Assembly: GCF_000741775.1 (NCBI RefSeq)
Contig: NZ_JGZR01000009.1
Location: 1-64,000 of the forward strand
DNA: 64,000 nt
Direction: 5' to 3'
Origin: Bifidobacterium subtile
GTDB taxonomy: Bacteria; Actinomycetota; Actinomycetes; Actinomycetales; Bifidobacteriaceae
Made by a program: the position numbers and the translations under genes. The notes beneath the pieces are model-generated. The model searched no databases. It saw nothing but the letters and a program-made list of their open reading frames with translations, and was not told where the DNA came from. The first letter of the stretch is position 1; the number at the start of each line of letters is the position of its first letter. Positions 1 to 64,000 of the stretch are shown here, piece by piece.

Positions 1-281
1 GCGCCGACCTGATCATCCTCGACGAGTTCGGCTACGTGCCCTTCGACATCGACGGCGCCAGACTCCTCTACCAGATCATCACCGGCAGCTACGAGAGAAG
101 AAGCATCATCTTCACCACCAACATCGAGTTCAGCAAATGGGGCACGATCTTCGCCGACGACAAACTCGCCGCCGCGATCATCGACCGCATCGTCCACCAC
201 GGCCGCCTCATCGAATTCACCGGACCAAGCCGGCGCGTGAGCGAAGCCCTCATGTTCGGCAAGGAAATCCACAACCAATAA
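1..281 (+). CDS. istB: IS21-family helper ATPase IstB, 3' part
   Basis: The reading frame is open from base 3 to the TAA at 279-281, so the gene is cut by the window edge and only its last 92 residues are present. The fragment starts in the Walker B stretch (LIILDEFGY), followed by the IstB-typical FTTNIEFSKWGTIFADDKLAAAIIDRIVHHG segment, here split by position only (roughly residues 38-67 of the fragment). IstB is the AAA+ helper ATPase that works with the IstA transposase of IS21 elements. istA would lie upstream, outside the window. The end of the element follows within about 75 bases. Confidence 0.93.
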   Translation, partial: ADLIILDEFGYVPFDIDGARLLYQIITGSYERRSIIFTTNIEFSKWGTIFADDKLAAAIIDRIVHHGRLIEFTGPSRRVSEALMFGKEIHNQ

Positions 282-355
282 CCAACAGCACGCTCCACGC
301 CGAAACCCGAAAAAAATAAGTGACCAACCACAAAAAACCAACTTGACTAAAAACA
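1..355 (+). mobile_element. IS21-family insertion sequence, right end (partial)
   Basis: The istB fragment is followed by a short non-coding tail and then by the interrupted MFS gene, whose reading frame becomes recognisable from about base 356 on the minus strand. IS21 elements end in TG...CA with TGT at the tips. Read from the MFS side, the boundary is TGTTTTTAGTCAAGTTGG, so the tip is best placed at ACA, 353-355. The left end, istA and any target-site duplication are outside the window, so the exact border is inferred. Confidence 0.75.
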
Positions 356-928
356 GGCGACGCCCAGCACGCCGATGGGCACGTTGACCAGGAACACCCA
401 GCGCCACCCCGCATACGAGACCAGCAGCCCGCCGACCAGCGGGCCGAGGAAGGTCGAAACCCCGGAAATCGCGCCCCAGTAGGCAATCGCCCGGCCGCGC
501 GTGGCCGAGGGAAACACCCGATTGATCACGGCGAGCGTCTGCGGGCCCATAAGCGCCGCCCCGCAGCCCTGCAGCACACGGAACGCTATAAGCCATGACA
601 CGCTCCACGCGAACCCGCACATCAGCGACGAGGCCGCGAAAACGACCAAGCCCCACAGGTACACGGATTTCGGCCCGACCACGTCGCCCAGACGCCCGGT
701 GAACAGCATGAGCGCGGCATACGCCACCATGTAGCTCGTGTTCGCCCACACCGTCGACGACAGACTCGCATGCAAACCCACCTGAATGGCCGGCTGCGCG
801 ACGGCCATGATCGTGGTATCCAGCATGATCATGAAGAAACCCACGCCAACCGCCCAAAACGCACCCCACGGCCTGATGTTGGTCCCTTTGAGCGCAGCAG
901 GTGAATGATTCTCTTTGTCTTAAGTCAT
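356..928 (-). pseudogene. DHA2-type MFS efflux transporter, N-terminal remnant
   Basis: This is the N-terminal half of a 14-TM drug:H+ antiporter (EmrB/QacA type). Typical features are GFFMIMLDTTIMAVAQPAI in TM1, the TGRLGD loop 2-3 motif, RVLQGCGAALMGPQ in TM4, and GPLVGGLLVSYAGWRWVF, the antiporter motif C region. The frame runs into the IS21 tip at 355 and stops at 347-349. On the 5' side the natural start is the ATG at 928-926, which overlaps the stop of the upstream arsR gene as ATGA. Codon 3 is TAA (922-920). Changing it to CAA would give MTQDKENHSP joined in frame to the transporter. The gene is therefore broken twice, by an ochre codon and by the insertion. Confidence 0.85.
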
Positions 929-1281
929 GATTGTTTTCTTTCTCTTGTCTTTCCGTCTTGCTCGCCTTCTGATGCGTCTGTGCCGGTTGGGAGCGATACG
1001 AATGATGATCGGGAATCGTTCGGAACACGGAACACGGCATCAAGCAGTCCGGGATAGACTTCATCCATTTCGGACTTGCGTACTTCGATGCTGCGTGAAC
1101 GTCCGTGCACTATCGTGCGAGTGAGTCCTGCCTCGCGGAGTACCCGCCAGTGATGCGACAGCGTAGCCGGCGACAGACCGATGTCACGGCCCGCGTCCGC
1201 GCACTCAAGCGGGCCATCGTGCAGGAACGATTCTCGCAGTAGATGCCGCCGGACTGGATCAGCAAGAGCGGACAGGATCAC
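925..1281 (-). CDS. ArsR-family winged-helix transcriptional regulator
   Basis: 118 residues. ALADPVRRHLLRESF (about 5-19) is the first helix of ArsR/SmtB proteins, and DIGLSPATLSHHWRVLREAGL (about 33-53) is the helix-turn-helix, followed by the wing VHGRSRSIEV. The metal-binding ELCVCDL box of ArsR/CadC metal sensors is absent (one Cys only, in LECADAG), so the effector is probably not a thiophilic metal. The GTG start at 1281 is the only usable one. The frame is open further up, but without an ATG/GTG before the stop. Its TGA overlaps the ATG of the broken MFS gene, so it probably repressed this efflux gene and now lacks a functional partner. Confidence 0.85.
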   Translation of the reverse strand: MILSALADPVRRHLLRESFLHDGPLECADAGRDIGLSPATLSHHWRVLREAGLTRTIVHGRSRSIEVRKSEMDEVYPGLLDAVFRVPNDSRSSFVSLPTGTDASEGEQDGKTRERKQS

Positions 1282-1842
1282 CGATAGATTAAAGGAATCC
1301 TGCAGCGGCTCAGGAAGTTTTCGTGCGCGGACGCCGCTGATCTGCCCGTATGTTGTGGTTGGAAAGCTTTTTTCGCCATCAGATCACCTTTCATCTGCGA
1401 TGGAATTCGATTCTTTTTGCGCCATTACACGAAGTGTTTTACGAGAGAGTCTCCCACCTGAAATGTAAGGTAGCTCTTTGAGAACTGTTATTTGAATTTG
1501 CAATACTATCCATTATTTTTACGCCCCCCATTTACATTTATTTCTTTCTTAGAAAGTTCGAAGCATCATCTAGAATAATTTGATTATGCGACAATTGTCG
1601 AAGTATTTGTTTCCAATAAATTACTTGTCCACATGCATCAGCAGGGAACAAGCCTGTGCAGAGTGCACACGATTTGATGATCCAGATAATTTAAGACTGT
1701 CGCTTTGCAAAACAGATTGTGTAATGCAATTCAGTCCATTGGAAGATTATAGCCCGTCGTGAAGCTTTGCATAAAGAGAGCGTGGAACAATGCCGCCCAA
1801 AAATGATTCATATATATGCCGGTCTATGATGTATCTACTCCA
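1282..1842. other. AT-rich gene-free stretch with one perfect 12-bp palindrome
   Basis: No convincing gene is visible. From about 1440 to 1800 the base composition is far richer in A+T than the neighbours. It contains the perfect palindrome CGACAATTGTCG at 1589-1600, a plausible operator half-site pair, just downstream of TTGATTATG-type AT-rich sequence. Short open frames here (for example 1580-1762) lack a ribosome binding site and normal codon use. Confidence 0.4.
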
Positions 1843-1864
1843 CCAGGCCGACTCGTCGGCCTGG
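1843..1864 (-). terminator. Hairpin downstream of HAD phosphatase gene
   Basis: CCAGGCCGA (1843-1851) pairs perfectly with TCGGCCTGG (1856-1864) around a CTCG loop, ten bases beyond the stop codon of the minus-strand HAD gene. There is no run of T after it in the minus direction, so it may be a weak or Rho-assisted terminator. Confidence 0.6.
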
Positions 1865-1873
1865 GGTTGTTTG

Positions 1874-2710
1874 CTAAGCGTGCGTGAGCCCGAGTCGTTC
1901 GAAGGCCAGCGCGAGGCCATCGTCGTCGATTGGCGCGGTGACCCAGTCGGCGGCCTCTTTGGCCTCCGGAGTGCCGTTGCCCATCGCGATGCCGGTGCCT
2001 GCCGAACGCAGCATCGCGATGTCATTGGCGGAATCACCTAGAGCTACGGTGTCACCCGGCGCAAAGCCAAGGCGAGCAGCCATTTTCTTCAAGCCGACGG
2101 ACTTATCCATGCCCAGCGCGGTCAGCTCGCCGGTCTCTCCGAGCTCCTGCGGCATCGAGCCGGAAACGATGCTGAATTGCCTCCCGAAACGTTCCCGCGC
2201 GTCCGCCAGCCGCACGCCCGAGTCCGCGGAGAGGAAGAAGGTCACTTTGTTGGCGGTTTTCGGCACGCCAGTCTGGATATAGGGGCCAATCTGCCGCAGA
2301 TAAGCGGTCCAATCACCTGCTGCCGCTGGCTTGCTGACGCCATCCGAAGGCCGGAACAGGTCGATGAAGTCATGCACCGAGTAGACCGCATCGGGTGTCG
2401 TCCAAAAGCATGCGGTCCTGTTCGAGTCGAACCAAGAGGCGAGTTCTGCCACGTCATCTTCCGGCATGCGATCGTCGAAGATCGCGGCCCCAGCCATTTC
2501 GCCGTATGAGCCATTGCTGCCTACCAAGCCTCGGAAACCAAGATTCAAAAGCGCAGGATATACTTCCGGCTTGCTGCGTCCGGTGCACAGGACGAGCTGA
2601 TGGCCCGCAGCCGCAGCAACAGAGAGCGCTTTTTGCGCCGAGACCGGCACCTCCTGATTGTGATTGACCAATGTGCCGTCGACGTCGACGAAAACAAGTC
2701 GCTGTGCCAT
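1874..2710 (-). CDS. Cof-type HAD-IIB family sugar-phosphate phosphatase
   Basis: 278 residues from the ATG at 2710, chosen because GGAAGGAC lies 4-11 bases upstream and the protein then begins MAQRLVFVDVDGTLV. A longer frame to 2761 adds residues unlike the family. HAD motif I is DVDGT (D8, D10), motif II LCTGRS, motif III the Lys in MDKSVGLKKM, and motif IV GDSANDIAML near the C terminus. The large C2B-type cap between motifs II and III marks the Cof/YbjI class, which dephosphorylates sugar phosphates and sometimes FMN or PLP. The substrate cannot be read from the sequence. It appears to be a single-gene unit ending at a hairpin. Confidence 0.88.
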   Translation of the reverse strand: MAQRLVFVDVDGTLVNHNQEVPVSAQKALSVAAAAGHQLVLCTGRSKPEVYPALLNLGFRGLVGSNGSYGEMAGAAIFDDRMPEDDVAELASWFDSNRTACFWTTPDAVYSVHDFIDLFRPSDGVSKPAAAGDWTAYLRQIGPYIQTGVPKTANKVTFFLSADSGVRLADARERFGRQFSIVSGSMPQELGETGELTALGMDKSVGLKKMAARLGFAPGDTVALGDSANDIAMLRSAGTGIAMGNGTPEAKEAADWVTAPIDDDGLALAFERLGLTHA

Positions 2711-2890
2711 GATGTCCTTCCATCGCGAGTGCGGAACGCGGCGATGAGTCCCGTGTGCCAAGTATCCGCTGCTAAGAATGAGATTACCTATGCCTGCGGA
2801 TTATGATGCCGCTGGCATCCGTATTGCATTCGGTGTAGCAGGCGCTAGTAAGTATTCAGAAGTCGTTGTGACTTTGCCTGTCGCATAAGC

Positions 2891-4108
2891 TCACTGTGCG
2901 AGGCACCGCCCGGTGCTCACCGGCGGGTTGCCGACGGACACGCGACCGAGAACCGGCTGAATCTCCTCGTTGGTCATGGCGTAGCCGATGTCTGCGCGTT
3001 CCTGCGCCTTGGCGAAAACGATTCCGGTGACCTCGCCATCCTGATCGAGCAGCGGGCCACCCGAATTGCCGGGTTCCACGCGGGCCTGGAGCACATGGAG
3101 AGGGCGGCTTGCGGTGGAGTCTCCGTAGATGTCGGGCACGGCATTGCGCTCGGTGGACAGCACTCGTGCCGGGACGCTTTGGAACGGTCCGCCGTACGGA
3201 TAGCCCTGCACGATGCCCGCGCTGCCGTTCGCAATCGGCGAATCGTCCAATGACAGCGGTTTGGCATTCACGTCCGCTGAGACTACCGCGAGATCATTGA
3301 CGTGGTCGAAGTAGATGACGGAGCCGGTGCGGGCGGGTTCGCCCGGCAGCTCGACAAGGGGAGAGACGACCCCGGCGACGACATGCGCGTTGGTGATCAG
3401 CAGATCATCGGCTACCAGGAACCCGGATCCCGAGGACATGGTGCTGCAGGCGGGGGCGATGCCGGAGATGCGGGCGACCGACTGCGATGCCGCCTGAATC
3501 TTCGGGTCATTGGCGTCTATGGCGGGAGCGGGGCTACTACCGGTAATGCCGTTGCTTTCGTTGGAATTGGCGTTGCCGCTACCTTCGAACAATCCTTTCA
3601 GCGTGGGTATGCCGGTGTTGTCGAAAGCCTGGGCACGCAGTCGGGCGACAGCATCGCTCACCGGCTGTGGAGTATATCGGTTGATGCCCTGAATCACCTG
3701 CGAGGAGGCGAGCGACTGCGACAGGACGGGGATTCCGGAGGTGATGACGCCTGCGGCGGTCAGCGATAAGGCGACTGCTGTGCATACCAGCGCAAGCCCG
3801 CCGCCCAGCAGCCGTTCTATGCCGCCGAGACGCAGCCGGTCGGCGCCCCGGCGAACGACGTGGCCGATGCTCGACCCGATTCCGGACATCAGCGCAAGAA
3901 GGCCTATCGCGACGGCGAAAACCGCTATGCCTCGCCATGTGTCGCCGGGAACAGACCGCGCGACGCGCGGCAGCACGTATGGCATGACCGCCGCGCCCGC
4001 GATGAGTCCGGCGAAAGTGCCGAGCGTGGAGAAGAATCCTGCGCGGATGCCAGCGGCGAAGACGCTGATCAGGAGGATGGCGAGGACGATGTCAATGGGC
4101 AGCAACAT
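2891..4108 (-). CDS. MarP-like membrane serine protease (CvpA domain plus trypsin-like domain)
   Basis: 405 residues. The N-terminal part (about 1-125) is a CvpA/colicin V production-type domain with four predicted membrane helices. A linker rich in Asn/Ser (about 176-200) leads to a chymotrypsin-fold domain with a complete triad: H242 in ITNAHVV, D272 in HVNDLAVV and S349 in PGNSGGPLL. Cys221 and Cys402 could form the disulfide that gates activity in Mycobacterium MarP. MarP is a periplasmic protease required for acid and oxidative stress resistance. The same architecture suggests a stress role here, but the substrate is unknown. It stands alone between a HAD gene and an MFS remnant. Confidence 0.9.
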   Translation of the reverse strand: MLLPIDIVLAILLISVFAAGIRAGFFSTLGTFAGLIAGAAVMPYVLPRVARSVPGDTWRGIAVFAVAIGLLALMSGIGSSIGHVVRRGADRLRLGGIERLLGGGLALVCTAVALSLTAAGVITSGIPVLSQSLASSQVIQGINRYTPQPVSDAVARLRAQAFDNTGIPTLKGLFEGSGNANSNESNGITGSSPAPAIDANDPKIQAASQSVARISGIAPACSTMSSGSGFLVADDLLITNAHVVAGVVSPLVELPGEPARTGSVIYFDHVNDLAVVSADVNAKPLSLDDSPIANGSAGIVQGYPYGGPFQSVPARVLSTERNAVPDIYGDSTASRPLHVLQARVEPGNSGGPLLDQDGEVTGIVFAKAQERADIGYAMTNEEIQPVLGRVSVGNPPVSTGRCLAQ

Positions 4109-4191
4109 GCTCTCTATAGTTTTCCATCTCGCTGGAAACTGCCTGACAACGCTAGTCCAGAGGTGAAATCAACGGATGCTAGGTTGTCGCT

Positions 4192-4735
4192 TCACTCTGC
4201 GTGCGCTTCGTCCGCTTTCCTGTCGCGATACAGCCCGAGGATGAGGATTGCGGCGGCGAGGGCGACGATGGAGCCGATGGTCCATGCGGTCTGCTGGGCG
4301 CTGATGAAGGCATCGGTGGCTTGAACGAGCAGATTGCGGCCTAGCGCGTCCGACAAATGGGCAGAGGGCAGATGCGTGGCGATCTGCTGAGTGGCGGTGA
4401 TGGAGGATGCCACCTGGCTGCGGATGCCGGCGGGCAGGAACGCGAGCTTTGGTTCGATGGCGGTGCGGTAGTGACCGGCGAGGATGGAGCCGAGCACGGC
4501 GATGCCCAGGCTGCCGCCGACTTGGCGGAAGTTGTTGTTGACGGCGCTGCTGGTGCCCGCCTGGCTTTGCGGCAGCGTGGAGACGATGCGCGTGGTCATC
4601 GGCGGCATGACCAGCGACATGCCCGCGCCGAAGGCGAACAGGAGGACTTCGAACACCCAGATTGAGGTGTGCTGGCTGATGCGGGGCAGCGAAAGCGTGA
4701 CGGCTGCGATAGAGCCATTCGTCGTGGCCCTGTTT
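4192..4735 (-). pseudogene. MFS (DHA2) transporter, C-terminal remnant
   Basis: The minus frame from about 4728 down to the stop at 4192 encodes the last third of a DHA2 transporter: VFEVLLFAFGAGMSLVMPPM, then NNNFRQVGGSLGIAVLGSIL, the conserved TM11-TM12 region, and a last helix before DRKADEAHAE. It reaches an in-frame TGA at about 4734 before any start or N-terminal domain. An ATG at 4737 exists in another frame, consistent with an internal deletion. It cannot be the missing half of the 356-928 remnant, whose C-terminal half would continue in the opposite direction past the IS. Confidence 0.75.
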
Positions 4736-4850
4736 CATAACGAACGGCAGTGATTGCGCGCTGCTTTGGCTCGCTCTGGTGTAGATGCCCGCGAATTCAC
4801 AAGAAATGTGCGCGAACATGATTTCCGATATTGCATACAAAAACGCCTAA

Positions 4851-5048
4851 CTCGCTTATGTGAGGCGTTATTTCAAGCTCGCGGAGGTCTATCAGCGTTA
4901 TGTGAGGCGTTAATACTGTGAGGCTCCATATACCAGCGGCCGAAAACGGCGATTTTTAGCACCCCGATACTCGACGCTTTGTGCAATAGCGCCTCACATA
5001 ACGCAGATAGACCTCCGAAGCACACTTATAACGCCTCACATAAGCGAG
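4851..5048. repeat. 198-bp palindromic element, copy 1
   Basis: Two 64-base arms (4851-4914 and 4985-5048) are inverted copies of each other around a 70-base centre. Each arm carries TTATGTGAGGCG twice, separated by CGGAGGTCTATC, so the motif appears at 4856-4867 and 4898-4909 on plus and 4990-5001 and 5032-5043 on minus. The centre contains GAAAACGGC and ACCCCGATAC. A second copy of the same size lies at 39552-39750. No transposase or start codon is linked to it. It looks like a small non-autonomous or structural element (MITE/BIME-like). Confidence 0.85.
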
Positions 5049-5215
5049 ATACGACTTGGTGAAAATGCGGACGAAACCGTAGAAGACGTTTTTTGCACGG
5101 GTTGCGGCCGACGTAATGTGTTTCGGCGTGTATGAGTGGGTTTTCGTAATATTGTCAGTAGGAAGAAGCAATGTCGATGCGTAGCGGTGACAGCATGCTG
5201 TAATAATCTGTGGTT

Positions 5216-6190
5216 ATGACCGATCATGTGAGCATCGAAGGACTGCGTTATGCGTGGGCCGCCGCACAGACGCATTCGTTCACTGCAGCGGCCCGCGCCT
5301 ATGGAGTGACTCAGCCGGCGCTGTCGAATGGTATCGCCAAGCTTGAGCAGCAGCTCGGCGGGAAACTATTTGAACGCACCACCCAGGGGGCGGCGCCTAC
5401 GGCGTTCGGACGGCAGCTGCTGCCCATGATCGAGCGTGCGCTTGATGAGCTGGATGCGATAGCCGCTGAAGCGCAGCGCCTCACGCAACCGACTGATCGT
5501 TCCATCCGCATGGGCGTGTCACCGCTCATTGATCCGAAACTTGTTGCGCAGATGTATTCTATGGTCTGCGATCTTCCCGAATCGCACGAGCTGGTGCTGC
5601 GCGAGGCCGATATGCAGGAGTTGCGCGAGGCGTTGAGCGCCGGCAAACTCGATGTCATTCTCATACCGGCCGTGGCTTCAATGCCTCGATTCGCCCATCG
5701 CATCATCAGCCGGGAGCCGGTTGCCATCGTTGCCTCCCACGCTGCGCAGGGCGAGGCGAGCGACGGTGTGGCAGACAGGAGCGAAACGGACGAGAACAAG
5801 GCAGACGGGAGCATGGCGGAGTTTGAGGCCGAGGCCGACGCCTCGTTTATCCTGGTTCCCGATACCTGCGGATTGACCACATTCACCAAGCAGCTCTTCG
5901 CCAGCCACAAGCACCCGATGAATGCCTACCCGGGCGAGGCCGCAAGCTATCAGGTGCTTGAGCAATGGGCTTCGATGGGACTGGGCGCGGCGATTCTGCC
6001 ATTGTCCAAGCTCGGCGGCTCCAAGGCCCAGCACCGCAGACTGCAGGATAACGGCCAAGATGTCATAATCGCGTACGAGGCAGTCTGGAATCCGCAATCG
6101 CCGCTCGCGAGGGAAATTGAACTGCTTGCCGGTCAGATAGCTGGTGACGGAACCCAGCATGAATCATTGGTCTTGCCTGCTCAATCATAA
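5216..6190 (+). CDS. LysR-family transcriptional regulator
   Basis: 324 residues from the ATG at 5216; a GTG two codons upstream (5210) is equally possible and neither has a clear Shine-Dalgarno. The N-terminal helix-turn-helix reads FTAAARAYGVTQPALSNGIAKLE (about residues 23-45), then QLGGKLFERTTQGAAPTAFG, the standard LysR signature. The effector domain (about 95-310) is interrupted by an acidic, low-complexity insertion at about 180-205 (ASDGVADRSETDENKADGSM). The small genes downstream on the same strand are separated by about 150 bases and may not be its targets. Effector unknown. Confidence 0.9.
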   Translation: MTDHVSIEGLRYAWAAAQTHSFTAAARAYGVTQPALSNGIAKLEQQLGGKLFERTTQGAAPTAFGRQLLPMIERALDELDAIAAEAQRLTQPTDRSIRMGVSPLIDPKLVAQMYSMVCDLPESHELVLREADMQELREALSAGKLDVILIPAVASMPRFAHRIISREPVAIVASHAAQGEASDGVADRSETDENKADGSMAEFEAEADASFILVPDTCGLTTFTKQLFASHKHPMNAYPGEAASYQVLEQWASMGLGAAILPLSKLGGSKAQHRRLQDNGQDVIIAYEAVWNPQSPLAREIELLAGQIAGDGTQHESLVLPAQS

Positions 6191-6339
6191 CGCCATAACG
6201 CCATTCCAGCCATAACAGTTGTGTATGCCCATATCAGCATTGACCCTCTACCGGGCGCGACCCATCCGCTTTACCGTGGAACGTAGACCGGTGAAGTGCC
6301 GGGCTTGGAACCGCTATGAAAGCATGAAAGGCAGGCATC

Positions 6340-6624
6340 ATGGCCGCATTTCTGGAAATCACGATCACGGTGGACGAAGCTGACCGCCCGGCGGCGGCAG
6401 CCGTCTACACCAAGTACAGGGAACCGTTCCTCAACACGATTCCCGGAGCCACGAGCAAGCAGCTCCTAATTCGCGATGAGGACGTGCAGATTCTCCACGG
6501 CTTCACGACCGTGGATGAGGCGAAAACCTATCTGTCCAGCGATCTGTTCACGAACGATGTCGTCGCCGGGCTCTCGCCGCTGTTCAAGGCCGACCCGGAG
6601 ATTCGCATCTACCAGGTCGGCTGA
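6340..6624 (+). CDS. Small dimeric alpha/beta-barrel (ABM-like) protein
   Basis: 94 residues, preceded by AAAGG about 9 bases before the ATG. The pattern FLEITITVDEADRPAAAAVY ... GATSKQLLIRDEDVQILHGFTTVDEAKTYL ... IRIYQV, beta-alpha-beta-beta-alpha-beta, fits the antibiotic-biosynthesis-monooxygenase/ferredoxin-like barrel superfamily. No catalytic residues can be named. It is monocistronic or weakly linked to the following GNAT gene. Confidence 0.6.
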   Translation: MAAFLEITITVDEADRPAAAAVYTKYREPFLNTIPGATSKQLLIRDEDVQILHGFTTVDEAKTYLSSDLFTNDVVAGLSPLFKADPEIRIYQVG

Positions 6625-6761
6625 CAATACGCCGCTTTGGGCGGCCGTTGACAGGTGCGGTATTCATCCTGCCGACGGCCGCTCTGGCAGTCATACTATA
6701 TATATGCAATCGCAGCAACGCGCAACACCACGCGACAACACAACAACGCAAGGATGAATAT

Positions 6762-7172
6762 ATGAGCGACACAGCCATCGAATATACCGACGTCAAGAAG
6801 TTCACTCAGGATCAGGTCGAACGGCTGTTCCTGTCGGTCGGCTGGGTTTCGGGCAAATACCCCGAACGGCTGCACAAGGCGCTGCTCGGCTCCTCGACCG
6901 TGCTCACGGCCTGGGATGGCGAGCGTCTCGCGGGCCTGGTGCGTGTGCTGGACGACGGCGAGATGATGGCCTATATGCATTACGTGCTAATCGACCCCGA
7001 ATACCAGGGGCACGGCATCGCCGGGCACTTGGTCGAAATGGTCAAGGAGCGCTACTCGAACTATTTCTACATCGAAGTCATGCCCGAGGAAAGCCGCAAC
7101 GCATCGTTCTACCAGAAGCATGGATTCGCAATCATGCCTGACGGCGTCGCCATGCAGATCTGCAACGAGTAA
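6762..7172 (+). CDS. GNAT-family N-acetyltransferase
   Basis: 136 residues from the ATG at 6762, which has AGGA eight bases upstream. The frame continues upstream without a good start. The acetyl-CoA binding motif A is IDPEYQGHGIAGHLVEMV (about residues 79-96; Q-x-x-G-x-G/A form), followed by motif B IEVMPEESRNASFYQKHGF. The sequence resembles small single-domain GNATs that acetylate amines or aminoglycosides. The substrate is unknown. Confidence 0.88.
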   Translation: MSDTAIEYTDVKKFTQDQVERLFLSVGWVSGKYPERLHKALLGSSTVLTAWDGERLAGLVRVLDDGEMMAYMHYVLIDPEYQGHGIAGHLVEMVKERYSNYFYIEVMPEESRNASFYQKHGFAIMPDGVAMQICNE

Positions 7173-7179
7173 ACGGTCA

Positions 7180-7205
7180 GGTTGCGCGTCGATCGGGGCG
7201 CAACC
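7180..7205 (+). terminator. Hairpin after GNAT gene
   Basis: GGTTGCGC (7180-7187) pairs with GCGCAACC (7198-7205) around a ten-base loop, eight bases after the stop codon. Only a weak T-rich tail (TCCTTTG) follows. Confidence 0.6.
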
Positions 7206-7225
7206 GTCCTTTGCGTCAGCTCATG

Positions 7226-7332
7226 ACACGCCCGGGTTGGTGTGCACAAGTCGGGCGATAGCTTTTTCGCTGGCGGAATTCCGTGGCTCGAAATTCCTAT
7301 CACCCGACTTGTGTATGGTATCCCGGGCGTGT
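7226..7332. repeat. 107-bp nested palindrome
   Basis: Outer arms ACACGCCCGGG (7226-7236) and CCCGGGCGTGT (7322-7332) are perfect complements. Inner arms CACAAGTCGGGCGATAG (7245-7261) and CTATCACCCGACTTGTG (7297-7313) differ at one base. The 35-base loop itself contains the palindrome CGGAATTCCG (7274-7283) flanked by TTTCG/CGAAA. Too long for an ordinary terminator; it could be a small mobile palindrome, a cruciform or a structured RNA. Confidence 0.8.
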
Positions 7333-7415
7333 CGTCTTTGATATCCCCTCTGTATCGCATCACGCATATGGGCGCCTGCGCCTAACTTCGCCTCGCGGCG
7401 AGGGATAATGGAGGC

Positions 7416-8393
7416 ATGAAATCGTATGAACACGGGGAGCAAGGGAGCGGAAGGCCAATAAGCAGGGCCAAAACGCGAAACGCTCCTAATCGCAACGCGA
7501 CGCTGGTCGGTCTGCTCGCCATCGTGCTGTTCAGCGCGATTGTGAGCTTGGTGCGTATCACGGCGCAGAATTTCGGCGCCACCCTGGGCGCGGCGCTGAT
7601 CTATACGCTCACCTCCGTGGTGATGTGGATTATCCGCCGCCCGAAGCGGCAGCGCAGCTTTCCACTTCGATATCTGCTGGTATGCGGAGCCTTATTCGTG
7701 GTATACGAGGTTTCCGTCGGTTTGGCCGTAGGCCTGGCGCACGATGCGACGCAAGCGCTTGAGGTGAGCGTCGTCAACTATCTGTGGCCGACGCTGATGG
7801 TTTTGCTCTCGCTGATTGGGCGTCGCCTTACTGCCAAGACGTGGCTGGTCATACCCGGCGCATTGCTCGCCTCGCTCGGCACCGCATTCGTGGTCGGCGG
7901 CGATGCCGGTCTGCATCCGGCGAGCATAGCCGCCCACATCGCCTCGAGCCCAGTGCCCTACGTGCTGGCCTTCGGCGGTGCGATCGCCTGGGCCGTGTAC
8001 TCCGTCATCACGCCGCGCATCAGCGAAGGGCACGACGGCATCACCCTGTTTTTGACGGGAGTCGCCGTGGCCCTGTGGATCGTTCATTTTCTGACGGGTT
8101 CGGTTCCGCAGCGTACGCATACGGCGGGAATCGGCGCCTATATCGTGCTCGTCGCCGCTGCTCTCGTCATCGGAGCCGGATACGCCTGCTGGGATGCCGG
8201 CATCATGCATGGCAATCTGACGGTGCTGGGCTCTGCCTCGTACGCCGCACCCGTGCTCTCCTGCACGATAGGAGCGCTCGCGCTCGGAGCCAGCTTGACT
8301 GCGTCGTTCTGGCAGGGCGTCGCGCTTGTGGTCGTGGGCTCGCTGATCGGCTGGTGGGCTACGAAGGATGCAGGCACGGAATCGCAGAGTTGA
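7416..8393 (+). CDS. DMT-superfamily (EamA) exporter, YddG-like
   Basis: 325 residues with ten predicted membrane helices in two EamA repeats. The first repeat starts after a basic N-terminal tail of about 28 residues. NYLWPTLMVLLSLI (about 121-134) and the GAALIYTLTS segment match the aromatic amino acid exporter YddG group of the drug/metabolite transporter superfamily. That assignment is by motif resemblance only. The gene stands alone, flanked upstream by the 107-bp palindrome. Confidence 0.85.
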   Translation: MKSYEHGEQGSGRPISRAKTRNAPNRNATLVGLLAIVLFSAIVSLVRITAQNFGATLGAALIYTLTSVVMWIIRRPKRQRSFPLRYLLVCGALFVVYEVSVGLAVGLAHDATQALEVSVVNYLWPTLMVLLSLIGRRLTAKTWLVIPGALLASLGTAFVVGGDAGLHPASIAAHIASSPVPYVLAFGGAIAWAVYSVITPRISEGHDGITLFLTGVAVALWIVHFLTGSVPQRTHTAGIGAYIVLVAAALVIGAGYACWDAGIMHGNLTVLGSASYAAPVLSCTIGALALGASLTASFWQGVALVVVGSLIGWWATKDAGTESQS

Positions 8394-8601
8394 GCGGAAC
8401 CGTCGGATGTGTTGCGGGCGGTTTCGCTTGGAGCTTGAAATGATTGTGCTTGCATATATGGCAAAAGTCTGAAAGAGCGCGGGATGACGCGACTTTCGTG
8501 AATTAGGGACGCGAATCCGCCCGACTGGTGAATTATTTTTCCCTTCTTGTGCGCTGAACGGATGCACCTTAGCTTGGGTTTCCAGACCAGTTCATAACGA
8601 C

Positions 8602-10185
8602 TTGCTCGGTGCACCTTGCCGCGCGAAACCGCCGAAATGCGCTGGTCTGGAAACGCAATGCGTCACGCGCATTGCCCGCACAGAAGAAAGAAATCACATC
8701 AAGGGTTCACCGCGTTCGACGCCGCCTTCAGCTTCGTCAACTCCGTCATCGCCATTATTGCCAAAGGCGGTGTCATCGACGTCATTAACTCCATCAGCAA
8801 CGTCGTCACCAGAACCATTGCCGCCGTCGCCATCAACAACGGCTTCGACAAAAGCACCGTCAGCAACGTCGTCACCAAACCAGTCGCTGCCGTCACCGTC
8901 ATTATCAGAGACATCGTCCGCCGCACGGCAACAAGGCTCATTTTTACCGACCCCCACATCCGAACCATCGCATTTGGATCTGAGGAACCTGACCATTGTC
9001 GTCGGATTGTTTTTCAGCGTTTTCGTCATTGGCGCGGACTCGTTCATCATCTCGCCGCTGCTGCCGGCAATGGCGCACGATTTCAGCGCCTCGATCAGCG
9101 CGGTATCGCTTGCGGTCACGCTGTACGCGATCTGCTATGCCGTCGGCTCGCCTATATTCGGACCGCTCGGAGATCGCTTCGAGCGCAGGAAACTACTGCT
9201 GTTCGGCATGAGTGTGTTTCTCATCGCGACCGTGCTGTGCGCGACGGTGCACAGTCTCACGGCGTTCTACGTCTTTCGCGCCATCGCCGGACTCGGCGCA
9301 GCCTTCACCATGCCCAACATATGGGCGCTCATCGGGTCGCACTTCCACGGCCGGCTGATGGGCACGGTCATGGGCGTCGTGATGTCCGCGCTGTCGTTGT
9401 CGATCGCCGTCGGCGTGCCGTTGGGCACAGCGCTGTCCGCTTTGTCGGACTGGCATATGGCGTTCTGGGGGTCGGCAGCGCTGGGAGTCGTCGCACTCGC
9501 CTTGTTGTGGGCCACTGCGCCGAAGTCACAGCCTGTAGCCACGGCTGACAATGCATCAGCCCGTACCAGTCTGCGTTCGAGCTACGCGACCAGCTACTCG
9601 CGCGTGCTGCACACCAAGCCGACGCTGCTCGGGCTTGCGCTCACGCTCGTGTGGATGTTCGCGTTCTACAGCGTGTACACCTTCTTGGGAACGTTTATCG
9701 CGCAGAATTTCCACTTCACCACTGCGCAGTCCGGCCTGGTGTTCATCGCTTACGGCGCCGGGAATTTCCTCGCGAGCTTCCTTTCCGGATTCGCCGCATC
9801 CAAGCTCGGCACGAAGCACGCCATTGCGATTAACGGCGCATTGTCCGGACTGCTGGTGCTGGGCATCGCCGGGTGGGGGAGCAGCCTTATCGTTTTGATT
9901 CCGCTGCTGTTGCTGCTTGCTCTAGCTCAGGGATTCGGTGTGCCGCCCATCACGGCCTATATCGTGGGCACTGTGCCATCACAGCGTTCCACGGTGACAT
10001 CGTTGAACAACGCGATGCTGTATCTGGGGCTGTCGCTGGCTTCGGGCGTCGGCGCGCCTATTATCACTGGGGTTTCCTTCGCGGCCGTCTGCATCATGGC
10101 CGCCGTCGCGTTCTTAGTGGCGACGGTTCTGGCATGCTCGCTGCGCGGCCATAAGGTGATCAAGCAGCAAGATCGGCGGCTATGA
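8602..10185 (+). CDS. MFS transporter (DHA1/AraJ type) with repetitive N-terminal tail
   Basis: The membrane part, from LDLRNLTIVVGLFF onward (base 8974), is a full 12-TM MFS protein of the arabinose-efflux/DHA1 type, with GPLGDRFERRKLLLFG as motif A and the TM4 segment RAIAGLGAAFTMPN. The frame extends about 124 residues upstream of TM1 as a tail made of Ser, Thr and Pro. Within it, three 22-residue degenerate repeats coincide with a 66-bp DNA period. The only starts in frame are TTG at 8602 and TTG at 8974, neither with a ribosome binding site, so the true start is uncertain and the tail may be untranslated. Confidence 0.85.
   Translation: MLGAPCRAKPPKCAGLETQCVTRIARTEERNHIKGSPRSTPPSASSTPSSPLLPKAVSSTSLTPSATSSPEPLPPSPSTTASTKAPSATSSPNQSLPSPSLSETSSAARQQGSFLPTPTSEPSHLDLRNLTIVVGLFFSVFVIGADSFIISPLLPAMAHDFSASISAVSLAVTLYAICYAVGSPIFGPLGDRFERRKLLLFGMSVFLIATVLCATVHSLTAFYVFRAIAGLGAAFTMPNIWALIGSHFHGRLMGTVMGVVMSALSLSIAVGVPLGTALSALSDWHMAFWGSAALGVVALALLWATAPKSQPVATADNASARTSLRSSYATSYSRVLHTKPTLLGLALTLVWMFAFYSVYTFLGTFIAQNFHFTTAQSGLVFIAYGAGNFLASFLSGFAASKLGTKHAIAINGALSGLLVLGIAGWGSSLIVLIPLLLLLALAQGFGVPPITAYIVGTVPSQRSTVTSLNNAMLYLGLSLASGVGAPIITGVSFAAVCIMAAVAFLVATVLACSLRGHKVIKQQDRRL
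8729..8926 (+). repeat. Three degenerate 66-bp tandem repeats in MFS tail
   Basis: Units start at 8729, 8795 and 8861. Units 2 and 3 share CAGCAACGTCGTCACCA at their start. In the MFS frame they give Ser/Thr/Pro-rich 22-residue blocks beginning ATSSP. The period divisible by three suggests either coding constraint or chance survival of in-frame slippage. Confidence 0.7.
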
Positions 10186-10298
10186 GGTAACAGTCCCGCA
10201 ACGAGGCAGAGATCAGACGGCGTCCATTCGTCGCACAGGCACTCAGCCACATAGCCTCGCAGTCGCGTCACATAGGCCTCGTGCGGCAAACCGCCGTA

Positions 10299-10670
10299 TC
10301 AGGCGGCCTGCACCGTCTTGTCAGGCAGCGTGGACAGGCGGGAAAGATATTCCATTCCCCATTCATCCATCTGCCTGACGATAGTCGCCAGGCTCGCCCC
10401 TGATTCGGTGAGACTGTGGCGCGTCCTGATCACGGCTCCCTCATGCTCGACCTGTCTAGCGACGATGCCATCCTCTTCGAGCTCAGCCAGCTGCATCGCC
10501 AGCGTCCGCTTCGGGCATGAGGGAATCGAGCGGTGAATCTCGCCGAAGTGCAATGGCTCATGCATCAGCCTGCACACGATGATCGACTTCCACTTTCCCG
10601 ACAGAATCCCCAGCGTGCAGTCCAGCGGGCAATACTCGCCATGCCTCACGCTCATTCTCGCCGCATGCAT
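10299..10670 (-). CDS. HxlR-family transcriptional regulator
   Basis: 123 residues (or 118 from the Met at position 6). CPLDCTLGILSGKWKSIIVCRLMHEPLHFGEIHRSI is the HxlR signature, with a Cys in the usual N-terminal redox-sensing position (C14), then CPKRTLAMQLAELEEDGIV as recognition helix and LTESGASL in the wing. HxlR proteins are small winged-helix dimers, often responding to electrophiles or quinones. It lies convergent to the upstream MFS gene, with 113 bases between the stops. Confidence 0.9.
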   Translation of the reverse strand: MHAARMSVRHGEYCPLDCTLGILSGKWKSIIVCRLMHEPLHFGEIHRSIPSCPKRTLAMQLAELEEDGIVARQVEHEGAVIRTRHSLTESGASLATIVRQMDEWGMEYLSRLSTLPDKTVQAA

Positions 10671-11021
10671 ACGAATCCAACCTTTCCCTCAGTCCGCTGG
10701 CACATCAACCCATGTATCCGCGTATCCGCCAGTGCGCCGCATCTTCGCTATTCTACTTCAATCGCCTCTTCGTTATGTAGCGCCACAATGACGCCCCGTG
10801 CGATATCTTCGCACATCTTCGTGTCCGCTTGCCGCTGCGCCATCAGCATCGCATCACTGAGCGGCAAAGCATCTGCGCTCGCCGTCCTGCCGCTGATATG
10901 CCTATGTCCGTTGTCGACGGAAGATATGTCTGTTGACAACGGACTGAATGGTGTCTTCTACGTCTGCATTTTCTAATCCTCTCTACATTAGAGTCTTGGC
11001 TTAGCAAGGAGGCGTAAGGCT
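10671..11021. promoter_or_regulatory. Divergent intergenic region with candidate operator before the PTS regulator
   Basis: GTCCGTTGTC (10906-10915) and GACAACGGAC (10935-10944) form a 10-bp inverted repeat with a 19-base spacer, about 80 bases before the start of the PRD regulator. AAGGAGG at 11008-11014 is a strong ribosome binding site for that gene. A 63-codon minus-strand frame at 10748-10939 has no other support. The repeat could bind the PTS regulator or serve as its RNA hairpin; both are inferred. Confidence 0.5.
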
Positions 11022-12563
11022 ATGACGACTGAACACAGACAGGCACTGATCGACTATCTCATGAACCACCGTGGGTTCGTGTCGGGAGAACAACTTTCCG
11101 CCGTGCTGGGCGTCTCCACCAAAACCATCACCCGCAATGTCAAACAGGTCAATGCCCAGCATCCGAATGAGCCAATCATCGAATCGCAACGGGGCCGCGG
11201 CTATCGCATTAACCGCCAGCATTACCTTGTGACAACTGATCGCGACAGCAACGCTGGCAGACCTACGGAGACGAATCGGATGACGTCGATGGGCAGACGC
11301 GACGCCGTCCTTCGCCAGCTTCTGGTTGCATCGCCGCACAGCTATCGCATTGATGCCGTGTGGGGCAAGTTCTATGTCAGCGATTCGACCATCTCATCCG
11401 ATATCAAGATCCTGCGCAGCATGCTGCATCAGTACCATCTCATCCGATATCAAGATCCTGCGCAGCTGCTGCATCAGTACCATCTCATTGTGAACCGCAG
11501 TTATGACCAGATCTGGGTCGAAGGTTCCGAAGCGGATGTACGTCGGTCCATCAACGATTTACTCATTACCGATAGCGGCATACTCGACGAGGATTTCGAG
11601 CATACGGATCAGCGGATGCAGCGCAGGGACAGTGCATTCGTCACGCATCAGCTCGACCTGATCGAAGAATTGACCCATGCCAAGATCCCTTACCCATACA
11701 ACGTGAACCTGTTCTCGCATCTGTACATTCTGATCGAGCGATACCGTGGCGCAGGGGCATTGATCGATGCCGGTTCAGGCGATGATGTGCAGCTGGCGAG
11801 CATGCGACTGCAAGGGCTGGTGAAAGTCTGCGAATGCGTGATCAGAAACCTTGACGATTACCTCGATACGACCCTGCCCAGCATCGAAGTCAGCAATCTG
11901 TACCAATACCTGACTTCATCGCGCATCGACAGCGGGCGTATTGCCGTCAGCGAAATGCCTGAGCGAGTCCGTGCTGTCACGGGCTACCTGATCGACAGGG
12001 TCAGCGAGGATCCAAGCTACCGCGACATCGGCAGCAACGAACTCTTCGTGAGCCTCGCCAAGCATATCAAGCCTCTGCTGAACCGTCTGGAGAATCACAT
12101 CAGCGTGAAAAACAACCTCCTCGAACAGATCAAGCTCGAATACCCGCATCTTTTCGATGTTGTGCGCGGAGCATCGGCGCGGCTAGTGCAGCGCTATCGC
12201 CTCAATGCCATCGACGATGAGGAAAATGGCTTCATCACCGTCTATTTCGCTCAGGCGTTGGAGAACATGCATGCCCCGATCAACATCCTTCTGGTATGCA
12301 CGACCGGCCTGGGCACGGCGCAGTTGCTGAAAGCCAAAATCAAACGGCGCTTCTCCGAACTCAACATCGTGGAAACAGTTGCCGCCCGCGATCCGAAGGA
12401 CGCGCTCGCCAGCCATGACGAAGTCGATCTTGTGATTTCCACAGTCGGACTGCCTTCGAGCGTGCATATTGCGACATTGGTAGTCAGCGCGATGTTCACT
12501 GGCGAGGATCAAGAGCAATTGGAGCATGAGGTAGATCGCATTCGTAAGGAGATGAACCGATGA
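11022..12563 (+). CDS. PRD-containing PTS transcriptional regulator (MtlR/LicR-like) with EIIB domain
   Basis: 513 residues. HTH 1 (about 8-55, SGEQLSAVLGVSTKTITRNVKQV) and HTH 2 (about 95-137) are followed by two PTS-regulation domains (about 190-300 and 305-410) and an EIIB-gat-like domain with the phospho-Cys in LLVCTTGLGTAQ (C426). Relatives such as MtlR end in a fused EIIA domain; here that domain is the separate next gene, whose ATG overlaps this stop. Residues 143-157 (RYQDPAQLLHQYHLI) come from a recent in-frame 45-bp duplication directly after HTH 2. The protein is expected to activate the downstream PTS genes in response to phosphorylation. Confidence 0.88.
   Translation: MTTEHRQALIDYLMNHRGFVSGEQLSAVLGVSTKTITRNVKQVNAQHPNEPIIESQRGRGYRINRQHYLVTTDRDSNAGRPTETNRMTSMGRRDAVLRQLLVASPHSYRIDAVWGKFYVSDSTISSDIKILRSMLHQYHLIRYQDPAQLLHQYHLIVNRSYDQIWVEGSEADVRRSINDLLITDSGILDEDFEHTDQRMQRRDSAFVTHQLDLIEELTHAKIPYPYNVNLFSHLYILIERYRGAGALIDAGSGDDVQLASMRLQGLVKVCECVIRNLDDYLDTTLPSIEVSNLYQYLTSSRIDSGRIAVSEMPERVRAVTGYLIDRVSEDPSYRDIGSNELFVSLAKHIKPLLNRLENHISVKNNLLEQIKLEYPHLFDVVRGASARLVQRYRLNAIDDEENGFITVYFAQALENMHAPINILLVCTTGLGTAQLLKAKIKRRFSELNIVETVAARDPKDALASHDEVDLVISTVGLPSSVHIATLVVSAMFTGEDQEQLEHEVDRIRKEMNR
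11388..11485 (+). repeat. 46/45-bp tandem duplication inside the PTS regulator gene
   Basis: Unit 1 is 11388-11433 and unit 2 is 11434-11478. They start ACCATCTCATCCGATATC and differ by one base missing from unit 2 (GCAGCATGCTG versus GCAGCTGCTG). A third partial start ACCATCTCATT follows. The net insertion is 45 bp, so the frame is kept, though unit 2 is read in a different frame. Confidence 0.9.
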
Positions 12564-13039
12564 AAGCGCTGATTGTATGGGAGCCGCAATGGTATGCGTA
12601 CGACGCTGGCTCGCTGATCGAAGCCATGGCGCAATACTTGGAGAGCCACGGACTCATTAAAGACGGCGAGCGCGTTGCTGCTGCTCTGCGACAGCGGGAG
12701 AGCCTTGGCAACACGCTGATCGCCGATAATCTCGCAGTCCCTCATGCGCAGAGCGATGCCGCTGGCGAAGCCATCATGCTGTTCGTCAAATTGCGTGAGG
12801 CATTGCCCGGCTGGCAGGGCGTTGCAACAGTTGACAGGTGGGTTGTCACGCTGCTTCCGGAACAGCCGAGTGAGCACGACGCGGCTGTACTGAAAAACTT
12901 TTTCCGGCGACTTGCCGATGAACGCGTGATGCAGACGCTCGTGATCGGCGAATACGACGAGGTGCGGGGAACCCTGCTGCAGCTGCTTCCGGATTGCGCC
13001 GCAGACTGCTTGAGTCGGCGGCCTCCAACAATTCAGTAG
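12560..13039 (+). CDS. PTS EIIA (mannitol/fructose type), probable regulatory subunit
   Basis: 159 residues. The start ATG overlaps the stop of the regulator gene (ATGA), so the two are translationally coupled. LGNTLIADNLAVPHAQS contains the phospho-acceptor His (H62) of the PTS_EIIA_2 family. Because MtlR-type activators normally carry this domain at their C terminus, this gene looks like a split-off regulatory EIIA; it could instead donate phosphate to the EIIB. The C terminus is poorly conserved. Confidence 0.83.
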   Translation: MKALIVWEPQWYAYDAGSLIEAMAQYLESHGLIKDGERVAAALRQRESLGNTLIADNLAVPHAQSDAAGEAIMLFVKLREALPGWQGVATVDRWVVTLLPEQPSEHDAAVLKNFFRRLADERVMQTLVIGEYDEVRGTLLQLLPDCAADCLSRRPPTIQ

Positions 13040-13115
13040 ATTCCATGACATTCAACAACCATTCAGACGACACATTCCCACTCTGTGCATTCCATCAACA
13101 ACAAGGAGAACAACC

Positions 13116-13577
13116 ATGAGCGAACCATCGCTGAGCACTGTCCTGGACCGCAACACGATCGTTACCGATCTTGCGGCGTACAGCAAGGACGATGTCATCG
13201 CGTCCTTGACTCAGCTGCTGCTCAAACAGGGCTACATCGAACAGCAAGAGGCGTTCGTCGCAGCCGTCCATGAGCGCGAGCAGGAGGGCGCTACCGGGAT
13301 AGGCGGCCACGTTGCCATTCCCCACGGCAGAAGCGACACCGTGCGCAAGAACGGTATGGCCATCGCAATTCTCCGGAACGAAATCCCTTGGGAGTCCCTC
13401 GACGAGACCGGCGCGAAAGCCGTGGTGCTCTTCACCGTCGGCGCGAATGACGACGGGGCGCAGGAGCATCTCAAGCTGCTGTCGATGTTCGCACGCAAAT
13501 TGGCCAAATCCCAAGTCGTTGAGGCGCTGCTTCACGCTCGAAGCGCCGATGACGTCATTGCGGCATTCGCTGATTGA
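13116..13577 (+). CDS. PTS EIIA component, fructose family
   Basis: 153 residues, preceded by AAGGAGAA about 6 bases before ATG. GIGGHVAIPHGRSD holds the phospho-His (H70). EIIA accepts phosphate from HPr and passes it to EIIB (next gene). It is the first of three consecutive genes encoding separate A, B and C subunits of one transporter, with 70-100-base gaps between genes and similar ribosome binding sites. Confidence 0.92.
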   Translation: MSEPSLSTVLDRNTIVTDLAAYSKDDVIASLTQLLLKQGYIEQQEAFVAAVHEREQEGATGIGGHVAIPHGRSDTVRKNGMAIAILRNEIPWESLDETGAKAVVLFTVGANDDGAQEHLKLLSMFARKLAKSQVVEALLHARSADDVIAAFAD

Positions 13578-13673
13578 AAGCCTGCTGTCGCACCGAACGT
13601 CGCACTGGCTAACGAAGCGGCAGGCAGCACCACATCCCTACCTACAAACCACATCAATTAAAGGAGAAACCCC

Positions 13674-13985
13674 ATGAAAATCGTCGGAGTGAGCGCATGT
13701 ACCATCGGCATAGCGCACACCTATCTAGCGCAGCAGAAAGTCGAGGATGCGGCCAAAGCCGCTGGCGACGACGTCAAAATCGAAACCCAGGGAACCATCG
13801 GCATCGAGAATGCCCTGACGTCTGAAGACATCGCCGAAGCCGACATCGTGTTGCTTGCGGTCGACATCAAGATCGCGAATGAGGAGCGCTTCAGCGGCAA
13901 GAAAGTCGTCAAAGTATCCACCGATACGGCGATCAAATCGCCGAACAAACTCGTGGCCAAGCTTCATGAGATCGTCGGCAAATAA
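13674..13985 (+). CDS. PTS EIIB component, fructose family
   Basis: 103 residues; AAGGAG lies ahead of the ATG. The phospho-Cys is C9 in VSACTIGIAHTYLAQ. In typical fructose EIIB the loop reads CPTGIAHT; here it is C-T-I-G-I-A-H-T, so the Pro-Thr pair is replaced by Thr-Ile. The rest, including the DIVLLAVD strand, is normal. It receives phosphate from EIIA and gives it to the sugar bound by EIIC. Confidence 0.92.
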   Translation: MKIVGVSACTIGIAHTYLAQQKVEDAAKAAGDDVKIETQGTIGIENALTSEDIAEADIVLLAVDIKIANEERFSGKKVVKVSTDTAIKSPNKLVAKLHEIVGK

Positions 13986-14023
13986 CATCACTACCATCAC
14001 CATCACAAGACAAGGACGTCATC

Positions 14024-15154
14024 ATGACTATGAAAGAATTCTGGAAGAAAGCTAATTTCAAAGGGCATCTGCTGACCGCAATATCCTATCTGATACCGAT
14101 TGTGTGCGGCGCCGGTTTCCTCATCGCCATCGGCATGGCCTTCGGCGGCAAATACCAAGACTCGCTGGTCATGGGGAAGTTCGACTTCTTTCAGGCGCTA
14201 GCGACGCTTGGCGGCAAGGCATTGGGGCTGCTGCCGGTCATCATCGCGACTGGCATCGCGTTCTCCATTGCGGGAAAGCCTGGCATCGCTCCCGGTTTCG
14301 TGACCGGTTTGGCCGCAGTCGCCATCAGCGCAGGATTCATCGGAGGGCTCGTCGGCGGCTATATCGCCGGTTGGCTCGCCTTCGCCGTGCTGCGCTACTT
14401 CAAAGTGCCGAGCTGGGCGAAAGGCCTCATGCCGACGCTGATCGTGCCTTTCATCGCCTCGTTCGCGAGCGGTTTGATCATGGTCTACATCATCGGCACG
14501 CCTATCTCTTGGTTCACGAACTGGCTGACGAATCTGCACGCCAGCATGAGCGGCGTATCCAATCTCATTCTCGGCGCCGTGATCGGAACCCTCAGCATCG
14601 TGGATTTCGGAGGCCCGATCAACAAGACCGTCTTTGCCTTTGCGCTGACTTTGCAGGCCCAGGGCATCAATGGTCCGGTCACGGCGCTGCAGCTGACCAA
14701 CACCGCCACGCCCATCGGCTTCGGTTTCGCCTTCCTCGTCGCCAAGCTGATCCGCAAGAACATCTACACGCATGAGGAGATCGAAACCCTTAAATCCACG
14801 GTGCCGATGGGCGTAGTCAACATCGTCGAAGGCTCCATCCCTATCGTGCTCAACGATCTGATCCGTGGCGTCGTAGCAGCAGGCCTGGGCGGCATGGTCG
14901 AGGGCGCGATTCTGATGAGTCTGGCCCACGGCGAGGGCGCGACCGTGCCATTCGGCGGATTCCTGATGCTGCCGACGATGGGCTCGAATTGGTGGGTAGG
15001 CCTCCTCGCCATTGCGGCGAGCGTGCTGGTCACCGGCATTGTATACGCGCTGATCAAAAAGGATCTCGGCTCACAGCCGTCGGTTGCAAAATCAGCCGCC
15101 GCGGATGAGGCCGACATCGCGCTGGATACATCCAGGTTATGTAAAAGACTGTAA
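14024..15154 (+). CDS. PTS EIIC permease, fructose family
   Basis: 376 residues with about nine or ten membrane helices. Start at ATG 14024, with a second ATG two codons later (14030). GHLLTAISYLIPIVCGAGFLIAIG opens the protein, and NIVEGSIPIVLNDLIR about residue 265 is the conserved sugar-binding GxxExxIP loop of fructose EIIC. The C-terminal 30 residues are hydrophilic and not family-like. It forms the sugar channel of the cluster. The adjacent epimerase suggests the sugar enters as a ketohexose 6-phosphate other than fructose. Confidence 0.92.
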   Translation: MTMKEFWKKANFKGHLLTAISYLIPIVCGAGFLIAIGMAFGGKYQDSLVMGKFDFFQALATLGGKALGLLPVIIATGIAFSIAGKPGIAPGFVTGLAAVAISAGFIGGLVGGYIAGWLAFAVLRYFKVPSWAKGLMPTLIVPFIASFASGLIMVYIIGTPISWFTNWLTNLHASMSGVSNLILGAVIGTLSIVDFGGPINKTVFAFALTLQAQGINGPVTALQLTNTATPIGFGFAFLVAKLIRKNIYTHEEIETLKSTVPMGVVNIVEGSIPIVLNDLIRGVVAAGLGGMVEGAILMSLAHGEGATVPFGGFLMLPTMGSNWWVGLLAIAASVLVTGIVYALIKKDLGSQPSVAKSAAADEADIALDTSRLCKRL

Positions 15155-15176
15155 ATTGCAAGAATCGAGTAAGGCA

Positions 15177-15911
15177 ATGCCTCAACGAATACAGCTTTCC
15201 CCATCACTGATGACGATGGACCTCGACCAGTTTAAGGAGCAGATAAGCTTCCTGAATGACAAGGTGAATTCCTATCACGTCGATATCATGGACGGTCATT
15301 TCGTCCCCAATCTCACATTGTCGCCGTGGTTCATTGAGCAGGTCAAGAAAATATCCGACGTGCCGCTCTCCGCTCATATGATGGTCACCGACGCCCCGTT
15401 CTGGGTCTCTCGGCTCATCGAGGTGCGATGCGATGCGATCTGCTTCCCTTCGGAAGCGGCGAACGGGGTCGCTTTCAGCATGATCGACGACATCCACGCC
15501 GCCGGGCTTCAGGCCGGAGCCGTGCTCAACCCCGAAACCTCGATCGAGACGGTGCTGCCGTATATCGATCTGCTCGACAAAATCACGATCATGACCATCG
15601 ACCCGGGCTTCGCCGGACAGCGCTTCCTCGAAGGAACGCTTGACAAGATCGTCAGGCTCAGACAGCTGCGCGAAGAGCATGGATACGGCTACGCGATCGA
15701 AATGGACGGTTCCACGAATCTCAAGCACTGGAAGATGATCTCGGACGCCGGACCGGATATCTATGTCATTGGCCGAAGCGGGCTGTTCGGACTAACCAAC
15801 AACATAGAAGACTCCTGGAACCAGATGACCCGCGAATACGAGCAGTCCACCGGATTCCCGTTCGACAACGGCATACACCACCGAGCCGAACAGTCGGGAG
15901 AGGCCCGGTGA
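15177..15911 (+). CDS. D-allulose-6-phosphate 3-epimerase (AlsE-like)
   Basis: 244 residues from the ATG at 15177 (AAGG just upstream; frame open further but in a different composition). A ribulose-phosphate epimerase-type TIM barrel: metal ligands H34 and D36 in YHVDIMDGHFVPNLTLSP, H67 in LSAHMMV, and D in IEMDGSTN near residue 178. It is closer to the AlsE branch than to Rpe (LTLSPWFIEQVKKI; a true rpe is at 58802-59476). It would turn D-allulose 6-phosphate into D-fructose 6-phosphate, the entry compound of the bifid shunt. Last gene of the PTS operon, 22 bases after EIIC. Confidence 0.83.
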   Translation: MPQRIQLSPSLMTMDLDQFKEQISFLNDKVNSYHVDIMDGHFVPNLTLSPWFIEQVKKISDVPLSAHMMVTDAPFWVSRLIEVRCDAICFPSEAANGVAFSMIDDIHAAGLQAGAVLNPETSIETVLPYIDLLDKITIMTIDPGFAGQRFLEGTLDKIVRLRQLREEHGYGYAIEMDGSTNLKHWKMISDAGPDIYVIGRSGLFGLTNNIEDSWNQMTREYEQSTGFPFDNGIHHRAEQSGEAR

Positions 15912-16266
15912 ATGGCCTGAGACCTTAGCCGTTGCACGGCGCTGAGAGACAGAGTGTTTCTGCCGATCGTCCCGAGGGTTTTCGCTCCTCGGCTCATTGG
16001 GGAAGAACCTCTTCTTGCCCTTGGCGCCTTTCGATAACGAATACATCGCGCTCGACTGCGCAGTCCGCATATGGATTGAGTGGCCGAGCGCCTTTGGTTG
16101 CAGTGATATTGCATGGGACATTCGGCGGCACGCATCCCAAAGTGAACTTTGGCTTACGTGAAGGTGATATCTCATTGACTTCCTGCGCGTTCGCCATTCG
16201 GCAGAGCCACACTGGAATCGCCAACCTGCCGATGATGCTCCTTGCGGGCGCAGCGGCGTATCCGAT
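15912..16266. other. Intergenic stretch, 355 bases, no gene recognised
   Basis: Open frames exist on both strands but none has a ribosome binding site, family motif or normal third-position bias. GCGCTGAGAGAC at about 15939 resembles the CUGAGA core of TPP riboswitches, but the other conserved TPP elements are missing. The promoter of the following phosphatase gene must lie here. Confidence 0.4.
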
Positions 16267-19191
16267 ATGAGAAATGGATGTGGAATGAGAACGGCAACAC
16301 AACGACATCGAACACGGCAAAATCAAACGCTCAGGGTCATGGCGGGCGCTGCGGCGCTGGCGATGCTGCTGAGCGGCGGCGCGGTGGCCCAAGCGGCGCA
16401 GGCGGAAACTACGTACCCGGCCAATAAGCCGGATATCACCGCTCTGCTCGGCGAATTCAACAACTGGTGGACTCCGAAGAAGGTCGTCGACAATACGGCC
16501 CAAGGCGATGCTTTCCGAGGCAGCGTGACGGATGCCGGGCGCTCGGTGCTCGCATACAGCGACGATACGGTCGTCGCCATCAACAACCATGCTGCCAAGG
16601 ACACCACGAAGGTGGACGGCACTCACACGCAGGCGTATCGCGCCGCGTTCGACGCAAGTGACAGCCCGGCCAACGCGATTACCTCGTATTCAACTGCGCT
16701 GGGTGACACCATCGGAAAGTACCTGCGCGAAGGCCTGAGCGACGGCTCGCTGCCCAAGACGAACGCGCTCGTGTTCGACGCCTCAAGCCCGGTCGCGACC
16801 TCAGGTTTCGTAGGCACCGGCAGCGCCAAGAAGGACTTCAACTATCCGCGCCCGTACTTCACCAAAGCGGATCAGGGCGTGGACCGCACCATCGGCGGCG
16901 ACACCGATCTCAACGGACTCAAACCCGAGCTGGGCATCATCCACATTCCGATGTTCACGCAGGACGGTCAGGAATTGGGCGAAGACTACACAGATTATCA
17001 GGAGCCTTCGCAGGCCTTTCCCTCCGGGCACACCACAAAGGCCTACAACCGCGGCATCGCGTTGTCCACGCTGCTGCCCGAGCTCGGCCCGGAGATCATG
17101 GCGCGCGCCTCCGAGGCGGGCAACAACCGCGTCGTGCTCGGCGTGCACTATCCGATGGACGTGATGGGCGGGCGCATCGCCGCCACGGCAGGGTCGAGCG
17201 CGCTGTGGTCCGACGCCGGATTCCGCACCAATGAGCTGCTGCCGGCGCATGACGAACTCGAGAACTACATCGCCGCCCGCTGCAAGGCTGATGGCAACGG
17301 CTCCACGGTTGAGGAATGCGTCACCAAGCTCGGCGCGAACGCCGACAAGGGCTACGTCAGCACCTTCACCGATGTGGTGTCGACCAAGCCGGTCACCGAC
17401 CGTGCGTCGGCAATCGACGCATATACGTCTCGCATGACCTACGGATTCGCACAGACCTCCGCCGCCGGTCAGGCGCCGAAGGTTCCCGAAGGAGCCGAAG
17501 ACCTGCTGCTCACTGCATTCCCGGAGCTGAGCACTACGCAGCGGCGCCAGGTTCTTGAAGCATCCGAGATCGACTCCGGCTATCCGCTAGACGCCTCGTC
17601 CCAGGGCTACCAGCGGCTCAACCTCGCCAAGGCCTACAGCGCGAATGTGACGCTGAGCGCCGACGGCAATACGATCGTGGGTATCAGCTTCGGCAACGCG
17701 CAGCCTAAAGTCACCAAAGTCAACGCTACCGATGCCGTCACCAATCTGCTCAAGGACTTCAACCGCTACTTCGTGGCCGGCGTGGGCGTCACCGATGAAG
17801 GCAAGGCCGTGCTGAGCCATGACGACCAGCTCACCGAGTCCATCAATCACGCGGCCTTCGGCGCGGACAGCAAGACCACTCAGGATCAGCGCGCCCTGTC
17901 CGATGCGCAGATGAACTCCACCAACACGCTGTACGACGCGCTCGGCCCGGTGTTGGGAGCGTACTTCAAGCAGGCGGCGGACTCGGGCAAGCTGCCCAAG
18001 ACCGAGCAATACCTCAAGGACATGAACAAGTCCGCTTCCACCGGCAGCGCCAAGGCTTGGTACCAGCATCCCCGGCCCTACGTGGATCGCGTGAACTACT
18101 TCGGCACCACGCTGAACATGAACGGCACGGCGCAGACGCTGAACATCGAGAAGGTCCCCGGATACGAGAGCTTCGACTGGGGCACCGGCGAACCGCTCGA
18201 CAACGAATATGACGGTCTGTACAACTCGGGTTCCTTCCCTTCTGGGCACACGACCTTCGCGTTCACGCAGGGCACTGGCCTGGCGAGCATTCTGCCTGAG
18301 CTGGGACCGCAGATCATGACCCGCGTCTCCGAGGCAGGCAACAACCGCATTGTGCTCGGCGTGCACTACCCGCTCGATATCCTCGGCGGGCACATCGCCG
18401 GTCAGTACGGCGTGGCGAACGTCCTGAACGACGACGCTACGCGCAAGGAAAGCGCCGATGCTCGCGCCGAGCTGGTCAGCTACCTGACCGCGCAGTGCAA
18501 GGCCGACGGCCATGGCGACACCCTGCAATCCTGCATCGACGCCACCGGCGCCAATGATGCGAAGGGCTACGCCAACGCCTTCACCGATGAAGTCTCGACC
18601 AAGCCGGTCACCGACCTGCAGTCCGCATTGGCCGCCTATAAGGCCCGCATGTCGTACGGATTCGACACGACCGGCACCGCTGGGCAGGCTCCGGTCGTGC
18701 CCGATGCGGCAGTCAACCTGCTGAGCAACGTTAGTGCCTTCAGCGTGCTCAGCACCGACCAGAAGAAGCAAGTGCTCGCCGCGACCGAAGGCGACTCCGG
18801 TTACCCGCTGGACGCCACGAGCGAAGGCTGGGCACGCGTGAATCTCGCAGCCGCATACAGCGCCAAAGTGACGTTGAGCGCCGATAGCAAGAACGTCATC
18901 AAGGTCGAGCCCGGGCAGACGGTCGCTTCGGTGGTCCGCGAGAAGAGCGCGGAGCAGCCCAGTGATAACGGCGGCAACGGCAATAACGTTGGCAACGGCA
19001 ATGCTGGCAACAACAGCCAGCAGCCGACCAAGCCTGGCAAGAACGGAACCGGCGCGAACAACAGCAAACCGCAGGCCAACGGTGTGCTGGCCGCCACGGG
19101 TGCCGACGTTTCAGCAGCCATTGTGGCGGTTGCTACGCTGGCCCTGATCGGTTCCGCGGTCACGGTCGTGGTGCGTAGGCGCCGGCACTGA
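16267..19191 (+). CDS. Cell-wall-anchored tandem PAP2 (class A acid) phosphatase
   Basis: 974 residues. A signal peptide (basic start, hydrophobic core about 24-45, AQAAQA cleavage) is followed by two PAP2 domains. Domain 1: K-x6-RP ending at 195-196, PSGHT 252-256, and R288...H294...D298 in NNRVVLGVHYPMD. Domain 2: K596-x6-RP, PSGHTT from 658, and NNRIVLGVHYPLD about 693-705. Each domain is followed by a similar module ending in YPLDA(S/T). An Asn/Gly linker (about 899-935), LAATG at 941-945, a TM helix and RRRRH form a sortase signal with Ala at the second position. It probably removes phosphate from extracellular substrates. The start may instead be ATG 16285. Confidence 0.9.
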   Translation: MRNGCGMRTATQRHRTRQNQTLRVMAGAAALAMLLSGGAVAQAAQAETTYPANKPDITALLGEFNNWWTPKKVVDNTAQGDAFRGSVTDAGRSVLAYSDDTVVAINNHAAKDTTKVDGTHTQAYRAAFDASDSPANAITSYSTALGDTIGKYLREGLSDGSLPKTNALVFDASSPVATSGFVGTGSAKKDFNYPRPYFTKADQGVDRTIGGDTDLNGLKPELGIIHIPMFTQDGQELGEDYTDYQEPSQAFPSGHTTKAYNRGIALSTLLPELGPEIMARASEAGNNRVVLGVHYPMDVMGGRIAATAGSSALWSDAGFRTNELLPAHDELENYIAARCKADGNGSTVEECVTKLGANADKGYVSTFTDVVSTKPVTDRASAIDAYTSRMTYGFAQTSAAGQAPKVPEGAEDLLLTAFPELSTTQRRQVLEASEIDSGYPLDASSQGYQRLNLAKAYSANVTLSADGNTIVGISFGNAQPKVTKVNATDAVTNLLKDFNRYFVAGVGVTDEGKAVLSHDDQLTESINHAAFGADSKTTQDQRALSDAQMNSTNTLYDALGPVLGAYFKQAADSGKLPKTEQYLKDMNKSASTGSAKAWYQHPRPYVDRVNYFGTTLNMNGTAQTLNIEKVPGYESFDWGTGEPLDNEYDGLYNSGSFPSGHTTFAFTQGTGLASILPELGPQIMTRVSEAGNNRIVLGVHYPLDILGGHIAGQYGVANVLNDDATRKESADARAELVSYLTAQCKADGHGDTLQSCIDATGANDAKGYANAFTDEVSTKPVTDLQSALAAYKARMSYGFDTTGTAGQAPVVPDAAVNLLSNVSAFSVLSTDQKKQVLAATEGDSGYPLDATSEGWARVNLAAAYSAKVTLSADSKNVIKVEPGQTVASVVREKSAEQPSDNGGNGNNVGNGNAGNNSQQPTKPGKNGTGANNSKPQANGVLAATGADVSAAIVAVATLALIGSAVTVVVRRRRH

Positions 19192-19454
19192 TTCGCCCGA
19201 TGCCTACAGGTTGTGATTCCGTCGTCGCCCTTGATTGCAGCGCCATTTCGATGGCAGCACAGTCAGGTGCGGCGGCGGAGTCGTCCATTGTGCGATGTGC
19301 AGCTCCGCTTAACGGCTCGACGCGCCGATGACTTGACTCTGCTACGGCGCAACGGTTTAATATACCCGGCTGCACAAGCGATGGCAGGAACCGCAAGGTT
19401 CATGTCGGATGGGGTGCTTGCCGTGATTCACTGGATTATTCCAGTGCGTCGTGC

Positions 19455-19530
19455 GCGGACATAGCTTAGTTGGTAAAGCGCGACCTTGCCAAGGTCGAGA
19501 GCGCGGGTTCGAGTCCCGTTGTCCGCTCCA
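19455..19530 (+). tRNA. tRNA-Gly (GCC)
   Basis: 76 bases including the encoded CCA. Acceptor stem GCGGACA/TGTCCGC, D arm AGCTTAGTTGGTAAAGC, anticodon arm CGACC-TTGCCAA-GGTCG with anticodon GCC, T arm GCGGG-TTCGAGT-CCCGT, discriminator T then CCA at 528-530 of the 19-kb block. All stems close fully. Confidence 0.97.
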
Positions 19531-19554
19531 TCCGATTCAGTCTTTCCATTTTTG

Positions 19555-19673
19555 AACTCTGTCTTGAAAATGACACTGGACGCCAGTAAATGTCACAAAC
19601 GAGATGGAGTAGACAGAACTCTGTCTTGATTATGACAATTAGCGGCAATAATTGTCACAAAGAAGACAGAGTT
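19555..19673. repeat. Two tandem nested stem-loops between tRNA-Gly and thrS
   Basis: Two 62-base units begin AACTCTGTCTTG at 19555 and 19617. In unit 2, AACTCTGTCTT (19617-19627) pairs with AAGACAGAGTT (19663-19673), and TGACAATTA (19633-19641) pairs with TAATTGTCA (19649-19657). In unit 1, CTGTCT pairs with AGACAG (19611-19616) and TGACA-CTGG pairs with CCAGT-TGTCA across 19571-19595. Both units keep the structure while the inner stem sequences differ. No T-box signature is present. Confidence 0.75.
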
Positions 19674-19895
19674 ATACAGCGAAGACTCATAACGACAGGG
19701 CTACCTGAGCGACCATTCGTATGCCTCGCATGTCGAAAACAATCGATGACGAATCAGCACCTAACGAGGCCGGCCTTCGCATATTTCGCGCACGCCGCCC
19801 CAGTTGTCCCGTCGCACTCATAGTGTGTGACTCTGTTGACTCATAGTCCAGGCCTGCACCTTAGTAACGCGGGCCCCGATAGCAAAGGACCTCCT

Positions 19896-21986
19896 ATGTC
19901 GGATCAGATCATCTCCATCACACTCAATGGCGAAGCGAAGGAGGTGAAGTCAAGCGACACCGGCGTCCAGCTCTTCGAAGATGACAAGAACATCATCGCC
20001 GTGCGCCTCAACGGCCAGCCCCGCGACCTGTACACGCCGCTGAAGGACGGCGACAGCGTGGAGCCGATTGCGCTGGACAGCCCCGACGGGCTTGCCATCA
20101 TGCGCCATTCGGCGACGCACGTCATGGCGCAGGCCGTGCAGGAGATTCGCCCGGACGCCAAGCTCGGCATCGGCCCGGTGATCGATAACGGCTTCTACTA
20201 CGACTTCGACGTGGACGAGCCGTTCACGCCCGAGGATCTCAAGGATATCGAGAAGCGCATGCAGCGCATCATCAAGCAGTCGCAGTCCTTCCGCCGTCGC
20301 GTGGTGAGCGAGGACGAAGCGCGCGCGGAAGAGCAGGACCAGCCGTACAAACTGCAACTCATCGGCAAGAAGGAAGCCGAAATCGACGAGGAGGCCTCCA
20401 CCGAGGTGTCCACCGGCGAGCTGAGCATGTACGACAACGTCGACCGCAATGGCACCACAGTCTGGAAGGACCTGTGCCGTGGCCCGCACCTGCCGAACAC
20501 GCGCTACATCAAGGCCTTCAAGCTCGAACGTACCGCCGCCGCCTACTGGCTGGGCGACGAGCACAACAAGATGCTGCAGCGCATCTACGGCACCGCATGG
20601 CCGACCAAGGATGAGCTCAAGGCCTACGCCAGCCGCATGGAGGAGGCCGCCAAGCGCGATCACCGCAAGCTCGGCCAGGAGATGGATCTGTTCTCCTTCC
20701 CCGAGGAGATCGGGCCGGGACTGGCCGTCTTCCACCCCAAGGGCGCGGCGATCATCAACGCGATGGAGGACTACTCGCGCGAGCAGCATCGCAAGCATCA
20801 TTACAGCTTCGTGCAGACCCCGCACATCACCAAGGGCCATCTCTATGAGATCTCCGGGCATCTGCAGTGGTACAAGGACGGCATGTTCCCGCCGATGCGC
20901 TTGGACGAGGAGCGCGACGAGCAGGGCAACGTCACCAAGCAGGGCTTGGATTACTACCTGAAGCCCATGAACTGCCCGATGCACAACCTGATTTTCAAGT
21001 CCCGCCAGCGCTCCTACCGCGAGCTGCCCTTGCGCCTCTTCGAGTTCGGCACGGTGTACCGCTACGAGAAGTCCGGCGTGGTGCATGGCCTGACCCGCGT
21101 GCGCGGCCTGACTCAGGACGATTCGCATATCTATTGCACGCGCGAGCAGATGAAGGGCGAGCTGACCAGTCTGCTGACCTTCGTGCTGGGGCTGCTCAAG
21201 GACTTCGGCCTCAACGACTTCTACCTTGAGCTGAGCACCAAGGACCCGCACAAGTTCGTCGGCTCTGACGAAGTGTGGGAGGAGGCCACCAGCACGCTGG
21301 CCGAGGTCGCCAAGGATTCCGGCCTCGAACTCGTCGACGATCCGGGCGGAGCGGCCTTCTACGGGCCGAAGATCTCGGTGCAGGCGCGTGACGCCATCGG
21401 CCGCACCTGGCAGGTGTCCACCATTCAGCTCGACTTCAATCTGCCCGAGCGCTTCGGGCTTGAGTACATCGCCGCCGACGGCTCGCATCAGCGTCCGGTG
21501 ATGATTCACCGCGCCCTATTCGGCTCCATCGAGCGCTTCTTCGCCATCCTGCTTGAGCATTACGCAGGCGCATTCCCCGTCTGGCTCGCTCCGGTGCAGG
21601 TGACCGGCATCCCGGTGGCCGACGAGTTCACGCCACATCTCGAAGCGTTCATTCAGGATTTGGAAGACAACCTCGTGCGCTGCGAACTCGACCGCTCCGA
21701 CGATCGCTTCGGCAAGAAGATCCGCAACGCCTCCAAATCGAAGGTGCCGTTCACCCTGATCGCCGGCAGCGAGGACGTGTCGAAGAATGCCGTGAGCTTC
21801 CGCTTCCGCGACGGCAGCCAGCTCAACGGCGTGCCGCTGGAGCAGGCCAAGGCGTGGATTCTTGGGGTTATCAGCTCGCGAGTCCAGGTCAACTCCGCCG
21901 ACGATTTCGCTGCAGCTACTTCCGCCGCGGCCTCCTCGGCGACCTCCGCAGAGATTCCCGCAGCAGCCTCTGCAGCGCTCGACTAA
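19896..21986 (+). CDS. thrS: Threonyl-tRNA synthetase
   Basis: 696 residues from the ATG at 19896, with AAAGGA ten bases upstream. A TGS domain (about 1-62), the SAD editing domain with H71/H75 in [10 protein letters not shown] and C194 in CRGPHLP, the class II core with Zn ligand C360 in MNCPMHN and H538 in [11 protein letters not shown], and the anticodon domain (about 565-670). The last 25 residues are an Ala/Ser tail not normally found. Charges tRNA-Thr and clears mischarged Ser. It heads the run thrS-pgsA-patA-pimA, as in mycobacteria. Confidence 0.97.
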
Positions 21987-22004
21987 GGCCGGGTTCAGCA
22001 CGAC

Positions 22005-22676
22005 ATGTTCGAAAAACTACGCGGACCTTTCAAGAAGGTCATAGCCCCGATAGCGCGCGGATTGGTGCGTCTCGGCGTCACGGCCGACATGGTCACGGTA
22101 GTCGGCGCCGTCGGCACGATCATCGTGGCCGTCGTCACCGGCATCACCGGCTGGATAGTGCCGGGCACGCTCGTGCTGACGGTGCTGGTCATCTTCGATT
22201 CGCTTGACGGGTCGGTGGCGGCCATCACGACCGGCGGCACGAAATTCGGCGCCTTCCTGGATTCCACGCTCGATCGCATCGCCGACTGGGCGGTGCTCGT
22301 TGCCGTCATGTTGTTCTTCTACCTGCACAGCGACTGGTGGTATCACGCAGCGTCGGCGTCCTCGCCTGACTACGTGAGCTATGTCGGCATCGGTTGCGCC
22401 CTCTACGCTGTTATGACTTCTTTCGTGACCTCGTATGCCCGCGCCCGCGCCGAATCAGTGGGCTACGAGGCCAAAAATGGCATCGCCACGCGCTCGGATC
22501 GATTGGTCATCATCCTTGTGGGCATGTTCCTGACCGGGCTGTTCCGCAACGGCTTGTGGCTTATGGCCTTCATGGTGCTGCTTGCGGTGCTTGGCACAAT
22601 CACCGTCTTCCAGCGCATCCACGAGGTGCGCAAGCAGATGGCTGCCTGCGAGCCTGCAGGGTCACTGAATCATTGA
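22005..22676 (+). CDS. Phosphatidylinositol phosphate synthase-like CDP-alcohol phosphatidyltransferase
   Basis: 223 residues, multi-TM. The CDP-alcohol motif is D65-SL-D68-G69-SV-A72-A73 ... G82-AFL-D86-STL-D90. All four metal-binding Asp residues are kept, but the Arg of the usual DGxxAR is Ala at position 73. Position between thrS and an acyltransferase plus a PimA-like enzyme matches mycobacterial pgsA1, which makes phosphatidylinositol phosphate from CDP-diacylglycerol. A second CDP-alcohol enzyme with an intact motif lies at 56902-57501. Confidence 0.87.
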   Translation: MFEKLRGPFKKVIAPIARGLVRLGVTADMVTVVGAVGTIIVAVVTGITGWIVPGTLVLTVLVIFDSLDGSVAAITTGGTKFGAFLDSTLDRIADWAVLVAVMLFFYLHSDWWYHAASASSPDYVSYVGIGCALYAVMTSFVTSYARARAESVGYEAKNGIATRSDRLVIILVGMFLTGLFRNGLWLMAFMVLLAVLGTITVFQRIHEVRKQMAACEPAGSLNH

Positions 22677-22750
22677 GATGCGCGGCTCCTCGCTTCGGCG
22701 CGGGGCACGAATACCGCAGGATTGACTGATCGCTCCCAAGGAAAATCAGC

Positions 22751-23752
22751 ATGCTTAACAGCGTTCTTATCGGCATAGCCCGCCATGCGCGATTCATACC
22801 AGAACCGCTGCTGCGCGGTCTGTTCGCGTGCACAGCCGACGTCTGCTGGCTGCTTGGCATTGGGGGAGTGCGCCAACTGGAGCGCAATCTGCGCCATGTA
22901 CTGGGCACGAATCAGACGAATGGCAACCTGATGTCGCAGCGTCATGTACGGCGGATTTCGCGTCGCGGCATGCGCTCGTACTTCAGCTATTTCTCCGAGG
23001 CCATGACCGTGGGCGCGCGCAGCGAGCAGCAGTTGCATGCCCGCGTGCGCGGCGACGGGCCGGGTCTGCAAAGCCTGATCGCGTATGTGCACGATTCCAC
23101 CGGTTCGGCACCGTTGGCACTTGGGCATCAGGGCAACTGGGACTACGCCGGATTCTGGGCGCACCACGACCTCGCTCCGGTCACAGCCGTAGCCGAGCGA
23201 TTGGGCGATCGGAAGCTGCTTGATGCATTCGTGCATATCCGCGAGCTGCTCGGCATCCGGGTGGTGCTGACAGGCCAGAAGGGTCTCACCGCGCAGCTCA
23301 AGGATTCGCTCGGCAAGCCCAATGTGCTCGTCGCTCTGCTCGCGGATCGCGATCTGAGCCGCCATGGCGAATTCGTCGAGGCTTTCGGCTCCATTATCCG
23401 CGTCGCGCGAGGCCCTGCCATTCTGGCTTTGGACACCGGGCTGCCGCTCTACGTAGCCAACGTGTTCCGCGAGCCGCTGCATGGCGACCGACGGCGTCAA
23501 GCCGGGTCGCGCTATGGCTATGTGTGCCGCATCGAAGGGCCTGTCGACATCGAACGCTATCGCTCGCTGCCGCGCGAGCAGGCGATTCGGGCCATCAGCC
23601 AGGACTGGGTCGACGTGTGGTCCGCGCAAATCGCCCGGCATCCCGAGGACTGGCATATGCTGCAGCCGATCTTCCTTGAGGATCTTGATCCCTCGCGCCT
23701 GAGCGATGTGCCGCAGGATATACTCGCCAGAATCAAGACAGCGGCTGTCTGA
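22751..23752 (+). CDS. Phosphatidylinositol mannoside acyltransferase-like (PatA) lipid acyltransferase
   Basis: 333 residues of the LPLAT/HtrB family. The acyltransferase box is HQGNWD (H126...D131). An N-terminal hydrophobic segment (about 18-40) may associate with the membrane. Lying between the PI-phosphate synthase and PimA homologues, it is expected to acylate a mannose of PIM1/PIM2 with acyl-CoA, as PatA does in mycobacteria. Acceptor specificity is inferred from context. Confidence 0.85.
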   Translation: MLNSVLIGIARHARFIPEPLLRGLFACTADVCWLLGIGGVRQLERNLRHVLGTNQTNGNLMSQRHVRRISRRGMRSYFSYFSEAMTVGARSEQQLHARVRGDGPGLQSLIAYVHDSTGSAPLALGHQGNWDYAGFWAHHDLAPVTAVAERLGDRKLLDAFVHIRELLGIRVVLTGQKGLTAQLKDSLGKPNVLVALLADRDLSRHGEFVEAFGSIIRVARGPAILALDTGLPLYVANVFREPLHGDRRRQAGSRYGYVCRIEGPVDIERYRSLPREQAIRAISQDWVDVWSAQIARHPEDWHMLQPIFLEDLDPSRLSDVPQDILARIKTAAV

Positions 23753-23758
23753 GTCGAT

Positions 23759-24988
23759 ATGACAAACTCCGGCAGCCGTGCGACAATGCCAGATATGCCT
23801 GAATCACAAGTAGACGCAGCCGTTGCAGGGCACGAGGATCCTTTGCATGGACGCAAGCTCAACATCGGCATCATCTCGCCGTATTCGTTCGAGACCCCTG
23901 GCGGCGTGCAGTTTCATATCCGTGACTTCGCGAAGGAGCTCATGGCGCGGGGACATCGCGTCGAAGTGCTCGCCCCGGGCCGGCGAACCAGCGGCATGCC
24001 GCTATGGGTGCAGACGAACGACAGCTCGTTTTCCATTCATTACAACGGTTCGGTGGCGCAACTGAGCTATTTCGGAGTCGTCGGACTGCGCACGAGGCGT
24101 TGGGTACGGCAGGGGCATTTCGACATTCTGCACCTGCATGAACCCGAGGCCCCGTCCCTGAGCCACAAGCCGCTGACGATGAAGCGGCATCCGCCGATGG
24201 TCGGCACTTTCCATGCAGCCTTCAACGCGTATCCTCGGGCGCTGCGATTCTTCGAGCCGCATCTGCGCCGCTATCTCGGACCATTGTCCGAGGCGATATG
24301 CGTCAGCCCGGCAGCCCTCGCCACGGCGGAGCATTACCTTCCCGAGCATGTTGCGACGCATGTCATCCCCAACGGCATCAAACGTGATTTCTTCGCCGAC
24401 GCCGACGCCGATCCGCGTTGGGCCGGGACCGAATCGAACCCCACCATCGGCTTCCTAGGGCGCATGGGCGATGAGCGCAAGGGCTTCAAAGTCTTCGCGC
24501 AGGCCGCAAAGCATATTCTTCATACGTACCCCCGCGCCCGTTTCCTCTGCGCGGGCGACGGCGAGGCCGACGGCCGCAGAATTCTGAGCAAGGCCGATCC
24601 CAGCGGGCAGCTTGCCCGGCATTGCGAGCTCCTCGGACGCATCAGCGACGAGGAGAAAGCACGATTCTACCGTTCGCTCAGCGTCTATGTCGCCCCGCAG
24701 ACCGGCGGAGAGAGCTTCGGCATCGTGCTGGCCGAGGCGATGGCGGCCTCATGCCCCGTCGTGGCCTCCGACCTCGACGCTTTCCGCGCAGTGGCCGCTA
24801 ATGGCGACGCCGCGGCGCTGTTCGAGAACGGCGTCGGCGAGGACTGCGCACGCTCGGTATGCGAAGTCCTCGCGGATTCCTCGCTGCGCGAACGGCTGCG
24901 CTCACGTGGCTCGCAGCGCTCTCGACAGTACGACTGGGCGAGCGTCGCAGATCGCGTGCTTGAGGTTTACGCACGGGCTTTGTCGTGA
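23759..24988 (+). CDS. PimA-like GDP-mannose:phosphatidylinositol mannosyltransferase
   Basis: 409 residues, GT-B fold, family GT4. NIGIISPYSFETPGGVQFHI (about 35-54) is the N-terminal Gly-rich loop typical of PimA; HLHEPEAP and VGTFHAAF follow. The C-terminal nucleotide-sugar site is IGFLGRMGDERKGF, and the EX7E motif lies in ESFGIVLAEAM (about 320-330). PimA adds the first mannose to phosphatidylinositol on the inner membrane face. The gene starts 6 bases after patA. The first about 30 residues are extra and the start could be internal (ATG 23786 or 23795). Confidence 0.88.
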   Translation: MTNSGSRATMPDMPESQVDAAVAGHEDPLHGRKLNIGIISPYSFETPGGVQFHIRDFAKELMARGHRVEVLAPGRRTSGMPLWVQTNDSSFSIHYNGSVAQLSYFGVVGLRTRRWVRQGHFDILHLHEPEAPSLSHKPLTMKRHPPMVGTFHAAFNAYPRALRFFEPHLRRYLGPLSEAICVSPAALATAEHYLPEHVATHVIPNGIKRDFFADADADPRWAGTESNPTIGFLGRMGDERKGFKVFAQAAKHILHTYPRARFLCAGDGEADGRRILSKADPSGQLARHCELLGRISDEEKARFYRSLSVYVAPQTGGESFGIVLAEAMAASCPVVASDLDAFRAVAANGDAAALFENGVGEDCARSVCEVLADSSLRERLRSRGSQRSRQYDWASVADRVLEVYARALS

Positions 24989-25042
24989 AATTGCATTAGA
25001 ATCACAACGTTTAACGTATTCGCATAGCTGCTGAGGAGTATT

Positions 25043-25795
25043 ATGTCAGGGCATTCCAAATGGGCGACGACCAAGCACAAGAAGGCGGCCATCGACGCCA
25101 AGCGCGGAAAGCTGTTCGCCAAGCTGATCAAGAACATCGAAATCGCGGCCCGCATGGGCGGGGGCGATCCCGACGGCAACCCCACGCTCTATGATGCCAT
25201 CGTCAAGGCCAAGAAGAACTCCATGCCCGCCGACAACATCAAGCGTGCGGTCAAGCGCGGCTCCGGCGAGGAAGCGGGAGCCGCCAATTACGAGAACATC
25301 GTCTACGAAGGCTACGCGCCCGCCGTCGGCGTCATCATCGAATGCCTGACCGACAACCGCAACCGCGCCGCCGCCGAAGTGCGCTCGACGCTGACCAAGG
25401 CCAACGGCTCGCTGGCCACCAGCGGTTCGGTGAGCTTCAACTTCGAGCGCAAGGGCCAGATCGTGGTCCCGTCCGAAGGCGTCGACTTCGACAATCTTTT
25501 TGAGATCGCCGCCGAAGCGGGGGCCGAGGACGTGAGCGATGAGGACGAGGTCTACACGGTCATCACCGATCCGGGTGACATGATCACGGTGCGCAAGGCG
25601 CTGCAGGACGCGGGAATCGACTATGATTCCGCCGATCTGGTCATGAACCCGAAGACCGAGATCGAGCTGGACGTGGACGATGCGCGCAAGGTGTCGCGCC
25701 TCATCGACAATCTTGACGACCTCGACGACGTGCAGAACATCTACAGCAACTGGACCGCTTCGGACGAGGTGATGGCCCAGCTCGACGAGGAGTAA
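25043..25795 (+). CDS. YebC/PmpR-family protein
   Basis: 250 residues, GAGGAG upstream. [28 protein letters not shown] is the family signature (given here as one motif at residues 1-28), followed by [16 protein letters not shown] and an acidic second domain. Members bind DNA as regulators or act on stalled ribosomes (YebC2 group). Placement directly before ruvC is conserved across bacteria. Confidence 0.95.
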
Positions 25796-25802
25796 GACCC
25801 CC

Positions 25803-26384
25803 GTGATCATACTTGGTGTCGACCCCGGGCTCACGCGCTGCGGGGTCGGCGTGATCGAAGCCGGCGCATCCCGCCGGCTTTCCTTTATTCACGTCGATGT
25901 CGTGCGCTCCGATCCGCACACTTCGCAGGATCTGAGGCTGCTGACCATCTACAACGGCCTGTGCGCCAAAATCGAACGATTCGCGCCTGACACCGTTTCC
26001 ATCGAACGTGTGTTCGCCCAGGAAAATCGAAACACCGTGCTTGGCACCGCGCAAGCGGCCGGCATGGCCATGCTCGCAGCCGCACAGCGCGGCATTCCGG
26101 TCGCGCTGCACACGCCGACCGAAGTCAAGCTGGCGATCACCGGCAACGGGCGCGCCGAGAAAATCCAGATCGAGCGCATGGTGGCCCATATCCTGAACCT
26201 CAATACGATGCCGAAGCCCGCCGACGCCGCAGACGCGTTGGCGCAGGCGATCTGCCATGCCCTGCGGCCCGCCGGGGCGCTTGAAGGCGGCGAACGCGAA
26301 CAGCATCTCACGACGGCGCAGCGGCAATGGGCCGAAGCCTCGCACAACGCGCAGCGTCGGCATAGCGTCGACCGGGGCATGTAG
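25803..26384 (+). CDS. ruvC: Holliday-junction resolvase RuvC
   Basis: 193 residues, GTG start 7 bases after yebC. The RNase H-like catalytic acids are all present: D7 in GVDPG, E68 in SIERVF, D141 and D144 in ADAADAL. It cuts Holliday junctions symmetrically together with RuvAB, encoded just downstream. The C-terminal 25 residues are a hydrophilic extension. Confidence 0.97.
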
Positions 26385-26468
26385 ACTTCGAACGGATGTT
26401 CGAATATGAGATGTTTGAGCATGGTAATGTTTCCGACCGCTGACCGCTGCGACCGATAGGGGATCGTC

Positions 26469-27086
26469 ATGATAGGAATGCTCGAAGGCCGGGTCGAGGC
26501 CATAGACTCCGACGCCGCGCTCATCATGGCCGGCGGCATCGGATTCGAGGCCCGCATGCCGTCCGCCGATCTTTCGGCGCTGCACGCCGGCCAGGAGGTG
26601 AAGGTCTTCACGTCGCTCAATGTCTCGCAGGACGCGATCACCCTGTTCGGCTTTCTTGCGCAGGCCTCCAAACGCATGTTCATGCAGCTGCAGAAGGTCA
26701 GCGGTATCGGTCCTAAAGTAGCGCTTTCGCTGCTTTCCACCCTGTCTCCCGACAAGCTTGCACGAGCAGTGGCGGACGGCGACGCGGCAGCGCTGGCCAA
26801 GGCGCCCGGTCTAGGCAAGAAAGGTGCGCAGAAGATCATTCTGGAGCTCAAGGGCTCGATTGATCTCACGCAAATCGAAGGGAAGCCTTCGACTGCGGCA
26901 GCGCGAGCCGACACCGGGACGCTGCAGGTGGTCGAGGGACTGATCTCGCTGGGATGGCGTGCGCAGGACGCCGAAGACGCGGTGCGCAAGGCATGCGCAG
27001 ACAATGACATCGCGACGCCGCTTGCCGGGGACGAAGTACCGCGCGTGCTCAAGTTGGCCTTGGCCGCACTGGATCGGGGAAGGTGA
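26469..27086 (+). CDS. ruvA: Holliday-junction DNA helicase subunit RuvA
   Basis: 205 residues. An OB fold at the N terminus ([13 protein letters not shown]) and two HhH motifs ([15 protein letters not shown] and [16 protein letters not shown]) in domain II, then the C-terminal UBA-like domain III that contacts RuvB. It forms the tetramer that holds the junction square-planar. Its TGA overlaps the GTG of ruvB. Confidence 0.97.
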
Positions 27087-28195
27087 ACCACGCCATGACA
27101 GGCAATACGGCAACCGGCATGACCGCCATGAATGGTGCAGGCCCGGGCAATGAGCAAGTCAACGAGGGAGCCGGCGAGGAATCGCTGCGCATGGTCTCCT
27201 CGCAGCCGATCGGCAACGAGCCGGTCAGCGACGAAGAGCTGCGGCCGCAGGTTCTGGACGGCTTCATCGGCCAGCCTCGGCTCAAGGCCCAGCTGCAGCT
27301 TTTTCTCGACGCCGCACGCAAACGCGAGGTGCCGCCCGACCATATTCTGATGTCCGGTCCTCCGGGATTGGGCAAGACCACGCTTGCGATGATCACGGCG
27401 AACGAGCTCGGCGTGCCGATTCGCGTGACGTCGGGTCCCGCCATCCAGCATGCTGGCGATCTGGCATCGATCCTGAGCTCTTTGGATGCCGGCGAGGTGC
27501 TGTTCATCGATGAGATCCATCGCCTGCCACGCGCGGCGGAGGAGCTGCTGTACATTGCTATGGAGGATTTCCGCGTCGACGTGATGGTGGGCAAAGGCCC
27601 GGGCGCCTCTTCGATCCCGCTGACCCTGCCGCGCTTTACGGTGATTGGCGCTACTACGCGCGAAGGCATGCTGCCCTCGCCGCTGCGGGCCCGTTTCGGC
27701 TTCACCGCGCACCTCGATTTCTATCCGCGCGAGGAGCTTGAGAAGCTCGTCGAACGCTCGGCGGCAGTGCTTGGCGTCATGCTGGGAGACGGCTCGGCGC
27801 AAGAGCTTTCCTTGCGGTCGCGAGGCACGCCGCGCATCGCCAACCGCTTGCTGCGTCGCGTGCGGGACTGGGCGACCGTGCATGATCTCGACATTGTGCG
27901 TCCCGACGCGGTGCGCGAGGCGCTGGCGCTGTATCAGATCGATTCGGAAGGCTTGGATCGTCTTGATCTCGCGGTGCTCCACGCCGTCGTAAAAAGCTTC
28001 AACGGCGGTCCTGTGGGCCTGAACAACCTCGCGGCGATGGTCGGCGAAGAGGCGGAGACCGTGGAAACGGTATGCGAGCCGTATCTGGTGCGCGAAGGCT
28101 TCCTCATCCGCACGCCCAAAGGCCGCGTCGCCACGACCAAGGCCTGGGAGCACCTGGGGCTGACGCCACGCGATGATGTCAGCAAGCTATTCTAA
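27083..28195 (+). CDS. ruvB: Holliday-junction branch migration ATPase RuvB
   Basis: 370 residues from GTG 27083, overlapping the ruvA stop (GTGA). Walker [10 protein letters not shown] starts at residue 92, Walker B is LFIDEIHR, sensor 1 IGATTREG, and the winged helix is at the C terminus ([16 protein letters not shown]). The first about 45 residues (Gly/Asn/Met-rich) precede the family's usual start near [12 protein letters not shown], so an internal ATG may be used in some cases. Confidence 0.97.
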
Positions 28196-28268
28196 AATCT
28201 GTTGTTTGGACATCTATCCATTGTTATCCGGGCGCACAGCGCGCCCGCTATGTTAGGAGACCCCTGTC

Positions 28269-28754
28269 ATGCAGTTGATCTTACCTATTGTTCTCATCGT
28301 CCTCATGGGTGGCATGATGTGGTGGCAATCCAAGAAAGCCAAGCAGCAGCAGGCCGAAGTGCAGAACTTCCGCGAGAATCTGGCGCCAGGCACCGAGGTC
28401 GTTACCATCGGCGGCGTGATCGGCAAAGTCGTGTCCGTGGACACGAAGTATGAGGAGATCGTGATCGACTCCGAAGGCAGTCTGCTGCGATTCAAGGCCT
28501 CTGCCGTCAACAAGACCTACACGCGTCCGGCCTTCGTCGATGACGATGAAGTGGACGAGAACGGCAACCCGTTGCCCCAGGAGGACACCGGCGAGGCGCA
28601 GGCCGCGTATGGTGAGATCTCCGATGGCGCGCAGGACACGCCCGTGCAGGACGACGCTTATGCACAGGATGCCGCGCGGCCTGAAGCCAGCGTGGAAGAG
28701 ACTGCCGTCGACGAGAGCAGTGACGAGGCAGCCGAGGGGGCGTCCGCGAAGTAG
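28269..28754 (+). CDS. yajC: Preprotein translocase accessory subunit YajC
   Basis: 161 residues with TAGGAG before the ATG. One TM helix (about 3-19) is followed by the conserved NLAPGTEVVTIGGVIGKVVSV domain. The acidic C-terminal half (about 95-161) is variable. In Mycobacterium and Corynebacterium yajC is followed by secD, secF and then apt; here apt follows directly. Confidence 0.93.
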   Translation: MQLILPIVLIVLMGGMMWWQSKKAKQQQAEVQNFRENLAPGTEVVTIGGVIGKVVSVDTKYEEIVIDSEGSLLRFKASAVNKTYTRPAFVDDDEVDENGNPLPQEDTGEAQAAYGEISDGAQDTPVQDDAYAQDAARPEASVEETAVDESSDEAAEGASAK

Positions 28755-28828
28755 CGTGAACGTGTCAATCAGCGCATATAGGGCAATTATCGTTGGACGG
28801 CATTCGAACAAGGCGGCAGGACTCCGGC

Positions 28829-29410
28829 ATGACATCATCTGACATCAGCATCGACCAGCTTGAATGCGTGGGGAGCGCGGACGCTGAATACGTCCTTTCG
28901 CTGATTCGCACGATTCCCGGATTTCCCAACAAGAACGTTCTGTTCCGTGATTTCATGCCGGTTCTCGCCGATCCCAAAGGTTTGGCGACGCTGCTGAAAG
29001 CGCTGAAGCTCGCGCTTCCCGTAGCGGCGCGGGACTTCGACAGCGTCGCAGGGCTCGAGGCCCGCGGCTTCCTGTTCGGCCCGGCCTTGGCCGCTTCGCT
29101 GGGCAAAGGATTCATAGCGCTGCGCAAAACCGGCAAGCTGCCTCCTGAAACCATCAGCGAGCAATACACGCTCGAATACGGGCAGGAAAGCGTCGAAGTC
29201 GAAACCAACGCGATTTCCTCTAACGAACGCGTGCTTATCGTCGACGATCTGATCGCCACAGGCGGCAGCGCCAATGCGGCGGCGCATCTTGTCGAGAAAT
29301 GCGGCGGCAAGGTCGCGGGATTCAGCTTCGTGATGGAGCTTCAGGGACTTGGCGGGCGTGCTTCGCTGGGGTCGTATCCTGCCAGTGCGCTAGTCACCAT
29401 GCCCGCCTGA
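28829..29410 (+). CDS. apt: Adenine phosphoribosyltransferase
   Basis: 193 residues from ATG 28829, which has AGGA nine bases upstream; a TTG at 28793 gives a 205-residue form. The PRPP-binding motif is ERVLIVDDLIATGGSA, and AGLEARGFLFGPALA is the family loop. It salvages adenine to AMP. The gene lies between yajC and sucC, without overlaps. Confidence 0.94.
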   Translation: MTSSDISIDQLECVGSADAEYVLSLIRTIPGFPNKNVLFRDFMPVLADPKGLATLLKALKLALPVAARDFDSVAGLEARGFLFGPALAASLGKGFIALRKTGKLPPETISEQYTLEYGQESVEVETNAISSNERVLIVDDLIATGGSANAAAHLVEKCGGKVAGFSFVMELQGLGGRASLGSYPASALVTMPA

Positions 29411-29532
29411 TGCCGTGCGCCGGCTGCATGCCTAGAGCAGGCAGTCGGCGCACGCGGCCGCCGGGCGCCTACGCACGGCTCACACAGTGCCAGCGCATAC
29501 AACTTTGTTGAAGAGGAAAGGTTTTTCGGTTT

Positions 29533-30729
29533 ATGGATCTCTATGAATACCAGGCCAGGGAATTGCTTGACGAGCAGTCCATCCCTACGCCGCGTGCAAT
29601 TTTCGCTCAAAATTCGCACGAAGTCGCTCTGGCTGCAGACGAGATAGGCTATCCCTGCGTGATCAAGGCGCAGGTCAAAATCGGTCATCGCGGTCAGGCA
29701 GGCGGCATCAAGGTGGCGCGGAATCGCGACGAGGCGATTCTCACGGCCGAGCAGATTTTCCCGATGAGCATCCATGGCCACAAGACCAGCGGCGTGCTCG
29801 TAGCGCAGGCCGCGAATATTCTGCACGAATATTACGTTTCGATATCGCTTGACCGTGCTTCGCGCGATTTCGATGTGCTGGCCACAGCCAACGGCGGCAC
29901 CGAGGTCGAGCAGATCGCCCGCGAGCAGCCCGAGTCCGTCAAACGGCTGCATATCAATGCGCTCGACGATTTCGACCTTGACGCCGCCACGGCGATGGCG
30001 CAGAGCATCGGCTTCTACCATGCCGATGTGGATCAGGCCGCGCAGGTGCTGCTCAAGATGTGGCGCTGCTTCAAGGAGAATGACGCCACGCTGGTCGAGA
30101 TCAATCCGCTCGCCAAAATAGGCGATCCGGACGACGAATCCTCCAAGTCATTGTGCGCCTTGGACGCCAAGATCTCGCTGGACGACAATGCCGCGTTCCG
30201 CCACGATGGCTGGACGCGCTTCACCGATCCGCATCAGTCCGATCCCTTCGAGCAGCGTGCCCGCGAGCACGGCCTGCACTATGTCCACTTGACTGGCGAG
30301 GTCGGGGTCATCGGCAACGGGGCGGGCTTGGTCATGAGCTCGCTCGACGCCGTTTCCGGAGCCGGGGAGGATCAGCATACGGGGATCAAGCCCGCCAACT
30401 TCCTCGACATCGGGGGAGGGGCCTCGGCCGAAGTCATGAGCGAAAGCCTGCATATCGTGCTTTCCGACCCGCAGGTCGAATCAGTCTTCATCAATGTCTA
30501 CGGCGGCATCACCTCCTGCGAGCAGGTGGCCGACGGCATTCTCGGCGCCTTGGAGGCGCTGGGATCCTCCAAGCCCATCGTTGTGCGCTTCGACGGCAAT
30601 GCCGCGAGCGAGGGACTGCGCATTCTGCGTGAGGCCGGCAACGCGAACGTGCGCGTGTGCGATACGATGGAACAGGCCGCGCAGGTCGCCGCCGAGCTCG
30701 CTTCAACCGTCAAGGAGGCACGTCGATGA
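29533..30729 (+). CDS. sucC: Succinyl-CoA ligase [ADP-forming] subunit beta
   Basis: 398 residues, GAGGAAAGG upstream. [20 protein letters not shown] and the ATP-grasp lysine region [18 protein letters not shown] at the N terminus, then LVEINPLA, and the CoA-ligase part with DIGGGASAE and [15 protein letters not shown]. It pairs with the overlapping sucD. Bifidobacteria lack most TCA enzymes, so the in vivo direction and purpose are unclear. Confidence 0.95.
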
Positions 30730-31652
30730 ACGCATTCATCGAGAATGGCGCACCGGTCATCGTGCAAGGCATGACCGGGCATCAGGGCATGACGCATACC
30801 GCGCGCATGCTCCAGGCCGGAACGAATATCGTTGGCGGCGTCAATCCGCGCAAGGCCGGCACCACAGTCTCCTTCACGAAGAACGCTGACGCCGCACAGG
30901 TCGAGATACCCGTATACGCCTCATGCGATGAGGCGCTTGAGGCCACCGGAGCCAAGGCGAGCGTGGTCTTCGTGCCGCCGAGATTCGCCAAGGACGCGGT
31001 CGTCGAGGCGATTGAGGCGGGCATTGGGCTGATCGTTGTCATCACCGAAGGCATCCCGGTATCGGATACCGCCTACTTCGTCGAGTTGGCGCTGCGCAAA
31101 GGCGTGCGCGTCGTCGGCCCTAACTGCCCTGGACTGGCTACGTTCGCCAAGGACGCTACGCAGCTCGGCGTGAATCTGGGCATCATCCCCGATGGCATCG
31201 TCAAGCGCGGCCCGTTGGGACTGGTCTCCAAATCCGGCACGCTCACCTACCAGCTTATGGGCGAGCTCGCCGACATCGGCTTCACCGCATGCCTCGGCGC
31301 CGGAGGAGACCCCATCGTAGGCACGACGCTGCAGGAGGCCTTGGAAGCTTTCGAGCAGGACGAGGAGACGAAGGCCGTGGTGATGATCGGCGAGATCGGC
31401 GGCAACGCCGAACAGGACGCCGCCGCTTGGGCCGCAAAGCATATGAGCAAGCCCGTCGTAGCCTATATCGCGGGCTTCACAGCCCCCGAAGGCAAGCAGA
31501 TGGGCCATGCCGGAGCCATCGTCTCCGGCGGCAAAGGGACCGCCCAAGACAAGAAGGACGCGCTCGAAGCCGTCGGCATTCCCGTCGGCAGAACGCCGGG
31601 ACAGACCGCGCAGATCATGCGCGAGACATTGGCTGCGCGTTCCCTGGCATGA
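30726..31652 (+). CDS. sucD: Succinyl-CoA ligase [ADP-forming] subunit alpha
   Basis: 308 residues. The ATG overlaps the sucC stop as [20 protein letters not shown] is the CoA-binding start, GPNCPGLA the middle loop, and H261 in [11 protein letters not shown] is the phospho-histidine. Together with SucC it forms ATP from succinyl-CoA or the reverse. It is also coupled to perM downstream by a 4-base overlap. Confidence 0.96.
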
Positions 31653-33085
31653 CGATACGTCCTAGGCAGTGGTTGAATGGGGCCGGCGCGGCGCTGGTCT
31701 CCATCGCCATATACTCCATTTCATTGGGGTTCTTCATGGCGTTGACGCTGCTCGTCATCTCGATGGAGGAGGGCGGCGACAACCTCTCGCAGCTCTCCAT
31801 ACCATTGAGCGAGGCGATCGTGCTGCTCAGCCAAGGCGTGGGATTCGAAGCCGGCTCGATAAAGCTGACGATCATACCGTTGCTGCTGACCCTGCTGCTT
31901 ATCGCGCTGATTCGTTCGTTGACGCTGAGGTTCAGCTGCTCCTCGTGGGAAGCGTATTGCGCCGGCGCGATTTCATGGGTGACGCTGAACGCGATTCTCG
32001 CGCAAGGAGTCACCGTCGGTCTGCTGGATTCGATCTGGCTGATCTGCGCCAAAACGCTTGTGGTGTTCACCCTAGGCTTTGCCAATGCGGCATTGCCCGC
32101 CAGCGGAATATGGGGGACTGTCGTTGCCGCTGTTCGCTCGCGTGCTTCCGCGCCTTTGCGTACCGCTTCGAGCACTGGACTGGTTATCGGCGGGACGCTT
32201 CTCGCCTGCTATGTGCTGGCCGGTTTCGTCACGACCGTGATCTGGACGGTGCGTGGGCACGGAGCGATGCTCCGCCTGTTCGACCTCACCGGCATGCAAT
32301 CCGGCTCGAAGGTTCTCACCACCATCTGTTCGCTTGCTTGGTTGCCTAATATCTGCATCTGGGCGATTTCGTGGCTGTTCGGATCGGGCTTCTCCATCGG
32401 AGACCTGGCCACATTCAGCTTGTGGACCGGTCGTTCGTCCGGTCTGCCGCCGCTGCCGGCGTTCGCGCTGCTGCCCGAACCGGTGAATAACGCAACCTGG
32501 CGCATCGTGCTGGTGTCTATTCCGATGGCGTCGGGATTCATAGTCGGCTCCCTCGCGCTGCTGTTGCACCGCGGCTTCGCGATCAGATTTGCTGACGTGA
32601 ACGGTACGGGCAAGACCGAAGGCGAAGCGGCCAACCGTGACCTTCGCAGCACGCTTTTCCGTTTTGCATACGCCGCCGGGAGCTTCTGCCTGGCCAGCGT
32701 GATCGTGGCGCTGGGCATGACGCTGCTGTTTCTGCTGTCGAACGGATCGCTGGGCCGCCAGCGGCTGGCCCATGTCGGCGTCGATATCGCGGACTCCACG
32801 CAGTCTGTAGGCCGGCCGAGCGCATTGGGCCTGTTCGTAGCCTGGGTCGCAGCGCTTGTCGTGGTCTCCGGCGTTTTCGCCGTGCGCACGGTGTTCGCTC
32901 GACATCGTGAACAGCTCGCGCCGACTGATGCAGCAGCTGGCTCGACAAGCGCCGACAGCGACGCAGAAACGGCTGCCGACGCACCATCAACACGTGTCAT
33001 CAGCTCGATGACCAAACCCAAGGAGGACCATGATGACGACAACACATCGACCGATACGACGGGCTCTGGTATCCGTCTTCCATAA
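31649..33085 (+). CDS. PerM-like (DUF6350) polytopic membrane protein
   Basis: 478 residues from ATG 31649, which overlaps the sucD stop. Nine or ten predicted membrane helices over about residues 10-430, and a Thr/Ala/Asp-rich cytoplasmic tail. The location between sucD and purH is that of mycobacterial perM, a membrane protein needed for persistence and cell division. The last 56 bases overlap purH in another frame, including its AAGGAGG ribosome binding site, so PerM and PurH production may be coupled. Confidence 0.82.
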
Positions 33086-34694
33086 GGAAGGCCTGGAAAC
33101 GCTGGCTCAGGCCTTCGTCAAGGCCGGAACCGAAGTGGTGTCCACCGGCTCCACGGCCAAAACGCTTGCGTCGCTGGGCGTCAACGTCACTGAGGTCAGC
33201 GAGGTCACGGGCTTCCCGGAAAGCCTCGATGGCCGGGTCAAGACGCTCGACCCGCATATCCACGCCGGCATCCTCGCCGACATGACCAACCCCGATCACG
33301 TCGAACAGCTTGAGCAGCTCGGCATCGCGGCCTTCGATCTGGTCGTCGTGAACCTGTATCCCTTCGCCGACACCGTGCGTTCGGGTGCGAACGAGGCCGA
33401 CACCATCGAGAAGATCGACATCGGCGGGCCGTCAATGGTACGAGGAGCGGCCAAGAACAGCGCTAGCGTTGCCGTGATCACCGATCCCGCGGATTATGCG
33501 CTGGTCGCGCAGCGGGTCGCGGACGGTCAGGGCTTCAGCTTGGAGGAGCGTCGCTGGCTTGCGGCCAAGGCTTTTGCCCACACTGCGTCCTATGACGCGA
33601 CGATCACGGAATGGACGTCCCAGCGCTGGATCAAACCGGCCAGCGTATCGCCGGTGTCGGAAGCCAACGACTCCGAGGCTGCTGAGACTGCTGCTGACGG
33701 CGCGGACGCAATCGATGAGAAACTCATGCCGGCGACGCTCACGCGTACCTGGAATCGGGCGCATGTGCTGCGCTACGGCGAGAACCCACATCAGCAGGCC
33801 TCGCTGTATCTCGACCCGCTCGATCAGGTCGGCTTCGCTCATGCGGTCCAGCTCGGCGGCAAGCCGATGAGCTACAACAACTATGTCGATGCCGACGCCG
33901 CTTGGCGCACGGTGTGGGACTTCGCGCCGCGCATCGCCGTGGCCGTCACCAAGCACAACAATCCCTGCGGGCTGGCGCTGGGGGAGACGGTAGCCGAGGC
34001 GCATCGCAAGGCGCATGCCTGCGACCCGATGAGCGCCTATGGCGGGGTGATCGCCGCCAACGCGACAGTCACGCTGGATATGGCGAACAGCGTGCGGCCG
34101 ATTTTCACCGAGGTCATCGTCGCGCCGGATTACGAGCCTGAAGCGCTGGAACTCCTGCAGACCAAGAAGAAGAATCTGCGTATTTTGAAGGTCGCCGAGC
34201 CGCCGCATGCGCGCACCCAGATGCGGGCCATCGATGGCGGCGTGCTGCTGCAGACCACCGATCTGATCGACGCGGAAGGCGACGACCCCGCCAACTGGCG
34301 CTTGGTCGCCGGCGAGGCCGCGGACGAGCAGACGCTGCGCGACTTGGCATTCGCATGGCGTTCAGTGCGCTGCGTGAAATCGAACGCGATCCTGCTCGCG
34401 CACGACGAGGCCACGGTCGGCATCGGCATGGGTCAGGTCAACCGGGTCGACTCGTGTGACCTAGCGGTGCGCCGAGCCAACACGCTCGCCGACAACGCGG
34501 ACCGCGCCACGGGTGCAGTCGCCGCATCCGACGCCTTCTTCCCGTTTGCCGATGGCGCCCAGAAGCTCATCGATGCCGGAGTCAAGGCCATCGTGCAGCC
34601 GGGCAGCTCCATCCGCGACGAGGAAGTGTTCGCCGCCGCCAGAGCCGCGAATGTGACGATGTACGTCACCGGCACCCGCCACTTCTTCCACTGA
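33030..34694 (+). CDS. purH: Bifunctional AICAR transformylase / IMP cyclohydrolase PurH
   Basis: 554 residues. AAGGAGG at 33020-33026 gives ATG 33033 better spacing than ATG 33030. The N-terminal MGS-like cyclohydrolase domain ([31 protein letters not shown] region) is followed by the transformylase domain with [12 protein letters not shown] and [13 protein letters not shown]. It carries out the last two steps of purine synthesis. A strong terminator follows at 34770. An Ala/Asp-rich insertion (about residues 205-230) links the domains. Confidence 0.96.
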
Positions 34695-34769
34695 GTAGAA
34701 GAAACCGAGCAGAAGGAACTAAGTGCGATACGGATCGCTCAAGGTATTGCCTGAGTGACGCTGAGCAAT

Positions 34770-34823
34770 AATGCATAAGGCCTGTCCGCGAGACTGATGC
34801 CTCGCGGACAGGCCTTATGCATT
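34770..34823 (+). terminator. 23-bp perfect-stem terminator after purH
   Basis: AATGCATAAGGCCTGTCCGCGAG (in two pieces, 34770-34792) pairs without mismatch with 34801-34823 around the loop ACTGATGC. It lies 75 bases after purH. The stem is much longer than a usual intrinsic terminator and there is no T run (TTGGTTCG follows). Confidence 0.8.
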
Positions 34824-34936
34824 GGTTCGCACGGACTTGTACTATGTGCAATCAGACCGTATGCAATCGAAAACGGCACGGCATTACACGTAGGCACAGT
34901 GTGGGCACATCGATATAGATGCAAGGAGCATTCATC

Positions 34937-35224
34937 ATGAACGGCAAGCACCCCCCGGTCTCGGAGGACCACGAAGGCAAGCCCGCCTTCGAATGGGCGG
35001 TTGCTGCCACCGTGGCGCTCAGCGCCATATGCGCAATGCTCGGATACATGATGGCCGCCACAGCGGTTCTCGCTATGGCGGCCATCATCACCGGATCACT
35101 CCGGTTGGTGCTGCGCGAACGCAGCCCGTGGAAAGTACGTTCAGTTGCTTTCGATTCCTTCATCGGCATTGCCTTGGGAATCGGCCTGCTCGTCACGTAC
35201 ATCAGCATCAGACTGCTCTACTGA
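34937..35224 (+). CDS. DUF3017-family small membrane protein
   Basis: 95 residues from ATG 34937, AAGGAG at 34922-34927. Three TM helices: about 22-38, 40-57 and 75-92. Actinobacterial DUF3017 proteins sit next to purH/folD-type genes and have no known function. Its last 84 bases lie on the opposite strand of the aquaporin C terminus, so the two genes overlap tail to tail. Confidence 0.8.
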   Translation: MNGKHPPVSEDHEGKPAFEWAVAATVALSAICAMLGYMMAATAVLAMAAIITGSLRLVLRERSPWKVRSVAFDSFIGIALGIGLLVTYISIRLLY

Positions 35225-36157
35225 GTTCTCATCGGCAGCTGCATCCACCTCAACCGCTTCTGGTTCGGCAACAGCAGCAGGCGTAGCGGTTTTGGCGAAC
35301 AGCTCCTGCGCGACCAAGATGAGCGCGACCAGCGCCGCCGCAAGCACCGGTACGATCCAGAACACCCAAAGCTGCTGCAGCGGCTCCTGCGTCAGGCCTT
35401 GGTTCTGTGCGACAATCGCGACGCCGGTGGCACGGGCCGGGTTAAGCGCTGCGCCCGTGACCGGGTAGGTGAACGCGGCGCCTGCGCCGTAGGCGAGTCC
35501 CATGGCCCAAGGCTGGCGGGATGTGGCATTTCCATCCTTGCCGAGCGTCGACATGGCGGCGGCGACGATCAGAATGCCGGCGACGACCTCGACGAGAATC
35601 GCCAAGGTGATGCTGAAGCTTGCCCCGGCGCCCTTGAGCGCGGTGGAGGAAACCGATCCGGATTCGAATCCGTTGGCCGCATAGGTGAGCCAAAGCTTGA
35701 TCGGCAGGCTCTGCGAAACCGGGAGCACGCTTTTGAACACCGCTCCCGCTGCGATGCCGCCCAGCACTTGCGCGATGATGTAGAGCAGACCGTCGACCAG
35801 CTGGGTCTTCGAAGTAAGCATGGCGGCGATGGTGACGGCGGGATTGAACTGGCCGCCGGAGATGCGCCCGAAGATGAATGTCACGATGGCGTAGGCGAGT
35901 CCCGTGGCGATGGCGATGAACGCCAGATTAGGGCTATAGAGCGCCGTCGGCAGCGTATAGGCCATGTAGATGACGAAGCAGACCAGGAAGCTGCCGAGCA
36001 GCTCCGCGCCCACGCGCAGCCACAGTGGCGTGGAATTCAGTGGTGCGGAATTCAGATTATTCGCGTTCTCAGACGCATCGGCATGGGTCGTCGTCTTCGC
36101 AGCGGCCCCCTCTTCGCCGTTGGGCGCACTTTCCTTCTCCGATTCGAATTGGGTCAT
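35141..36157 (-). CDS. Aquaporin / glycerol facilitator family (MIP)
   Basis: 338 residues. After a hydrophilic, Glu/Ala/Asn-rich N-terminal tail (about 1-44) six helices and two half-helices follow. NPA boxes at 105-107 (QFNPAVT) and 239-241 (ALNPARA). The Arg after the second NPA is present. The last about 50 residues are acidic. Selectivity for water versus glycerol cannot be judged safely. The 3' 84 bases overlap the convergent DUF3017 gene. Confidence 0.93.
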   Translation of the reverse strand: MTQFESEKESAPNGEEGAAAKTTTHADASENANNLNSAPLNSTPLWLRVGAELLGSFLVCFVIYMAYTLPTALYSPNLAFIAIATGLAYAIVTFIFGRISGGQFNPAVTIAAMLTSKTQLVDGLLYIIAQVLGGIAAGAVFKSVLPVSQSLPIKLWLTYAANGFESGSVSSTALKGAGASFSITLAILVEVVAGILIVAAAMSTLGKDGNATSRQPWAMGLAYGAGAAFTYPVTGAALNPARATGVAIVAQNQGLTQEPLQQLWVFWIVPVLAAALVALILVAQELFAKTATPAAVAEPEAVEVDAAADENSVEQSDADVRDEQADSQGNADEGIESN

Positions 36158-36252
36158 AATATTCCTTTGTACCTCTTATATATATGCGGGCCGATGTCCG
36201 CCGGACGACTGCCATCGTACCAGCATCTCCGGGGTGTTTCCTTACGATGCGC

Positions 36253-36258
36253 TATAAT
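36253..36258 (+). promoter_or_regulatory. Consensus -10 box TATAAT upstream of rluB
   Basis: A perfect TATAAT lies 97 bases before the rluB start, in the divergent gap to the aquaporin gene. No clear -35 is visible 16-18 bases upstream. Confidence 0.45.
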
Positions 36259-36354
36259 AGAAAGGTTGCGGCAGTCCGAAATCTCTGATGTCGCCAAAGA
36301 ACATACGAATACGACGGCGCGAACGCGCTGCCGACAGGCCACGTTGGGAGAACG

Positions 36355-37128
36355 ATGCCAAACGCATATTCACGCGCCGAAAAGGCGCACACCACTGACA
36401 ACGACGGAATCCGGCTGCAGAAACTGCTCGCGCAGGCCGGATTCGGATCGCGCCGCAAATGCGAGGAAATCATTCAGGAAGGCCGTGTCGAGGTAGACGG
36501 CGAACTGGTCACCGAGCTCGGCACCCGAGTCGACCCCACGCATCAGCAGATACGCGTCGATGGCTCGCGCGTGCGCATCGACGGCCGGCATGTCACGTTG
36601 GCGCTCAACAAGCCCAAGAAGGTGCTCAGCACCATGGACGATCCCAAAGGGCGCTTCACCTTGAGCGACATCGTGGGCGACAAGTACGAGCGCATCTTCC
36701 ACATGGGACGGCTGGACTATGATTCCGAGGGTCTGATTCTCATGACCAATGACGGGGAGCTGAGCCAGCACGTCATGCATCCCAAGTACGAGGTGGAGAA
36801 GACCTATATCGCCACGCTGGAAGGCAAGATCGGCGGCAATGTGTGCCGGCGACTCGTATCGCAGGGCGTGCAGCTCGACGACGGGCTGATCATGCTCGAC
36901 CATTGCGCCATCATCGACGGCAGCCGCGAATCGACCATCGTCAAGGTGGTACTGCATTCGGGCAAGAACCGCATCGTCCGCCGCATCTTCGGCGCTATCG
37001 GCTTCCCTGTCAAGCGCCTGGTGCGCACGCAGATCGGCCCGATCAAGCTCGGCGACTTGAAGCCCGGAACCTACCGCGTGCTCTCGCAGCCCGAGGTGCG
37101 TTCCCTGTCGAAGGAGGTGGGTCTGTGA
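36355..37128 (+). CDS. RsuA/RluB-family pseudouridine synthase
   Basis: 257 residues. An S4 RNA-binding domain ([21 protein letters not shown], residues 18-38) and the catalytic domain with [19 protein letters not shown], whose second Asp-containing motif supplies the nucleophile, and KNRIVRRIF near the C terminus. The RluB branch modifies 23S rRNA helix 80 (U2605). The stop overlaps the GTG of cmk-der. Confidence 0.92.
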
Positions 37129-39254
37129 TCCGTGTAGCCATTGACGGCCCTGCAGGGGTAGGCAAATCCTCGGTTTCCAAGGCCTTGGCCAGCTATTTCT
37201 CGTTCGCTTATCTCGACACCGGCGCGATGTACCGTGCCTGCGCCTGGTGGTGCTTGCGCCAAGGCATCGATCTTGATGCCGAGCAGGTCGACGAGCAGAC
37301 GATCACGCAGGCGGTGGGGGACTTCTTTACCGAAGACCACTTCGATTTGAGCGTCGACCCGGACGACCCCAAGGTTTTCGCTGATAACGTTGATATCAGC
37401 GAGGAGATTCGATCCTCCGAAGTTTCCTCGCATGTTTCGGCGGTATCAGGCATCATCCCGGTGCGGCACGTGCTTATCGCCGCGCAGCGGTCGTTCATCG
37501 AACGCGAAGGCTCGCCCGATTCCTATTCGAAAGGCGCAGGAGTCGTCGCCGAAGGCCGTGACATCACCACGGTCGTCTCGCCCGACGCCGAAGTGCGCGT
37601 GCTGCTTACCGCGCGTGAAGAGGTGCGTCAGGCGCGTCGTGCCGGACAGAGCGTGCAGGGCGTCGGCGCGGAGAACGTCGCCGCCCGAGACAAGGCGGAT
37701 TCGAAGGTGACGAGCTTCCTGAGCGCAGCCGAAGGCGTGAGCACGCTCGACAATTCGGATCTGACTTTCGAGCAGACTCTGGATGCGCTGATCGCACTGG
37801 TCGAACAGGCGATCGAAGAGCAGGAATACCGCCAGTACGCTGCGAATCTTGAAGGCTACGAACTTGATGACGAGGACCAGTCGCTGCTGGACGCCGATCG
37901 CATCGCAGGAGCCAGCCGACAGTCCGGTCCCAAGCCAGTGGGCGTGCTGGCCGTGGTGGGGCGCCCGAATGTCGGCAAGTCCACGCTGGTCAACCGCATC
38001 CTCGGCCGCCGCGTCGCCGTCGTGGAGGACACGCCCGGCGTGACCCGCGACCGCGTGAGCTACGACGCCGAATGGGCCGGCAACGATTTCAAGCTGGTCG
38101 ACACCGGCGGCTGGGAGGCCGATGTCGAAGGCATCGAATCGGCGATTGCCTCGCAGGCGCAGGTCGCTGTCCAGCTCAGTGACGCCGTCGTATTCGTGGT
38201 CGATGCGCAGGTTGGCCTGACTGACACCGACCAGCGCATCGTGAAACTGCTGCGCGAATCAGGCAAGCCCGTGGTGCTGGCCGTCAACAAAATCGATGAT
38301 GCTGCCGGCGAATACATGTCCGCCGAGTTCTGGAAGCTTGGCATGGGGGAGCCGTACGCGATTTCGGCCATGCACGGCCGCGGCGTCGGCGACCTGCTTG
38401 ATGTGGCCATCGAGGCGCTCAAGAAGGCCGACAAGACCTCCGGATTCCTTACTCCCAGCAATCTGCGGCGGGTGGCCTTGGTAGGCCGCCCGAACGTGGG
38501 CAAATCCTCGCTGCTCAATCAGTTGGCGCAGCAGGAGCGTGCGGTCGTCAACGAGCTGGCCGGCACGACTCGCGACCCGATTGACGAGGTCGTCGACATC
38601 GACGGCGAGGACTGGCTGTTCATCGACACCGCCGGCATCAAACGGCGCGCGCACAAGCTTTCGGGCGCGGAATACTATTCCTCGCTGCGCACGCAGGCGG
38701 CCATCGAACGCAGCGAGCTGGCCCTGGTGCTGTTCGACGCCTCGCAGCCCATTGCGGATCAGGATCTCAAGGTCATGAGCCAGGCTGTGGACGCCGGGCG
38801 CGCAATCGTGCTGGTGTTCAACAAATGGGATGTGCTCGACGAATTCGACCGGCAGCGCCTCGAACGGCTCTGGAACACGGAATTCGACCGCGTCACCTGG
38901 GCCGAGCGGGTCAATCTCTCCGCGAAGACCGGCTGGCATTCCAACCGGCTGGCCAAGGCCATGCGCACCGCACTCGAATCATGGGACAAACGCATCCCCA
39001 CCGGCAAGCTCAACGCCTTCCTCGGCCGCATCCAGTCCGCGCACCCGCACCCGCTGCGCGGCGGCAAACAGGCCCGCGTCCTCTTCGCCACGCAAGCCTC
39101 GACCCGCCCGCCGCGCTTCGTGATCTTCGCCACCGGATTCCTCGAACACGGCTATCGCCGCTTCATCGAGCGCTCGCTGCGCGAGGAGTTCGGCTTCCAA
39201 GGCACGCCGATTCAGGTCTCCGTGCACATCCGAGAGAAGCGCAAGCGCAAGTAG
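37125..39254 (+). CDS. Fused cytidylate kinase - GTPase Der
   Basis: 709 residues from GTG 37125, with AAGGAGG at 37111-37117. CMK domain (about 1-230): GPAGVGKSS at 8-16, LDTGAMYRA, and EGRDITTVV. Der follows a linker (about 230-272) with two GTPase domains: G1 at 279 (GRPNVGKST) and 454 (GRPNVGKSS), NKID and NKWD G4 motifs, and a KH-like C terminus. CMK phosphorylates CMP/dCMP; Der helps 50S maturation. The fusion is a known actinobacterial arrangement. Translation is coupled to rluB by a 4-base overlap. Confidence 0.96.
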
Positions 39255-39361
39255 TCGATCCGACTTTATGTGTTTTGGCTCGCATCTCATGGAGCCTTGG
39301 TTTGGAGCTATGACTCAAAATGGCTGATCTATGGGGCAGCGTCGTGGTCTGATTCGTTGGT
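39255..39361. other. Start of a 617-base gene-free region after cmk-der
   Basis: The region 39255-39871 holds no gene. It contains a nested hairpin (39362-39446) and the second copy of the 198-bp palindromic element (39552-39750), and ends at tRNA-Pro. Confidence 0.6.
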
Positions 39362-39446
39362 ACCTACCTACTGGTTGCCCTTGTGTTGTGGCCGTCATCA
39401 CCATTCATTGTGATGACGTCCACAACTGATTTGTGGGGAGGTAGGT
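39362..39446. repeat. 85-bp nested hairpin downstream of cmk-der
   Basis: Three co-axial arm pairs: ACCTACCT (39362-39369) with AGGTAGGT (39439-39446), GTTGTGG (39385-39391) with CCACAAC (39420-39426), and GTCATCAC (39394-39401) with GTGATGAC (39410-39417). The inner part is long and continuous apart from CC/GT. It may end transcription of cmk-der, but its outer arms go beyond a normal terminator. Confidence 0.75.
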
Positions 39447-39551
39447 TAGGTGCACGTTAGCGGAGGCAATAATGCGATCGTGGGATGAATCGCCTCGCTC
39501 GATGGCGTTTGCCCGTTGAAGTTTGCTCATTTGGAGTTTGTAATTCGGCAT

Positions 39552-39750
39552 CTCGCTTATGTGAGGCGTTATCAGGGTGCTGCGGAGGTCTATCTGCGTT
39601 ATGTGAGGCGCTAATCCCATGGCACCCCGAGTATTGCTGCTTGAAAACGGCGGTTTCTTGCCACCCGATACATGGTTTTCCAAGAAATAGCGCCTCACAT
39701 AATGCAGATAGATCTCCGCAAGGCCGGATTAACGCTACACACAAGGCTGA
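39552..39750. repeat. 199-bp palindromic element, copy 2
   Basis: Left arm 39552-39614 carries TTATGTGAGGCG twice around CGGAGGTCTATC, exactly as in the copy at 4851-5048. The right arm (39686-39750) has CGCCTCACATAA followed by a decayed outer motif (CGCTACACACAAG). The 71-base centre keeps GAAAACGGC and CACCCGATAC. Same total length and order in both copies shows that they are one family. Confidence 0.85.
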
Positions 39751-39871
39751 TATACCCCCATTCCTGCGCCCTAGGGGATAATGCAAGGCTGAAGAGTCGC
39801 TTCGCATAATCGTGCATATTTCAAAGCATGTCCGCGATGGCGCAAGTTTGAACAAGGGACCCAACATTTTG

Positions 39872-39945
39872 TCGGGCTGACAGGATTTGAACCTGCGACC
39901 CCCTGACCCCCAGTCAGGTGCGCTACCAAACTGCGCTACAGCCCG
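39872..39945 (-). tRNA. tRNA-Pro (GGG)
   Basis: 74 bases, no encoded CCA. Acceptor CGGGCTG/CAGCCCG, D arm AGCGCAGTTTGGTAGCGC, anticodon arm CTGAC-TGGGGGT-CAG with anticodon GGG, T arm CAGGTTCAAATCCTG, discriminator A. It lies between the palindromic element and an AT-rich accessory stretch. Confidence 0.95.
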
Positions 39946-40386
39946 AACGGTGTGTAAGCACCAAGGAGATAATCTACCACATCCCCTGACTTTTGGCGAC
40001 ACGGTGTGGTCGAGCCGGTAAATTCCATATGCGGCGGTATCTCTTGACGTTGGTGGCGGCTCACATGATTAGGATTCCATTATCTGGGTCAATGAAACCT
40101 CACGCAATGCGGGAAATGGGAGTATTTGCATTCAGTGAGGTTTTCAAGCCATCTCGTGCATTTCATTTCGTTGATCTTCCGCCATTCTTGGCGAGGATAG
40201 GAATTCCGTTCCCCTCATTGAACGAAATAAAGACATTTAGCTTACATCATATAGATATGCATTAGGTATTGATTTGATTGCACTATGGTCTCAGACGCAA
40301 TGTGGCAACAGAAAACTATTTTTCGCCACCCGCACTCTCGCTGCGAGCTGAAAGTCTGGTTTGACGTCGGTATCTCATGTGTTACT
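39946..40386. other. AT-rich gene-free stretch next to tRNA-Pro
   Basis: About 440 bases with clearly lower GC than neighbours. A 90-codon plus-strand frame (39993-40265) lacks a ribosome binding site and any family motif. No attachment-site duplicate of the tRNA end is visible. Confidence 0.4.
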
Positions 40387-40419
40387 GTTAGCAGTGCTTA
40401 CATAGTTAGCACTGCTAAC
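40387..40419. promoter_or_regulatory. Palindromic TetR-type operator
   Basis: GTTAGCAGTGCT (40387-40398) and AGCACTGCTAAC (40408-40419) are perfect inverted arms with a nine-base spacer. It lies 38 bases before the tetR reading frame and probably overlaps its promoter, a common place for TetR self-repression. Confidence 0.75.
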
Positions 40420-40456
40420 AACATGGCAGCACTCAACACCACAGAGGAGGTGCGCT

Positions 40457-41062
40457 ACGGATACATCTACGACGAGGCAGCACAGCGATTTGCGCGAAAC
40501 GCTGATTCGTTCAGCGTTGCAGATGCTTGAAAGTGGCGAGCCGTTTTCGCTGCGGGCGCTGGCCCGAGATGCCGGGGTGTCAACCGCTGCGCCGTATCGG
40601 CATTTCGCCGACCGCGAGGAGCTTGAATCGGCGTTGGCTGTCCACGGCTTGCAGGAGCTCATGCGCGAGCTGACTGCCGATCGCGAGCCACCGACCACAG
40701 CAGAAGACATAGGTGAGGTCGCGGTGCGCTATGTGCGGTTCGCGATGCGACGCCCGGCGCTGTTCCATCTGATGTTCGGGCAGCCATGCGACGACCAGAA
40801 CGACGAGCGGGTACGCGCGGCCGCTGCGCTACGCGGCTATCTCAGGGAAGTGATGGCGCGGGTTTTCCCGCAATCCGAACCCGACGCACTCGCCACGGCG
40901 GGATGGTCGCTCGCGCACGGGCTCGCCTTCCTCCACCTTGACGGCAAGCTGCCGAACGCTGACCCTGAGAAAATCGATGAGCGGGTACGCGCGGCTTTCG
41001 CTGCGGTTTTCCCGCCAGTCACTCGCGCTAAGACCAATAGCCGCAGAGCCAATCAAGCGTAA
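40457..41062 (+). CDS. TetR-family regulator (WHG domain), non-standard start
   Basis: About 202 residues if counted from 40457. HTH: FSLRALARDAGVSTAAPYRHFADREELESAL; the C-terminal part with PALFHLMFGQP and WSLAHGLAFLHLDGKLP is the WHG effector domain. GAGGAGG at 40444-40450 is ideally placed for a start at 40457, but that codon is ACG. From there the frame gives D-T-S-T-T-R-Q-H-S-D-L-R, matching the HxxDLR lead-in common in relatives. The first standard start is TTG 40490, with no ribosome binding site. ATG 40423 is in another frame. Expression may be low, or the gene damaged. Confidence 0.8.
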   Translation, partial: TDTSTTRQHSDLRETLIRSALQMLESGEPFSLRALARDAGVSTAAPYRHFADREELESALAVHGLQELMRELTADREPPTTAEDIGEVAVRYVRFAMRRPALFHLMFGQPCDDQNDERVRAAAALRGYLREVMARVFPQSEPDALATAGWSLAHGLAFLHLDGKLPNADPEKIDERVRAAFAAVFPPVTRAKTNSRRANQA

Positions 41063-41289
41063 TCCAATCATGCCAAGCGCAACATTGTCAACGCCCGCAT
41101 CGCAAAATCCGATCATATTGAATCTGACCGTGCAGCATCGAACGCCACAGACTCCAACCACACCGAAGCTGAACACGGTGCAGCCGCGCACAGGACAGCC
41201 AACCACGCGGTAAACCTCAACCACACAGCACCCAACCACATCGCAAACCCCAATTACAGTACTTCCAATCACACAGAATCGAGCATCCG
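41063..41289 (+). other. C-rich, G-poor leader before the DJ-1/PfpI gene
   Basis: From about 41140 to 41280 the plus strand is full of CCA/CAA/ACC runs (CAACCACACAGCACCCAACC) with few G. A similar C-rich leader precedes the next gene (about 42030-42080). Such sequences are typical Rho loading sites or unstructured leaders. Confidence 0.45.
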
Positions 41290-41988
41290 ATGAGCAAGAA
41301 CGCCAAGAAAGTACTACTCGTCGTCACCAACGTCAGCCACTACGACGTCGACCCATCGCATCCGACTGAGCTGTGGCTGTCCGAGCTGACCCATGCCTAT
41401 GACATCTTCGAGAAGCACGGCTACGAGCAGACCATCGTGAGCCCGGCTGGCGGCAAGTCGCCGCTGGAACCGCGTTCGCTGAAATTCCCCAACTACGACA
41501 AATCCGCGAAAGCATGGCATAACGATCCCAAGAGAATGGCGCTGCTGGAGCACACAGCCAGTCCGGAGGATATCAATGCGGCGGATTATGATGCGATATT
41601 CTTCACCGGCGGCCACGCTGTGATGTTCGATTTCCCCGGCAGCGAAGGTTTGCAGCATATTACTCGCGACATCTACGAGAACGGGGGAGTCGTTTCCGCG
41701 GTCTGCCACGGCTACTGCGGCTTATTGGAAACGAAGCTTTCCAACGGCAGCTATCTTGTCGCAGGCCGCAATATCACCGGGTTCTCCTGGCGCGAGGAAA
41801 TCCTCGCCCGCGTGGACAAGCTCGTGCCCTATAACGTCGAGGATTGCATGAAGGAGCTCGGTGCCAACTATTCGAGGGCGTTGCTGCCGTTTGTCTCGAA
41901 CGCGGTTGTCGACGGCAAGCTCGTCACCGGCCAGAACCCCGGCTCGGCCAAGGAGACCACTACCAAGGTCGCTGAACTGCTGGGCTGA
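41290..41988 (+). CDS. DJ-1/PfpI (Hsp31-like) class I glutamine amidotransferase-like protein
   Basis: 232 residues. The nucleophile elbow is SAVCHGYCGLL with C139 and H140, with E27 (PTELWL) in the Glu position that activates the Cys in DJ-1 proteins, and TGGHAVMFDFP at 107-117. It resembles the Hsp31/glyoxalase III subfamily, which removes methylglyoxal adducts. Its order after tetR and before an NAD(P)-binding protein suggests a TetR-controlled stress operon for reactive aldehydes (inference). Confidence 0.88.
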   Translation: MSKNAKKVLLVVTNVSHYDVDPSHPTELWLSELTHAYDIFEKHGYEQTIVSPAGGKSPLEPRSLKFPNYDKSAKAWHNDPKRMALLEHTASPEDINAADYDAIFFTGGHAVMFDFPGSEGLQHITRDIYENGGVVSAVCHGYCGLLETKLSNGSYLVAGRNITGFSWREEILARVDKLVPYNVEDCMKELGANYSRALLPFVSNAVVDGKLVTGQNPGSAKETTTKVAELLG

Positions 41989-42092
41989 ATCGGCCGCACG
42001 TATCTTCAGCCGCGTACTTTCAGCCACCTATCTTCAACCAGTACGCAATCCAACCCCAAACCCAACCAAAACGCACGCAAGGACATACGCAT

Positions 42093-43028
42093 ATGCAAAC
42101 CATTCTCGGCGCAGGCGGCCAGATCGCCGACGAGCTCACCCGCGAACTGTATCGCAATCACACGCACGACATCCGCTTGGTCAGCAAGCACCCGCGCAAG
42201 GTGCACGACACCGATCAACTCGTATCCGCCGACCTCATGGACGCCCAGGCCACTGACAAAGCCGTAGCGGGCAGCGAAATCGCGTATCTCACGGTGGGCT
42301 TGCCCGCGAATTCAGGCATGTGGGAGGAGAAATTCCCGACCATGATGGCGAATGCGATCGCGGCCTGCGAAAAGCATGGCACCAAGCTCGTCTTCTTCGA
42401 CAACACCTACATGTACCCGCGCACTGCGGAAATGCAAACCGAAGACATGCATTTCGAGCCGGTCGGACGTAAGGCACGCGTGCGAGCGCAGCTTGCGACA
42501 ATGATGCTCGATGAGATGACTGCGGGCCGAATCGAGGCCGTAATCTGCCGCGCTCCGGAGTTCTATGGCCCGGGCAAGACCCAGAGCGTGACAAATTCCA
42601 TGGTGCTGGGTCGCATCGCGCAGCATAAACGCCCCTTCGTGCCAATCAGCGCCCACGCCAAGCGGACGCTGATCTGGACGCCTGACGCCAGCCATGCGAT
42701 GGCGCTTATCGGCAACACGCCCGACGCCTATGGGCAGACCTGGCATCTGCCGGTCGACCACGAACGGCTGAACTATCGGCAGATGATCGAAATAGCTTCG
42801 GAAGTCACCGGCCGCAGCGTCGGCTACACGACCGTGCCGAGGTGGGCGTTCGGCATCGGCGGGTGGATGAATCCGACGGTCAAGGAGATCGAAGAGCTGC
42901 TGCCGCGCTACCGGCAGGACAACATCTTCGACTCCACCAAATTCCAGACGCGGTTCCCGGATTTTCCCATCACCACCTACCGCGAGGGCATCACGCAGCT
43001 GCTGAGCCGATCCGGCAATAAAGCCTAA
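42093..43028 (+). CDS. NAD(P)-binding epimerase/dehydratase-like (atypical SDR)
   Basis: 311 residues. LGAGGQIADELTRELY is the Rossmann nucleotide loop (about 5-20; GAxGxIG-type with A in place of the last G). The SDR YxxxK is not evident; instead YMYPRTAEM follows strand 4, as in atypical extended SDRs. The substrate is unknown. It shares a C-rich leader and direction with the DJ-1 gene 104 bases upstream. Confidence 0.8.
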   Translation: MQTILGAGGQIADELTRELYRNHTHDIRLVSKHPRKVHDTDQLVSADLMDAQATDKAVAGSEIAYLTVGLPANSGMWEEKFPTMMANAIAACEKHGTKLVFFDNTYMYPRTAEMQTEDMHFEPVGRKARVRAQLATMMLDEMTAGRIEAVICRAPEFYGPGKTQSVTNSMVLGRIAQHKRPFVPISAHAKRTLIWTPDASHAMALIGNTPDAYGQTWHLPVDHERLNYRQMIEIASEVTGRSVGYTTVPRWAFGIGGWMNPTVKEIEELLPRYRQDNIFDSTKFQTRFPDFPITTYREGITQLLSRSGNKA

Positions 43029-43044
43029 GCGTGAGGCGGTTCTG

Positions 43045-44283
43045 CTATTCTCTCTCGCGCGAAGAGTAGATGGTTCCGGTGATCGCCGCGAAGGCGCCGA
43101 AGGCGATCGCCGAAACCGGCCAGATGATCCAGGTGAAATCCCAATCTCCGGTGATGAAGCTCCATGCCAGATAGATGCCTGTGACAATCAGCCAGAATCC
43201 GGCGTAAATCGCCCTCACCCATACGGGATAGTGAGCCGAATCCTCGTCGTAATCCCGTTCGGCGATCGCTTCGGGCGAGGTCTGCGTCAGGTGCACCTGC
43301 GCGGAATCCATCCAATTGGCAGGGAGGAAAACCAGCAGACCAAGACTGACGAAAGCCAGCGTAAGAGCCATCCCCAAACCCAGCAACGGATCGGCTTGGG
43401 CCTGCGCCCAGTTCTGCGTGAAGATTCCCGCGCCGATAAGCGGAAGCGCGGAGACGATCCACAGCATCACCGCGATGACCAGAGCCAGCGTACGCTTCGA
43501 CGACTCCTGCTGCTGCTGCTCAGCGTTCGCGTAGGCTGCTATTTCGGGAGTGCAACGGTCAAGTCCCGAAGTGATACGCCTGAAGGGCGAAAGCTGCTGG
43601 CTTCGATACACCAGCAGGCCAACGCCTACGCCAATCAGCAGTAGACTCAACGCGAATCCAAGCAGCAAGCTGAGATTTTCGCGCGTTCCTCCGACGCTGC
43701 CGTATGCGGTCGCCAGTCCAAGGAACGGAGCCGCGCCGAGTACGATCAGCGCAACGCCGATTCCCAGCAGCCAACGGGATCTTTTCATCGCGGCAATGTA
43801 GTTCCGCGCCTGCGCCATGGTGATGGAACGCTTCTCGGGCACGGGATATGCCGAAGCAGGTGCTTTGCCATGGGCAGATGCGCCGGCTCTGCCATGCGGA
43901 GCGGTCTGCCGTGCCGCGTACGAGACATTCGCGGCGGCAGCAGAAGGTGCGTCTGAGTCTTCGGGGGCGCCTGCGCTTTCGTTCAAATCCGTGTTCTCAC
44001 GCAAAGCTGTATTTTCCTGAAAGCCGGTGCTCTCATGAAAATCTCGGGACCTCGCGAACGCCGGTTCGGTATCCACCAGCCCCAAAGCGGGCGCGATCTC
44101 TTCTAAGTTGCCGAATTCGGATATAGCCTGCCCTATGGCCTCATTTCTGGAGTGGCCGGCAGCGAGCGCACCGTTGTAGGCGTCCTCCATCATGGCCCGC
44201 AGCTCCCGCTTCGCCTCTTGGGTTCTGGGGGTCAGCGGATAACGAGAGAACATGGTGTCCAAATAGTTGTCGAGGATATTCAT
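43045..44283 (-). CDS. Permease-prefix membrane protein controlled by PadR partner
   Basis: 412 residues from ATG 44283. The first about 70 residues (NILDNYLDTMF...EAKRELRAMMEDAYNGALAAGHSRNEAIGQAISEFGNLEE) are a permease-prefix domain 1, here cited by position. A disordered linker of Ser/Ala/Glu (about 78-150) and six TM helices in three pairs follow. The start overlaps the padR stop. Such padR-plus-prefix-permease pairs are common in Gram-positive bacteria and linked to envelope stress; the exact function is unknown. Confidence 0.82.
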   Translation of the reverse strand: MNILDNYLDTMFSRYPLTPRTQEAKRELRAMMEDAYNGALAAGHSRNEAIGQAISEFGNLEEIAPALGLVDTEPAFARSRDFHESTGFQENTALRENTDLNESAGAPEDSDAPSAAAANVSYAARQTAPHGRAGASAHGKAPASAYPVPEKRSITMAQARNYIAAMKRSRWLLGIGVALIVLGAAPFLGLATAYGSVGGTRENLSLLLGFALSLLLIGVGVGLLVYRSQQLSPFRRITSGLDRCTPEIAAYANAEQQQQESSKRTLALVIAVMLWIVSALPLIGAGIFTQNWAQAQADPLLGLGMALTLAFVSLGLLVFLPANWMDSAQVHLTQTSPEAIAERDYDEDSAHYPVWVRAIYAGFWLIVTGIYLAWSFITGDWDFTWIIWPVSAIAFGAFAAITGTIYSSRERE

Positions 44284-44612
44284 CAGACGATTCCTTTCAC
44301 GAAGCGGTCGACAAGGGCTTTTGTTTGCTCCCACTCCTCGCATTTGGCGGCCAGCAGCTCGCGGCCTGCGTCGGTGAGTCGGTAGTAGGTTCTGGGCTTT
44401 CCGGATTTCGATTGACCGGGGAACGATTCGACGTGCCCCGTGCCTTCGAGGCGCTTGAGCGCCGAATACAGCGTGGTTTGCTTGATCGAGTACGACCCCT
44501 CAGCCTGGCGCGAGATCTCCTTCGCCATGTCATAGGCGTAGGAGGATTCGCGGCGCAGTATCGACAGCAGCATGATGTCGATATAACCGCGAAGGGCATC
44601 GGCGCTTATCAT
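44283..44612 (-). CDS. PadR-family transcriptional regulator
   Basis: 109 residues from ATG 44612 with AAAGGA nine bases upstream; a longer frame to 44663 looks non-coding. GYIDIMLLSILRRESSYAYDMAKEI, TLYSALKRLEGTGHVESF and YYRLTDAGRELL are the PadR winged-helix signature. Its 3' end overlaps the start of the membrane partner, which it likely represses together with itself. Confidence 0.93.
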   Translation of the reverse strand: MISADALRGYIDIMLLSILRRESSYAYDMAKEISRQAEGSYSIKQTTLYSALKRLEGTGHVESFPGQSKSGKPRTYYRLTDAGRELLAAKCEEWEQTKALVDRFVKGIV

Positions 44613-44676
44613 GACGTATCCTTTCCGGCCGAGGTACAGCAAATAGGAATCACTCCCATTCACATAGTATGTACAG

Positions 44677-44699
44677 TATACTACGTATGAAGTAGTATA
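44677..44699. promoter_or_regulatory. Inverted repeat in the padR / UGPase divergent promoter region
   Basis: TATACTAC (44677-44684) and GTAGTATA (44692-44699) with a seven-base spacer, preceded by AGTATGTACAGTATAC. PadR operators are typically AT-rich ATGT/ACAT-type palindromes near the start of the regulator gene, so this is a good autoregulation site. It could also affect the UGPase gene. Confidence 0.65.
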
Positions 44700-44803
44700 T
44701 GCAATAAATGCGAGCGGACATGTCGCGGGGATGCCTTTGCCGCGCGAAGCGGCTAGAATGAGTGGAATTGATTCGTAAACCTACGTATGGAAAGGCGACA
44801 ACC

Positions 44804-46231
44804 ATGACGGATGTCTTCGACGAATCGGCCGCAAAGATGCGCAGCCAGGATATGAGCGAAACGGCTATTGCACAGTTCAAAAGGCTGTACGACGTGTGGC
44901 GCGGCGAGGAGGACACCAGCTGGATTCGCGAGTCCGACGTCGAGCCGCTTGACGATGTGCCCAGCTTCCACGACGTATACGAAACGATCGATCACGACAA
45001 GGCGGTCGGGGCCTTCGAGAAGACGGCTTTTCTCAAGCTCAACGGCGGGCTGGGGACCTCGATGGGTCTGGACAGCGCCAAATCGCTGCTGCCGGTGCGT
45101 CGCCACAAGGCTCGGCAGATGCGCTTCATCGACATCATCATCGGGCAGGTGCTCACCGCCCGCGCCCGCCTTAACGTGCCGCTGCCGCTGACCTTCATGA
45201 ACTCCTTCCGCACTTCGGCCGATACGATGAAGGTCTTGGAGCGCAACCCCAAGTTCGTCCAGGATGACATCCCCATGGAGGTCGTTCAGCACCAAGAGCC
45301 TAAAATCGAGATCGAAAGCGGCAAGCCGGCGAGCTTCCCGGCGAATCCGGAGCTGGAATGGTGCCCGCCGGGTCACGGCGATCTGTTCTCGACAATCTGG
45401 GAATCCGGGTTGCTCGATACCCTGCAGGAGCAAGGCTTTGCCTACCTGTTCATCTCCAACTCCGACAATCTCGGGGCGCGGCCTTCACGCACGTTGGCGC
45501 AGCACTTCGAAAACACCGGCGCTCCGTTCATGGTCGAAGTCGCGACCCGCACCTACGCGGACCGCAAGGGCGGGCATATCGTGCGCGACAGGAAGACAGG
45601 GCAGCTCATGCTGCGCGAAATGAGCCAGGTGCATCCTGACGACAAGTCCGCCGCGCAGGATATCGCCAAACATCCGTACTTCAACACGAACAGCATTTGG
45701 GTTCGCATCGACGCGCTGAAGGAAAAACTGGCCGAATACGACGGCGTGCTGCCGTTGCCGGTGATTCGCAACGAGAAGACCGTGGACCCGACCGATCCCG
45801 ATTCCACCAAGGTCATGCAGCTGGAAACCGCCATGGGAGCGGCCATCGGCGTATTCGACGGAGCCATCTGCGTGCAGGTCGATCGCATGCGCTTCCTGCC
45901 GGTGAAGACGACCAACGACCTGTTCATCATGCGATCCGACCGTTTCCATCTGACCGACTCCTACGAGATGGAGGACGGCAACTACATCTTCCCCAGCGTC
46001 GATCTCGATGAGCAGTACTACAAGAACATCAATGATTTCAATGAGCGCTTCCCGTACTCCGTGCCATCCCTGGCCGCTGCCAACTCGGTAACGATCAAAG
46101 GCGACTGGACCTTCGGCCAAAACGTGGTCATGTATTCGGACGCAACCCTTGCGGACAATGGCAGGCCGAGCTATGTGCCGAACGGCGAATACGTTGGGCC
46201 ACAAGGCATTGAGCCCGATGACTGGGTGTGA
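44804..46231 (+). CDS. ugpA: UTP-glucose-1-phosphate uridylyltransferase (eukaryotic UGPase type)
   Basis: 475 residues from ATG 44804 (GAAAGG upstream). LKLNGGLGTSMGLDSAKSL (about 79-97) is the nucleotide-binding loop of UDPGP enzymes, with FISNSDNLGA and GGHIVRD following. It makes UDP-glucose for the Leloir pathway and polysaccharides; in bifidobacteria this type serves galactose and lacto-N-biose metabolism together with GalE and GalT. It is divergent from padR and precedes pafBC. Confidence 0.93.
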   Translation: MTDVFDESAAKMRSQDMSETAIAQFKRLYDVWRGEEDTSWIRESDVEPLDDVPSFHDVYETIDHDKAVGAFEKTAFLKLNGGLGTSMGLDSAKSLLPVRRHKARQMRFIDIIIGQVLTARARLNVPLPLTFMNSFRTSADTMKVLERNPKFVQDDIPMEVVQHQEPKIEIESGKPASFPANPELEWCPPGHGDLFSTIWESGLLDTLQEQGFAYLFISNSDNLGARPSRTLAQHFENTGAPFMVEVATRTYADRKGGHIVRDRKTGQLMLREMSQVHPDDKSAAQDIAKHPYFNTNSIWVRIDALKEKLAEYDGVLPLPVIRNEKTVDPTDPDSTKVMQLETAMGAAIGVFDGAICVQVDRMRFLPVKTTNDLFIMRSDRFHLTDSYEMEDGNYIFPSVDLDEQYYKNINDFNERFPYSVPSLAAANSVTIKGDWTFGQNVVMYSDATLADNGRPSYVPNGEYVGPQGIEPDDWV

Positions 46232-46370
46232 GAGGCAATTCAGCCTAACAAAGAAAACGAACGATTTTGCCAAATTGGTGCCGTAAACCGCGCAAAGGCA
46301 TCTAGTATAGAGAGAAGTGCGCATTCATATCGCGCACTATTACGAAGACAATAACGATACGCGAGGACCA

Positions 46371-48419
46371 ATGGCAGAGGGCAGCAACGGAAGGCGACGT
46401 TTTTCCGACAAATGGGGCAAGCACGAATTGGATGTGCTGGCCGTATTGTCATCCGCGTTCCCCCAATGGCTCACGTCACGCCAGATCGCGCAGCGTGTGA
46501 AGGCGTATGCCGATTCATACGGCGAGCTGGGCGATCAGGCCGCCAAGGCGGCGTTCGCGAAGCAATTCCAGCGCGACCGCGCGAAACTGGCCGCCATGGG
46601 CATTGCCATCGAATCGCGCCAGCCTGAATACTCCTCGAAGTCCGAGGGGCAGGATTTCGCCTCGTACCGGCTGCAGCTCGGCGACGAGCCGCGCGTCCGC
46701 CTGCGCTTCGAACAGGAGGATCTGCCGGTACTGGCCGCGGCGAACTATCTGGCCCGGTCGATGTCGATCTCCTCATCCGCATCGCATCAGGAGGAGCAGC
46801 ATGCTTCGCGCACTGCCCCGCGCGTGCCGCAGACCCCGATTCCAGGACTCGGACTCGATTCGATAGCGCCCGGACTCGGCACGCAGACGATTCCCGACGA
46901 TCTGGTCAAGGTGATCGATTCGCGTCGCTTCGCCGCCACGGTCGATGTCGATGGCGAGCACCTGAATGTCGCCTATGCGGATTCTGACGATCTGGCTACC
47001 TTCGTGCTCGAGCACCCGGGCGCCTATGTCGTCAGTCCCAAAGAGGCAGTGGATGCGCTGAACCGGCGCCTGCACGCCGCAACCCAATTCCAGCTCGCCG
47101 ACGAGACGAAGAACGGCGCAAGCGCGACGGTCGTTCCCGGCACCATCAGCCGCAGGGACGACGAGACCGAGGATCCCGAGACACGGAAAGACGCTCAGAA
47201 GAAAAGTCCTTCTTCCTTCCAGACCGGCAGCGAAGTCGATCGACGGCTGCGGCTGATGCTGTTTCTTTCGGCCCATCTGGGCGAGGAATTCTCGCTCGCC
47301 GAACTCGCCGAACGCTTCATCGGCACGCCCAAGTCGCCGGAGGAGCTCAAGAAGTTTGTCGCGGTCATCCGCAAGGACATCAACACGCTGACGACGGTTT
47401 CCGACGATGGCGAGATGGCCGGCAGCCAGTTCTTCGACATCGACTGGTCGCTGCTGGACTCCGAGGGCATCGTGTCGGCGACGAACTCGCTGGGTCTCGA
47501 ACGTCTGGCTGGCATCTCGCAGCAGTATCTGAGCATGCTGACCGCATCGGTGAGCTATCTCGCGCATTCGCCGCTGCTGCCCGACGCACAGCACGAGCAG
47601 GCCCAGTCCCTGTACATGCGTCTGCGCCAGCATGTCGTGCCCGGCCAGACGCCATGGCTGAGTCTGACCGGATACGAGATGGAGCCGCGCAGCTTCACCG
47701 TCGTCAACCGCGCGATTTCCACCGACTCGCTGCTGGATATGGAATACACGGACGGCGCAGGCCGCACGCGCCGCAAGCTCGTCGCGCCGGCGAAGATCTA
47801 CGTGGATGAGGGCGTGTACTACGTGGCCGTCTGGACCGATGTCGAAGCCGCCACGCCGGACGACAAACGCCGACTGGTGGCCAAGGACACGACGATCAAC
47901 AAGGTGACCGGCCAGCCCCGCATCTGGCAGGTGCTCAGACTTTCACGCATCGACCACGCGGAGATCGTTGCGCCGAGCGCACCGGTGGACGTGCCCGACG
48001 TGCCTGTCAGCGAGCTGCGCAAATGGAGCTTCGACAACGGCACCGCCGCAGTGTTCATCACCGATCAGCAGCAGCTGCCGTTCATCACGACGCTGTCCGA
48101 TGCGACGGTGGAGCCGTGCGGGAAAGGGGAGAAGGTGCATCTGACCGTGTCCTCCGACTCCTGGTTCGTGGCATTCTGCATCGCGCATGCCCGGCACATC
48201 ACGGCAGTCGCCCCCGAGACGCTGCGTTCCATGATCATCGCCCGCGCCGAGCGGGAGCTCAGCGTTGCGCATAATGACGTCGAATCCGGGGATGCTCAGA
48301 CTCCGAACAGTCAGGAGACCGGCGCTGTCACGGGGCCTGACGCCCAAGCATCCGGCGCTGACGCGACAGTTGACACTGAATTGAACGCTGCGTCATCGAA
48401 CGCTGTGTCATCGAACTGA
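46371..48419 (+). CDS. PafBC-type WYL-domain transcriptional regulator (fused)
   Basis: 682 residues from ATG 46371 with GAGGA upstream. Two HTH-WYL halves in one chain: the first HTH about 15-80 (LTSRQIAQRVKAYADSY), the second HTH about 290-345 (FSLAELAERFIG...), followed by a WYL-like domain (LLDMEYTDGAGRTRRKLVAPAKIYVDEGVYYVAVW). In mycobacteria separate PafB and PafC activate the LexA-independent DNA damage response. The first WYL half appears degenerate here. Confidence 0.85.
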   Translation: MAEGSNGRRRFSDKWGKHELDVLAVLSSAFPQWLTSRQIAQRVKAYADSYGELGDQAAKAAFAKQFQRDRAKLAAMGIAIESRQPEYSSKSEGQDFASYRLQLGDEPRVRLRFEQEDLPVLAAANYLARSMSISSSASHQEEQHASRTAPRVPQTPIPGLGLDSIAPGLGTQTIPDDLVKVIDSRRFAATVDVDGEHLNVAYADSDDLATFVLEHPGAYVVSPKEAVDALNRRLHAATQFQLADETKNGASATVVPGTISRRDDETEDPETRKDAQKKSPSSFQTGSEVDRRLRLMLFLSAHLGEEFSLAELAERFIGTPKSPEELKKFVAVIRKDINTLTTVSDDGEMAGSQFFDIDWSLLDSEGIVSATNSLGLERLAGISQQYLSMLTASVSYLAHSPLLPDAQHEQAQSLYMRLRQHVVPGQTPWLSLTGYEMEPRSFTVVNRAISTDSLLDMEYTDGAGRTRRKLVAPAKIYVDEGVYYVAVWTDVEAATPDDKRRLVAKDTTINKVTGQPRIWQVLRLSRIDHAEIVAPSAPVDVPDVPVSELRKWSFDNGTAAVFITDQQQLPFITTLSDATVEPCGKGEKVHLTVSSDSWFVAFCIAHARHITAVAPETLRSMIIARAERELSVAHNDVESGDAQTPNSQETGAVTGPDAQASGADATVDTELNAASSNAVSSN

Positions 48420-48442
48420 TTAAAGAAGACAGGGAGCTGCTC

Positions 48443-48757
48443 ATGCCATGGTGGATCTGGTTGCTGCTGGCGCTGTTCATGCTGGCCATGCTGATTATCG
48501 GTGCGGCCTATGTGGCCATGCACGCGTTCAGAGCATTCCGCGTGGTCTCCGATATGGGTTCGACAGTCACAGACCGGATTGCTGCGGCAGAGGACGATGA
48601 TCAGCCGCAGGGCAACGAGCCGCCCATATTCACCCAGCCCCTGCGCCATGCGGGGGATCGGTACGCCGAGGCGCATGCGGATGTCGTCAGGCGTCGCATG
48701 CGCAGGCATGATCGTCACGCTGAGCAATGGGCGCAATGGCGGCAGTTCAATCAGTGA
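48443..48757 (+). CDS. Small single-TM protein between pafBC and helY
   Basis: 104 residues. TM helix about 3-25 (WWIWLLLALFMLAMLIIG...), then a short amphipathic part and a highly charged Arg/His-rich tail. In many actinobacteria tatA lies here between pafC and the HelY helicase. The protein has a TatA-like topology but lacks the FxPK/FG hinge that marks TatA. Confidence 0.65.
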   Translation: MPWWIWLLLALFMLAMLIIGAAYVAMHAFRAFRVVSDMGSTVTDRIAAAEDDDQPQGNEPPIFTQPLRHAGDRYAEAHADVVRRRMRRHDRHAEQWAQWRQFNQ

Positions 48758-48781
48758 GACAGCCAATTATCTTAGGGGATT

Positions 48782-51442
48782 ATGACTCATCATCGTCATC
48801 ATAAACGTCGTACGCAGCCTGAAGCAGCCGTGACTTCCGCCACATCCACGGCGAAGCGGCGCACGGGTGCGGCAGGCACCCCGGCTGAACGCTATGCCAG
48901 CTTCCGCCGTCGTCAAGCGCAGGACGCCTCGGCCGTGACCCGCTTCGCAAGCACAGTGCCCTTCGAGCTCGACGACTTCCAGATCGAGGCGAATCAGGCC
49001 CTTGAAGATGGACGGAATGTGCTGGTCGCCGCGCCCACGGGGGCAGGCAAGACGGTGGCGGCCGATTTCGCGATGTTCCTCGTCCAGGAGCGCAATGTCA
49101 AAGCCTTCTATACGACGCCCATCAAGGCGCTGAGCAATCAGAAATACCATGATCTGGTGGCCGTGTACGGCCCTGACAAGGTCGGTCTGCTCACGGGCGA
49201 CACCTCGATCAACCCGCAGGCCGATATCGTGGTGATGACCACCGAGGTGCTGCGCAACATGCTGTACGAGCGCTCTTCGACGCTTGACGCGCTGCGCTAT
49301 GTGGTGCTGGACGAGGTGCATTATCTCGCCGATCATCTGCGCGGGCCGGTCTGGGAAGAGGTCATCATCCATCTTCCCGAATCAGTGCGCATCGTCGCGC
49401 TGTCCGCCACGGTTTCGAATGTCGAGGATTTCTCCTCGTGGATCGCCTCAGTGCGAGGCGACACCCGACTGGTCGTGTCGGAACATCGCCCAGTGCCATT
49501 GGAACAGCACGTCATGGTGCAGGCCGATCCGAAGACAGAGCCTGAGCTGATCGATCTCTACCGCCGCAACGCCGCGGGAGAGCAGACGATCACCATCAAT
49601 GCAGGGCTTATCGACCGTCTCGATCAGCTCAACCGCCGCGCCGCACGGCACGCCGGACTGGAGCATGAAGCGCGAGGGCGCCGCGGCGGCAGACGCGATG
49701 GCGGCCGGGGGGACGTCAGGCACGCATCGAAGCATCATACCCGCGGGATCGCCGACAAGCCGCAGCGGCACACGCCGCGACGCTGGGCGGTCGTCGACGA
49801 GCTGAATTACATGGGCCTGCTGCCCGGAATCTACTTCATTTTCTCGCGCAACGGCTGCGATCAGGCCGTGCAGCAATGCCTTGAGGCCGGTCTGCGACTG
49901 ACCGACGACGATGAAACAGAGCGTATACGACAGGTCGTTGACGCGATGGTGGACGGACAGATGTCCTATGAAGATCTCAAGGCGCTGTCCTTCCCGCGAT
50001 TCCGCTTCGCTTTGGAGCAGGGCTTCGCGCCGCATCATGCCGGCATGATCGCACTCTTCCGGCAAATCGTGGAAACGCTATTCGAAATGGGTCTGGTGAA
50101 AATGGTCTTCGCCACTGAGACGCTGGCGCTGGGCATCAACATGCCGGCACGCAGCGTGGTGGTCGAAAAGCTCGAGAAGTTCAACGGCGTCGAGCATGTG
50201 AGTCTGACGCCGGGGGAGTTCACCCAGCTGACCGGCAGAGCCGGGCGCCGCGGCATCGATACGATCGGGCATGCTGTTGTGGTCGATCATCGAGGCTTCG
50301 TGCCCGCCACTGCGGCGTCGCTGTCGAGCAAGCGCGTCTACCCGCTGCACTCGAGCTTCAAGGCGACGTTCAACATGGCGGTCAACCTGCTCAATGCGAG
50401 CGATTACGACACCGCCCGGGTCACCCTCGACCATTCCTTCGCGCAATGGGAGGCGAACGAATCCGCATGGGAACTCGAATCACGGGTGACGACGCTGCGA
50501 CAGGCGATCGAAGGATACGAACAGGCCTTCGCCTGCGAGCACGGCGATTTCCGCTCGCTTATGGATATCCGCATGCAGCTGGTAGATCTGCAAAAGGACG
50601 GCCGGCGACAGCTCAAGCGTCGCAAATTCCATTCCGAAGAGGAGCGCACCAAGGCCTTCCGGCAATACGGCGAACAACTTGCTCGACTGCGCAAGCTCGA
50701 CCGGGAGCATCCTTGCCGCAGCTGCCCGGACTTGGCTCAGCATATGACCTGGGGCCATCGGTGGATGCGCGAAAATCGGGAGCTTCGCCATGCGCAGGCA
50801 CGCTATGATGCCAGAACTGGGTCCGTGGCACGTCAGTTCGACCGCATCTGCAGCATTTTGCTGGCAATGGGCTATTTGAAGCGTCATGCCGAGGCAGACA
50901 ACGATCTGCTGCTCACCGATCGCGGTCAGCTGCTGCGGCACTTATACGGCGAGCAGGATCTTGTTCTGGCGCAGACGATCGTCGACGGCACGCTCGACTC
51001 CTTGACCCCGCGGGAGATGGCTGCGACGCTTTCCGCATTGGTGTACGAGTCGCGTCGCGGCGGCATGGGGGAGCCGAGCTACTATCCCGGTGGTGCGCAC
51101 GGCACCGTGGCACAGGCGTGCGACGCATTGCGCGAACAATGCACCCATATCGACGAGCTATGCCGCGACTATGGACTGGAGGCGCTGCAGCAGCCCGACT
51201 TCGGCGTTGTCGACATCATGGATGCATGGTCCAGCGGCGCTGATCTCGGCGAAATCCTGCATGGCAACGAACTGACCGGCGGCGACTTCGTGCGCACCGC
51301 AAAACGCCTGTCCGACATGCTGCAGCAGATTGCCATCGCCGCACCCTACATCGGCGAACGCGGCGAGGCGCTCGCCCGCAATGCCATGGCGGCGAACCAC
51401 AGCGTCAACCGTGGCATCGTAGCGTATTCCGGTGTTGGCTGA
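48782..51442 (+). CDS. helY: Ski2-like DEAD/DEAH RNA helicase HelY
   Basis: 886 residues. Motif I APTGAGKT at about 83-90, DEVH from 177, motif III LSATVSN, motif VI QLTGRAGRRGID. A basic His/Arg-rich linker at about 295-335 follows the first RecA domain. The C-terminal half is the DSHCT-type winged-helix/arch region. Actinobacterial HelY works on RNA/DNA hybrids, and the position next to pafBC is conserved. Confidence 0.93.
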   Translation: MTHHRHHKRRTQPEAAVTSATSTAKRRTGAAGTPAERYASFRRRQAQDASAVTRFASTVPFELDDFQIEANQALEDGRNVLVAAPTGAGKTVAADFAMFLVQERNVKAFYTTPIKALSNQKYHDLVAVYGPDKVGLLTGDTSINPQADIVVMTTEVLRNMLYERSSTLDALRYVVLDEVHYLADHLRGPVWEEVIIHLPESVRIVALSATVSNVEDFSSWIASVRGDTRLVVSEHRPVPLEQHVMVQADPKTEPELIDLYRRNAAGEQTITINAGLIDRLDQLNRRAARHAGLEHEARGRRGGRRDGGRGDVRHASKHHTRGIADKPQRHTPRRWAVVDELNYMGLLPGIYFIFSRNGCDQAVQQCLEAGLRLTDDDETERIRQVVDAMVDGQMSYEDLKALSFPRFRFALEQGFAPHHAGMIALFRQIVETLFEMGLVKMVFATETLALGINMPARSVVVEKLEKFNGVEHVSLTPGEFTQLTGRAGRRGIDTIGHAVVVDHRGFVPATAASLSSKRVYPLHSSFKATFNMAVNLLNASDYDTARVTLDHSFAQWEANESAWELESRVTTLRQAIEGYEQAFACEHGDFRSLMDIRMQLVDLQKDGRRQLKRRKFHSEEERTKAFRQYGEQLARLRKLDREHPCRSCPDLAQHMTWGHRWMRENRELRHAQARYDARTGSVARQFDRICSILLAMGYLKRHAEADNDLLLTDRGQLLRHLYGEQDLVLAQTIVDGTLDSLTPREMAATLSALVYESRRGGMGEPSYYPGGAHGTVAQACDALREQCTHIDELCRDYGLEALQQPDFGVVDIMDAWSSGADLGEILHGNELTGGDFVRTAKRLSDMLQQIAIAAPYIGERGEALARNAMAANHSVNRGIVAYSGVG

Positions 51443-51524
51443 GCATTTGCATCGATGGAATAAAACACTCGTCCGAACTGTTCTGTAGCTTGGATAGTTG
51501 GATTGAATTAGGAGGAGTCAAGGA

Positions 51525-51872
51525 ATGGCTGAACGTAGTCTGCGCGGCATGAGCATCGGCGCGAAATCACTGGAATCCGACGATAATGTGGATTTCGCCG
51601 CCCGCAGCGATGTCGCCTACATCTGCCCGAACGGACATCGCACGATTCTGCCGTTCGCGGAAGGCGCAGAGGCGCCGAACGAGTGGGAATGCCGCTGCGG
51701 TGCCATGGCTCATCGCGAGGGCGAAGGCGATGCCGAGGCCGATGAGATCACCAAACCGACTCGTACGCATTGGGACATGCTGTGCGAGCGTCGCAGCGAA
51801 ACCGAGCTCAAGGAGCTGCTCGCCAAGCGTCTCAAAATGCACCACGAAGGATGGATTCCCGATTACGAATAA
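51525..51872 (+). CDS. rbpA: RNA polymerase-binding protein RbpA
   Basis: 115 residues, AGGAGG before ATG. MAERSLRGMSIGAKSLESD is the RbpA N-terminal tail; the central domain has YICPNGHRTILPF and EWECRCGA with Cys pairs, and TRTHWDMLCERRSETELKELLAKRL is the sigma-interacting C-terminal helix region. It stabilises open complexes with group 1 and 2 sigma factors. A terminator follows. Confidence 0.97.
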   Translation: MAERSLRGMSIGAKSLESDDNVDFAARSDVAYICPNGHRTILPFAEGAEAPNEWECRCGAMAHREGEGDAEADEITKPTRTHWDMLCERRSETELKELLAKRLKMHHEGWIPDYE

Positions 51873-51880
51873 GGTTCTGA

Positions 51881-51922
51881 CATAATGCCCGGTTATGGTC
51901 ATGCGACCGACCGGGCATTATG
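51881..51922 (+). terminator. Hairpin terminator after rbpA
   Basis: CATAATGCCCGGT (51881-51893) pairs with ACCGGGCATTATG (51910-51922), 13 bp, 16-base loop, nine bases after the stop. There is no long T tract. Confidence 0.75.
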
Positions 51923-51962
51923 CTACAAAGTGATAAGAAACATGACAGGGGAGTAGTAGCAC

Positions 51963-52676
51963 ATGAATGCAGCGCCAAGGAATATTGTTTTGCTTGATCT
52001 CGACGGCACGCTGACCGCATCAGCTCCAGGAATCATCGCCAGCGTGAGAAAAGCCTATGCCGATATGGAGCTGCCAGTACCTGACGACGCAGAACTGCAA
52101 CGGTTCATCGGCCCGGCGATCATCGAATCCCTGCAACGCAACCATGTGCCCGACGATATGCTGCAGCAGGGCGTCGACGCCTACCGCAGCTATTACTCCG
52201 ACATCCCCGCCTTCGACGACCCGAACGACCCGGGGCACAAAGTCCCCGGACACTTGTGCTGCACCGTGTTCGATGGCATACCCGAGCAGCTGGCCGCGCT
52301 GCGGAGCGACGGCTTCATGCTGGCGCTTGCCACGGCGAAACCCGAATACCAGGCGAAGCCAGTATGCGCGCATTTCCACATCGATCACATGATCGATGAG
52401 ATCTACGGCGCCAGCCGTGATTTCTCACGCTTGAAGAAGGACCAGGTAATCCGCTACGCCTTCGACAACATCGGCTTCGACCCCGCCAACGGCGACAGGG
52501 CGCTTATGGTCGGCGACCGCTGGACCGACGTAGACGGTGCCATCGCCTGCGGCCTAGACTGCCTGGGCTGTCGCTGGGGCTACGCCGAGCCGAACGAACT
52601 CGAAGAGCACGGCGCCTACCGCGTCATCGACCATGTCGATCAGCTGCACGACGCCGTGAGCGAATACTTTGGTTGA
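51963..52676 (+). CDS. HAD-superfamily phosphatase (PGP/Gph-like)
   Basis: 237 residues, GGGGAG upstream. Motif I LLDLDGTLT (D14, D16), motif II LALATAKP (Thr in TAK), Lys in SRLKKDQVIRYAF, and motif IV VGDRWTDVDGA. The small helical C1 cap is typical of phosphoglycolate/beta-phosphoglucomutase-like members. The insert DDPNDPGHKVPGHLCC near residue 80 is unusual. Substrate not deducible. Confidence 0.88.
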   Translation: MNAAPRNIVLLDLDGTLTASAPGIIASVRKAYADMELPVPDDAELQRFIGPAIIESLQRNHVPDDMLQQGVDAYRSYYSDIPAFDDPNDPGHKVPGHLCCTVFDGIPEQLAALRSDGFMLALATAKPEYQAKPVCAHFHIDHMIDEIYGASRDFSRLKKDQVIRYAFDNIGFDPANGDRALMVGDRWTDVDGAIACGLDCLGCRWGYAEPNELEEHGAYRVIDHVDQLHDAVSEYFG

Positions 52677-52773
52677 ATTTACGAAATTTGTTGCTTGCTA
52701 CTGATTTCTTTTGATACATGTGTCATTATTCATTCCTCAATAGAATATAACTACTACATACATCCGATAATGT

Positions 52774-53035
52774 ACGTTATGTCAGATTAAAAATCTGACA
52801 TAACGTCGATTGGTTATATCGCAAAGAACAGCCCTTTGCTGACATAACCAATCGCGTTTAGCAGTGGCACTATCTTGACACAGTGTCGTGTGGTTATATC
52901 GCAGGAAACGTCCTTTGCTGACATAACCACACGCACTTTAACGCTGGTGTAAGGCTAACATAACGTCGATTGGTTATATCGCAAGGAATGGCACCTTGCT
53001 GACATAACCACACGCGGCCTTAGCATTAGTAAGGA
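52774..53035. repeat. Intergenic array: one perfect hairpin plus three 80-bp hairpin units
   Basis: ACGTTATGTCAGATT (52774-52788) pairs with its complement at 52792-52806. Three units follow with exact 80-base period: GGTTATATCGCA starts at 52812, 52892 and 52972. Unit 1 pairs CGATTGGTTAT/ATAACCAATCG and GCAAAG/CTTTGC; unit 2 CGTGTGGTTAT/ATAACCACACG; unit 3 GCAAGG/CCTTGC inside a partly mismatched outer stem. Paired changes preserve the stems between units. Each ends in TGACATAACC. AT-rich surroundings from 52677 to 53123 contain no gene. Confidence 0.85.
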
Positions 53036-53106
53036 ACAAACAGCTTCCATGTACCGACAATAACTAAGCGCTTTCGTTTCTTCGGAGGACGTTTTGCTCC
53101 ACATAT

Positions 53107-53140
53107 CGGTTCACACTGGTATCTCAAAAAGTGTGAACCG
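53107..53140. promoter_or_regulatory. 11-bp inverted repeat at the 3' end of a small membrane protein gene
   Basis: CGGTTCACACT (53107-53117) pairs with AGTGTGAACCG (53130-53140) around twelve bases. The last codons and stop of the minus-strand gene lie in it. The 13-mer GGTTCACACTGGT here recurs with one mismatch at 54181, upstream of the MerR gene. It could be a terminator or a binding site. Confidence 0.55.
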
Positions 53141-53507
53141 CGCCTGAGAGCACCTCATCGATGTGGCTGCGTTCGGCGCGACGTGATTGAAGAATCAGCA
53201 GCAGCACGTCGGCAATGATCAAAGCAGCGAGCACGATCGCGGAGACAAAGCCGACCTGCGTGTACAGCTTTTGCACGTGTTTGGCATAGCCTGCGCCAAT
53301 CACCAAATACACGAGGTATGCCAGCAATCCTGTAATCAGTGAAAGAATATGGCATTTGGCCACGTTCCAGCCTACCGGACGAACTGGTTTGGACGAGCGG
53401 CCGTAATGGCTTCGGACAACGCTCAATACGGCGATGCCGATGCAAATCAATGCGGAAAGCACCCAAAGCGCCGCCGGTATCGCTTCAAACCACATATGTG
53501 CCGACAC
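53124..53507 (-). CDS. Small three-helix membrane protein, unknown function
   Basis: 127 residues. TM helices about 9-28, 52-74 and 84-106. A Lys/Arg-rich loop (SHYGRSSKPVRPVG) follows helix 1. No family recognised. It lies 14 bases after the MerR gene in the same direction, so it may be co-transcribed. The codon for its last residues lies inside the 53107-53140 palindrome. Confidence 0.6.
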   Translation of the reverse strand: MSAHMWFEAIPAALWVLSALICIGIAVLSVVRSHYGRSSKPVRPVGWNVAKCHILSLITGLLAYLVYLVIGAGYAKHVQKLYTQVGFVSAIVLAALIIADVLLLILQSRRAERSHIDEVLSGAVHTF

Positions 53508-53521
53508 TCCCCTGCCTTGGC

Positions 53522-54169
53522 TCAGGCCGCCTGCCGTGCAGCTTTCTGCGCCTCAAGCTTCTTGCGCATGCGCATTGCGGTCAGTTCGTCGATCGGTCGG
53601 CCTGCAGCCCGGGTCGCAGGTGCGGCGGTGAGGTCGACGTAGTCCTCGCCTTCAAGCGCGGTCTCGATCTGGTGCCATAGCGAATCCACCGACACGCTGA
53701 AAAGCGCCTTGCCGCTGTGCACCAGTTTGATGATCTGCTCGGCGCTGACGCACTGGTAGACCTGCTCGCCGTCGCACATGATCGTGACACGAGCCAGTTC
53801 CTGCGTGCCTACGGCCGACAGGAAGCCGATGGCGGCAGTCACGTTCTGCAGGTTCACGCCGGCGTCGAGCAAGCGTTTGGAGACCGCGAGAATGACCACG
53901 TCCTTGAAGGAGTACAGGCGACGCGAACCGGAGCCGTGCGACGGGGTGATGGATGGCTCGACGATTTGCTTGCGTGCCCAGTAATCAAGCTGACGATACG
54001 TTATGCCCGCGATCTTCGACGCGACAGTGCCACGATAGCCACGGCTGATCTCCTCGCCGTCGCCAAGGGAGAACAGCTCGCCCTGCACGGCATCCTGAGC
54101 TGAAAGGTCCATGCGATCCTCCAGCCTGACATGCAGCTTCAACGCGTTCGCGCCCATCTGTTCGGCCAT
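53522..54169 (-). CDS. MerR-family regulator (Rv1828-like)
   Basis: 215 residues from ATG 54169, with AGGGGAG upstream. The MerR HTH is GITYRQLDYWARKQIVEPSITPSHGSGSRRLYSFKDVVILAVSKRLLDAGV, given as residues about 54-104, followed by a long effector/dimer region. Directly downstream of the FHA gene, as Rv1828 follows garA in M. tuberculosis. The C terminus is basic (MRMRKKLEAQKAARQAA). Confidence 0.9.
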   Translation of the reverse strand: MAEQMGANALKLHVRLEDRMDLSAQDAVQGELFSLGDGEEISRGYRGTVASKIAGITYRQLDYWARKQIVEPSITPSHGSGSRRLYSFKDVVILAVSKRLLDAGVNLQNVTAAIGFLSAVGTQELARVTIMCDGEQVYQCVSAEQIIKLVHSGKALFSVSVDSLWHQIETALEGEDYVDLTAAPATRAAGRPIDELTAMRMRKKLEAQKAARQAA

Positions 54170-54180
54170 GACACTCCCCT

Positions 54181-54199
54181 GGTTCACATTGGTGTAACC
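54181..54199. promoter_or_regulatory. Candidate MerR binding site upstream of its gene
   Basis: GGTTCACATTGGTGTAACC lies 12 bases before the start codon and is near-palindromic (GGTT/AACC ends with a one-base offset). Its first 13 bases match GGTTCACACTGGT at 53108 except for one base. Confidence 0.45.
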
Positions 54200-54250
54200 A
54201 CACACCTGCAATTTCTGTTTTCCAGTGTATCGCGCGTTGGCTCGGCAATC

Positions 54251-54688
54251 TTACGAGAGAACGGCAGATTTTGTGAAGAACACGAGCCGAAACTTGCCGA
54301 TCATGATCTCGTCGCCGTTCTTGAGCTCTTGCCGATCGACGCGTTTGCGATTGACATACGTGCCGTTGAGGCTGCCTGAGTCGACCACGGCGTAGGTATC
54401 CCCCGCTCTCCGGAACACGGCGTGTGCGCGAGACACCGTCGAATCGTCAAGCAGAATATCGGCCCTCGGGTCCCTGCCAACGCTGACTTCGTCCTCGTCT
54501 AGCAGATATCGTGATCCGGAAACCGCGCCTCGCGTCGATATGAGCAGCGCAGTGCCCGGGGAAAGCCGGGTGATCGTTTCCAGGTCTTCCTGGGTCAGGG
54601 GACGATCCCCTGTAGTGGTGATGGGTATGTTGATGGCGGGCATGCCAATGATGGTGGTTTCGCCCGCGCTTGGAATCGGATCAGTCAT
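54251..54688 (-). CDS. FHA-domain protein (GarA/OdhI-like)
   Basis: 145 residues from ATG 54688. An N-terminal GETTIIG (residues 9-15) resembles the phospho-Thr motif of GarA/OdhI. The FHA domain (about 50-140) has R72 in VGRDPRAD, S86 in STVSRAHAVF and N109 in LNGTYVN, all phosphothreonine-binding residues. In relatives it inhibits 2-oxoglutarate dehydrogenase under PknG/PknB control; bifidobacteria lack that enzyme, so its partner must differ. Confidence 0.92.
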   Translation of the reverse strand: MTDPIPSAGETTIIGMPAINIPITTTGDRPLTQEDLETITRLSPGTALLISTRGAVSGSRYLLDEDEVSVGRDPRADILLDDSTVSRAHAVFRRAGDTYAVVDSGSLNGTYVNRKRVDRQELKNGDEIMIGKFRLVFFTKSAVLS

Positions 54689-54693
54689 AAACG

Positions 54694-55563
54694 TTATTCT
54701 ACCGTCTTCGCATACTTGTACTGGCGAGACTCGTGAATCTCGGTGATTCGAACTTGATCGGAGGAGGTCACGCGCACGTTCGCGCCGAATTTCACCTTGA
54801 GTCGAGAGCCGACTCCTCCGGCGATATTCACCGCGTTCTGCAGGTTCTGCGGGTCTCCGATGGCCTTCAGCGTATACGGTGTGCTCAGTTCCTGCCCATC
54901 GCATTGCAGCCCGTTCTTCGTGTCGCTGATGTAGGTCGAGGTCACGACACGCACGCTGTTGAGCGCCATCACCTCGACTCCGGCGTTGCGCAGCTCCTCG
55001 ACCAGCTGGAACATCGTCGATGCGTCGATTCTGCTCTTGGGGTCCTCGCTGATCGAGATGATCACGCCCTCGCCCTCAGCGGGAAGCCGACCGGAGAGAA
55101 TGCCGCTGGTCTGCTCATTCTCCTTGGCGATGCGTTCGGCCTCCTGCTGCTTGTTGGCCGCGGCCTTGAGGGAATTGAGCTGACTGGTCAGCTCGCCTTT
55201 GCGCTGTTCGAGGTTCTGCACCTGCGTGCTCGTTTCGGTGATCAGCCGGGTCAGCTCCTCCTCGCTCATCGTCTCATACGACGATGCGGGATTGTTGAGC
55301 TGGATGGCGTACCCGAAGCCGAGCAGGGCGCACAGCAGCGCTATGAGAAAACTGGTCGCCAGCCTGGCGCGAACGCCGCTCTCAATGCGCGGCTTCTTCG
55401 ACTTGCGTTTGACGACGGGGAATGAGCCGGTCTGCGTTTGGTCGTTTTCTTTGTCCTGCTTGCTTTGCGCAAGCCGAATGCGCATATCGTCCGGTTCGCC
55501 GTCCAATTCGTCGCGCGATTGTTCGTCGCGCGCGCCGTGTGCCTCATGTGCCATGCCGGTCAT
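54694..55563 (-). CDS. DUF881-family membrane-anchored protein 2
   Basis: 289 residues. Acidic, polar N terminus (about 1-65), one TM helix (about 70-90), a coiled coil (about 100-150, ITETSTQVQNLEQRKGELTSQLNSL) and the DUF881 domain. Close to the spore- and divisome-linked YlxW/YlxX group. Four-base overlap with sbp upstream. Downstream is the FHA gene. Confidence 0.85.
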   Translation of the reverse strand: MTGMAHEAHGARDEQSRDELDGEPDDMRIRLAQSKQDKENDQTQTGSFPVVKRKSKKPRIESGVRARLATSFLIALLCALLGFGYAIQLNNPASSYETMSEEELTRLITETSTQVQNLEQRKGELTSQLNSLKAAANKQQEAERIAKENEQTSGILSGRLPAEGEGVIISISEDPKSRIDASTMFQLVEELRNAGVEVMALNSVRVVTSTYISDTKNGLQCDGQELSTPYTLKAIGDPQNLQNAVNIAGGVGSRLKVKFGANVRVTSSDQVRITEIHESRQYKYAKTVE

Positions 55564-55892
55564 CCCCGGAAGATGAAGCGCCGGATGGCCGACACATTCG
55601 AGAAGATGCGGATGCCCAGCACGACGATGACGGCGGTCTGCAGCTGCGAGCCGACGCCGAGCTGATTGCCCAGCAGCACCAGCAGCGTGGCCGTGAGCAC
55701 ATTCGAAACGAAGGATATGACGAAAACCTTATCGGAGAAGCTGCGCTCGAAATACGAACGCGCTGCGCCCAGCAAGGCGTCAAGCGCGGCAACCACCATG
55801 ATCGGCAGATACGGCTGCAGCACGATGGGAATGTCGGGGCGCACGAAAATGCCCACGACGACACCGAGAATCAAACCGAGCACTGCTGCCAT
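55560..55892 (-). CDS. sbp: Small basic protein Sbp (DUF1290)
   Basis: 110 residues with three or four hydrophobic segments. MAAVLGLILGVVVGIFVRPDIP and PYLPIMVVAALDALLGAARS are the DUF1290 signature. It sits between two DUF881 genes, the conserved pgsA-DUF881-sbp-DUF881 order of actinobacteria. Function unknown; linked to cell division in Bacillus. Confidence 0.92.
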   Translation of the reverse strand: MAAVLGLILGVVVGIFVRPDIPIVLQPYLPIMVVAALDALLGAARSYFERSFSDKVFVISFVSNVLTATLLVLLGNQLGVGSQLQTAVIVVLGIRIFSNVSAIRRFIFRG

Positions 55893-56897
55893 CTAGTTGC
55901 TCCTCTTCGCATAGGTCAGGTCACCAGAATCGGCCGCCTCCAAAGCAAGCGCGTCCGATTTTCGGATCTGCGGGTATATTCCCGCCTTCTTGAATGAATC
56001 ATACAGCGCGGGCTGCGTCTTGGCGTCCAGCGCCTGCGCGAGGATGTCGCGATCGCCGATCGCCTCGATCTTGTACGGACTTTCGATCTGGTCGACGCCG
56101 ACGAGAATCGACTGCCCCGCCGTTCTGATGGAGGTCTGTGGGCCGAGGCGGCGGCCATTGATCGAAATCGCCTCCGCACCCGAATTCCAAAGCAGCGAAA
56201 CGAACTGCTGCAGATCGGCATCGGTGATGACGCGGAGGCGACCTGTCTGTCCTTCGCGCGGGCCGGAGCCTGAGGCCGAATCGGATTTGGCCGCGATGGG
56301 GTCCGCCAGGGTGAGCGTGATGCCCTCCCCTTGCACTGCGCTCAGCCCATTGACCAGGTCGTCATTGCGCTGGACCTGGCTGTCGCCATACGAGCCGAGC
56401 TTCTTGGACTGATCGTCCACGCTGGCACGCAGCGTTTTGTTGTCTGCCGAGAGCGTATCGACGCGGTCATTGAGCTGATCGAGCTGGCTGATCAGCGTGT
56501 CGCGGACCTCTTTGCGCGGATCGGTGTGCAGCTGGCGGACGAAAAGGAATCCTGCGAATCCCACCCCCACGCAGATGAGGAACACAATCGCATGCGACAC
56601 CCAGACGGTGAGCCGCGATTCGGGCTTTCTGGCGAGTCGAGCGTCGGAGAACATCGGGTCGAGCGGACGGTTGGTCAGATCGTCGATCAAGCGCAGGGAA
56701 TCGTCGTCGACGATTCTGCGGCGCCGGGTGCGCCGGTCCGAGCCGGGCTGGTGCACGGCGGCAAGAACCGTCTCAAGACCGGCTGCGGACCGGGAGAACA
56801 CCGCACGGCGCCTGCGCACCGTATCCTGTGCGGAAACAGGGTACGAGGGAGGCTGCGCATGCATAGACGATGCGAAAGGGGAACGCGGTGCGGTCAT
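55893..56897 (-). CDS. DUF881-family membrane-anchored protein 1
   Basis: 334 residues from ATG 56897, five bases after the pgsA stop region. Arg/Ser-rich N terminus (about 1-95), one TM helix (about 103-122), a coiled coil (about 130-180) and the DUF881 domain with LWNSGAEAISINGRRLGPQTSI. Stop directly abuts the sbp start. Probably part of a membrane complex with sbp and the other DUF881 protein. Confidence 0.87.
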   Translation of the reverse strand: MTAPRSPFASSMHAQPPSYPVSAQDTVRRRRAVFSRSAAGLETVLAAVHQPGSDRRTRRRRIVDDDSLRLIDDLTNRPLDPMFSDARLARKPESRLTVWVSHAIVFLICVGVGFAGFLFVRQLHTDPRKEVRDTLISQLDQLNDRVDTLSADNKTLRASVDDQSKKLGSYGDSQVQRNDDLVNGLSAVQGEGITLTLADPIAAKSDSASGSGPREGQTGRLRVITDADLQQFVSLLWNSGAEAISINGRRLGPQTSIRTAGQSILVGVDQIESPYKIEAIGDRDILAQALDAKTQPALYDSFKKAGIYPQIRKSDALALEAADSGDLTYAKRSN

Positions 56898-56901
56898 AGG
56901 C

Positions 56902-57501
56902 TCACTCGGTCTCGCGCAAGAGCGCGAATCCTTGGCGGAAGTATATGAAGCCGGCCAGCCAATAGACGCCGACTCCCCAGATCCCCACGGCCAGTGCGGC
57001 CATATGAAGCATGTGGGCGAAAGGGTTGTCCCATACATCGGCCACAATCAGCGCCACGATGGCGACCATCAGCAGCGCAGTGCCGGTTTTGCCCACGAAG
57101 TTGACAGGCAGCGGTCCGTAATCATGCTGCGCGAGTATCAGCACCAGCACGCCCATAAGCAGGTCGCGTATCGCCACGATGATAAGCATCCACATGGGAA
57201 TGATGCCCGCCAGTCCGAGCGCGAGCACGCTGCACAGGATGAGCAGCCGATCGGCGATCGGGTCGAGCAGCTGACCGATTTTGCTGACCTGGTTGAAGGA
57301 GCGCGCGATCAGACCATCCATGCCGTCGGATATCGCCGAAAGGGCGAGCACCGCCAGCGCCGGAATCATGCGGTGATGCGACACCAGCTCCGCGACGATC
57401 GGAATGGAGACGATGCGCAGCAGGCTGATGAGGTTCGGCACCGTAAGGTACACGTCCCTCGGTTCAGGGCTGTACTGCGGCGTGTCTACGTGGTCGTTCA
57501 T
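56902..57501 (-). CDS. pgsA: CDP-diacylglycerol-glycerol-3-phosphate 3-phosphatidyltransferase-like PgsA
   Basis: 199 residues from ATG 57501. The CDP-alcohol motif is complete: SDGMDGLIARSFNQVSKIG-QLLDPIADR with all Asp and the Arg. Multi-TM. It most likely makes phosphatidylglycerol phosphate, as pgsA2 does in M. tuberculosis at the head of the same cluster. It starts 12 bases before the hisG stop. Confidence 0.9.
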   Translation of the reverse strand: MNDHVDTPQYSPEPRDVYLTVPNLISLLRIVSIPIVAELVSHHRMIPALAVLALSAISDGMDGLIARSFNQVSKIGQLLDPIADRLLILCSVLALGLAGIIPMWMLIIVAIRDLLMGVLVLILAQHDYGPLPVNFVGKTGTALLMVAIVALIVADVWDNPFAHMLHMAALAVGIWGVGVYWLAGFIYFRQGFALLRETE

Positions 57502-57512
57502 CGCGCGGGACA

Positions 57513-58364
57513 CTAGATCCTCGAGGCCTGCAGCGCAGTGACGATGATGCCCCGGGCGCCCACGGAGTAAAGCCGGTCCATGAGCTGATTTACCCTCTCG
57601 CGCGGCACCATCACACGCACCGCGCACCATTGCTTGTCGTGCAATGGCGAAATGGTGGGGCTTTCGAAGCCCGGAGTGACGGCAACAGCCGCAGCGACCT
57701 TCGAGACCGGGATATCGTAGTCCATCAGCGCATAGCGCTGCGCCGTGAGCACGCCCTGCAGGCGGCGTTCGAGCACGACGAGCCGTTCGTCCTGCTGACT
57801 CACGCGCGGAGAGCGGATGAGCACGGCCTCTGAATGCAGAATCGGATCGCCAAACACGCGCAGTCCGGCATTGCGCAGCGTCGTGCCGGTCGAGACGACA
57901 TCGGCGATCAGATCGGCGACGCCCAGCTGGACTGAGGATTCCACGGCCCCGTCCAAGTGGATGATCTCGGCATGGATGGAACGTTCGGCCAAATAATCTG
58001 CGACCAGCTTGTCATAAGAGCTGGCCACGCGCTTGCCATCGATGTCTTCCAAGCGCGTGATCGGCGAGGCCTCGGGCGCGGCGAAGCGGAAGGTCGAAGC
58101 GCCGAATCCCAAGGCAAGATGCTCGGCGGCCTCGGTCTGGGAATTGAGCAGCAGATCGCGCCCGGTGATGCCCACGTCAATCGTGCCATGGCCTACATAA
58201 ACCGCAATGTCGAGCGGACGCAGATAGAAGAGCTCAATCTCGTTGTCCTGGTCCTCCACGACGAGCTGACGCGGATTGCTGCGCAGACGGTAGCCCGCCT
58301 CGGCAAGCATATTCCATGCCGGCTCTGAAAGCATGCCCTTGTTGGGCACGGCGATTCGCAACAT
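57513..58364 (-). CDS. hisG: ATP phosphoribosyltransferase HisG, long form
   Basis: 283 residues, GAGGA upstream. [23 protein letters not shown] start, then the PRPP loop with [17 protein letters not shown] (about 150-166). The C-terminal ACT-like domain (about 210-283) that binds histidine is present, so no HisZ is needed. First step of histidine synthesis. Preceded by hisE, 63 bases upstream. Confidence 0.96.
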
Positions 58365-58427
58365 ATTTCCTCCTCGAATCCAAATGCAATGCGCTATTCG
58401 TCATAACTGCCGCATCGCGAATAACGC

Positions 58428-58691
58428 TCACAGATAGCGATACACGTCGTTTAGCGTGATGCCGCGGTCGATCATCATGACCTGCAGATGGTAGAGCAAT
58501 TGGCTCATTTCCTCGGCCGTGCGGTCGGCTCCTTCGTATTCGGCGGCGATCCAGACCTCCCCCGCTTCTTCGATGATCTTCTTGCCGATGAAATGCGTGC
58601 CCTTGTCGAGCTCGCCGACAGTGAGCGAGCCTTCGGGCCGGCTGGCCGCCTTTTCGCTCAGCTCGGTAAACAGTGATTCGAATGTCTTCAT
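58428..58691 (-). CDS. hisE: Phosphoribosyl-ATP pyrophosphatase HisE
   Basis: 87 residues. [40 protein letters not shown] and [18 protein letters not shown] are the HisE/MazG-like alpha-helical metal-binding motifs (E-x2-E and E-x3-D pattern). Second step of histidine synthesis. Upstream of hisG in one operon. Confidence 0.95.
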
Positions 58692-58801
58692 AATTGTGCT
58701 CCATGGAATGGCAGCATCGCACGTTATTGCAGCTGCGCAAACTTATGTTTGTTGTATTTTTCCGCTCCGGCGTTGTTGTCCGCCATCGCCGCGGAATATC
58801 T

Positions 58802-59476
58802 TCAGTCCTTGTACGCAGCCTGGGCGCGGTCGCGGATGTCGTCGATCGCGCCCGCCGGACTTGGCGCTCCGTAGACGGCGGATCCGGCCACCATCACGTC
58901 CGCTCCCGCTTCGGCGACGATCGGCGCGGTCGAGGGGCTGACTCCACCGTCGACCTGAATATGAGTGGAAAGGCCACGGCGTGTGATCTCGTCGCGCAGC
59001 CGGCGCACTTTGCCCATCTGGTTGGCGAGGAACTTCTGCCCGCCGAAGCCTGGCTCGACCGTCATGATAAGCACCATGTCGAACTCGTCGAGAATGTCGA
59101 AGATCGGCTCGACCGGTTCGGCCGGACGCACTGCGTAGCAGGCCTTGCAGCCCATCTCGCGCAGTTGGCGGGCCAGCCGCACGGGGGCATGGGTGGCACC
59201 CATATGGAAACTGACCGACGCCGCGCCGAGCTTGGCGTATTCGGGGGCCCAGCGGTCCGGGTCCTCGATCATGAGATGCACGTCCACCGGCAGCTCGGTG
59301 ACCTCGCAGATGCGCTTCACGATGGGTTCGCCGAGTGTCAGATTAGGCACGAAATGATGGTCCATTACATCGACGTGGACCAGATCGGCGTTGGATATGG
59401 CGTCCAGATCACGTTCGAGATTGCAGAAATCGGCTGACAGGATGCTGGGGGCGATTTGAATGGTCATGGCTTTCAT
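58802..59476 (-). CDS. rpe: Ribulose-phosphate 3-epimerase
   Basis: 224 residues (221 from the second Met at 59467, which has GAAAG closer). TIM barrel with S11, H34 and D36 in VHVDVMDHHFVPNLTLG, H67 in VDVHLMI and D in VDGGVSPSTAP. Interconverts ribulose and xylulose 5-phosphate for the bifid shunt. A separate AlsE-type paralogue is at 15177-15911. Confidence 0.95.
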   Translation of the reverse strand: MKAMTIQIAPSILSADFCNLERDLDAISNADLVHVDVMDHHFVPNLTLGEPIVKRICEVTELPVDVHLMIEDPDRWAPEYAKLGAASVSFHMGATHAPVRLARQLREMGCKACYAVRPAEPVEPIFDILDEFDMVLIMTVEPGFGGQKFLANQMGKVRRLRDEITRRGLSTHIQVDGGVSPSTAPIVAEAGADVMVAGSAVYGAPSPAGAIDDIRDRAQAAYKD

Positions 59477-59574
59477 TCTATTGAGGGTGAACGACTTGGG
59501 GCATGCTCCCTGAGGATGAGTTGCAGGGCCTCAGCGTGCGCACCTATCATACCCCGGACAGTCAGCAAGGCGCG

Positions 59575-60552
59575 TCATCGCCTCGCGGACCGCGTTTCCT
59601 CATCTGCGGGTCGCTTGGTCCCCGCGGATTCCATGGACTCCGCCTCGCTCACCGTGCGCAGGCGTTCGGTCAGCGAGGCGGTTGCGCTGCCGAAGCGCTG
59701 CACGAGGATGAACGCGACTGCTCCGGCGACGAAGACGGCGATGGAGACCCACACATTGATGCGCACGCCGAGGAACTCGTGGGCGAAATCGATGCGCAGG
59801 GCCTCGATCCATGTGCGCCCTGCGGTGTACCACATGACGTACATGGTGAACTGCGAGCCGGCATTGAGTGCGCGAACCGTTTTCCGGCCGAGCCAGATGA
59901 TGAGCGCCGCGCCGATAAGGTTCCAGATCAGCTCGTACAGGAAGGTCGGATGGAAAAGCGTGCCGGTGGGGCATGACGCGCCGTCATAGCAACGCTCGCT
60001 CTGGCCGATTGCGGAGCCGACATTGTTGAGCTTGAGTCCCCAAGGAAGCGTCGTGGGCGCCCCGTACAGCTCCTGGTTGAACCAGTTGCCCAGGCGGCCG
60101 ATCGCCTGCGCGACCAGCAGGCCCGGCGCGATGCTGTCGGCCAGCAGCGCCATCGGATAGTGCTTATGCCGGCACCAGGCCCATGCGGCCAGGGCGCCGA
60201 AGGCGATGCCGCCCCAGATGCCCAAGCCCCCGTTCCAGATGCGGAACATATCGACCCAGTTGCCGGTGGGGCCGAAGAAGCGCTCCGGGGTGGTGATGAT
60301 GTGGTAGATCCTGGCGCCGATGATGCCGGCCGGCACCGCGCACAGCGTGATGTCGAGGATCTGGTCGAAGTTGCCGCCCAGTTTTTTCCACCGTTCCGTG
60401 CCGATCCAGACCGCGGCGATGATGCCGGCGAGGATGCACAGCGCGTAGAAATGGATCGTCAGCGAGCCGATCGAGAACTGCGAAACCGTGGGCGAAGGGA
60501 TATACGCCAGCGGCAGATAATCCAAGGATAAGGAATTCAGTGTCATAATCAC
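59575..60552 (-). CDS. lgt: Prolipoprotein diacylglyceryl transferase
   Basis: 325 residues, seven predicted TM helices. FYALCILAGIIAA and the signature GRLGNWFNQELYG (about 160-172) with the catalytic Arg region; FHPTFLYELIWNL follows. Adds diacylglycerol to the lipobox Cys. C terminus extended by about 40 polar residues (TERLRTVSEAESMES). Confidence 0.95.
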   Translation of the reverse strand: MIMTLNSLSLDYLPLAYIPSPTVSQFSIGSLTIHFYALCILAGIIAAVWIGTERWKKLGGNFDQILDITLCAVPAGIIGARIYHIITTPERFFGPTGNWVDMFRIWNGGLGIWGGIAFGALAAWAWCRHKHYPMALLADSIAPGLLVAQAIGRLGNWFNQELYGAPTTLPWGLKLNNVGSAIGQSERCYDGASCPTGTLFHPTFLYELIWNLIGAALIIWLGRKTVRALNAGSQFTMYVMWYTAGRTWIEALRIDFAHEFLGVRINVWVSIAVFVAGAVAFILVQRFGSATASLTERLRTVSEAESMESAGTKRPADEETRSARR

Positions 60553-60605
60553 CTGATGCTAGTGCGTTGCGGCGATAAAGGCCACCGGGGATCGGCTTCA
60601 TGAAT

Positions 60606-60645
60606 TCAACGCAGGCGGCTGCGCATTGTCCGCCGCCTGCGTTGA
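60606..60645 (-). terminator. Terminator after trpA
   Basis: TCAACGCAGGCGGC (60606-60619) pairs with GCCGCCTGCGTTGA (60632-60645), 14 bp with a 12-base loop, 17 bases beyond the trpA stop in the minus direction. It separates the trp operon from lgt. Confidence 0.75.
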
Positions 60646-60661
60646 TTCGGCAGGCCTTCAG

Positions 60662-61585
60662 TCAGCGGCGAGCTTCATGGATGCCCTTGGACAATGCTGC
60701 AGTCGTGGCCGTCAAAGCATCCAGTCCTTCGCGCAGGTCGCGCACTTTGGTGCCCGTGTCGTCAAGCAGAGTGTGCACGAGCGCCGAACCGACGATGACG
60801 CCGTCGGCATACGAGCCGACTTGTGCGCCCTGCTCGGGCGTGGACACGCCGATGCCGACGCAGACGTTGCTGACGCCCGCCTGCCGGGTGCGGCGCACGA
60901 GTTCTTCCGGCGAAGCGCTGAGCGTCGCCCGCTCGCCGGTCACGCCCATGCGCGAGGCGGCGTAGACGAAGCCGCGAGCGTGCTTGGCCACTGCTGCGAG
61001 ACGCTCGGCGCTGGAATCGGGTGAAACGAGGAAGATACGGTCCAGACCGTGGCGCTGCGAGGCCTCGATCCATTCCCCCGCCTCATCGGGAATCAGATCC
61101 GGCGTGATAAGTCCTGCGCCGCCAGCAGCTTCGAACTCGGCGGCGAAGCGTTCGACGCCATAATGGAAGATCAGGTTCCAGTAGCTCATGATGAGCGGGA
61201 TTGCGCCAGCCTGTGCCACCGTGCGCACCGCTTCGAACACGCCTTCGAGGCGTTCGCCTTGGGCGATGGCGATCTGCGAGGCGGATTGGATCACCGGGCC
61301 GTCCATGACTGGGTCGGAGTACGGCAGACCGATTTCGACGATGTCGACGCCGTTCTCGACGATGCAGCGCAATGCCTCCAATGAGCCCTGCGCGTCGGGG
61401 AAGCCGTACGGCAGGTAGCCGATGAAGGCCGGCGTGTTCTTGGCCTTGAGACTCGCCAGCAGCGTTTCGGTCGGACTCGGCCGGTGGCTGATGCCTAACG
61501 GTTGGAAATCAGCCTGTGAGCCTATCTGGCTGCCTGACTGAGCGTTGGGCTGGACGTTGTTCGTGCGTATTGCGGTCATAATCAT
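60662..61585 (-). CDS. trpA: Tryptophan synthase alpha subunit
   Basis: 307 residues (305 from the second Met). ATG overlaps the stop of trpCB as ATGA. The N-terminal 40 residues are an Asn/Gln-rich extension. [34 protein letters not shown] (E and D catalytic) and the phosphate-binding GVGVSTPEQ are intact. Splits indole-3-glycerol phosphate to indole, passed to the TrpB half of the upstream fusion. Confidence 0.95.
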
Positions 61586-63717
61586 TCCCCATCCGTGCTG
61601 TTCTGCTCGGCAGCGATATCAGCAGACGCGCCGTCGGACGATGTGCCATGCGCACCGTTGGCTTCCAGAGCCTTGCTTTGCTCGTCGGTCAGGTAGCCGA
61701 ACCATTTGCCGGCCGTGGCCACATCCTTGTCTCCGCGCCCGGAGATGTTGATGAGCATCACCGGATTGGCGTAGCCCTTCGCCTTCAAGTCGACGGCGGC
61801 CTTGTACGCGCCGGCGAGGGCGTGGGAGCTTTCGATGGCGGGGATGATGCCCTCGGTCTCGCACAGATCCTTGAAGGCGCTCATCGCCTCGTCGTCGGTG
61901 GCCCAGGAGTAGTTGACTCGGCCGATGTCCTTGAGCCAGGAATGCTCGGGGCCGACCGAAGCGTAGTCGAGGCCTGCGGAAATCGAATAGGTGTCAAGGG
62001 TCTGGCCTTCCTTGTCCTCAAGCAGATACGAGCGCGTGCCCTGGAACATGCCGACCTCGCCGGTGCCCGGCGCGAATCTGATCGCGTGCTCGCCGGATTC
62101 CGGTCCGTTGCCGCCAGCCTCGTAGCCATAGAGGTTCACGCGGTCATCGTCTAGGAAGGCGTTCATGACGCCGATGGCGTTCGAGCCGCCGCCCACGCAG
62201 GCGCATACCACGTCAGGATGGTCGATGCCATACTCCTCGCCCAGCTGCCGCTTGGCTTCCTCGCCGATGATCTTCTGGAAGTCGCGCACCATCGAGGGGA
62301 AGGGATGGGGGCCGGCGACCGTGCCCAACAGGTAATGCGTGTTCTCGACGTTGGTGACCCAGTCGCGCAGCGCCTCGTTAATCGCGTCCTTCAGGATTCG
62401 CGTGCCTTGCGTCACTTCGACGACTTCGGCGCCGAGCAGTCGCATTCTGGCGACGTTGAGCGCCTGTCTGCGGGCATCGATCTGACCCATGTAGATGCGG
62501 CATTTGAGGCCGAACAGAGCGCATACGGTCGCCGTGGCCACGCCATGCTGACCGGCTCCGGTTTCGGCGATGACGCGGGTCTTGCCCATGCGCTTGACGA
62601 GCAGGGCCTGGCCGAGCGCGTTGTTGATCTTGTGCGCGCCGGTATGGTTGAGGTCCTCGCGCTTGAGGAAGACCCGGGCATCCAGTCCGGTTTTGGCCTT
62701 GATGCGCTCGGCGAAGCGCGGGGCTTCGGTCAGTGAGGAGGGCCTGCCGACGTACTGGCGGTTGAGCCGGGCGAATTCCTTGTGGAATTCCGGGTCGGCC
62801 TTGGCCTGTTCGTAGACCGTCTCAAGCTCGTCCAGTGCGCCCACCAACGCCTCGGGGACGTAGCGGCCGCCGAACTGTCCGAAGTACGGCCCTTCATGTG
62901 TGGACAGCGGACGCTGCTCGGAGGCTTTGACTCGGGCGCCGGCGGCAACGAGCGTGCGCACGGCCTCCTCGTGGTCGTCGGCCGTGGCGACGCCTTCGCC
63001 CACCAGCACGGTGTCGGCTCCGGCGCGGGCGTAGTCGTCGACTTCGACGCTGCCGAAGACGCCGGATTCCGCTACGCGAATGACGTTGCTCGGCAGGTCG
63101 GCCGCAAGCTCGCCATAGGTGGACACATCGACGTGCAGATTCTTGAGGTTTCTGGCGTTGATGCCGATGACCGTGGCTCCCACGGCTACGGCACGCGCGA
63201 TCTCCTCGCGGTTGTGCGCCTCCACCAGCACGGTCATGCCCAAAGACTCAGAGAGCTTGAGCAGCCGGGAAAGCGTGTCGTCGTCAAGCGCGGCGACGAT
63301 GAGCAGCACGATGTCGGCGCCATGCGCACGCGATTCCCAGACCTGGTACTCATTGACCATGAAGTCCTTACGCAGCAACGGGATATGCACTGCGGCACGC
63401 ACCTGATCGAAGTCGTCAAGCGAGCCGAGGAAGCGTCGCCCCTCGGTCAGCACGGATATCGCGCTGGCGCCGCCTGCCTCGTATTGCCGTGCCAAAGCGG
63501 CCGGGTCGGGGATGTCGCCCAGATAGCCTTTGGACGGCGAGGCGCGTTTGATCTCGGCGATGACGGGCACGCCGTCCTCACGCTTGAGCCATCGGCGCAC
63601 GTCAATGGGCGCCGGAGCGTCGGCGGCCATCCTCTTGATCGTCTCAAGGGGCAAGGCGCGTTCGCGCGCCTGCTGATCCTCGAGTGCTCCCGCCACCAAC
63701 TCGTCAAGTACGGACAT
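61582..63717 (-). CDS. Fused indole-3-glycerol-phosphate synthase (TrpC) - tryptophan synthase beta (TrpB)
   Basis: 711 residues. TrpC (about 1-262): [43 protein letters not shown] and LVGEGV, all canonical. TrpB (about 277-690): [15 protein letters not shown], the PLP Lys K363 in [27 protein letters not shown] and SGRGDKD. A short acidic tail closes it. The fusion puts two non-consecutive pathway enzymes in one chain; the intermediate between them is handled by TrpA, encoded next with a 4-base overlap. Confidence 0.96.
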
Positions 63718-63773
63718 AGTAACCCTTTCCGATGGTTGTCATACGTCACTGTAGCAATGTCTGTGCCCAGCGC

Positions 63774-64000
63774 TTACGCCTGCACGTTGCGCAGCTGCGC
63801 CGCGATCTGGATGGCCTCCACGCTGGCCTCCGCCTTGTTGCGCGTCTCCTGCCATTCCTGGGCGGGCACCGAGTCGAGCACGATGCCCGCACCTGCCTGC
63901 ACCGAAGCCTCATGATCGCACAGGTACGCCGTGCGAATCGCGATGGCCATATCCATATTGCCCGAGAAGTCGAAATAGCCGACGGTGCCGCCGTAGATGC
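63774..64000 (-). CDS. trpE: Anthranilate synthase component I, 3' part
   Basis: The last 75 residues are in the window; the 5' part lies beyond the right edge. [24 protein letters not shown] is the conserved chorismate-binding block, here cited by position 63880-63999, followed by [17 protein letters not shown]. First gene of the trp group, 56 bases before trpCB. Confidence 0.93.

Follow-up and report, generated by a model that had tools for sequence, protein, structure and literature searches.

The window analysed here, a 64,000-nucleotide stretch of a Bifidobacterium subtile contig, contains an array of three hairpin units with an 80-bp period lying between convergent genes, and the question this locus raises is what the hairpins belong to. 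A preliminary description had reported the units together with a separate 15-bp hairpin in front of them, had noted that no transposase, CRISPR signature or gene was attached, and had considered a structured RNA, a protein-binding DNA array or a palindromic mobile unit. The array sits directly on the chromosomal dif site, and hence the view that nothing is attached to it is not supported; the part of that view that stands is that the units are not CRISPR-like (see below).

Usually regarded as a bare 28-bp site, dif is the spot where joined chromosomes get resolved. In the window it occupies positions 52760 to 52787 of the plus strand, with the XerC arm at 52760 to 52770, the 6-bp centre TGTACG at 52771 to 52776, and the XerD arm TTATGTCAGAT at 52777 to 52787. 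With its 6-bp centre flanked by two arms of 11 bp each, it is identified by sequence as a chromosomal actinobacterial dif. The same layout (28 bp, two 11-bp half-sites, 6-bp centre) is given in the available text of PMC5357621, and the dif of Frankia alni, as it appears in the available text of PMC3025954, resembles the window's dif core.

The dif core was present in 109 of 112 Bifidobacterium genomes, i.e., it is conserved genus-wide; the three genomes without it (G053, G126, and G136) are all represented by assemblies that are 74 to 78% complete. A 311-bp query containing dif matched 63 of 99 genomes, comprising the window's own genome, 59 of 60 other Bifidobacterium genomes and three others of the order. 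Further dif loci were collected from seven genomes beside matches to the covariance model described below and from two added genus samples (23/23 and 19/22). One dif per genome was the rule, with a second match of varied quality in four genomes (G017, G022, G045, and G122). As to a place opposite the replication origin, the contig fractions, counted from whatever point the contig numbering begins at, were mixed, being 0.48 to 0.54 in six genomes (G048, G004, G025, G058, G015, and G055) and 0.32, 0.14, and 0.81 in G029, G052, and G118, respectively; the GC skew of the window by itself points neither way. The window's own genome has a XerD gene that scores above its curated cut-off. Three tyrosine recombinase genes lie side by side in this genome (G000:C23:16912-19602).

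The leading 15-bp hairpin (52774 to 52806; hereafter H0), in which positions 52774 to 52788 pair with 52792 to 52806 around an AAA loop, is not the separate element it had been taken for but the dif XerD arm plus an inverted copy of that arm (52792 to 52806). The motif that the units had been found to share with it, CTGACATAACG, is indeed the complement of the dif XerD arm. A 10-bp gap (52804 to 52813) separates the inverted arm (ACATAA) from the TTATAT core of the first unit. All three units are on the XerD side of dif and were matched by the covariance model on the minus strand: unit 1 at 52805 to 52856 (56.1 bits, 14/14 stem pairs standard), unit 2 at 52885 to 52935 (54.9 bits, 14/14 stem pairs), and unit 3 at 52965 to 53016 (47.9 bits, with a partly broken outer stem). 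Their left arms are spaced by 80 and 80 bp and their right arms by 79 and 81 bp. Since the inverted arm recurs, in degenerate form, before units 2 and 3, the 80-bp period is made up of arm, hairpin, and spacer. The core of the units, TTATGT, corresponds to the first letters of the XerD arm, and a folded unit resembles half of a dif, with about 6 bp at the place of the dif centre followed by an Xer half-site core.

Arm spacing, model matches, and folding together confirmed the three-unit array. Folded as RNA, positions 52760 to 53030 reached −106.7 kcal/mol, compared to a shuffle mean of −65.7 (SD 4.5, n = 200; z = −9.1), with 0/200 shuffles as good. Single units folded on both strands gave z values of −3.5 to −7.9, and the leading hairpin −5.3; the fold of unit 3 on the plus strand was equalled by 1/200 shuffles and the other single-unit folds by 0/200. 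The paired stem changes initially quoted are present in the sequence. The stems as first described need two corrections: the inner stem of unit 2 is imperfect, and in unit 3 CGATTGG stands opposite CCACACG, which leaves 12/14 of its stem pairs standard. The repeat copies are 73 to 87% identical with the paired arms included, and a CRISPR array, which would show nearly identical repeats separated by unrelated spacers, was rejected on that account.

The XerD side of dif was read in all 109 loci, presence without a model match being judged by eye. Array arrangements were found at 25 of the 109 readable loci (23 intact and two decayed, L342 and L361), always on the XerD side; the other 84 loci had none. 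The covariance model, trained on 29 units taken from 17 genomes, had hits (E ≤ 0.01) in 22 of the 112 genus genomes, many of which are thus training genomes. The fetched match adjoined dif in 22/22, with a dif core of 20 or 21 of 21 letters in each of the fetched loci, and model matches without a fetched locus were at neighbouring positions on the same contigs. Searches over >40 genomes used stricter filters, under which the intact array of L054 was missed although it is a member of the model; the decayed array of L342 was missed even by a local model search (E up to 5). With the stricter filters, 297 genomes drawn from the order yielded a match in the window's own genome only. An exact pattern scan returned ten hits, of which two were not dif; the carriers were Bifidobacterium simiiventris, B. 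amazonense, B. tibiigranuli, and five other Bifidobacterium strains or MAGs.

In its own genome, the array's three model-matched units (E up to 10) shared a single location and were the only copies. The dispersed palindromic mobile unit initially proposed does not fit such confinement, and a REP/MITE-type element was rejected on this basis together with the position, at dif, of the fetched matches from 22 genomes.

In an rpoB tree of 80 genomes, 23 carriers fell into four groups, requiring 7 changes (6 of them forced by well-supported branches) versus 20.1 with shuffled labels; for this count G115 was scored as array-free though it carries a decayed array, and G137 was left out. Such a patchy distribution fits both an old origin followed by losses and transfer between species. 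With most dif loci array-free and close relatives differing, the array is dispensable. In the array-free relative L327, similarity to L222 resumes 36 bases past the start of dif, the corresponding distance in L222 being 216 bases.

The array is linked to dif and not to genes: the neighbours change and the array stays. An HAD gene lies upstream in 10 of the 25 carriers and a membrane gene downstream in 21, in flanks of mostly 1.0 to 1.5 kb. The array was also kept in L238, where an inovirus-like prophage with Zot and Rep_1 domains is present at dif (Zot being used here as a family label, with a predicted function). The right junction of L238 retains the chromosomal XerD arm and the array and matches L222 at 99.8% identity across 560 bases.

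As for the genes downstream of dif, the membrane gene is replaced in L005, L009, and L010 by a putative member, judged by eye, of the N-acetylneuraminate lyase family, and L004 has yet another gene at this position.

The covariation initially seen among the three units was borne out in larger alignments, where pairing is kept through paired changes. Across 29 units, 88.6% of the cells were standard pairs and the covariation score was 0.372, versus 0.140 in shuffled controls (0/500) and ≤0.068 in slid controls; for the first units of the 23 intact arrays, the corresponding values were 94.1%, 0.513, 0.167 (0/500), and ≤0.075, both paired percentages being raised by the omission of the decayed arrays L342 and L361 from the two alignments. 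Relatedness inflates the shuffle control and affects the slid control less. In the first units, the outer-stem columns 6/58, 7/57, and 8/56 were paired in 23/23; 6/58 showed five pair types and the other two showed four each. RNAalifold recovered a 13-pair stem inside the stem defined here. Two other measures were weaker: shuffles reached the number of two-sided changed pairs in 63/500 and the number of pair types in 120/500 for the 23 first units, and in 45/500 and 12/500, respectively, for the 29 units. Units were chosen for alignment by a hand-made regular expression, which missed the model-found second unit of L008 and third unit of L203.

These alignments separate fixed from free parts. 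TTATGT and its partner are nearly invariant, the outer stem of about 6 bp is variable but paired, and the tip varies in both length and letters. An inverted copy of the XerD arm was found in 23 of the 24 carrier loci examined, and the 10-bp spacing from inverted arm to core in 22 of the 23 intact arrays (L055 is without the inverted copy; L005 was read by eye). About half of the H0 copies carry a one-base insertion; the H0 tips change together (TTTC/GAAA, TTAC/GTAA, TTGC/GCAA, and AAAAG/CTTTT) and are unpaired in L005, L209, and others. Beyond dif, an exact 9-base XerD arm was absent from the searched stretch of 13 of the 25 arrays, which together with the H0 insertions leaves just the short core as firmly Xer-like. 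The XerC arm motif recurs beyond dif in one of the 25 arrays, the half-sites of the other 24 being of the XerD type only.

Given that dif is the constant partner of the array and that the core of the units is that of a dif half-site, we favour the interpretation, with a probability of about 0.42, that the array acts in cis as a DNA element of the Xer/dif terminus system, anchored on the XerD side of dif and offering foldable Xer half-sites. The covariation, the changing gene neighbours, the poorer pairing of later units than of first ones, and the XerD gene of the window's own genome also speak for it; against it stand the arrays with no exact XerD arm beyond dif, the H0 insertions, the 84 array-free loci, and the two weaker covariation measures. 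A DNA array thus fits best among the options first considered, with a structured RNA retained as a rival. We infer binding of XerD, folding in the cell, and the consequences that these would have. If the stretch became single-stranded or were extruded as a cruciform, the units would fold and present several Xer half-sites beside dif; these might hold XerD near dif and, through XerD, perhaps FtsK or SMC condensin, and the XerD so held could tune dimer resolution or terminus handling. A more specific version is less likely: in it the folded DNA, under pairing selection, would be a structured accessory sequence of dif that presents a ladder of Xer half-sites, and the XerD loaded there would either switch on FtsK-dependent recombination or take condensin off the DNA. 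Were a terminus element of this kind to be present, the array at 25 of 109 loci would add a component to the known terminus machinery and would exemplify selection on folded DNA in a chromosome, at the entry point of bifidobacterial prophages.

Several known systems share features with the array. Integron attC arrays are likewise rows of hairpins with a constant core and a variable tip; they differ in that the window units have no cassette genes between them, and an attC array was rejected, the 80-bp units leaving no space for gene cassettes. With chromosomal dif/XerCD the array shares its place, being an extension of dif, and the core of the XerD arm, which recurs in the units; dif as described in the available text of PMC5357621 comes without attached hairpins, whereas the window dif has them. 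The XDS of Bacillus subtilis, XerD sites at which SMC is unloaded in the terminus (Karaboja 2021, as summarized in the available text of PMC10945525 and PMC12322038), are similar in providing several XerD-type sites near the terminus, a likeness drawn from these descriptions; the candidate sites of the array differ in being packed within ~260 bp of dif and in being foldable. The CTXphi attP(+), as presented in the available text of PMC3089051, is also a folded single strand displaying Xer half-sites, but the array is chromosomal, has no phage genes, and in 24 of 25 cases shows XerD-type half-sites only; assignment to this class, which needs inverted XerC and XerD arms, was rejected. With difSL/XerS of streptococci (available text of PMC5357621) the array shares inverted arms and a long centre, of 11 bp there and 10 bp here, but in streptococci a single recombinase acts on difSL itself as its recombination site, whereas the array stands beside a normal dif. 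Hairpins attached to dif in Bifidobacterium were not described in the titles and abstract openings searched, a set with most subscription journals outside it, and the array appears to be an undescribed companion of dif.

Alternatively, the array could be a neutral quasi-palindrome, generated by template switching from the dif arm and kept complementary by arm-to-arm correction, not by selection. The copies of the dif arm in the units, the many array-free genomes, the decayed copies in L342 and L361, and the poorer pairing of later units (138/167 cells, versus 221/238 in first units) are all in line with such an origin. However, correction should erase both the mismatch at columns 14/50 (on the minus strand, G-T in 22/29 units, G-C in six, and A-C in one) and the extra base in one arm, and both are still there; nor do the 10-bp spacing and the TTATGT core change, although the outer stem changes completely. 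We regard this explanation as unlikely.

It is improbable, too, that the array is the scar or landing pad of mobile elements, i.e., that single-stranded phages or plasmids which entered at dif through folded Xer attachment sites left hairpins that were later multiplied in tandem. Inovirus-like prophages do enter dif in the genus (L081 and L238), CTXphi does use a folded single-stranded site with two inverted dif-like sites (available text of PMC3089051), and the distribution is patchy, with its seven changes on the rpoB tree. However, model searches found no unit in the phage sequence of L079, L080, L081, and L237 (E up to 5), and the one match in L238 was in its chromosomal part, with none in the phage part. 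The window array was without a match in phage and plasmid collections, the XerC arm motif beyond dif is confined to one array, and pairing and spacing are preserved across diverged species, all of which argue against a scar. A loose hairpin pattern gave at least 120 matches in viral contigs and was too unspecific for use.

Regarding the prophages themselves, L081, L237, and L238 are inovirus-like Bifidobacterium prophage contigs, of which L081 and L238 lie next to dif, with Zot and Rep_1 domains in both; the attachment point of L238 coincides with the end of the Rep_1 reading frame. Further prophage ends appear to adjoin dif on its XerC side, where the sequence leading into dif in L223, L342, and L054 looks by eye like that of viral contig L080. 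The translation after dif in L079 and L080 resembles a putative tyrosine integrase.

A structured RNA, in which the hairpins would work within a transcript (most likely of the minus strand), for instance by forming its 3′ end or a terminator between the convergent genes, is quite improbable given that the array follows dif and not any gene, that no Rfam match was found, that a T-rich tail (5 of 8) follows 2/36 units on the plus strand and 1/36 on the minus strand, and that the sole terminator-like site in 52600 to 53200 falls outside the array. What speaks for it, besides the convergent genes around the window dif, is that the minus strand folds better by >0.5 kcal/mol in 27/36 units with RNA and 30/36 with DNA parameters (the plus strand in 6/36 and 2/36, respectively) and that 22/29 units show the fixed odd pair as G-U when read on the minus strand, although this pair is reversed in L054 and L224. 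Outside the fixed pair, the minus strand has 8 G-T versus 5 A-C cells, a difference that tips neither way. A curated RNA family was rejected (Rfam 15 gave two tRNAs only in the window, and no match at all in five loci at E up to 0.5), as was an intrinsic terminator, with 33/36 units having no T tract on either strand; the T tracts on the plus strand follow units of L045 and L055. A promoter scan was at chance level (1 found versus 1.1 expected).

Finally, a second palindrome, GGTTCACACT / AGTGTGAACC, is located at positions 53108 to 53139, at the end of the membrane gene. It is unrelated to the dif core, and several copies similar to it are present downstream of dif in L072.
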